Source of the DNA: a virus
DNA: 26,561 nucleotides
Strand: one strand, 5' to 3'
IMG/VR virus record: IMGVR_UViG_3300041955_001073
Coordinates: 1 to 26,561 of that record
The position numbers and the translations under genes are program-made. This document shows positions 1 through 26,561 of this stretch, piece after piece (position 1 is the first letter of the stretch; each line of letters starts with the position of its first letter). A model generated the notes under the pieces. That model searched no databases, was not told where the DNA came from, and saw nothing but the letters and a program-made list of their open reading frames with translations.

Positions 1-345
1 TGGCCGGAGGGCAGGGCAAAGCGCCGGAGGGCGTCAACCGCTGGCCGGCCCCGATCGGCGAACCGCCTGGGCGAACCGCTGGCCGGAGGGCAGGGCAAAG
101 CGCCGGAGGGCGTCAACCGCTGGCCGGCCCGATCGGCGAACCGCCTGGGCGTCAACCGCTGGCCGGAGGGCAGGGCAAAGCGCCGGAGGGCGTCAACCGC
201 TGGCCGGCCCCGATCGGCAAACCGCCTGGGCGTCAACCGCTGGCCGGAGGGCGAACCGCTGGCCGGCCCGATCGGCAAAGCGCCTGGGCGAACCGCTGGC
301 CGGCCCCGATCGGCGAACCGCCTGGGCGTCAACCGCAAAGCGCAA
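1..345. repeat. GC-rich mosaic tandem repeat, 79/80-bp period
   Basis: A tandem array built from short modules such as CTGGCCGGAGGGC, CCCGATCGGC, GAACCGCCTGGGC and GTCAACCG. Copies of the unit beginning TGGCCGGAGGGCAGG start at 1, 80 and 160, a period of 79/80 bp. After about 240 the modules continue in a shuffled order up to the A-rich break near 345. The array starts at or before the left edge. Long open frames here are a by-product of stop-free GC-rich repeats. Such arrays are frequent between genes in some planctomycetes; the function is unknown. Confidence 0.9.
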
Positions 346-395
346 ACAAAAGGGCCGGCATAACCGGCCCGACCAGCCCGACGCTTACATTCGGC

Positions 396-713
396 CTAGC
401 TGATGTAGCCGACAAATTCATAGAGGCCGGATTCCATCCGATACCAGGAAAGATGTGCATATCCGACAGCAACGTCATAGGCGTTGACAATCCTCAAAGT
501 CGCCCAGCCCTCGTTCCCGTTGAAATCGGGAAGATCGGTACGATCGAAGGAAAGGTCGTAATCCTGCAACACGTTATCAAACGTATTGACCGCACAGCCC
601 TTGCTCTGGTAGTAAACGCGCCCGGTGGACTTGCCCGCAAATTCGTTGCGGAGGGGATGATTCCGATGAATCCGCACAGACGTATCAAGCCGCTCTTGCG
701 TTGCAACCGTCAT
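396..713 (-). CDS. hypothetical protein, 105 aa
   Basis: I do not recognise a family. The frame opens at 788, but I place the start at 713 (MTVATQERL): that ATG has an AAGGGAG ribosome site 7-8 bases upstream, while the 25 residues before it are Ser/Thr-rich and look like leader DNA. The protein has mixed composition with many aromatic residues and several YxxxxG segments towards the C-terminus, which suggests a small beta-rich soluble protein; no signal peptide or membrane segment. It lies alone between two GC-repeat arrays and its base composition is less GC-extreme than its surroundings, as expected for real coding sequence. A TTGACA box on the minus strand at 816-811 is a possible -35, but no convincing -10 follows. 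It could be host rather than phage. Confidence 0.6.
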   Translation of the reverse strand: MTVATQERLDTSVRIHRNHPLRNEFAGKSTGRVYYQSKGCAVNTFDNVLQDYDLSFDRTDLPDFNGNEGWATLRIVNAYDVAVGYAHLSWYRMESGLYEFVGYIS

Positions 714-888
714 TGTCGTTGCTCCCTTGCTTGTGGTGTTGCTCCCCGATACTGAAGCATACGCTCCTTTTGTTATGATAGCAAGCAAGCAAGTAGAATG
801 ACCGGGAATGTGTCAATTTGTGATAGGAACATAAGCAGCTTGCGGGTTATGCGGCGCGCCGTAATTGCGCCGTAATATAGTGGAATAG

Positions 889-1421
889 CGCCGGCCCGAT
901 CGGCAACCGCCTGGGCGTCAACCGTTGGCCGGCCCGATCGGCAAAGCGCCGGAGGGCGAACCGCTGGCCGGAGGGCAGGGCAAGCGCCGGCCCCGATCGG
1001 CGAACCGCCTGGGCGTCAACCGCTGGCCGGCCCGATCGGCAAAGCGCCGGAGGGCGAACCGCTGGCCGGAGGGCAAGGCAAGCGCCGGCCCCGATCGGCG
1101 AACCGCCTGGGCGTCAACCGCTGGCCGGCCCGATCGGCAAAGCGCCGGAGGGCGAACCGCTGGCCGGAGGGCAAGGCAAGCGCCGGCCCGATCGGCGAAC
1201 CGCCTGGGCGTCAACCGCTGGCCGGAGGGCGAACCGCTGGCCGGCCCGATCGGCAAACCGCCTGGGAGTCAACCGCTGGCCGGAGGGCGAACCGTTGGCC
1301 GGCCCGATCGGCAACCGCCTGGGCGTCAACCGCTGGCCGGCCCGATGGGCAAAGCGCCGGAGGGCGAACCGCTGGCCGGAGGGCAGGGCAAGCGCCGGCC
1401 CCGATCGGCGAACCGCCTGGG
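889..1421. repeat. GC-rich mosaic tandem repeat, 98-bp period
   Basis: Second array of the same modules as 1-345 in a different arrangement. The unit starting TGGCCGGCCCGATCGGCAAAG begins at 926, 1024 and 1122, an exact 98-bp period. From about 1220 shorter partial units with shuffled modules follow. Overlapping open frames occur on both strands (for example 925-1500 plus and 918-1256 minus), but they encode only Gly/Pro/Ala/Arg low-complexity strings and I do not treat them as genes. Confidence 0.9.
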
Positions 1422-1465
1422 CTATCCCTGCCCTATCCCTGCCCTATCCCTGCCCTATCCGTACC
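1422..1465. repeat. 11-bp tandem repeat CTATCCCTGCC
   Basis: Three perfect copies of CTATCCCTGCC at 1422-1432, 1433-1443 and 1444-1454, then a degenerate fourth at 1455-1465. It abuts the end of the 98-bp array and ends the GC-rich block. An 11-bp unit is not a codon multiple, which fits non-coding DNA. Confidence 0.9.
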
Positions 1466-2443
1466 CTACCCGCAAACCTTCTAGCATCATTGCATCATAA
1501 CCCCCTATGTCCTATCATCTTAGAGCAATGATTCCAAGCAACTGGCGGGTTATGCGCGCGATATGTAGACAAGCTGATAGAACATAAGTAGCTTGCTGGT
1601 AAATAGTTACGTCAACCGATTCTGCATTTTCTCACGCGCGGTTAGAGGGTACGGTTAGCGTTTTGCGCTTCAGCCTACATAATCGTTAGGCACGGCATAA
1701 GCGTTGTGACCCTTGCAACCCGAGCAGCCTCGACCCCGCACCGCCGGCACGATCGGTACTTCCGGCAGAGGCCAGAAGGTGTGCATAAGCCTTGCAGACG
1801 GCACGAAGAAACGCAAGCCTAGTCGAGATAATGGGTTATGTTAACCCGGCGCTTGCTTCCTGGGCAGGGCAACCCGGCGGAGCAAGCGCCCCTGGGGCGT
1901 CAATTCGACCCGATCGGGCCATACTTGCGCCTCCTTGAACCGACATCGAAGCAGGCGCAAGTAGTTGGATTGTAATGGCTTACGTGTTTATCCGGTTCCG
2001 ATTGTACCGATTATGACGCGAAAGGGTGGTGGAGGGTCGGTCAATTAGGGAAAACCGACACAACCGGCAAATCCGGCGCGCGCTGGTGCTCTTTCGACAG
2101 GCATGTCCCCAAAACCTGGGGGTCTGCCGCGTCAGGGGTAAACGGAAGGTCGGCCAACGGCGGCACCGTTGGTTGGTGCTGGAAACCAGGGTCCGCCGCG
2201 TCAAGAGTAAACAGGCAAGGCGGCCACGGCGGCTGCGTACTTCAGCGTGAGTCGAAGTGCCATCGGAGCCCAAGCCAACGGGCTTCCGAGGCCCTGGATC
2301 GAGCCGGCCGCCAGGGTCATGCCGTCCAAAAGAAGGGAAAACACCCTCTGGTCAACCACCGTTTACACGCAGGCTGCCTCTACTACCGCAGAGCATGGGA
2401 GATAGGTCTGAAAGAGAGCCTCCTGCGAGTGGCACAACACCGC
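1466..2443. other. gene-free stretch with inverted and direct repeats
   Basis: I see no supportable gene in these roughly 980 bases; the frames present are short, Arg/Pro-rich and lack ribosome sites. It does contain structure. TACTTGCGCCT at 1922-1932 is mirrored by AGGCGCAAGTA at 1953-1963. GCGCTTGCT at 1849-1857 is mirrored by AGCAAGCGC at 1881-1889. An imperfect direct repeat pairs 2121-2143 with 2190-2212 (69-bp offset, 20 of 23 bases). A 26-base segment at 1575-1600 nearly repeats 821-847. It could be a decayed gene or a cis-acting region. Confidence 0.6.
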
Positions 2444-2743
2444 CGGGTGTCGATTATCGACACCCGGGTGTCGATTTTGCGGCAGCACAACGCCGCTATA
2501 ACACCTTGAAAATCAAGCACTTAACTGAGGTCGGGTGTCGATGGTGTCGATGGTGCCGATTTTCTCTAATATATCTCCTATAAGAGAATTCAAGGCAGCG
2601 CGAATTTAACACATATAGAAAGGAAGAAGGGAAAATCGGCACCATCGACACCCGAGGGCCTATTTTCCGAGGTCAACCTGTTGCCAGGGCTGGACTTACG
2701 TTGGTCTCAAAATCGACACCCGAGCCCTGAAAATCGACACCCG
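2444..2743. repeat. iteron-like cluster of TCGACACCCG sites
   Basis: Seven exact copies of TCGACACCCG lie within 300 bp: plus-strand at 2457-2466, 2645-2654, 2713-2722 and 2734-2743, minus-strand at 2444-2453, 2465-2474 and 2532-2541. Two form an 18-bp perfect palindrome at 2457-2474. In addition 2544-2564 is a perfect 21-bp inverted repeat of 2631-2651. The 66-bp spacer between these arms is AT-rich (about 2565-2630), unlike the surroundings. The combination resembles an iteron-bearing replication origin or a multi-site operator. No replication initiator gene is visible beside it, so the role is inference. Confidence 0.75.
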
Positions 2744-2805
2744 ACCGCTCTGGCCTGGAAACGGGTCGAAACTAGAGGAGGGGTGCGATGTGAGCCCGTG
2801 ACTTA

Positions 2806-2985
2806 GAACCCGCCAGCGGCTTAGCAGCAGGGTCCGTTTAGCGGCTGAGCGAGAACCGGCCAGCGGCTTAGCAGCAGGGTCCGTTTAGCGGCTGGGCGAG
2901 AACCCGCCAGCGGCTTGGCAGCAGGGTCCGTTTACCGACTGGGCTCAGAACCCGCCAGCGGCTTGGCAGCAGGGTCCGTTTAGCA
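2806..2985. repeat. 47/48-bp tandem repeat
   Basis: Near-identical units start at 2806, 2853, 2900 and 2948. Each carries GCCAGCGGCTTAGCAGCAGG followed by GTCCGTTTAG or a close variant. Two inverted partial copies (AGCCGCTGGCGGGTC) follow at 3045-3059 and 3069-3083, the last overlapping the stop codon of the minus-strand gene at 3082. The inverted flanking copies make the region able to fold. Function unknown; it is too short and spacer-less for a CRISPR array. Confidence 0.85.
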
Positions 2986-3081
2986 GGCCGCGATTCGCCA
3001 GCGTCGTCGCTGCCAGCATCGAGATGGTGCATACACCGATCATAAGCCGCTGGCGGGTCCTGATTCAAAGCCGCTGGCGGG

Positions 3082-3501
3082 TCAGTCGTACCGCCTGTTC
3101 TCGGGCTTCGCTTTGTGGCGCTCGAAGTCCCTGAGTGTCGCTGCCTCATAGGCTTCCGGGCTCGACGTGGCAGGCAGCTTCCCTTCGTATTCCGGTGGCA
3201 GGTCGCGGTACATTTCAAACAAGTCGTCTGCCTCTCCCATTCCTGCCTTTGCCGCCAGGTCGGCTAAAGCCCTGGGGTCAGACAGTCCGAGAGCAAGATA
3301 CTGCTCGCCGGAGTTGAACTGGACAAGGACCCGTCCTTTGCGAATCCAGAAGTCCTGGGGCACAAGTCCGAGCTTTCGCAGATTTTCGAGGGAAACTTGC
3401 GGGTCGCCTGTTTCCTCGGCGAGGCCGGCAGGATGCTCCGGCTGGTAGGTCGGCACGTCTGACCGGAAGAGGGCCAGCATGTCAGAAACTACTGAAGTCA
3501 T
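3082..3501 (-). CDS. hypothetical protein, 139 aa
   Basis: I do not recognise the family. The start at 3501 (MTSVV) is supported by AGGGGGA six bases upstream of the ATG. The protein is soluble, with no signal or membrane segment; a helical acidic middle (ADLAAKAGMGEADDLFEMYR) is followed by a charged C-terminus ending KPENRRYD. It is divergently transcribed from the recombinase gene at 3581; the 79-bp gap holds a good plus-strand promoter whose -35 touches this gene's start codon, so the two may repress each other. Its stop codon sits in a copy of the repeat family that fills 2806-3083, suggesting a cassette-like insertion beside a repeat. Confidence 0.7.
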   Translation of the reverse strand: MTSVVSDMLALFRSDVPTYQPEHPAGLAEETGDPQVSLENLRKLGLVPQDFWIRKGRVLVQFNSGEQYLALGLSDPRALADLAAKAGMGEADDLFEMYRDLPPEYEGKLPATSSPEAYEAATLRDFERHKAKPENRRYD

Positions 3502-3530
3502 TTGACTTCCCCCTAAAGACAGTGTATGCT
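3502..3530 (+). promoter_or_regulatory. sigma70-like promoter before recombinase-like gene
   Basis: TTGACT (3502-3507), 17-bp spacer, TATGCT (3525-3530). It points at the gene starting at 3581. The -35 directly abuts the start codon of the divergent gene at 3501 and the spacer contains that gene's ribosome site. Confidence 0.6.
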
Positions 3531-3580
3531 TGGAGTGTTCTTTCGACTAAAGCATTGGACAGAAAGCGAGCGTTGTCAAG

Positions 3581-4294
3581 ATGCAGACCTACGTTTCCTA
3601 CCACTTTCAACGCCTGGACCGTGCCGCCGTTACCAAGTTTGTTGAATATAACGAGGGCAAGCTCCTGGGGGAATACGTCGATCGGGCCAAGAAGTGGCCC
3701 CATTTGGTAGAAGCCATCGCCAAGTGCCAGGAGACCGGCGCAGCCCTGATTATCGCCGAAGTCGGCCGATTTGCTCACAACGCCAAGTTCCTCAGTCTGC
3801 TGATGGAATCCGGCGTGGATTTCGTCTGCCTGGATTTTGAGAAGTGCAATCGCTACACGATCGCTATTCTGGTGGCCACCGCGGAAGAGGAGGCTGCGAA
3901 GACCAGTCAGCGTTTGCGGAAAGGTATGGCCGCCGCCAAGGCGAAGGGTATGAAGCTCGGGTCGGCTCGGCCTGGCCATTGGGAAGGGCGTGAGCATCGT
4001 CGGGGCACCAAGCAGGCGATCGCCGCCTCGGCGAAGATGCGTCGGATTCGCGCCCGCCAGGCGTATGAGTTTCTTCTGCCCGACCTGAAGCGGCTGCGGC
4101 TGGAAGGCAAGACGATGGACGAGATCGCCGGGTGGTTGAACAGTCACGGGCACCTGACGACGACGGGCGGCCCGTTCAACCAGGTCTCCGTGCATCGGCT
4201 GTTGAAGCGATACCTCGGCGATGATTTTCTTGGCAAGACCAAGGACCGTGGTGGCAATCCTCAGATCATCAAGGCGATGGAGAGAACGACGTGA
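3581..4294 (+). CDS. diverged serine recombinase (resolvase-like), probably catalytically altered
   Basis: The protein (237 aa) aligns over most of its length with the intact small serine recombinase at 6678: it shares the LMES/LMET helix, the AEEEA segment, the helix ending [13 protein letters not shown], the WEGREHxRGxKQA linker and a C-terminal HTH (MDEIAGWLNSHGHLTTTGGP). The N-terminus, however, is shortened and altered. The family motif YxRVSxxRQ reads TYVSYHFQ (Ser6 kept, the preceding Arg lost), and the catalytic DRLARN reads GRFAHN, so Asp and the second Arg are replaced by Gly62 and His66. Strand exchange is therefore doubtful. DNA binding through the C-terminal half is still likely, so it may be a regulator or a decaying copy. 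The next gene overlaps its stop by GTGA. Start ATG has only a weak GAGCG-type ribosome site. Confidence 0.8.
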   Translation: MQTYVSYHFQRLDRAAVTKFVEYNEGKLLGEYVDRAKKWPHLVEAIAKCQETGAALIIAEVGRFAHNAKFLSLLMESGVDFVCLDFEKCNRYTIAILVATAEEEAAKTSQRLRKGMAAAKAKGMKLGSARPGHWEGREHRRGTKQAIAASAKMRRIRARQAYEFLLPDLKRLRLEGKTMDEIAGWLNSHGHLTTTGGPFNQVSVHRLLKRYLGDDFLGKTKDRGGNPQIIKAMERTT

Positions 4295-4716
4295 CGATGC
4301 CAGTGCGAAAGGCGGCCAAGCAGGCAGCGCCCATCTTCCCACCCTTGGCGGAGTTCAAGTTTGAGGCCGGCCCCTACGTCGTGCCAAAGGTAAAGATCGG
4401 CTCCACGGTCCACGATGAGCGGTTTGGCGACGTGGTGGTGGAAGGCTTCACCGAGGCACCGATTGTCTGGCCTGGTTTCCGCTGCAAGCGCATGGGCCGG
4501 CACGTTGGCCTCATGCCGATCTTGTTCGACGGTCTGGTACGGGCCGTTGTGGAGGAGAATGAGATCGTTGTGGCCCACTACTGGCGTGTTGCGCGGAATA
4601 CGATCAGCTTGTGGAAGCGGGCGCTGGCCGGCTGCGAGGGCAGCAATGCCGTTTACATGGCGCTGGCCTTGAAGCGGGCGGAGCCGGCCTTTCGCAAGAA
4701 GTTCGGGTACAAATGA
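4291..4716 (+). CDS. small HTH-like protein, 141 aa
   Basis: The GTG start overlaps the stop of the recombinase-like gene (GTGA); an ATG two codons in (4297) is an alternative. Upstream GGAGAG supports translation here. The N-terminus is basic and Ala-rich. The middle carries GFRCKRMGRHVGLMPILFDG. Residues about 88-112 (VVAHYWRVARNTISLWKRAL) read like a helix-turn-helix, with the xxxSLWKRAL pattern of a recognition helix. The tail is basic. I infer a DNA-binding partner or regulator translated with the recombinase-like protein. Its end overlaps an ATG (ATGA, 4713-4716) that would start the next gene, which appears to be broken. Confidence 0.7.
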   Translation: MTMPVRKAAKQAAPIFPPLAEFKFEAGPYVVPKVKIGSTVHDERFGDVVVEGFTEAPIVWPGFRCKRMGRHVGLMPILFDGLVRAVVEENEIVVAHYWRVARNTISLWKRALAGCEGSNAVYMALALKRAEPAFRKKFGYK

Positions 4717-4859
4717 GCCAATAACGGTTTTTTGACATCCCGTGCGAAGGCCGGCCCGATCTCCAGGTCGAGGGCCTGAAAGTCGCCAATTCGGTCGGTG
4801 TTTATCACACGCTGGCAGTTATTCTTACTGAGTCAGGGGCGTGTGTCGCTGTACTGCGG

Positions 4860-5144
4860 ATGGAATACGGCAAGTCCAGCGCCCAGTTTGCGGTGAAGAC
4901 TCCGAACCGCGATGCACTGAAGGACTGGCTCGTGGCGTTGGACGCGCCGTTTGACACACCGATCAAGCTGGTCCGCGACGTGGCCTACAATGCCACGCGG
5001 AACGGCTTAGACCCTGTGAAAGTTTGCCTGGACCTGCGTGAACGGGCGAAGGAGGTGTACGTCCAGATCGGCGTGGCCCAGCAGCGGGAGGCACAGTTGG
5101 GTTGGTCTTGTTCCTCGGGAAGGAACAAAGTGAAGACAAGGTGA
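4860..5144 (+). CDS. hypothetical protein, probably 5'-truncated by a stop codon
   Basis: The open frame from the ATG at 4860 gives 94 aa (helical; DALKDWLVALDAPFDTPI, ending in Lys/Arg). That start has no ribosome site. The same frame remains protein-like upstream (…DIPCEGRPDLQVEGLKVAN…, then YHTLAVILTESG) back to 4725, where a TAA at 4722-4724 interrupts it. Three codons earlier, in the same frame, an ATG at 4713 overlaps the previous stop as ATGA, exactly the coupling seen elsewhere in the window. The most economical reading is a 143-codon gene starting at 4713 with a nonsense codon at position 4, so this may be a pseudogene or may rely on reinitiation. No known family recognised. Confidence 0.5.
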   Translation: MEYGKSSAQFAVKTPNRDALKDWLVALDAPFDTPIKLVRDVAYNATRNGLDPVKVCLDLRERAKEVYVQIGVAQQREAQLGWSCSSGRNKVKTR

Positions 5145-5346
5145 CACTGGCCGAAGGGCCGCCGTCGTGATCCCGAGGACGGTGTGAAGCTCGTGTTGAC
5201 CCGGACCCGCCGGGCTCTTTGTAGGCCGATCCCTGGCTAGGTCAGCCGGAGGGCATTAGCCAGGGCTGTTGGCGGCCGGTGGTTGGCCGGCGAGGACTAT
5301 CCTAGTGCCCGATCAGTGCAAAGGCTGGCCGGTTGGCTGGCTAAAA

Positions 5347-5467
5347 GGCGTCCATAACGCCTGAAAGACCTGTTTCGGGCCTTGTTCAGGCCCTCACAAC
5401 CCTCAAATTCGGTCTTTCTGACCGAGAATTTTACGTCAGAGCCCGTGTTTTGAGGCTCTTCTGACGT
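5347..5467. other. run of four stem-loops in a gene-free spacer
   Basis: The spacer 5145-5557 holds no gene. It contains four consecutive hairpins: GGCGT/ACGCC (5347-5351, 5357-5361), GGGCC/GGCCC (5377-5381, 5389-5393), AATTCGGTC pairing with GACCGAGAATT around 5408-5430 with a 2-base bulge, and ACGTCAGAGCC pairing with GGCTCTTCTGACGT (5433-5443, 5454-5467; 3-base bulge). None is followed by a clear U-tract except weakly the third. The run could be a structured RNA or a recombination substrate. Confidence 0.6.
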
Positions 5468-5557
5468 TCTGCTCCACGTTTTTCTTCGGCTGTTGATGTG
5501 TCAGATGTCGGGACTGGTGTTTCGACGGGCATCGCGCGTCCACTATTTGGAGTCAGC

Positions 5558-5857
5558 ATGAGCGTGACCATCACTACCAAGCGTCTGTTCGATCACGTCG
5601 GCGATCACGTCGTCATCACCGACATTGACATCACTCAGCGGATCGTGCCGGCAACCGTCATGTTCGACGACATCCTGGCGGAGATCGAAGTGGACGCTGG
5701 GGCCTGGATGGTCAGTATCGTCTATGAGGGCTACGAGACTGACGGCATCTATGATGGACCGGAGGACGTGGAGGCCGCCAAGGTGCAGTTGGCCAAGGAA
5801 GTGGCCGATTTACTCGAAGCAGATGGCATCATCGTCACCGGGCGGCCGGCGGAGTAG
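5558..5857 (+). CDS. hypothetical acidic protein, 99 aa
   Basis: Start chosen at ATG 5558 (MSVTITT): it has GGAG five bases upstream. An upstream GTG at 5498 in frame would add 20 residues but lacks a ribosome site. The protein is acidic and beta-rich at the N-terminus (ITDIDITQRIVPATV), with an amphipathic C-terminal helix (EAAKVQLAKEVADLLEAD). No family recognised. Hairpin-rich DNA lies upstream and a spacer with a 24-bp-period direct repeat lies downstream, so it stands as an isolated cassette. Confidence 0.65.
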   Translation: MSVTITTKRLFDHVGDHVVITDIDITQRIVPATVMFDDILAEIEVDAGAWMVSIVYEGYETDGIYDGPEDVEAAKVQLAKEVADLLEADGIIVTGRPAE

Positions 5858-6087
5858 AAATGTGACAACGGGTTTGAAAAGGGCCGTGTCTTCGGTCTCC
5901 TTCAGGGCCGGGGTTCGTCTCCTTCGGAAACGCGCATATCCTGTATGTTTCCTTCCCTGTCTCGTTCAGAATCGCGGCCTATTTCCAGCCCGAAGTCGCG
6001 GCCATTTTCCAGCCCGCTCACAAAATGGCGCAGCACCGGCTCGACTGTGGGTGAAACGCCCTACTAGGACCCAGAAATGGGTCAGAA
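5858..6087. other. spacer with direct repeat
   Basis: No convincing gene is present. A 21-base segment beginning TCGCGGCC and ending CCAGCCCG occurs at 5972-5992 and again at 5996-6016, differing at one position. Several GGTCTCC/CGTCTCC and TTTCC stretches lie before it. Function unknown. Confidence 0.5.
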
Positions 6088-6366
6088 ATGAGACGAATGA
6101 GCCTTTCCAAGCTGAAAATGAGCCCGTTGGAGGCTGAAAAACGGTGGCAAGAGGCCGTAAAGTGCCTCACGGACACGTTGGCGCTCTATGTTTCGTCCTC
6201 CAACGATGCTTGGGAGTACCCCTGCCACACGCTTTGGGACGCGATGATTGTCTTGATGGAAGCCTATGATCGAGGCGTGACCATAACATTGTCACATGCC
6301 AACTGGATCACGGCGCACCGTGCAAACTTGGAGAGCTACCGTGAGCGACGAGTACGGGCTGCTTGA
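6088..6366 (+). CDS. hypothetical protein, 92 aa
   Basis: A mostly helical soluble protein with a Trp/Cys-containing middle ([20 protein letters not shown]) and a basic C-terminus. No family recognised. The start is uncertain: ATGs at 6088, 6100 and 6118 are in frame, none with a strong ribosome site; 6118 ([10 protein letters not shown]) would give the most natural helix start. Its last 26 bases overlap the next gene, which has its own good ribosome site. Confidence 0.55.
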
Positions 6367-6607
6367 GCCCTTTGACACCAAGGACCTGGCCGGCGCTGAC
6401 GCCGAGCTTGCCTTTGCCTTGGGTGTGGAGTGGGAACTGTTTCGGCAGAAGCTCCTCGCCGGGGAGCCCTTCACGGACGTGGTGCTATTGGAGAACATTG
6501 AGCGGATCACTCGCATGGTCGAGCGGCACGGCCGCTTTGTGGAGTGGCATCACTTTTGCAAGGACTGGGCGAAGATCATCGTCGGTGGTGAGAAAACTTC
6601 TTTCTAA
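6341..6607 (+). CDS. hypothetical protein, 88 aa
   Basis: The GTG start at 6341 has GGAGAG five bases upstream. An ATG 45 bases earlier lies deep in the preceding gene and has no such site. The protein is acidic and helical ([41 protein letters not shown]) and looks like a typical small phage or plasmid accessory protein, but I recognise no family. The promoter of the serine recombinase begins five bases after its stop codon. Confidence 0.6.
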
Positions 6608-6611
6608 TCAC

Positions 6612-6639
6612 TTGACATTCACCGATTTTGTGATAGGCT
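6612..6639 (+). promoter_or_regulatory. promoter-like motif before serine recombinase
   Basis: TTGACATTC (6612-6620), four bases, ATTTTGT (6625-6631), then TAGGCT as possible -10 (6634-6639, 16-bp spacer); TATAAC at 6641 is an alternative. It shares TTGACATTC-N4-ATTTTGT with the sites at 8061 and 14480. Confidence 0.6.
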
Positions 6640-6677
6640 TTATAACGAAAGGGTTACTCACATCAGGAAAACCAACC

Positions 6678-7481
6678 ATGTCCGTGCTCCGCTATGTCCT
6701 CTACTACCGGGTTAGCACCAAGCGGCAGGGCAAATCCGGCCTTGGCCTTGAGGCTCAGCAGAGGGACGTGGAAGCCCTGGTTGCCGCGAAGGGCGGCGTG
6801 GTCATTGCTCAGTATACAGAGATCGAGACCGGCAAGAACCCGGATCGACCCGAGTTGGCGAAGGCCCTGGGCCACGCTCGGTTGGCGAAGGCGACTCTCA
6901 TAGTGGCGAAGCTCGACCGGCTCGCCCGCAATGTGGCGTTTGTCTCCACGTTGATGGAGACCATCAAGGCTGATGAAGGGTTTGATTTCACTTGCTGCGA
7001 TTGCCAGGGGGCGAATCGCTTCACGCTCCATATCCTGGCCTCGGTCGCTGAGGAAGAGGCCCGGCTGATCGCCGAGCGGACCAAGAAGGCCCTGGCCTCC
7101 GCCAAGGCCCGCGGCGTGAAGTTGGGTTCGGCTCGTGAGGGTTGCTGGATCAAGCGTGATGATACGCGGGTTTGGCGTCCGGGCGCGTGGGAGGGCCGCG
7201 AGCATCTGCGGGGCTTCAAGCAGGCCACGGAGCGGTCGGCGATTGTTCGCCGCCGGGATTGTGAAAGGAAGTATGCCTTTCTAATTGAGCAACTTCGGGA
7301 GCGACGGGCCGAAGGTATGACGCTGAAACAGATTGCCGACTGGCTCAATGAGAAAGGCCATTCAACATCCAAGGGGAAGCCTTGGACTGAGGCCCTGGTC
7401 TGCCGTTTGTTTCAGCGTTACGCCCCGGAGTGCTGTGGGCGTGTCCAGATTCAGAGGGGGTTGAATAGTGTTGTCGGCTGA
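6678..7481 (+). CDS. small serine recombinase (resolvase/invertase family)
   Basis: Site-specific DNA recombinase, 267 aa. The N-terminal resolvase domain (about residues 5-150) is intact: YYRVSTKRQ with catalytic Ser13, the SGLGLEAQQ loop, and DRLARN at 80-85 supplying Asp80, Arg81 and Arg84. The linker carries KLGSAR and [14 protein letters not shown], and a C-terminal HTH ([20 protein letters not shown], then GKPWTEALV) binds DNA. At this length it belongs with small resolvase/invertase-type enzymes, not the large integrases with zinc-ribbon and coiled-coil domains. Start at ATG 6678 with AGGAA nine bases upstream; the frame is open further upstream but is only shadow sequence. It overlaps the HNH chimera by 14 bp, so the two are co-translated. 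It carries a 12-residue insertion before AWEGRE absent from its relatives in the window. Confidence 0.92.
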
Positions 7482-8064
7482 GGACTTTGATCTCACCGTG
7501 TTGCTACGTGAAATGGGTGCCGGGTCGTTCAGCATCCGCGCTAATGTTGGTGAGACACCTTTAGACGGCACCCTTTGTTTTGAGTGCGATCATCCTGCTG
7601 AGGGTTGGCATCACCCTGTCCCAAGGAGCCGTGGTGGCAAACTGGCGATACCGCTTTGCGCTGTGTGTCACGCAAAGGCACACCACGTCGGGCATAACAT
7701 GGCACACAGGACTTTGACTAAACAAGGCTTGCAGCGAGCAAAGGCCCGCGGGGTGAAACTTGGCTCTGCTCGTCCGGGCGCGTGGGAGGGCCGCGAGCAT
7801 CTGCGGGGCTTCAAGCAGGCCACGGAGCGGTCGGCGATTGTTCGCCGCCGCGACAACGAGAAGAAGTACGCCTTCCTGATCGAAATGCTGCGGGAGAGGC
7901 GTGCTGAGGGGCTGACGTTGGACCAGATTGCCACCTGGCTCAATGAGAAAGGCCATTCAACGCCCACGGGCAGACCGTGGAACAAGGCTCTCGTTTGCCA
8001 GTTGTTCCAGCGACATGCCCCGGAGTGCTGTGGGCGCGCCCGGAAATCCCCTGTGGCGATTTGA
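7468..8064 (+). CDS. HNH nuclease domain fused to serine-recombinase DNA-binding half
   Basis: 198 aa chimera. Residues about 35-75 form an HNH/zinc nuclease motif: C37xxC40, [10 protein letters not shown] with His48/His49, then C64xxCH and His72. From residue about 84 to the end the protein is a near-copy of the second half of the neighbouring recombinase ([20 protein letters not shown]…, [18 protein letters not shown]-terminal APECCGR). DNA bases 7176-7255 and 7771-7850 are identical over 80 bp, so the duplication is recent or kept homogeneous. The resolvase catalytic domain is absent. I infer a site-specific endonuclease that reads the same site as the recombinase. GTG start with GAGGGGG seven bases upstream, overlapping the recombinase stop. 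Alternative: an inactive by-product of gene duplication, but the HNH residues are intact. Confidence 0.85.
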
Positions 8065-8088
8065 CATTCTGTGATTTTGTTATGCACT
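8061..8088 (+). promoter_or_regulatory. promoter-like motif before SprT-like gene
   Basis: TTGACATTC (8061-8069), four bases, ATTTTGT (8074-8080), followed by TATGCACT. The TTGACA lies at the stop of the HNH chimera. It matches the sites at 6612 and 14480; the -10 is imperfect (TGCACT at 16-bp spacing, TATGCA at 14). Confidence 0.55.
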
Positions 8089-8121
8089 TGAGTAGTTGAC
8101 GAACATCCTGGAGACTGCACC

Positions 8122-8727
8122 GTGTTACGTGAAGAGTGGCTGGAAAAGGCGATCGACTTACTGCGGCCCGACTTCGACACGATCGGCACGACGCTGCCGG
8201 AGAAGATTCGGGTCTCGTGCGGCTTCCCCTCGAAGTCAGCCCTGTCGCCCACGAAGCGTCGTATCGGCGAGTGTTGGGGCGTCGAGTCTAGCGAGGATAG
8301 CTCGTACCAGGTCTTCATCAGCCCTGTGCTGAAGGACAGCCGTGAAGTCGCGGCCACTTTGGTCCACGAGTTGGTCCACTGCGCAGTCGGTATCGAATGC
8401 AAGCATCGCGGGAAGTTCCCCAAGGTCGCCAAGCAAATCGGCCTGGAAGGGAAGATGACCGAGACCACGGCCGGCGAGGCGTTGATCGTGCGGATCAAGG
8501 AACTGATCGAGTCACTCGGGGAGTACCCGCACGCTCGTCTGGTCGCCAGCAGCAAGCCCAAGACCCAGACCACGCGGATGCTCAAAGTCGTCTGCAAGGA
8601 ATGTGGCTGTGTGGTGCGCATGACACGGAAGTGGCTCGACGATGCCGGGCTGCCGACCTGTGGCTGCGGCGGCGAAATGGAGGAGGAAGAGGGCGAGGAC
8701 GGCGAGGACGGAGGGGACGACGAATGA
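8122..8727 (+). CDS. SprT-like zinc metallopeptidase
   Basis: 201 aa. The SprT/Spartan-type active site HELVH is at residues 82-86 with a third ligand candidate His95 (ECKHRGKF), followed by a C-terminal zinc ribbon (C158xxC161 and C180/C182) and a very acidic tail (EEEEGEDGEDGGDDE). SprT-like proteins are found in many phages, and their eukaryotic relative Spartan removes proteins crosslinked to DNA; the substrate here is unknown. GTG start with GGAG eight bases upstream and a promoter of the shared family about 40 bases before it. It heads a run of tightly spaced genes, the next one overlapping as ATGA. With a topoisomerase-like gene downstream, a role in clearing DNA-protein crosslinks is an attractive but unproven idea. 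Confidence 0.88.
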   Translation: MLREEWLEKAIDLLRPDFDTIGTTLPEKIRVSCGFPSKSALSPTKRRIGECWGVESSEDSSYQVFISPVLKDSREVAATLVHELVHCAVGIECKHRGKFPKVAKQIGLEGKMTETTAGEALIVRIKELIESLGEYPHARLVASSKPKTQTTRMLKVVCKECGCVVRMTRKWLDDAGLPTCGCGGEMEEEEGEDGEDGGDDE

Positions 8728-9011
8728 GCAAACGCACTGGCTCCAAGGCATGTACTGTCCGGGAGGCAGACATCGCTTTGCTGAACGCCACGCTCGATCA
8801 GATTCGAGACTCGGACCCGCTAGCTGCTTTGTCACGGTGTCTCATTGATTCTGGCGTCACGGAAGAGGAGTTGGCCGAGGCGTTGAAGCAACGAGGCAGT
8901 GAGCCGATCGCCGTCGCCATGCACAATGCGTTCCGGGACGTGAGCCGTGGTGTGCCGACGACGAACAAGTGGGGCGTTACCTGCAAGCTGCCCGTGAAAG
9001 GCCACCAATGA
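8724..9011 (+). CDS. hypothetical protein, 95 aa
   Basis: Starts at ATG 8724 inside the stop of the SprT-like gene (ATGA) with GGAGG about ten bases upstream. Largely helical (EADIALLNATLDQIRDSD; TEEELAEALKQRG) with a basic tail. The pattern DSGVTEEELAEALKQRGSEP resembles a small helix-turn-helix but is too weak to call. No family recognised. A co-translated accessory gene. Confidence 0.65.
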   Translation: MSKRTGSKACTVREADIALLNATLDQIRDSDPLAALSRCLIDSGVTEEELAEALKQRGSEPIAVAMHNAFRDVSRGVPTTNKWGVTCKLPVKGHQ

Positions 9012-9084
9012 GAATCTCCATGACGCTTGTTGTCTAGCTGGCTGTGTCGGTTCCGAAACCGAAGCGAGCAAAGAAGGTCACGGT

Positions 9085-9252
9085 ATGAGCGCACACGACA
9101 GATTACTGGAGGCGGCGAAGAAGGCGGCCGACGAACTGTTCTCGGACAAGTCGGTTTCATCACAGGAGACGTTGCGATCTCTTGCGGACCTGCGCGACCA
9201 CATCGAGGTGATGATGGAGAGCTTGCCGCAGGACGACGAGGGGGTCGAGTGA
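9085..9252 (+). CDS. small helical protein, 55 aa
   Basis: ATG 9085 (MSAHDRLLEAAKKAADEL) to TGA 9250-9252. An AAGG lies about eight bases upstream. The product is a predicted coiled or helical acidic peptide (ETLRSLADLRDHIEVMMESL). Its stop overlaps the next start as TGATG, which supports it being real despite the short length. Function unknown. Confidence 0.6.
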   Translation: MSAHDRLLEAAKKAADELFSDKSVSSQETLRSLADLRDHIEVMMESLPQDDEGVE

Positions 9253-9452
9253 TGGTCATTCGATCAACCGATATTTGCGAAGACTCCGGCCGTGCCCGGC
9301 TTGGCGTTGGCCTGGCGGCCAAAGCCCTGGGCGTCGAGTGCAACATGGACCTCTTGACCTTGTGGCGTGTAAACATCAGCGACGGCGACCGGCAGGCGTT
9401 CATCGACATTGCCCGCGAGTGTGCTGCTAACCCGGAGAACTACGATGCTTAG
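9252..9452 (+). CDS. hypothetical protein, 66 aa
   Basis: Start ATG 9252 in the TGATG junction with the preceding small gene; an earlier ATG at 9027 in frame would run through that gene and is a shadow. The product (MVIRSTDICEDSGRARLG…) has an Ala-rich middle and ends AANPENYDA. No family recognised. Its end overlaps the next gene by 8 bp. Confidence 0.6.
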   Translation: MVIRSTDICEDSGRARLGVGLAAKALGVECNMDLLTLWRVNISDGDRQAFIDIARECAANPENYDA

Positions 9453-9945
9453 TGGCTTGCTTGAAACTGTCCCGAACATCGTGCCGATGGACTTTCCCAT
9501 TGGCATTGTGGATGTCTGCGTCCGCGGCGCGTGCGTGGGCTACTTGGTGGTAATGGATGAACCACTGCAAGCAATTCTCTTGTCCGTGCAGGAAAAGTAC
9601 GGTGACGGCGTGCAACTGCGACTCGGTGCTCACGCGGAGGAGACTGGCGATCACATGCCCGAGCAACTGTACGCCGTGTGGGCCACGGGGGACAACGACA
9701 GCGAGGGTGCCTGGGTCGTCGCAGCGTTCGCGGGCGGCGAAGAGGGTCCGCAGTCCGGCCCAGGCGCGGAGACCTTCCTGATTCCTGATGATCTGAGCCC
9801 GACCCTGGTTTGGGCGAACCTGAACCGCGCGTGGAAGTGGGTTCATTATCAGAAGCCTCACAGTCCTGGCTTCAAGTTGTCGGTCCGCACGTATCCACAG
9901 GGCGTCGAAGTGCCGGATGCGGCCTTGGCGCATCAGTGGAACTGA
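9445..9945 (+). CDS. hypothetical protein, 166 aa
   Basis: ATG 9445 has GGAG seven bases upstream. A soluble acidic alpha/beta protein (IVPMDFPIGIVDVCVRG; AWVVAAFAGGEEG; ending AALAHQWN). No signal peptide and no recognisable catalytic motif. Overlaps the upstream gene by 8 bp and is followed 11 bp later by the next GTG start, so it belongs to the operon begun at 8122. Phage accessory protein of unknown role. Confidence 0.7.
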   Translation: MLSGLLETVPNIVPMDFPIGIVDVCVRGACVGYLVVMDEPLQAILLSVQEKYGDGVQLRLGAHAEETGDHMPEQLYAVWATGDNDSEGAWVVAAFAGGEEGPQSGPGAETFLIPDDLSPTLVWANLNRAWKWVHYQKPHSPGFKLSVRTYPQGVEVPDAALAHQWN

Positions 9946-9956
9946 GAGGAGCGACC

Positions 9957-10220
9957 GTGAATGAACCCCGGTATTGGCTCGACGTGCGGATTGGCTGCTG
10001 TGCCGTGCGGGACCGTCAGCGGCCTCGTGACGACCGCAACGGTTTGGACTGCGACATGACCGACGTGGTTCGGTTCTGGCCCGGCACGCTGATCGAGACG
10101 GTTTGCTCCGGGTGTGGGAGCAAGTCGTCGCACTGGGGCTTGCCCGAGGAGACCGTGGCCGAGGCCCAAGCCTTGTGCGACAAGCTGAATGCGGAGGCCC
10201 GCGATGCCCCGCCTCAGTAA
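9957..10220 (+). CDS. small cysteine-rich protein, 87 aa
   Basis: GTG start at 9957 with GAGAGGAG upstream. Contains C50xxC53 (VCSGCG) plus Cys14, Cys15 and Cys32, a possible zinc site. Family not recognised. It overlaps the next gene, which also carries a zinc ribbon, by 17 bp. Confidence 0.65.
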   Translation: MNEPRYWLDVRIGCCAVRDRQRPRDDRNGLDCDMTDVVRFWPGTLIETVCSGCGSKSSHWGLPEETVAEAQALCDKLNAEARDAPPQ

Positions 10221-10431
10221 CTCAACCTACGTCTGTTTGGACTGCCGGACATCCGCGCGGCGTTGGAACTTCCAAAAGCCGCCCGTTTGCCCTGATTGTC
10301 AGAAGCCGATGGTGTGCGTGGGGAAGCGTTGGAGGATTCCCAAGAAGGATTCAGACGGATCGTGGCGACTGCTGCGTGCGAAGATCGAGAAGGCCCTGCA
10401 CGAGGGCCACGACCCTTGGTATTACCTCTGA
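10204..10431 (+). CDS. zinc-ribbon protein, 75 aa
   Basis: Start ATG 10204 chosen over 10189 because GGAGG lies seven bases upstream of it. A compact zinc ribbon is formed by C11xxC14 and C29xxC32 (YVCLDC, VCPDCQKP), followed by a basic helix (WRLLRAKIEKALHEGHD). Such ribbons bind DNA, RNA or protein. It directly precedes the topoisomerase-like gene (9-bp gap) and may be a partner. Confidence 0.7.
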   Translation: MPRLSNSTYVCLDCRTSARRWNFQKPPVCPDCQKPMVCVGKRWRIPKKDSDGSWRLLRAKIEKALHEGHDPWYYL

Positions 10432-10440
10432 GAATCAACC

Positions 10441-11415
10441 ATGCCTTGCATCTGCTACGTCAAGAAGTCCTTTCGCTCGGACACGGTGGCAATCATCGAG
10501 AAGGCCAACCGGGTCATTGCCGATTATCAACGGCAGGGCTACAAGCTCACTTTGCGGCAGCTTTACTACCAGTTCGTCGCCAAGGACCTGCTGCCGGACT
10601 CGTGGATTGACCGGGAGTACAACCTGAAGCAAGGGTTGCCGGAGGACACGAAAAACACGATGAAGAACTACAAGCACCTGGGCGACATCATCAACGACGG
10701 CCGCCTGGCGGGCTTGATCGACTGGAATGCGATTGAAGATCGCACGCGGAACTTGCAGAGCCACTCGTCGTGGGCCAGCCCCCATTCGATCGTCCGGGCG
10801 TGCGCGGACCAGTACACGGTGGACTTGTGGGCTGAGCAGTCCACGCACGTTGAGGTCTGGATCGAGAAGGAAGCCTTGGTCGGCGTAATCGAGGGCGTCT
10901 GCACTGAGTTGCAAGTTCCCTATTTCGCGTGCCGCGGGTACACGTCACAGTCCGAGATGTGGGAGGCGGCGCAACGCTTGAAGCGGCATGAGAAGAGCCG
11001 ACACGACACGGTGATTATCCACCTGGGCGACCATGACCCCTCCGGCCTGGACATGACCCGTGACATTCAAGATCGGTTGCAGTTGTTTGGCTCCACGGTC
11101 AATGTGGACCGCATTGCCCTGACGTGGGACCAGATCGAGCAGTACAATCCGCCGCCTAACCCGGCCAAGACGACGGATGCCAGGTACGCGAGCTACCAGG
11201 AGCAGTACGGGGATGACAGTTGGGAACTGGACGCGCTGGAACCGCGCATCCTGTCGGACCTGATCCGCACGGCTGTGCAGTCCCGGATTGATGACGAGTT
11301 GTGGCAAGAGGCCCTGGAACGGCAGCAGGTCGGCCGGGACCAGTTGAGCCGGGTGTCCAGCCATTGGGATTCCGTGGTCACGTACCTTGGGAACAGCAAT
11401 GGCGAGGAAGAGTAA
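10441..11415 (+). CDS. topoisomerase VI A-subunit-like (Mini-A-like) protein
   Basis: 324 aa. The order of motifs matches the type IIB topoisomerase A subunit/Spo11 fold. A winged-helix (5Y-CAP) segment carries LTLRQLYYQF at 36-45, equivalent to the family's xxRxxYY motif, with Tyr42/Tyr43 as candidate catalytic tyrosines. A Toprim domain follows, with VWIEKEAL (Glu142), a CRGYTSQS loop at 164-171 and HLGDHDPSG (Asp197, Asp199) for metal binding. Topo VI A cuts both DNA strands through the tyrosine and pairs with a GHKL ATPase B subunit; single-gene Mini-A relatives are known from phages and plasmids. This one is at the short end of the A-subunit range. A GHKL ATPase gene lies about 800 bp downstream but its C-terminus is not a Topo VI B transducer, so partnership is open. 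Start ATG 10441, after GAGAATCAACC. Confidence 0.82.
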   Translation: MPCICYVKKSFRSDTVAIIEKANRVIADYQRQGYKLTLRQLYYQFVAKDLLPDSWIDREYNLKQGLPEDTKNTMKNYKHLGDIINDGRLAGLIDWNAIEDRTRNLQSHSSWASPHSIVRACADQYTVDLWAEQSTHVEVWIEKEALVGVIEGVCTELQVPYFACRGYTSQSEMWEAAQRLKRHEKSRHDTVIIHLGDHDPSGLDMTRDIQDRLQLFGSTVNVDRIALTWDQIEQYNPPPNPAKTTDARYASYQEQYGDDSWELDALEPRILSDLIRTAVQSRIDDELWQEALERQQVGRDQLSRVSSHWDSVVTYLGNSNGEEE

Positions 11416-11501
11416 TTTCACTTGGCGGGCGTGGGGCGTCCGGCCTGCACGGCACTAAGGGAAGCATGATTGAGGTCTGTGCAGGCGAAAGGTAGGTTCC
11501 A

Positions 11502-11648
11502 ATGAGCGAGTTTTCTGACGCCATCTGCGTGGAGTGCAAAGCCACGGTCATCTGTGCCGGCTGTGGCACCGTGGAGGACGCCTCCGCCGACACGGAGACT
11601 GGTGCCGTGTATCAGTTGGATCGCATCCTGGAAAAGGAAGGCTGGTGA
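11502..11648 (+). CDS. zinc-knuckle microprotein, 48 aa
   Basis: ATG 11502 (MSEFSDAICVECKATVICAG) to TGA 11646-11648. A ribosome site GGTAGG lies upstream. C9xxC12 and C18xxC21 form a compact four-cysteine site. The next ATG follows immediately at 11649. Function unknown. Confidence 0.6.
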   Translation: MSEFSDAICVECKATVICAGCGTVEDASADTETGAVYQLDRILEKEGW

Positions 11649-11750
11649 ATGGAGGGCGACAAGGCGTACTGCGCCGACTGCGCTTGTCGCCGGGCCAAAG
11701 AGCAGGCGAAGCGCTCCAGGAAGCGGTCGGCCAAGGAGCCTGACGCATGA
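11649..11750 (+). CDS. basic cysteine-containing microprotein, 33 aa
   Basis: ATG 11649 abuts the previous stop; the gene ends in TGA 11748-11750, which overlaps the next ATG. The sequence has YCADCACRR followed by a strongly basic Lys/Arg helix. Very short, supported mainly by its tight fit between coupled genes. It may bind nucleic acid. Confidence 0.45.
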   Translation: MEGDKAYCADCACRRAKEQAKRSRKRSAKEPDA

Positions 11751-11923
11751 AACACGGCACGGCACCCAAGATGAAGGTCCAACGTGTGGACGGCAAGTGG
11801 TACATCGTCGGCGATCCCGATATGGAGCCACCTGGCTACGGGCCTTACGACACGAAGGATGAGGCCGAGGACGACAAGCGTGGGTTGGAGCGGTACTACA
11901 CCATCGGCCTTGGTGCCGACTGA
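11747..11923 (+). CDS. hypothetical protein, 58 aa
   Basis: ATG 11747 overlaps the preceding stop as ATGA. The product (MKHGTAPKMKVQRVDGKWYI…) has a pattern like a short beta-hairpin domain ending in a helical DTKDEAEDDKRGLERYY, a layout common in small phage proteins in which a single strand pair is followed by a helix. Family not named with confidence. Confidence 0.6.
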   Translation: MKHGTAPKMKVQRVDGKWYIVGDPDMEPPGYGPYDTKDEAEDDKRGLERYYTIGLGAD

Positions 11924-11959
11924 ACAGAAGCGCGACTGAAAATCGAAGAGGCCCGCTGC

Positions 11960-12193
11960 ATGAATCTTGCGGACAGCATCGACAACGTGTATAACTTGGC
12001 GCTTGAGGCACGGGTTCGGGCCGGGATGATTCAGACAGACTGCCACCGGCACAACTTAGTGCGCACACGCCGAGCACAGCGGCTCGCAGTGCAGCTTGCC
12101 CGCATTGCTGCTGATCTGGCGTCAGCGGCATTTCAGGCGTCCGATCTTCTGGATGCTGAGGTCCGGCGGCTTCGCAACCGCTGCGAGGAGTGA
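11960..12193 (+). CDS. small helical protein, 77 aa
   Basis: Two long helices rich in Ala, Leu and Arg (NVYNLALEARVRAGMIQ; RRAQRLAVQLARIAADLASA), ending LRNRCEE; likely a helical hairpin or coiled coil. GAGG lies about eight bases before ATG 11960. The 15-base segment AGCGCGACTGAAAAT just upstream (11929-11943) recurs at 13701-13715, before the methyltransferase. Function unknown. Confidence 0.6.
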   Translation: MNLADSIDNVYNLALEARVRAGMIQTDCHRHNLVRTRRAQRLAVQLARIAADLASAAFQASDLLDAEVRRLRNRCEE

Positions 12194-12224
12194 TGTTTCG
12201 TTGGTCCGTTGAGCAGGTTGTGAT

Positions 12225-13667
12225 GTGAGTAACTGGTTCGATGTGGACAAGGCCGGCTTGGCGAAGCTGGTGGCGAGCAAGCCCAGGGCGTTCATCGTCT
12301 ATGAGCTACTGCAAAACGCCTGGGACCAGAAAGTCACTTGTGTGGATGTGACGTTGGAGCCGGTGGCCGGCACGCGCAATGCGCAGATTATCGTAGCGGA
12401 CGATGACCCGGACGGGTTCGCGGACCTGCGGGACGCTTATACCTTGTTCGCCGAGAGTCGGAAGAAAGGGAACGCTGAGCAGCGGGGTCGCTTCAACCTG
12501 GGCGAAAAGCTGGTCTTAGCCCTGGCAAAGGCCGCCTACATCGAAACGACGACCGGGAGCGTGCGGTTCGACGAACAAGGTCGCCACGCCTCGCGTCAGC
12601 GGCGAGACGCTGGCTCTCTGTTTCGGGCCACGATCCCCATGACGAAAGCCGACCTGGAAGAGATCGACCAGGCCGTCAAGCGGCTGATTCCGCCGGCCGA
12701 CGTTGCCACGACCTTCAACGGCCGTATACTGGAACCTCGCTTCCCAGTGGCTTTCTTCAATGAAGTTTTGCCGACCGTCGTTGCCGATGAAGAGGGCGTA
12801 CTGCGGAAGACCAGCCGCAAGACGTTGGTGCGGGTCTACGAGCCAGCCGAGGGCGAGACAGCGATGCTCTATGAAATGGGCGTCCCGGTGGTCGAGACGG
12901 GCGACCGCTTCCATGTAGACGTGCAGCAGAAAGTGCCGCTCAACATGGACCGCGACAACGTGACGCCGGCCTACTTGCGGACGATCCGTGTGGCCGTCCT
13001 GAACGCTCTCCACGATCGGCTGGATGCCGGCAACAGTGGCGACGTGTGGGTGCGGGAGGCTTGCAGCGACGAGCGGGCTAGCACCGAGGCTGTCAAAACG
13101 GCCCTGACGCTTCGCTTCGGAGAGAACGCCGTCCGCTACGATCCTTCGGACCCGGAGGCCAACAAGCGGTCGGTGGCCGAGGGGCGGCCGGTTGTCTATG
13201 GCGGAAACCTCACGTCGGCCGAGTGGTCCAATGCCAATCGGGCCGGCGTGCTGCCGGCGGCAGGGGTCGTGACGCCGAGCCCCAAGCCCTATTCCCCGGA
13301 TGGCGACCCATTGGATGTGGTTCCCGAGAACGAGTGGACGACCGGGATGCAGCAGATCGTCAACTATGCAATACTGATCGGGCAGGAATTGCTTGGCTGC
13401 CCCGTCCATGTCGTCATTGCCCGGGAGGCGGACTGGCCCTATCGAGCGACCTATGGCAAGGGCCGACTGGTCTTCAATCTATCCCGCTGCGGCCGGGCCT
13501 TCTTTGAGAACGGCATCGCGGATGACGTGAACCGGCTGCTGATCCACGAGTTTACCCACCACTACGAGAGCGACCACTTGAGCGAGTGCTATCATAAGGC
13601 CCTGGCCGACGTGGGCGCACGTCTTGCCCGGCTGGCCCTCAACAGCCCCGCGATGTTCAACTTGTAA
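12225..13667 (+). CDS. GHKL ATPase with C-terminal HExxH metallopeptidase-like end
   Basis: 480 aa. The N-terminus is a GHKL (Bergerat) ATPase in canonical order: N-box YELLQNAWDQ with Glu27, Asn31 and Asp34; G1 box DDDPDGF at 59-65; G2/lid GRFNLGEKLVLAL at 88-100. This is the fold of Hsp90, MutL, gyrase B and Topo VI B. The middle is not recognised. The C-terminus carries LLIHEFTHHYESDHL (HExxH at 441-445) with nearby His and Glu/Asp candidates (HLSECYHKALADVG), as in zinc metallopeptidases. An ATPase joined to a protease-like domain is unusual; the ATPase could gate proteolysis or move a client. GTG start (12225) after GAGCAGGTTGTGAT. It sits downstream of the Topo VI A-like gene and upstream of a second GHKL-like gene. 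Confidence 0.82.
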   Translation: MSNWFDVDKAGLAKLVASKPRAFIVYELLQNAWDQKVTCVDVTLEPVAGTRNAQIIVADDDPDGFADLRDAYTLFAESRKKGNAEQRGRFNLGEKLVLALAKAAYIETTTGSVRFDEQGRHASRQRRDAGSLFRATIPMTKADLEEIDQAVKRLIPPADVATTFNGRILEPRFPVAFFNEVLPTVVADEEGVLRKTSRKTLVRVYEPAEGETAMLYEMGVPVVETGDRFHVDVQQKVPLNMDRDNVTPAYLRTIRVAVLNALHDRLDAGNSGDVWVREACSDERASTEAVKTALTLRFGENAVRYDPSDPEANKRSVAEGRPVVYGGNLTSAEWSNANRAGVLPAAGVVTPSPKPYSPDGDPLDVVPENEWTTGMQQIVNYAILIGQELLGCPVHVVIAREADWPYRATYGKGRLVFNLSRCGRAFFENGIADDVNRLLIHEFTHHYESDHLSECYHKALADVGARLARLALNSPAMFNL

Positions 13668-13783
13668 CATCTGCTGCCGCTTGAGAGAAGTCCGCGAGAA
13701 AGCGCGACTGAAAATTGGAACCAGCCGCCGCCGGCATCTGTTACCCGATATAATGGCGTCGGGGTCACGGCCCGGAGTCTTCG

Positions 13784-14446
13784 ATGAAGCCCGTCCACAA
13801 GCTCTGCAAACTCAAGGAGTGGTCCACTCCGGCGTCTCCTTACCCGGACGGCAAGGTCGGCAAGGCCCGGCTGAAGACGGCCCACTACACTCGTGGCCAG
13901 TATCAGTGCTACGGCATCAAGGGTTTCGATTTCTTTCAGGCCGTGCGGCCCTTGCCGATCAAGAGCCTCCAGGTCGGCGGCAAGACCTGGATGGTGGACG
14001 ATCCACCGCATTGGTGGGCGATGGAGGAGCACGCCACGTTCTATCGCGGCCATGTCGTGGTGGCGGGCCTCGGCCTCGGGCTGATCGTCCACGCCCTCGC
14101 GGCCTGTCCCGACGTGGAGCGGATCACGGTCGTCGAGATCGAGCCGGATGTTATCACGCTGGTCCAACCCCACTTGCCGCCGAGCGCCAAGGTCGAGATC
14201 GTGGCCGGCGACTTCTGGGACTGGGAAGGGCAGCCGGACGGCGTGTTCTATGACTTGTTCGTCGGCGACGGTTTCACCCTGGCTGCGGAAGCACTCCGCA
14301 CCATGCTGGAACTGCGGGAACGATTCCCAGGGGCGACCACCCTTCGCATCCACGGCTTCAACAACGCCAAGTTGTGCGAAATGACCGAGGAGATCGCGCA
14401 CGCCGGCCGGCTGGCTTGGCAGGAGTTTTGGGGTCGGGCCCTGTAG
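13784..14446 (+). CDS. SAM-dependent methyltransferase-like protein (class I Rossmann)
   Basis: 220 aa. Residues 91-100 (VVVAGLGLGL) form the glycine-rich SAM-binding loop of class I methyltransferases; VVEIEPDV at 116-123 supplies the acidic residue (Glu118) after strand 2; GDFWDW at 142-147 fits motif III. The layout is close to spermidine synthase/methyltransferase-like proteins. The N-terminal 90 residues are not recognised, and no DPPY-type DNA methylase motif is seen, so the substrate is open. ATG 13784 has GGAG six bases upstream. A perfect TATAAT at 13749-13754 lies before it, though without a clear -35. It lies between the two GHKL-like genes. Confidence 0.75.
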   Translation: MKPVHKLCKLKEWSTPASPYPDGKVGKARLKTAHYTRGQYQCYGIKGFDFFQAVRPLPIKSLQVGGKTWMVDDPPHWWAMEEHATFYRGHVVVAGLGLGLIVHALAACPDVERITVVEIEPDVITLVQPHLPPSAKVEIVAGDFWDWEGQPDGVFYDLFVGDGFTLAAEALRTMLELRERFPGATTLRIHGFNNAKLCEMTEEIAHAGRLAWQEFWGRAL

Positions 14447-14479
14447 ACGCCCGTTCGACAGAAATCTTCTCCCGCCCAT

Positions 14480-14507
14480 TTGACATTCAGCCATTTTGTT
14501 GTATACT
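14480..14507 (+). promoter_or_regulatory. strong promoter-like motif before permuted GHKL gene
   Basis: TTGACA (14480-14485), 16-bp spacer, TATACT (14502-14507). The spacer contains ATTC-N4-ATTTTGT, shared with 6612 and 8061. It is the best -35/-10 pair of the family; the gene starts at 14546. Confidence 0.7.
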
Positions 14508-14545
14508 CTAGTATAGCAAGGCAATCACAGCACTGAGAGACAACC

Positions 14546-15973
14546 ATGTTCCTGCTCGTCCAGAATCCCGGTGTGGCTCCCGTGGAAGGGTTCACCCTGC
14601 TCGGCGTCTCGACAACCCGCGACTGCGGCGTCGAAGGTGCGATCGGCCAGTTCGGCAGCGGCAACAAGCACGCGATCAACGTGCTGCTGCGGGCTGGCCT
14701 CAAGGTGGTCGTCTACTGCGGCAAGACCCGCTTGGACTTTCAGACCCGCGACGACGAGATCGACGACGGCCTGATCCGCAAGCCGGTCAAGCGGGTGATG
14801 TGCAAGATGGGTGGCACGTCCACCCGAACGATCGACTTGGGGTGGGTGCTGGACTTCGGGGCCATCGACTGGACCGACCTGGGCATGGCGCTGCGTGAGT
14901 TCGTCAGCAACGCCATCGACCGAACGGTCCGTGAAGAGAACGGCGAGTTCGTCCCCGCGATCCTGGACGAGCGGCTGCTGGTCGGCTCTGTCGGCGACGA
15001 GAAGCTCAAGGCCAAGGACGGTTACACCCGCGTCTACGTGGAAATGAACGCCGAGGTGCAGCGCTACCTGGACCAGTTGCCCCGGCGTTTCCTTCATTTC
15101 TCGGCCGACCCGTCGCAGGTCAAGCGGTCGTTCCTGCCGAAAGACGGCCGGAACCTCCACGGCACGAAGACCGCCGTGATCTACCGGGCCGGCGTCTACG
15201 TCCGTGAAATCGAGGAGAGCGTCGATGAATCCGTCTACGATTACAACTTCAAGACCCACGAGTTGCAGATCGACGAGTGCCGCAATTCCAGCGACTACAC
15301 GATCAAGGTCGCCATCGCCAAGCTTTACCGCTCGGCATCTGTGACCGAGTTGATTTCCGTCTTTGATGCCCTGGCCAACGCGAAGCCGGTGTTCGAGGCC
15401 CGGCTGGACCCCTATTACATCTGCCCGTCGTATGATACGCCCAAGGAAGAGCACAAGAAGAACTGGCAGCAGGCGTGGCAGGCCGTGGCGGCGGACGCCG
15501 TGATGTGCGGCCCCTCGGCGACCATCGCCGAGTTCGTCGGCCGAAAGGGGCACGCTGTTAGAACTCTCCAGGCTGCCGGCTTCGTGAATGCCGCCGCCCA
15601 GTTCGGCATCACGACAGAACACAAGGTCCTGACGGGCAACGAGAAGAACGGCTTCGAGAAGATGCGTCCTACGGAGGCGGCTCAGGCCGCCCTGGACGAG
15701 GTTTGGGGTTGGCTGACGCAGTACAACTTCACGGCCAATGTCGAGAAGCCGGCGGTGGGCTGCTTTCGCAGCCTGATGGACGCCGGGAGCCGGACGCTCG
15801 GTTTCTGCGACGAGACCGCCATCTATGTCGCCGACGATCAGGCGAGTGTCCGCGGCAAGCCGTTGCTCAAGACCGTCTTGGAGGAGTGCATTCACTGGAT
15901 CACCAAGGCCGGCGACAACTCGCGGGACTTGCAGGATTGTGCCTTCCGGCTTATCGTGGAAATCCTGGCCTGA
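14546..15973 (+). CDS. GHKL-like ATPase with permuted motif order
   Basis: 475 aa. A lid-like glycine motif comes first (IGQFGSGNKHAINVLLRAG, about 33-51), followed much later by an N-box-like ALREFVSNAID (Glu118, Asn122, Asp125). In standard GHKL proteins the N-box comes first, so the ATP-binding core looks circularly permuted. A clear G1 (DxGxG) box is not evident. The C-terminus has LEECIHWITKAGDNSRDLQD (445-464), aligned in position and style with the HExxH end of the 12225 protein but with Glu in place of the first His, so the zinc site is probably altered. The ATG is 39 bases after a strong promoter; GAGAGA is a weak ribosome site. A long minus-strand frame across the same region is a shadow. 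The pairing with the 12225 gene suggests two related subunits. Confidence 0.72.
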   Translation: MFLLVQNPGVAPVEGFTLLGVSTTRDCGVEGAIGQFGSGNKHAINVLLRAGLKVVVYCGKTRLDFQTRDDEIDDGLIRKPVKRVMCKMGGTSTRTIDLGWVLDFGAIDWTDLGMALREFVSNAIDRTVREENGEFVPAILDERLLVGSVGDEKLKAKDGYTRVYVEMNAEVQRYLDQLPRRFLHFSADPSQVKRSFLPKDGRNLHGTKTAVIYRAGVYVREIEESVDESVYDYNFKTHELQIDECRNSSDYTIKVAIAKLYRSASVTELISVFDALANAKPVFEARLDPYYICPSYDTPKEEHKKNWQQAWQAVAADAVMCGPSATIAEFVGRKGHAVRTLQAAGFVNAAAQFGITTEHKVLTGNEKNGFEKMRPTEAAQAALDEVWGWLTQYNFTANVEKPAVGCFRSLMDAGSRTLGFCDETAIYVADDQASVRGKPLLKTVLEECIHWITKAGDNSRDLQDCAFRLIVEILA

Positions 15974-15975
15974 CG

Positions 15976-16004
15976 TTTACTATTCAGTCATTCTATCGTA
16001 GAAT
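15976..16004 (+). promoter_or_regulatory. promoter giving a probable leaderless mRNA
   Basis: TTTACT (15976-15981), 17-bp spacer, TAGAAT (15999-16004). The ATG of the next gene is at 16011, seven bases after the -10, so transcription should begin at or next to the A of the start codon. It carries a relaxed form (ATTC-N3-CATTCTA) of the shared spacer motif. Confidence 0.55.
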
Positions 16005-16010
16005 CAAATA

Positions 16011-16328
16011 ATGGAAACTGCTCGTGACGTGCTGGCGAGCATTCGCCGCAAGCAGAAAGAGCGCGAGTATCTGCTGGCTGTGCTCGACTTGTGGGCTCAG
16101 GTCCAAGAACAGGGTATCGCTATCGCTCAGGTGGCGTCGTTTGGCTTCGACAGCCGGGTTCTGACGCCAAGAGAGGGCCGAGATTTCCATCGGCGGTTCA
16201 GCGAGTACATTGAGCGGCTGCCGACCGGCAAGACACGACCCTGCTTTTACAACTACGTTCGGCATCACGACGGCGGTATGACCCGCCTGGAACCCATGTT
16301 GCGAGCCGTCTATGAGCATGATGACTGA
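16011..16328 (+). CDS. hypothetical protein, 105 aa
   Basis: Starts METARDVLASIRRKQ; the N-terminal half is helical and charged, the C-terminal half has LTPREGRDFHRRFSEYIERL and a His-rich YVRHHDGGMTRL. No family recognised. There is no ribosome site before the ATG, and the -10 box lies seven bases away, so leaderless translation is expected. The next gene overlaps its end by 17 bp. Confidence 0.65.
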   Translation: METARDVLASIRRKQKEREYLLAVLDLWAQVQEQGIAIAQVASFGFDSRVLTPREGRDFHRRFSEYIERLPTGKTRPCFYNYVRHHDGGMTRLEPMLRAVYEHDD

Positions 16329-16884
16329 GAATGATCTGCAAACGGGCGAGAAGCTGTACCCGATCTACTCGGTCGTCGTCCGCTGGTCCGAGGATTATCC
16401 GCCTGGTGCGGAGTGGCGTATGCACCGTGTCGGCGTGCCGCCGCTGCCCGCGGGCCGGTTCTGGAATAGCACGGGCTGGGAACGCATGGAGCAGGACGAC
16501 CGGCCGGCCGTGAACCTGGCAACAGAGATACGCGAGCAGTGGTGGCCCGGCTACTGCCAGACGAAGAAGTTGTTGAAACCTGCTGATTTGCTGGTCACGG
16601 TCAGGCTCAATCGCCGCGAGGTCTGGTGTGACGGCTGGTTCTCGCACTACTCGTTCGACGTGGGCATGTCGGATCAAGAGGTCCTGGCCAGCTTCGAGCG
16701 GTACGTGGAGCGGGTCCTGTACTCCGGGCGACCGGAGAACGAGATTGGCGGCCGGCTCATGGGTGCCGAGGATCGCTGGCGGTGGCACGGCTGCGTGTCG
16801 CCCGATCCGCAGGCCGAGAGGACCGAACCGCCCTGCCGCTGCCCCGGATGCAAGGCGGCCGGCCTTGTGAGGATTGACCACTGA
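16312..16884 (+). CDS. hypothetical protein, 190 aa
   Basis: ATG choices at 16312, 16318 and 16321 (MSMM); I use the first. Rich in Trp and aromatic residues (AGRFWNSTGWERMEQ; EVWCDGWFSHYSF) with a C-terminal cysteine knuckle PPCRCPGCKAAG just before the end. No family recognised. It overlaps both neighbours (TGATG at its end), so it is part of a translationally coupled chain from 16011 to 18828. Confidence 0.7.
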   Translation: MSMMTENDLQTGEKLYPIYSVVVRWSEDYPPGAEWRMHRVGVPPLPAGRFWNSTGWERMEQDDRPAVNLATEIREQWWPGYCQTKKLLKPADLLVTVRLNRREVWCDGWFSHYSFDVGMSDQEVLASFERYVERVLYSGRPENEIGGRLMGAEDRWRWHGCVSPDPQAERTEPPCRCPGCKAAGLVRIDH

Positions 16885-17399
16885 TGGGAAAGCGAGCCAA
16901 GGTTGTCGCCGAGATCGAACGCGGACTCGCCCGGTTGGCCGATCAGCCAGGTCTCTGTCTCTTTTACGCCCACCAGGCGGCGTCCGTCCTCTGGAAGCAC
17001 CGCTACCGGGTCGTGATCCAGGCGGGTTCCCTACAATGGCCGCGAGTCCGCCGGGAGGAAGACGACGGCCAGATGAATACGCACTTTGCCTATATGTGGA
17101 CGCCGGGGGCGTATGATAGCGCCCTGTCCGTGGCGATGGGCAACCTGCCGGAAATGCACGTTTGGGTCGGCATCCTGGACAGCCAGGAGATTGTGGACTT
17201 CACTACCCGGCACCTGCGGGCGGCGGCCGAGGCCCGGGGCATGGCCTGGAGCGCGGCAGACCCGCCGCCGTATCTTTGGTCCTCGGCAGCCGGGTTGCCC
17301 GATTGGGTGGTCTATCAGCCTGATCGTGACGCCTCGATTTACGCCTGCACGCTGCTGAAACGGCTGTTCGACCCAATCTATTTGCGAGGGCGGCGGTGA
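16884..17399 (+). CDS. hypothetical protein with possible papain/transglutaminase-like C-H-D layout, 171 aa
   Basis: Start ATG 16884 in a TGATG junction. Residues 25 (LCLFYAHQAASVL), 92 (EMHVWVGIL) and 105 (EIVDFTTRHL) place Cys, His and Asp in the order and rough spacing of papain/transglutaminase-like enzymes, with the HVWVG and VDFTT strands typical of that fold. The match is by eye and the family is not named. No signal peptide, so it would act in the cytoplasm. It could equally be a non-enzymatic relative. Confidence 0.65.
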   Translation: MGKRAKVVAEIERGLARLADQPGLCLFYAHQAASVLWKHRYRVVIQAGSLQWPRVRREEDDGQMNTHFAYMWTPGAYDSALSVAMGNLPEMHVWVGILDSQEIVDFTTRHLRAAAEARGMAWSAADPPPYLWSSAAGLPDWVVYQPDRDASIYACTLLKRLFDPIYLRGRR

Positions 17400-17908
17400 A
17401 TATCCCCTACTATCGCTACGTTCGTGACGCTGACGACGGCTGCGGGATCGACCAATGCCTGAATTGTGGTGCCACCTGGGAGTGGCGCGGCGGTTCGGGT
17501 AAGGTAAAGTATTGCATGTATTGCGGGGTGAAGTTCCGCAACGAGTTGCATTGTCGGGACCGTGAGACGCCGCGCTGGATGTACGAGTACCGGCAGCGGC
17601 ACGGGGACGAGGCGCTTCATAAATTGGAACGACGGTGGTGGGATCACCAGTGTTCTCGGCCTGGCCCGAGCTGGGTGTTGGAGGAACAGACGATCCTGCT
17701 CAAGAGTGACGGCCGCGACGATCATATACTGGCGGACTGGCACAAGAAGCGGTGCTTGACGCAAGACGTGTCAGCCCACGATGCCTACAAGAGTTTGCTG
17801 GCCGCACGCCGCGAGGATTCTGGCGACGATAGCAGCGATGATCCCTATGACTTTTCCGTGCGGCAGTTTGCCAGGTACGAGTACCGGGTGAGACGCTATG
17901 TGGTTTGA
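17396..17908 (+). CDS. zinc-ribbon protein, 170 aa
   Basis: GTG 17396 overlaps the preceding stop (GTGA) and has GAGGG upstream. A zinc ribbon is formed by CLNCGATW (21-24) and YCMYCGVKF (40-43). The rest is charged, with a Trp-rich helix (LHKLERRWWDHQC) and an acidic Ser/Asp patch (EDSGDDSSDDPYD). Family not recognised; the ribbon suggests nucleic-acid or protein binding. Overlaps the next gene by 11 bp. Confidence 0.7.
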   Translation: MNIPYYRYVRDADDGCGIDQCLNCGATWEWRGGSGKVKYCMYCGVKFRNELHCRDRETPRWMYEYRQRHGDEALHKLERRWWDHQCSRPGPSWVLEEQTILLKSDGRDDHILADWHKKRCLTQDVSAHDAYKSLLAARREDSGDDSSDDPYDFSVRQFARYEYRVRRYVV

Positions 17909-18260
17909 TTTCCGTAGCTGGCGGGCGATCGCGGCCTACCGTGGGTTGCCCTACTTGCGCAATCCGCGGGAGTTGCGGCAAGCCTTGCTGTTGCAGATGA
18001 CGCCGATCGAGGTGCGGCGGTATCGGCGCTGTCATTGCAGGCTGATTGTCTATATGCTGGCGCTGGCGGCTTTAGCGTGGCTCGTGCCGTTTCCGCAATG
18101 CTGGTTGGTCTGGTATCTGATCTACGTGCTCTACCGGCTGCGGTATCAGCATCTTGATCCAATCATCGTGGCCATGCGTGAGTACAACCGCGACTTAGAG
18201 TCGGTTGTGAAAGAGGACTGCGCGACTGTCCGACAGCAGAGAATTGGTGCAGGACTTTGA
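17898..18260 (+). CDS. two-pass membrane protein, 120 aa
   Basis: Two closely spaced hydrophobic segments at about 49-64 (LIVYMLALAALAWLVP) and 67-82 (QCWLVWYLIYVLYRL) are flanked by basic residues, giving a hairpin in the inner membrane with both ends inside. Size and topology would allow a class II holin, but nothing else supports that and the lysis-type genes are several kb away. The long charged N-terminal domain (about 48 residues, many Arg) is unusual for a holin. Confidence 0.7.
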   Translation: MWFDFRSWRAIAAYRGLPYLRNPRELRQALLLQMTPIEVRRYRRCHCRLIVYMLALAALAWLVPFPQCWLVWYLIYVLYRLRYQHLDPIIVAMREYNRDLESVVKEDCATVRQQRIGAGL

Positions 18261-18263
18261 TCT

Positions 18264-18563
18264 ATGAGCGATCGACCGTTGTTTGCAGCGGGCCGACTGA
18301 TGCTGACGCCTGGGGCCATCAACAAGCTCCGCGAGGCTAATGAGCGTGCCCAGGAATTCTTCGCCCGTCACCTGGCCGGTGACTGGGGAGAGGTCAGTGC
18401 AGACGTTTGCCGGGGCAACGACGAGGCGATCGCCACGGGCGAGTTGTTGTTTAGTTCGTACCGACTTTGCACGGGTGAGTGCATCTACATCACCACGGAG
18501 GCAGATCGGTCTTCTACCACTATGCTTTTGTCAAAGGAGTATCACGATGGCAATCGAGCGTGA
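18264..18563 (+). CDS. conserved plasmid/phage-type hypothetical protein, 99 aa
   Basis: Matches by eye a widespread small family carried on plasmids and prophages: LMLTPGAINKL at the N-terminus, then ARHLAGDWGEV, a GNDEAIATGELLFSSY segment and a C-terminal ITTEADRSSTTMLLSKEY. Molecular role unknown. AGGA nine bases before ATG 18264; four bases after the preceding stop. It overlaps the next gene by 17 bp. Its presence supports a mobile-element origin for this run. Confidence 0.8.
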   Translation: MSDRPLFAAGRLMLTPGAINKLREANERAQEFFARHLAGDWGEVSADVCRGNDEAIATGELLFSSYRLCTGECIYITTEADRSSTTMLLSKEYHDGNRA

Positions 18564-18828
18564 AGAGTCCGATTGGGGCGTGCGGTTGACGGCACGGCCT
18601 CTGGCGGGCCCAAATGCGGCCTTGACGATCAAGGCCGAGATTGCTTCTTGGAAGCAAGGGAAGGGCTCCGAGGTCCGCATCACCTTTACGGGCACGTCGA
18701 TGGCGGCCCCGTTGCGGCTGCTGGATGCCCAGGCGTGGAATGAGGGCATGTCGGCGATCCTCGCCGAGACGCGGACTGTACTCGCCAGTATGAAGGAGGG
18801 GGCGAAGACGGGGAAGAAGAAACGTTGA
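18547..18828 (+). CDS. hypothetical protein, 93 aa
   Basis: ATG 18547 has a strong AAGGAG eight bases upstream. Begins MAIEREESDWGVRLTARPL; beta-rich, then a helix (AWNEGMSAILAETRTVLASM) and a Lys-rich tail. No family recognised. It is the last gene of the plus-strand run; the minus-strand cluster begins three bases after its stop. Confidence 0.65.
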   Translation: MAIEREESDWGVRLTARPLAGPNAALTIKAEIASWKQGKGSEVRITFTGTSMAAPLRLLDAQAWNEGMSAILAETRTVLASMKEGAKTGKKKR

Positions 18829-18831
18829 AGC

Positions 18832-18960
18832 TCACCAGCCGGCCGGTGCGTCGTCAGGTGGCTTGGGAACCCGGCCGAGTTGGTATTGTTGATTTTGGTT
18901 GGCCCAGACGAGTTGCTGGATGGCCTCCATCAGGGCCTCCTCGAAAGTGCGGTCAGCCAT
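18832..18960 (-). CDS. possible small acidic protein, 42 aa
   Basis: Minus-strand ORF starting MADRTFEEALMEAIQQLVWA, then Gln-rich and ending Pro/Asp-rich (VPKPPDDAPAGW). It has protein-like sequence and follows the 26-residue ORF by four bases, but lacks a clear ribosome site. Low certainty. Confidence 0.4.
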   Translation of the reverse strand: MADRTFEEALMEAIQQLVWANQNQQYQLGRVPKPPDDAPAGW

Positions 18961-18964
18961 CGCG

Positions 18965-19045
18965 CTAACGCTTGACGGCAGTGCTGGCTTTGGGGCAGTT
19001 TTCAATCATTCGGAGGATGACGCTACGGGTCAGCGCGTGACTCAT
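18965..19045 (-). CDS. possible 26-aa microprotein
   Basis: Begins MSHALTRSVILRMIENCPKA. The ATG at 19045 overlaps the stop of the upstream minus-strand gene (ATGA) and has GGGAG five bases before it. The coupling is the main support; it could also serve only as a spacer or terminating ORF. Confidence 0.35.
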   Translation of the reverse strand: MSHALTRSVILRMIENCPKASTAVKR

Positions 19046-19554
19046 GGCGTCTCCCTTCGTTCTTGGACCGTTCTGTCCATCTGCCCCGCGAGTTGTGTAA
19101 ACGCGCGGTTCTTTCGGTGGTCCCTGCGAAATGCTACACACTCGGGGTGGCCCGGATCACCCGTTTTTGCAAGAAGCGACCTATAGACCTGGGCTGGCGG
19201 CGGCTCGGGGTGGGTGTCGATGATGTACCGCCCGACCGGGATGTAGCCGTCCATGCAAAGGACGTGCAGGATCAGGGCGATGTTGCCGCTCTTACGCCCC
19301 CGTCGTAGGCGGTCGGCCTCCTGTTGGGCGTGGTAGGCCAGGGGCGTCGTGGGGCTGACGACGTACTCCGGGCACATGCCCGGCGTGATGCCGGTGGCCT
19401 CGTGGAAGTCGAAGTGCTCCAGGCGGTAGACTCGGCCCAGGTAGGCTTCCAGGTCGCGCTGCCTCACGCGGTAGATCGGAAGTTGGATCATTGGCAATGT
19501 GGGCTTCAACCCATCTTGACGCGGCAACGTGACAGATTGGTGGTGTCGGTGCAT
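19042..19554 (-). CDS. hypothetical protein, 170 aa
   Basis: The frame is open to 19878, but I choose ATG 19554 (MHRHHQSVTLPRQ) because GGAGGAA lies about seven bases upstream; ATGs at 19578 and 19569 lack a site, and the further extension crosses the divergent gene at 19701. Contains LGRVYRLEHFDFHEATG, a segment with AYHAQQEADRLRRGRKSGNI and a hydrophobic strand (ALILHVLCMDGYIPVGRYII). No family recognised. Only substantial gene on the minus strand in the right half; divergent from the terminase block, so it may be a regulator, though no HTH is seen. Confidence 0.65.
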   Translation of the reverse strand: MHRHHQSVTLPRQDGLKPTLPMIQLPIYRVRQRDLEAYLGRVYRLEHFDFHEATGITPGMCPEYVVSPTTPLAYHAQQEADRLRRGRKSGNIALILHVLCMDGYIPVGRYIIDTHPEPPPAQVYRSLLAKTGDPGHPECVAFRRDHRKNRAFTQLAGQMDRTVQERRETP

Positions 19555-19700
19555 GTAGTGTTCCTCCATCTGACACATCAACAATGCCGGAAAAACTTGG
19601 AGGAAATCGGAAAGATTTCCCGGATAAATGGAAAAAAAACCTGTTTTTGCCATCTGGTTATGCTGTGGAGATACTGTGTCAGTCTGATTGAGGCTGGACA

Positions 19701-20273
19701 ATGGATCGCGTGACGGACCCCGCTGACCCTCGGCGATGCCAGGCACCTGACACCAATGGTCAGTGCTGGGGCGTGAAGATTGAGGGCTCCGATTACTGTC
19801 CGGTCCACTCTGGCCTGCACCAGCCCCCCGAACCGGGGAAGCGGCAGTATTTCTTGGCGAAGGCTCAAGACCGCACACGGCTGGCGACCCTCGCCGAGCA
19901 CAACGACATCAAGTCTCTGCGGGACGAGATCAGCTTGACCCGCATGATGATCGAGGAGCTTTGGAACTCCGCGCAGACGGCCGCCGAACGGTTGAATGTC
20001 TTCGGCAGAGTGCGTTTACACATCGCTGATCTTGAAAAGCTGGTCAAGACCTGCAACCAGCTTGAAGAGCGGCTCGGCAGCTTGTTGGCGAAGCCGGCTT
20101 TGCAGCGTGTTGGTCAGCGAATCTGTGTGGTGCTGATCGAGCGGCTCTCCGGCTTGCCCAATTACGAGCAACTGGTGGACGTTCTGGAGGCGGATGTCAT
20201 TAACATCATTCGGGACGCCCGCAACGACGTTGAGCCCGTTCTTACGCTTCAGGCTCCCAGCGAGCCGGGTTGA
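19701..20273 (+). CDS. zinc-finger-bearing helical protein, 190 aa (terminase-neighbour type)
   Basis: The N-terminus has C13, C22, C33 and H36 in RRCQAPDTNGQCWG and SDYCPVH, the pattern of small C-x8-C-x10-C-x2-H modules often found in proteins encoded near phage terminases. A long helical, probably coiled-coil body follows (KSLRDEISLTRMMIEELW; LHIADLEKLVKTCNQLEERL). It could be a small-terminase-like DNA-binding subunit, but the true family is not certain. GAGG seven bases before ATG 19701. It opens the late-type block. Confidence 0.65.
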   Translation: MDRVTDPADPRRCQAPDTNGQCWGVKIEGSDYCPVHSGLHQPPEPGKRQYFLAKAQDRTRLATLAEHNDIKSLRDEISLTRMMIEELWNSAQTAAERLNVFGRVRLHIADLEKLVKTCNQLEERLGSLLAKPALQRVGQRICVVLIERLSGLPNYEQLVDVLEADVINIIRDARNDVEPVLTLQAPSEPG

Positions 20274-20313
20274 GTGCGGTTGCTTTCAAAGTCCGATGGC
20301 GTCGAGCACCTGA

Positions 20314-20577
20314 ATGACAATTCATGCACTTCCCGTTTGGTGCGCTTGCGGTCGCATTGTCACCTTTTCGGGTGAGACTCGCTGCGAAGACTGCTTCGCC
20401 AACGACCAGCAACGACTTCACCTCCGCCGTAACGGATCGTCAGGGGTGGTTCACAATATCCGCACGGCGCGCTTACACGATCCCGAGGTAGAAGATGATC
20501 CTTACCCGGCTCAATCAAGCAATCAACGAGTTCAAGGCGCTGGCCGCTGTGCCGGCCACAACGCTGCGCCGCCATGA
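20314..20577 (+). CDS. possible zinc-binding protein, 87 aa
   Basis: C10, C12, C24 and C27 (WCACGRIVTFSGETRCEDC) form a credible zinc site in the first 30 residues. The last 28 residues overlap the next gene and look like a shadow, so the functional part may be only the N-terminus, or the frame may be spurious. No strong ribosome site. Confidence 0.45.
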   Translation: MTIHALPVWCACGRIVTFSGETRCEDCFANDQQRLHLRRNGSSGVVHNIRTARLHDPEVEDDPYPAQSSNQRVQGAGRCAGHNAAPP

Positions 20578-21169
20578 ACCAGCCGAGGTAATTTGCCCGG
20601 AGGATATTAAGGCCGGCGACGTGATCGGCTTCTCGGGCAACACTTGGATCAGCGCTCTAATCAACCTTGGCACCTACGGCGTTCCCTTTTGGGACCTCAG
20701 CCATGTCGGCGTCATGGCCCATGCCGCGGACGGCCGGCTGTTGTTGTTCGAGTCCACGACGTTGGAGAACATGCCCTGCGAGATTTCCGGGGCGTGCTTC
20801 AATGGCACCCAGGCGCACTCGCTGGAGAAGATTCTCAAGGCATACGAGGGCAAGGTTTGGCATTATCCGGTTTACCGGAAGCTGTACGACCATGAAGAGA
20901 AGCGGCTGACTGACTTCCTCATGGCGACGATCCACACGCCTTATGACGCAATGGGGGCGTTCCGCGCCGCCGGCATTGGGTTGTCTTGGGTGGAGTCCTG
21001 TTTCCGCAAGCAAGACTTGCACACGATCTTCTGTTCGGAGTGGGTGGCGTCCGCCTACGCGGACATCGGCATCATGCCTACCGCCTATGCCGGCCGCTGG
21101 AGTCCGAACCACTTGTGCCGGGCGTTGCGAGAGAAGGAACTGGTCTTTCGACCGCGGAGGTTGCGATGA
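20495..21169 (+). CDS. permuted papain-like amidase/peptidase (YiiX/YaeF-like)
   Basis: 224 aa. The family layout is visible: GDVIGFSGNTWISALI (41-56), then SHVGVM with His70, an acidic strand (LLLFESTT), and late in the chain FCSEWVASAYADIGI with Cys180. In permuted papain-fold (NlpC/P60-related, YiiX/YaeF) enzymes the His precedes the Cys, as here. Such proteins cleave amide bonds in peptides, lipoproteins or cell wall, but the substrate here is not known. No signal peptide is apparent (the N-terminus is MILTRLNQAINEF). GAGG lies a few bases before ATG 20495. The next gene overlaps by ATGA and is also a papain-like cysteine peptidase, suggesting a functional pair. Confidence 0.78.
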   Translation: MILTRLNQAINEFKALAAVPATTLRRHEPAEVICPEDIKAGDVIGFSGNTWISALINLGTYGVPFWDLSHVGVMAHAADGRLLLFESTTLENMPCEISGACFNGTQAHSLEKILKAYEGKVWHYPVYRKLYDHEEKRLTDFLMATIHTPYDAMGAFRAAGIGLSWVESCFRKQDLHTIFCSEWVASAYADIGIMPTAYAGRWSPNHLCRALREKELVFRPRRLR

Positions 21170-21753
21170 AACGGATTGCCTCGCTGGTGCTCCTGCTGGT
21201 GACGATCGCCGGCTGCAAGACGCCCGACGTTGCGGCACCCCTGCCGCCACGGCTGTCAAGGGAGCGTCCCATCGTTAACGTACCGCTGGCCCTGCGACAG
21301 GTTAACTGGATGGTGGCCGTGCAGGTGAGCCGGAGGGAGCAGCAGGCTTTCGGCTCTTGTACCTGGGCCGCCACGATTTCTTTGCTGCGGTGGCAAGGCC
21401 GCTATGAGACGGCCGACTGGCTGCGGCAGCACGCGGGCGGCGGTGAGAATGCTGAGAAGATGGCTCACGAGTTGGACCAGGCCGGCATCCGCTACGCCTA
21501 CGTGACCAACGGCGACGTGAAGTTTCTGGAGTGGGCGTGCCGCACGCGACGAGGCTGCGGTATCGCCATCGAAGGCGGTGAGCACATGGTCGCCCTGGTT
21601 CATCTGGACGACAAGTGGGCCGCGCTCTTGGACAGCAACGCTGTCGAGAGCTTCATCTGGGTCCCCCGCGCGAGGTTGATTGCCGAGTGGCAGGCGAGCG
21701 GCGGTTGGGCGGTGACGCCGATTTACAGTCCGGCGGCTCCGTTGCCCCAGTAG
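21166..21753 (+). CDS. lipoprotein with papain-like cysteine peptidase domain
   Basis: 195 aa. A lipoprotein signal (MKRIASLVLLLVTIAGC) has its acceptor Cys17 in TIAGC. The mature part has Cys65 in FGSCTWAA, His140 in GGEHMVALVHLDD and LLDSN (Asp156/Asn158) in the order Cys-His-Asn/Asp, as in C39/papain-type peptidases. The Cys-W-A-A helix followed by a RYxTADWLRQHAGGG segment is also typical. It is predicted to be anchored outside the inner membrane and may trim peptides or cell-wall material. ATG overlaps the preceding stop (ATGA). Confidence 0.78.
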   Translation: MKRIASLVLLLVTIAGCKTPDVAAPLPPRLSRERPIVNVPLALRQVNWMVAVQVSRREQQAFGSCTWAATISLLRWQGRYETADWLRQHAGGGENAEKMAHELDQAGIRYAYVTNGDVKFLEWACRTRRGCGIAIEGGEHMVALVHLDDKWAALLDSNAVESFIWVPRARLIAEWQASGGWAVTPIYSPAAPLPQ

Positions 21754-21799
21754 GGTTTGTGTTGCGTTCAACGAGAAACAATCTACCAGAGAGAAAGCC

Positions 21800-22492
21800 A
21801 TGAACAAGCTGCTCGCGTGCGTGCTGTGTGTTCTCGCTCTCTTTGCGGCCGTGGTGCCGTGCTTCGCCGATACAGCGGCAGCGAACGGTGTTCTGGCCGA
21901 AGAGCGAGTGGTCAACCTTCCTCAAGACCAAGCCAAGTGGTACATCAGCGTGGTGGGCGCGGCGGACGATGCCCGTTACAACGAGGTCCTGGGCTGGTTC
22001 GAGAACAATGCCAGTCTCACCAGTCTGAAGGGGCAGGTCCATTTCTGCCCTGTCACGACCAACACCACTATCTACAAGGAGCGGTACGCCGCCAACATTA
22101 AGGCGCTGCCCGCCGTGCGGATGCAGATGGCCGATGGCGTGATCGTCTACGAGGCGGCGGGTGAGAATCTTCCTCTAACGGCGGCCGGGCTCAATGGTGC
22201 CCTGGCAGGGGCCGTCAATGACGCCCAGCGATTACTGCCGTGGCGACGGGGCGTGGACAATCGCCTCAAGGGTCTGGAACAGCCCAAACCTCAACCCGAG
22301 CCCCAGCCGCAACCTCAGCCACAGCCTCAACCGATCGACGACGGTGGCAAGCCCGTGGTGGATCAGGTGGATGCGGAGTGGGATTGTCCCTGGTATCTGT
22401 TTGCCCCGATCTGCGGGGTGGCAGCGGGCGTGGGACTGCTCCTGGGATACGCACGGAAGCGAAAGGACGGCCAGGCTACGCGGACGAAATAG
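21800..22492 (+). CDS. secreted, membrane-anchored protein with Trx-like part and Pro-Gln linker
   Basis: 230 aa. A signal peptide (residues 1-23, cleavage after CFA) is followed by a region (about 45-120) that looks thioredoxin-like: KWYISVVGA strand, then a LPAVRMQMADGVIVYEAA strand pair with the Pro typical of the fold, but no CxxC, so it is probably not redox active. A Pro/Gln/Glu repeat (PKPQPEPQPQPQPQPQP, about 162-178) forms an extended linker, followed by a C-terminal transmembrane helix (FAPICGVAAGVGLLLGY) and a basic tail. GAGAGA upstream of ATG 21800. It lies between the peptidases and another Pro-rich membrane protein; an envelope-spanning or spanin-like role is only inference. 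Confidence 0.72.
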   Translation: MNKLLACVLCVLALFAAVVPCFADTAAANGVLAEERVVNLPQDQAKWYISVVGAADDARYNEVLGWFENNASLTSLKGQVHFCPVTTNTTIYKERYAANIKALPAVRMQMADGVIVYEAAGENLPLTAAGLNGALAGAVNDAQRLLPWRRGVDNRLKGLEQPKPQPEPQPQPQPQPQPIDDGGKPVVDQVDAEWDCPWYLFAPICGVAAGVGLLLGYARKRKDGQATRTK

Positions 22493-22579
22493 CCGGCTGA
22501 CCTTGCGACTCGTGTGCGTGTGCGAATTACCTGATCTTTCGTCTGCACGACAGTGCAGCACCTACTCGGAGAAACAACG

Positions 22580-23035
22580 ATGAACTTGGTACTGTTGGTT
22601 TGGGTTCTGGCGGTCGCGGTGGCTTTGCTGCTTGGCTACGAGGTCGGCAAGTGGTTGTTCGGCACCAATCAGAAGTTGCAGGCGAAGAAGCGGGCCGCGC
22701 AAACGGTGGCCACCAAGCTGCGCAAGAAGGGCCTCAAGCTGCTGCCGCAACTGCTCGACGACTTCGTGGTCGGCGACATCAGCGACTTCCTGGCACGTCT
22801 CCAGGATATGGCTAAGCTGGTGGAGGCCGGCAACGATGCCATCGACAAGGAACTGGACGAAACGTTTGAGGCGGTGTTGGACGCTAAGCTGACTACAGCC
22901 GAGGGAGCCGCTCTGATTTCGGCCAAGCTCGCCGCGCACAGTCTGCCGGCCGCGCCTCCGCCTCCGGTCGCACCCCCGGCTCCGGTCGCACCCTCGGCTC
23001 CGGTTCCGGCCGCGCCTCCGGTCCAGAAGCTCTAA
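22580..23035 (+). CDS. membrane-anchored helical protein with Pro/Ala-rich tail, 151 aa
   Basis: N-terminal transmembrane segment (MNLVLLVWVLAVAVALLLGY) with a short outer end; then a basic helical stretch (QKLQAKKRAAQTVATKL), an amphipathic helical region (LLPQLLDDFVVGDISDFL, then LQDMAKLVEAGNDAI), and a C-terminal Pro/Ala/Val tract from about residue 123. GGAG eight bases before ATG 22580; the frame opens slightly earlier but without a site. No family recognised. Topology resembles scaffold- or spanin-type small proteins but is not diagnostic. Confidence 0.72.
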   Translation: MNLVLLVWVLAVAVALLLGYEVGKWLFGTNQKLQAKKRAAQTVATKLRKKGLKLLPQLLDDFVVGDISDFLARLQDMAKLVEAGNDAIDKELDETFEAVLDAKLTTAEGAALISAKLAAHSLPAAPPPPVAPPAPVAPSAPVPAAPPVQKL

Positions 23036-23040
23036 GCCAA

Positions 23041-23256
23041 TCCGGGGACAGCATCCCCGGATCATCGGCCCGATGAAGCGGTCATACGCTTCGTTGGGCC
23101 GATTCGCACCTGTCGGGCCTCTGCCCACGCACGCTCACTTCGACAGGTATTTCGCTTTCCGTTTCCCGGCCGGTGTCGTAACTGGCCGGGGAACGGGGTT
23201 TTTCCAACGGCTCCTCTTGAGAGCCCTTGGAAAAACCTCGCATCTGAAAGCCGAGG
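23041..23256. other. series of strong stem-loops in a 325-bp gene-free spacer
   Basis: The gap 23036-23360 holds several hairpins in series. TCCGGGGA/TCCCCGGA (23041-23048, 23054-23061). A long stem ATCGGCCC/GGGCCGAT (23064-23071, 23096-23103) with inner GAAGCG/CGCTTC. ACCTGTCG/CGACAGGT (23108-23115, 23141-23148). A paired CGGCC/GGCCG stem near 23168-23188. GGTTTTTCCAA/TTGGAAAAACC (23197-23207, 23227-23237) with inner GGCTC/GAGCC. Finally a CCTCG/CGAGG stem. None has a U-tract typical of a simple terminator. It looks like a structured RNA or a multi-part terminator/attenuator before the thioredoxin-like gene. Confidence 0.75.
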
Positions 23257-23360
23257 TACTTACCGTGTCAATCGCCAAACGGTCCCTTGACGGTGGACGA
23301 CGCTGTGGCCGTGGTGCTCCGCACGATTCACGTTTTCGAGAGTGGGAAAGGCTGGTCTGT

Positions 23361-23789
23361 ATGAGCGCCCGATCCTTCTGTGAGTCCGTGTTGCTGCCGC
23401 TGGCCGCCATTACGGCCGTGGTCCTGCTTCTTGGTTGCGAGCCGTCACCGTCTATGCCGCGGGGGAAGGCTCCCAAGGCTACGCCGGTGGTGACGCCTGT
23501 GGACGTGGCTCCTTTGCCGAAGGAAGGCCATCGGTGTAGCCGTCCGCAGATTATTGCCTATGGTGCTGAGTGGTGCGCCTACTGTCGTGCCGGCGAGCCG
23601 AAGTTAGCCGACTTGGAGCGGCGTGGCGTGGAAGTCATTCGCGTCAACATCGACGAGCATCCTGACTGGGCTTCCCAGAATCAAATCACCAGCGTTCCGG
23701 TCTACTTCGTGGTTCGCTGCGGTCATCCAACCGTGCGGACTCAGAGCATCGACGAGGCCGTGCGGCTGATGGATGAAATCTTCCACTGA
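23361..23789 (+). CDS. thioredoxin-like lipoprotein
   Basis: 142 aa. ATG 23361 starts a lipoprotein leader (…AAITAVVLLLGC, acceptor Cys26). The frame is open upstream to 23073 but covers the hairpin region and is not coding. The mature part has a thioredoxin core: strand QIIAYGAEW, active-site WCAYC (Cys72, Cys75), EVIRVNIDEHPDW, and the cis-Pro segment TSVPVYFV (Pro113). It is predicted to be tethered outside the cytoplasmic membrane, where it could reduce or exchange disulfides. No strong ribosome site. It may assist the papain-like lipoprotein, whose active-site Cys needs to be reduced. Confidence 0.8.
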   Translation: MSARSFCESVLLPLAAITAVVLLLGCEPSPSMPRGKAPKATPVVTPVDVAPLPKEGHRCSRPQIIAYGAEWCAYCRAGEPKLADLERRGVEVIRVNIDEHPDWASQNQITSVPVYFVVRCGHPTVRTQSIDEAVRLMDEIFH

Positions 23790-23810
23790 TAGTGGAGACG
23801 GGAGGCAGCG

Positions 23811-24074
23811 ATGGCCGAGCGACGGTGTGCGAATTGCCCGCCGGAGCCGGCGAAAACGAAGCTGCCGGCCCCGTCTACCCTTGTGCTCGAAGACGGCAAG
23901 CGGCTTTGGCATCATACGCTCGTCACCGCCAACATGACCGTGGAAATGATGCGCGTTTACACGCTTCTTCGGACGCCCGGCGGTGATCCTGCTGCCTTGC
24001 GTCAGGTGGCGGTGGAACTGTTGAAAGTGGCCCAGACCTGCGAGGAAAACAATGCGAATCTACGTTCCGCGTAG
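23811..24074 (+). CDS. hypothetical protein, 87 aa
   Basis: ATG 23811 with GGGAGG seven bases upstream. Begins MAERRCANCPPEPAKTK with Cys6xxCys9; then a helical body (RLWHHTLVTANMTVEMM; AALRQVAVELLKVAQTC). No family recognised. It overlaps the repeat-protein gene by 23 bp, so the two are probably translated together. Confidence 0.65.
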   Translation: MAERRCANCPPEPAKTKLPAPSTLVLEDGKRLWHHTLVTANMTVEMMRVYTLLRTPGGDPAALRQVAVELLKVAQTCEENNANLRSA

Positions 24075-24804
24075 TGCTTATCCGTTGGTGTCGATCATGC
24101 TCTTTACGTCCAAGGGTGAAGTCAGCGTGACGGTCGATGATCGCCATCGTTGGGTGGACATCCCGTTGCCGGAAGGCGTCGTCGAAGACGAGGTGGACGT
24201 GTATTCCTGCTTCCTGCAAGCGAACGGCCGGCCGCCTTACGGCTGCGGTCCGTCGCTATTGGTGGCGGCGAAGCAGAAGCATGTACCCGCGGAAGTCATT
24301 GCGTCGGTCAATCAGGCTCCGGTGGACACGGATTCGGTGGACACGACTCCGGCGACTCCGGCGGCTCCGGTGGACCAAGCGGTTGCCCCGGCGGACACGA
24401 CTCCGGCGGCTCCGGCGGACCAGGCAGTTGCTCCGGCGGACACGACTCCGGCCGCTCCGGTGGACCAAGCGGTTGCCCCGGCGGACACGACCCCGGCCGC
24501 TCCGGCGGACCAGGCAGTTGCTCCGGCGGACACGACTCCGGCCGCTCCGGCGGACCAGGCGGTTGCTTTGGCCGCTCCGGTGGACGCGGCCCCGGTCCCG
24601 GTCGCTCCGGTAGACACGACCCCGGCCCCGGTCGCTCCGGTAGACACGACCCCGGCCTCGGCCGTTCCGGCGGTTGCTCCGGTGGATCAGGCGGCTCCCC
24701 CGGTGGACACGACCCCGGCGGACACGACCCCCGCTGCTCCGGCAGATCAGGCAGTTTCCCCAGCCCCGGTGGATACGACCCCGCTTGCTCCGGCGGCGAA
24801 TTAA
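24052..24804 (+). CDS. Pro/Ala repeat protein, 250 aa
   Basis: The N-terminal 80 residues form a small beta-rich domain (FTSKGEVSVTVDDRHRWVDI; with Cys53 and Cys65 in a SCFLQANGRPPYGCG segment). Residues about 97-250 are a low-complexity tail with a 15-residue unit (VAPADTTPAAPADQA and variants), exact units at 111-125, 126-140, 141-155 and 156-170, followed by shorter Val-Asp-Thr-Thr-Pro units. The corresponding DNA is a 45-bp tandem repeat. GAGGA five bases before ATG 24052. Extended, proline-rich acidic tails are used as spacers in surface and tail-associated proteins; the true role is unknown. Confidence 0.75.
   Translation: MRIYVPRSAYPLVSIMLFTSKGEVSVTVDDRHRWVDIPLPEGVVEDEVDVYSCFLQANGRPPYGCGPSLLVAAKQKHVPAEVIASVNQAPVDTDSVDTTPATPAAPVDQAVAPADTTPAAPADQAVAPADTTPAAPVDQAVAPADTTPAAPADQAVAPADTTPAAPADQAVALAAPVDAAPVPVAPVDTTPAPVAPVDTTPASAVPAVAPVDQAAPPVDTTPADTTPAAPADQAVSPAPVDTTPLAPAAN
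24360..24570. repeat. 45-bp tandem repeat within a coding region
   Basis: In-frame units at 24382-24426, 24427-24471, 24472-24516 and 24517-24561, with a partial unit before. A multiple of three keeps the frame. Because of the repeat, stop-free frames arise on both strands here and are not genes. Confidence 0.85.
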
Positions 24805-24898
24805 GGAACACGAGGTTGCACAGGACGAACGCAAACCGATCGAGCGAGACGCAAAGCGAACCTGGTAATGCAACCTCTGACACAACGGCGGCTACACG

Positions 24899-26561
24899 AT
24901 GGCGGGTCAACGACGGGATACCCACGGCGACCTTTGGGATGCCTTTCAACAGGGCCTCACGGTCGGCTTTAGGAATTCGTCGTTGCGGTCGTGCAGCCGA
25001 TGGGCTGAGAATCGCAGGGTGATGGGTTCACCCTTCCCTGGTCCTTACAGCTTCCTTCATCACCCCTGGTGCCGCGAGATTCACAACAGCAAGGCGGCCT
25101 TCACCGTGGCGATGAAGGCGGCCCAGTTGGGTATCACGGAAGTGGGGATCAACCGGGCGTTCTACACGCTCGACCAGTTGAAGCGCGACGTGCTGTACGT
25201 GCTTCCGACGACGTTGAATGCGAGCGACTTTTCTAAGGCTCGCTTCGCCACCGCGCTAAAGCTCAGCCCTTACCTCAAGCAACTTTTCGTGGACACCAAT
25301 ACCGTGGGCCTCAAGTCCACGGGCACCAATGTCCTTTACATCCGTGGAAGTCGCGGTGACTCCAACCTGAAGTCCATTCCGGTCTCGGAACTGGTCCTGG
25401 ACGAGTTGGACGAGATGGACACCAAGGCCATCTGGTTGGCCTTGGAGCGTCTGTCCGGCCAGGTCGAGAAGCATGTTGTTGCGATCTCTACTCCGACCGT
25501 GCCCAAGTACGGCATCCACAAGCTGTTCCTTTCCAGCACGCAAGAGCACTACTTCTTCCGTTGTCCGCATTGCAGTCGGTGGACGGAATTGGTCTGGCCG
25601 GATTGCATCGAGATCGCTGGCGAGACGGTCAGTGATCCCCGCTGCCAGGATTCGTTCATCAAGTGCAAGGAGTGTAAGCACAAGCTGGAGCACAAGCAGA
25701 AGACGGAGTTTCTGGCTGGCGGCATCTGGCGTGCAACGAACCCCCAAGCGGACCCCAACGAAATCCGCGGCTTTTATGCCAACCAGTTCTACTCGTCCAC
25801 GGTCTCGCCCGGCGAGATCGTCATTGCCTACCATCGCGGGCAAGGCGACGAGGCGGCCAACAAGGAGATGCACAACTCGAAGCTGGGTCTGCCCTTTCTT
25901 GGTGAGAACGCCCAGGTCACGGACGCGATGCTGGACAACGCCCTGCGGAAGTACACCATTCACGATCTGCGGCCGGCAGTCGGCGGCACGCGCTGCGTGA
26001 CAATGGGCGTTGACCAGGGCAAGACGGGATACATTTCCGTGGTAGAGTGGTTCTTCGACGGCGACCGGCGGGTTGACATCAACCTGGCCGCCATCGGCAA
26101 GCTGCTTTGGTACGGCAAGTTCCGCGAGGACGATTTCAACTACCTCGGCCAGTTGATGCGGGAGTGGCAAATCCTGGCTTGCGTGATCGACGCTGACCCG
26201 AACATCAATGACGCCCGACGTTTCGCGCGGAAGTTTCATGGCTACGTCTGGTTGTGCCGATACCGGCGCGGCCAGACTGCCAAGGAAATCACGGTTACGG
26301 AGGAAGACACCGGAGCGCCAATGGCGACGGTGGACCGCACGAACTGGCTGGACTGCACACTTGGCCGCTTCAAGCGGAATCCCACCCGCATTCAGCTTCC
26401 GGGGGACATTTCCTTAGAGTACCGCGATCACGTCAAGACATTGACGCCGCTACCGAACATACAGAATCAGGCACAGAAGCCCCAGAAAACGGGGTCTGGG
26501 GCCTCAATTCCACCTTTCCCCCGACCAGTCGGCAACGGATGTGCTTCTTGCGTTTGCCGGC
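24899..26561 (+). CDS. terL: phage terminase large subunit, GpA type (partial at window edge)
   Basis: No stop codon through 554 codons to the window edge, so the gene is incomplete. N-terminal ATPase: PGPYSFLHHPWCREI (48-62), a Walker A-like MKAAQLGITE (72-81) matching the GpA form AAQxGxTE, YVLPTTLNASDFSKARF, and Walker B ELVLDELDE (Asp168/Glu169). A zinc ribbon typical of GpA follows: C222xxC225 and C256xxC259. Nuclease candidates are GVDQGK (Asp372) and VIDADPN (Asp431). The enzyme cuts concatemeric DNA and pumps it into procapsids. Start ATG 24899 (MAGQRRDTHGDLWDAFQQGL) is the first ATG after a stop at 24878, with a weak ribosome site. From codon 516 (about 26444) the sequence stops resembling the family and passes into a hairpin, so the end may be interrupted. 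Confidence 0.92.
   Translation, partial: MAGQRRDTHGDLWDAFQQGLTVGFRNSSLRSCSRWAENRRVMGSPFPGPYSFLHHPWCREIHNSKAAFTVAMKAAQLGITEVGINRAFYTLDQLKRDVLYVLPTTLNASDFSKARFATALKLSPYLKQLFVDTNTVGLKSTGTNVLYIRGSRGDSNLKSIPVSELVLDELDEMDTKAIWLALERLSGQVEKHVVAISTPTVPKYGIHKLFLSSTQEHYFFRCPHCSRWTELVWPDCIEIAGETVSDPRCQDSFIKCKECKHKLEHKQKTEFLAGGIWRATNPQADPNEIRGFYANQFYSSTVSPGEIVIAYHRGQGDEAANKEMHNSKLGLPFLGENAQVTDAMLDNALRKYTIHDLRPAVGGTRCVTMGVDQGKTGYISVVEWFFDGDRRVDINLAAIGKLLWYGKFREDDFNYLGQLMREWQILACVIDADPNINDARRFARKFHGYVWLCRYRRGQTAKEITVTEEDTGAPMATVDRTNWLDCTLGRFKRNPTRIQLPGDISLEYRDHVKTLTPLPNIQNQAQKPQKTGSGASIPPFPRPVGNGCASCVCR
26479..26502. other. 8-bp stem hairpin near the right edge
   Basis: GCCCCAGA, 8-base loop, TCTGGGGC. It lies where the terminase reading frame loses family resemblance. 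It could be an insertion-element end or a terminator-like stem; no following U-tract is seen. Confidence 0.5.

What the first reader, a model, noticed from the sequence alone, without database searches (positions are those of the whole stretch)
6678..8064. Serine recombinase followed by an HNH nuclease that reuses its DNA-binding half
The second gene keeps the recombinase linker and HTH (80 bp identical, 7176-7255 versus 7771-7850) but swaps the catalytic domain for an intact HNH motif. The genes overlap by 14 bp. A recombinase and a nuclease probably reading the same site suggest an invasion or site-protection scheme: cut unoccupied sites and recombine into them, or compete at one site. I know of no named system of this design.
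Basis: partly seen in the sequence, partly recalled or inferred. Interest (0 to 1): 0.78.

Follow-up and report, generated by a model that had tools for sequence, protein, structure and literature searches.

The report
Phage nuclease wearing a recombinase's tail
A small DNA-cutting gene has inserted itself inside a phage's DNA-recombinase gene and taken over that gene's original DNA-gripping tail; related viruses show the same trick many times over, which suggests selfish nucleases that re-aim themselves by capturing the recombinase's targeting half.

Summary
P0001 (6678-7481) is an intact serine recombinase. P0002 (7468-8064, 14-bp overlap) has an HNH head joined to the recombinase αE end, linker and HTH. 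It is not an oddity: I found 23 distinct HNH-plus-recombinase-tail proteins in uncultured viral contigs. HNH residues are invariant and the genes are under purifying selection. No such head was found in 289 alphaproteobacterial genomes, and no full-length homologue among cultured phages or plasmids.

The key result is a natural empty site. Related phage L011/L012 has one uninterrupted recombinase gene. Against it, window ~7143-7742 is an insertion at the AKARGVKLG codons. So the HNH tail, not the recombinase's, is in the position of the original tail; the recombinase now ends in an extra copy. L009 shows the same, with a foreign replacement tail on its recombinase.

Across the family, HNH tails do not form one clade (AU p=7e-6), and in several lineages they are closest to the neighbouring recombinase's tail (permutation 3/40,320). 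About half of the proteins sit alone, like ordinary free-standing homing nucleases.

Best reading: a homing-type HNH gene that invades recombinase genes and captures the resident DNA-binding tail. Cleavage of the recombinase's site is inferred, not shown. Odn of phage ICP1 is the closest precedent.

The parts
6612..6639 (+). promoter-like motif TTGACATTCnnCCATTTTGTGGTATGAT upstream of the recombinase
   Evidence: three copies in window (6612, 8061, 14480), 0 expected; same motif upstream of orthologues in L011, L248, L009
6678..7481 (+). P0001, serine recombinase, catalytic residues intact
   Evidence: Pfam Resolvase 1.3e-28, Recombinase 8.7e-6; RxS and DRLxR motifs present
7101..7141 (+). left copy of the alpha[13 protein letters not shown] codons, left boundary of the insertion
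   Evidence: direct repeat D2; blastn to empty-site relative L011 ends at 7142
7134..7175 (+). 14-residue insertion in P0001 linker ([13 protein letters not shown] region), probable recombination scar
   Evidence: absent from P0002 and L011 tails
7176..7255 (+). 80-bp stretch identical to 7771-7850 (recent conversion or duplication tract)
7143..7742 (+). inserted segment relative to the uninterrupted recombinase gene of L011/L012: copy of the recombinase tail plus HNH head
   Evidence: L011 5605-6030 and 5994-6972 align to window 6702-7142 and 7743-8694, both ends meeting at the AKARGVKLG codons
7468..8064 (+). P0002, HNH-recombinase-tail chimera (198 aa)
   Evidence: dN/dS 0.19 against L009 homologue, synonymous sites near saturation
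7576..7686 (+). HNH motif C37..C40..H48H49..C64..C67H68..H72
   Evidence: invariant in 20 homologues; PF01844 in 11 of 20
7738..8061 (+). alphaE end, linker and HTH of P0002: in the position of the native recombinase tail by synteny
   Evidence: one blastn match 7743-8694 to L011 running through into the SprT gene
7771..7850 (+). second copy of the identical 80 bp
8061..8084 (+). promoter-like motif of the next gene, overlapping the HNH stop codon; a weaker form of the motif overlaps the recombinase stop codon in L011
8122..8727 (+). SprT-like gene, right flank marker shared with HNH-less relatives
   Evidence: PF10263 0.0023, below its curated cut-off, phrog_6361 3.8e-52; 79-81% identical in L009, L011, L248
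3581..4294 (+). P0003, paralogous recombinase with lost catalytic Ser and D-to-G change, same tail type

Best explanation
P0002 is a free-standing homing-type HNH endonuclease whose gene invaded a phage serine-recombinase gene at the conserved alphaE codons (AKARGVKLG). The invasion left the catalytic half of the recombinase joined to an extra copy of a tail, and joined the HNH head in frame to the resident tail, which is now the nuclease's DNA-binding domain. SHOWN: the insertion relative to an uninterrupted relative, the conserved HNH residues, the purifying selection, the repeated exchange of heads and tails. INFERRED: the nuclease is guided by the captured tail to the recombinase's (or a rival allele's) recombination site, places the HNH head where the recombinase catalytic domain would sit, and nicks or cuts there; repair of the break in a co-infecting phage copies the HNH locus into it or excludes the rival's allele.
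For: Empty site: L011/L012 recombinase is one uninterrupted gene whose two halves align to window 6702-7142 and 7743-8694. L009 has the same insertion; its HNH tail is 78-80% identical to the L011 recombinase tail and its SprT gene 89%, while its own recombinase tail is 63-66% identical to that of L248. 23 distinct fusions; HNH residues invariant; dN/dS 0.04-0.19. HNH tails do not form a clade: 17 changes for 20 rows, at least 6 on starred branches, AU p = 7.4e-6. HNH tails match the local recombinase tail: 3 of 40,320 permutations as good, 3 of 720 without window and L009. More than one kind of head occurs side by side on locally derived tails (L044/L045), and two chimeras in tandem also in L055 and L327. 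Orphans sit in replication modules like ordinary free-standing homing nucleases. HNH head is poorer in G+C than its surroundings in window (0.55 vs 0.62) and L009 (0.53 vs 0.61).
Against: No cleavage site or recombination site was identified. No donor and recipient pair of nearly identical phages was found; the empty-site comparison is at about 70% DNA identity. In L042, L017, L232 and L055 the tail is not especially close to the local recombinase. A DNA-level insertion could also come from illegitimate recombination without homing. The tail tree has only 100 columns and many weak branches. P0002 itself scores below threshold for HNH models. The orphans show that the tail can work without any recombinase nearby, so 'reads the recombinase site' need not hold in general.
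Confidence: 0.5

Rival explanations
1. Rival-targeting nuclease: the HNH head carries the tail of a competing phage's or allele's recombinase and destroys that competitor's recombination site during co-infection, as Odn of ICP1 destroys the replication origin of PLE satellites. Spread by homing is secondary.
For: In L009 the nuclease carries the L011-type tail while its own recombinase carries the L248-type tail, so it could cut the rival allele's site and spare its own. Odn is a tested precedent of a captured DNA-binding domain on a nuclease (PMC8263062).
Against: In the window, L044/L045 and L327 the nuclease tail is closest to the phage's own recombinase, which would endanger its own site. 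No competitor or site identified.
Confidence: 0.2
2. Functional partner of the recombinase: the chimera binds the same site and nicks it to bias, license or end recombination, or protects the site; it is kept for the phage's benefit.
For: Adjacent and overlapping genes, probably one transcript; tails track the local recombinase; strong purifying selection.
Against: Most relatives of the recombinase lack the nuclease (L011, L248, nearly all of L256-L335); 12 of 20 records searched have no resolvase (fragments); heads are of several kinds.
Confidence: 0.12
3. The chimera is a DNA-binding competitor or repressor of the recombinase; the HNH head is retained as a zinc-binding fold without cleavage.
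For: The clade also keeps a catalytically dead recombinase paralogue with the same tail type, so non-catalytic tail proteins exist here.
Against: HH and CxxCH...H residues invariant in 20 diverse homologues, expected for an active nuclease.
Confidence: 0.08
4. Plain tandem duplication and illegitimate recombination with no special mechanism: HNH genes landed by chance downstream and in-frame fusions were fixed by drift.
For: Phage genomes are mosaic; tails also differ between recombinases without any HNH (L011 vs L248).
Against: Junction at the same alphaE position in independent lineages, in-frame, with selection on both halves.
Confidence: 0.1

Closest known systems
Odn, origin-directed nuclease of Vibrio phage ICP1 (PMC8263062)
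   Same: small phage nuclease of chimeric origin whose DNA-binding domain is captured from a site-specific DNA-binding protein of another mobile element
   Different: Odn takes its nuclease domain from a phage homing-nuclease family (GIY-YIG/T5orf172, partly from general knowledge) and a RepA-type origin-binding domain; here the head is HNH and the tail is a serine-recombinase alphaE/HTH, exchanged repeatedly in many lineages, and in the window the chimera arose inside the recombinase gene. Cleavage is shown for Odn only
T4-type free-standing HNH homing endonucleases, mob genes (PMC2988022)
   Same: intergenic or overlapping small HNH genes in phages, HNH head plus a separate tail; several of the present family sit in replication modules in the same way
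   Different: mob tails are not described as taken from recombinases; homing not tested here
Nucleases at boundaries of genetic exchange in phages (PMC10448857)
   Same: nuclease gene lies at a junction of two lineages (L009: L248-like recombinase tail on the left, L011-like sequence on the right)
   Different: that study concerns T5orf172 and HNH-IPA families, not recombinase tails
IS607/IS605-type pairs of recombinase TnpA and nuclease TnpB/IscB
   Same: recombinase and nuclease genes side by side in one element; nuclease likely helps retain the element (general knowledge and abstracts)
   Different: TnpB is RNA-guided and does not share a DNA-binding domain with TnpA; no transposon ends here
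Large serine integrases (Pfam Recombinase PF07508)
   Same: tail of P0001/P0002 matches this domain; one locus (L343) has an HNH next to a large-serine-integrase type tail, reading frame broken
   Different: P0002 lacks the resolvase catalytic domain

Membership tests
HNH endonucleases (beta-beta-alpha metal) | HH...C-x2-C-H...H active-site pattern with zinc cysteines | tested here: met
   C37, C40, H48, H49, C64, C67, H68, H72 invariant in 20 sequences; PF01844 in 11 of 20 members; P0002 itself below threshold
HNH endonucleases (beta-beta-alpha metal) | beta-beta-alpha metal fold | tested here: inconclusive
   AlphaFold model mean pLDDT 77.7 with strand-strand-helix at 46-71; no significant PDB match, best relevant IscB prob 0.30
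HNH endonucleases (beta-beta-alpha metal) | DNA nicking or cleavage | not testable with these tools
   needs protein
Serine recombinases (for P0002) | resolvase catalytic domain with nucleophilic serine | tested here: not met
   no PF00239 match in P0002
Serine recombinases (for P0001) | resolvase domain with RxS and DRLxR | tested here: met
Free-standing homing endonucleases (intronless homing) | presence/absence polymorphism in related phages at the same locus | tested here: met
   present in window and L009, absent from L011/L012 and L248/L249 at the same locus
Free-standing homing endonucleases (intronless homing) | cleaves HEG-less allele and is over-inherited in mixed infection | not testable with these tools
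   needs phage crosses
Odn-like captured-domain nuclease | DNA-binding domain derived from the DNA-binding protein of the element it targets | tested here: inconclusive
   capture from recombinases shown; target not known
Recombinase plus nuclease always paired | every chimera lies beside a full recombinase | tested here: not met
   12 of 20 records searched had no Resolvase match (records are fragments)

The most novel reading that the evidence does not exclude
A class of phage HNH nucleases that re-aims itself by recombination: each time the gene enters a new phage it lands in the resident serine-recombinase gene, takes that recombinase's DNA-binding tail as its own targeting domain and leaves the recombinase a different tail. 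This would give a nuclease that cuts at the recombination site of the phage just displaced, and would switch the specificity of the recombinase.
Probability: 0.25. Interest if true: 0.82.

Novelty: new variant of a known kind. Interest (0 to 1): 0.62.

Why it matters
It gives a second and recurrent natural example, after Odn, of a nuclease acquiring its targeting domain from another element's DNA-binding protein, with a natural uninterrupted relative that shows the step. If the chimeras cut at recombination sites, they are ready-made site-directed nucleases, and they would help explain how the tails of these phage recombinases are exchanged. The paired recombinase and nuclease genes also make a direct test of site sharing possible.

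Tried and rejected
Single-sequence searches with P0002 in viral and genome contigs gave nothing because of the peptide patterns chosen; profile searches worked. The direct repeat TTGACATTC... at 6612 and 8061, flanking the two genes, looked like element ends; it is a promoter-like motif found upstream of other genes and in relatives. Hits to PaBG and HRDY3 phage proteins are HNH genes with a different tail. I searched for inverted repeats as recombination sites around the recombinase in the window, L011 and L248 and found none. I searched for a scar of a lost HNH gene in the L248 intergenic region and found none. Searching 289 alphaproteobacterial genomes with the HNH-head profile gave none at E 1e-9, while the positive control rang in 9 of 9 viral records. 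Structure search gave no significant match. Flank comparison for L327, L045, L042, L333 and L055 found no close relatives outside the recombinase gene itself, so no second empty site could be shown.

Full report
OBSERVATION. The window is a 26,561-base IMG/VR virus record. P0001 (6678-7481) and P0002 (7468-8064) overlap by 14 bp. The two genes share a 274-nt repeat at 82% with an 80-bp identical core at the stated coordinates, and a second 41-nt repeat over the AKARGVKLG codons. P0001 is a serine recombinase with all catalytic residues. P0002 has no resolvase domain; it has a CxxC...HH...CxxCH...H head joined to the recombinase alphaE end, linker and HTH (one search matches Pfam Recombinase at residues 137-182). 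A third member of the tail family, P0003 (3581-4294), has lost its catalytic serine.

IS IT A FAMILY? Profile scans of viral contigs found full-length and partial relatives. By a strict motif count there are 23 distinct HNH-plus-recombinase-tail proteins. Alignment of 20 shows C, C, HH, C, CH and H invariant, and the alphaE sequence AKARGVKLG nearly so. 11 of 20 match Pfam HNH and 18 of 20 match Pfam Recombinase. dN/dS is 0.04-0.19 in four pairs over the whole gene (synonymous sites are near saturation for window-L009). The best 80 cellular loci contained only recombinases. 289 alphaproteobacterial genomes had no HNH head of this kind at E 1e-9, while the same profile rang in 9 of 9 positive viral records. 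tblastn with P0002 gave five weak partial hits each in cultured phages and plasmids, and the L042 chimera gave no match in cultured phages. The family therefore lives, as far as held data go, in uncultured viruses.

THE EMPTY SITE. L011 and L012 (identical in the stretch held, from two metagenomes) are related phages with one uninterrupted recombinase gene followed by the same SprT-like gene. Their recombinase aligns to window 6702-7142 with its first half and to window 7743-8694 with its second half and on through the SprT gene. So about 600 nt (7143-7742), holding P0001's tail and the HNH head, are extra in the window, and the junction lies in the alphaE codons on both sides. The stop codon of the HNH gene sits inside the promoter-like motif of the SprT gene, as the stop codon of the uninterrupted recombinase does in L011. 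By position, the HNH tail is the original recombinase tail. L009 shows the same arrangement: its HNH tail is 78-80% identical to the L011 recombinase tail and only 41-46% to its own neighbour, whose tail is 63-66% identical to the recombinase of L248. L009 thus has an L248-like tail on the left and L011-like sequence on the right, with the HNH head between. In the window itself the two tails are 84% alike with an identical 80-bp tract and a 14-residue scar in P0001, which reads as later conversion or duplication. This last step is inference.

REPEATED EXCHANGE. In a tree of 20 HNH tails and 109 recombinase tails the HNH label needs 17 changes, at least 6 on well-supported branches; holding the HNH tails together is rejected with p-AU 7.4e-6 (100 columns only). 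Where a recombinase of the same tail type is in the locus, the HNH tails match it better than expected: 3 of 40,320 permutations reach the observed sum, 3 of 720 when window and L009 are left out. L045 carries two different HNH heads on two tails that are both closest to the local recombinase, and L327 carries two HNH genes on such tails. Not all loci follow this: L042, L017, L232 and L055 do not. In all seven fusion-bearing records with a Resolvase match the resolvase is adjacent, as it is in the window; the other twelve fusion records had none, though these are fragments. Of those orphans, several sit in replication or DNA-metabolism modules: between helicase and primase (L036), next to Sak4 (L174), near an exonuclease (L029), near an intein-bearing ribonucleotide reductase (L026), next to a tyrosine integrase (L033). 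This is the usual setting of free-standing homing endonucleases (PMC2988022).

MECHANISM. The most economical account is a homing-type HNH gene that has become able to enter recombinase genes at their most conserved DNA stretch and to take the resident tail as its DNA-binding domain. That the tail guides the HNH head to the recombinase's site follows from the domain's known role in serine recombinases (established knowledge) but is not shown. HNH nucleases of phages often nick (PMC2988022). Whether the target is the phage's own site, a rival's site (Odn logic, PMC8263062) or a stretch of the recombinase gene is open. No recombination site could be found by inverted-repeat search.

NOVELTY. Paper searches for HNH with serine recombinase, resolvase or captured DNA-binding domains found no description of this architecture; the library lacks most subscription journals. 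The general kind, a phage nuclease with a captured DNA-binding domain, is known from Odn. The recurrent capture from serine recombinases and the insertion inside the recombinase gene are new as far as I could check.

Noticed in passing
window 3581-4294 and L011, L014, L015, L016, L018, L020, L021, L023, L027, L030, L031, L032, L248: Conserved pair of serine recombinases in this phage clade: one intact and one paralogue whose catalytic Ser is usually replaced (W, G, Q or R; a Ser remains in L020 and L021) and whose D in the KLDRL motif is always G, both with a related tail. Looks like a conserved dead-recombinase partner or regulator.
   Followed up: partly
window 6612-6639, 8061-8084, 14480-14503; L009 6433; L011 5534, 6330; L248 3995, 4929: Recurring promoter-like motif TTGACATTCnnCCATTTTGTGGTATGAT about 54-75 nt upstream of several gene starts, with a conserved spacer, so it may bind a further regulator.
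   Followed up: partly
L343 2841-3564: HNH pieces next to a large-serine-integrase type Recombinase domain with a broken reading frame: a possible capture from the integrase branch.
   Followed up: no
L029 3233-3616: HNH head joined to a short resolvase/Hin-like HTH instead of the Recombinase-type tail, directly after another HNH chimera.
   Followed up: no
window 918-1500: GC-rich repeat-like stretch giving long overlapping repetitive ORFs on both strands.
   Followed up: no
window 24052-24804: Proline/alanine/threonine-rich repeat protein (TTPAAPADQAVAPAD units).
   Followed up: no
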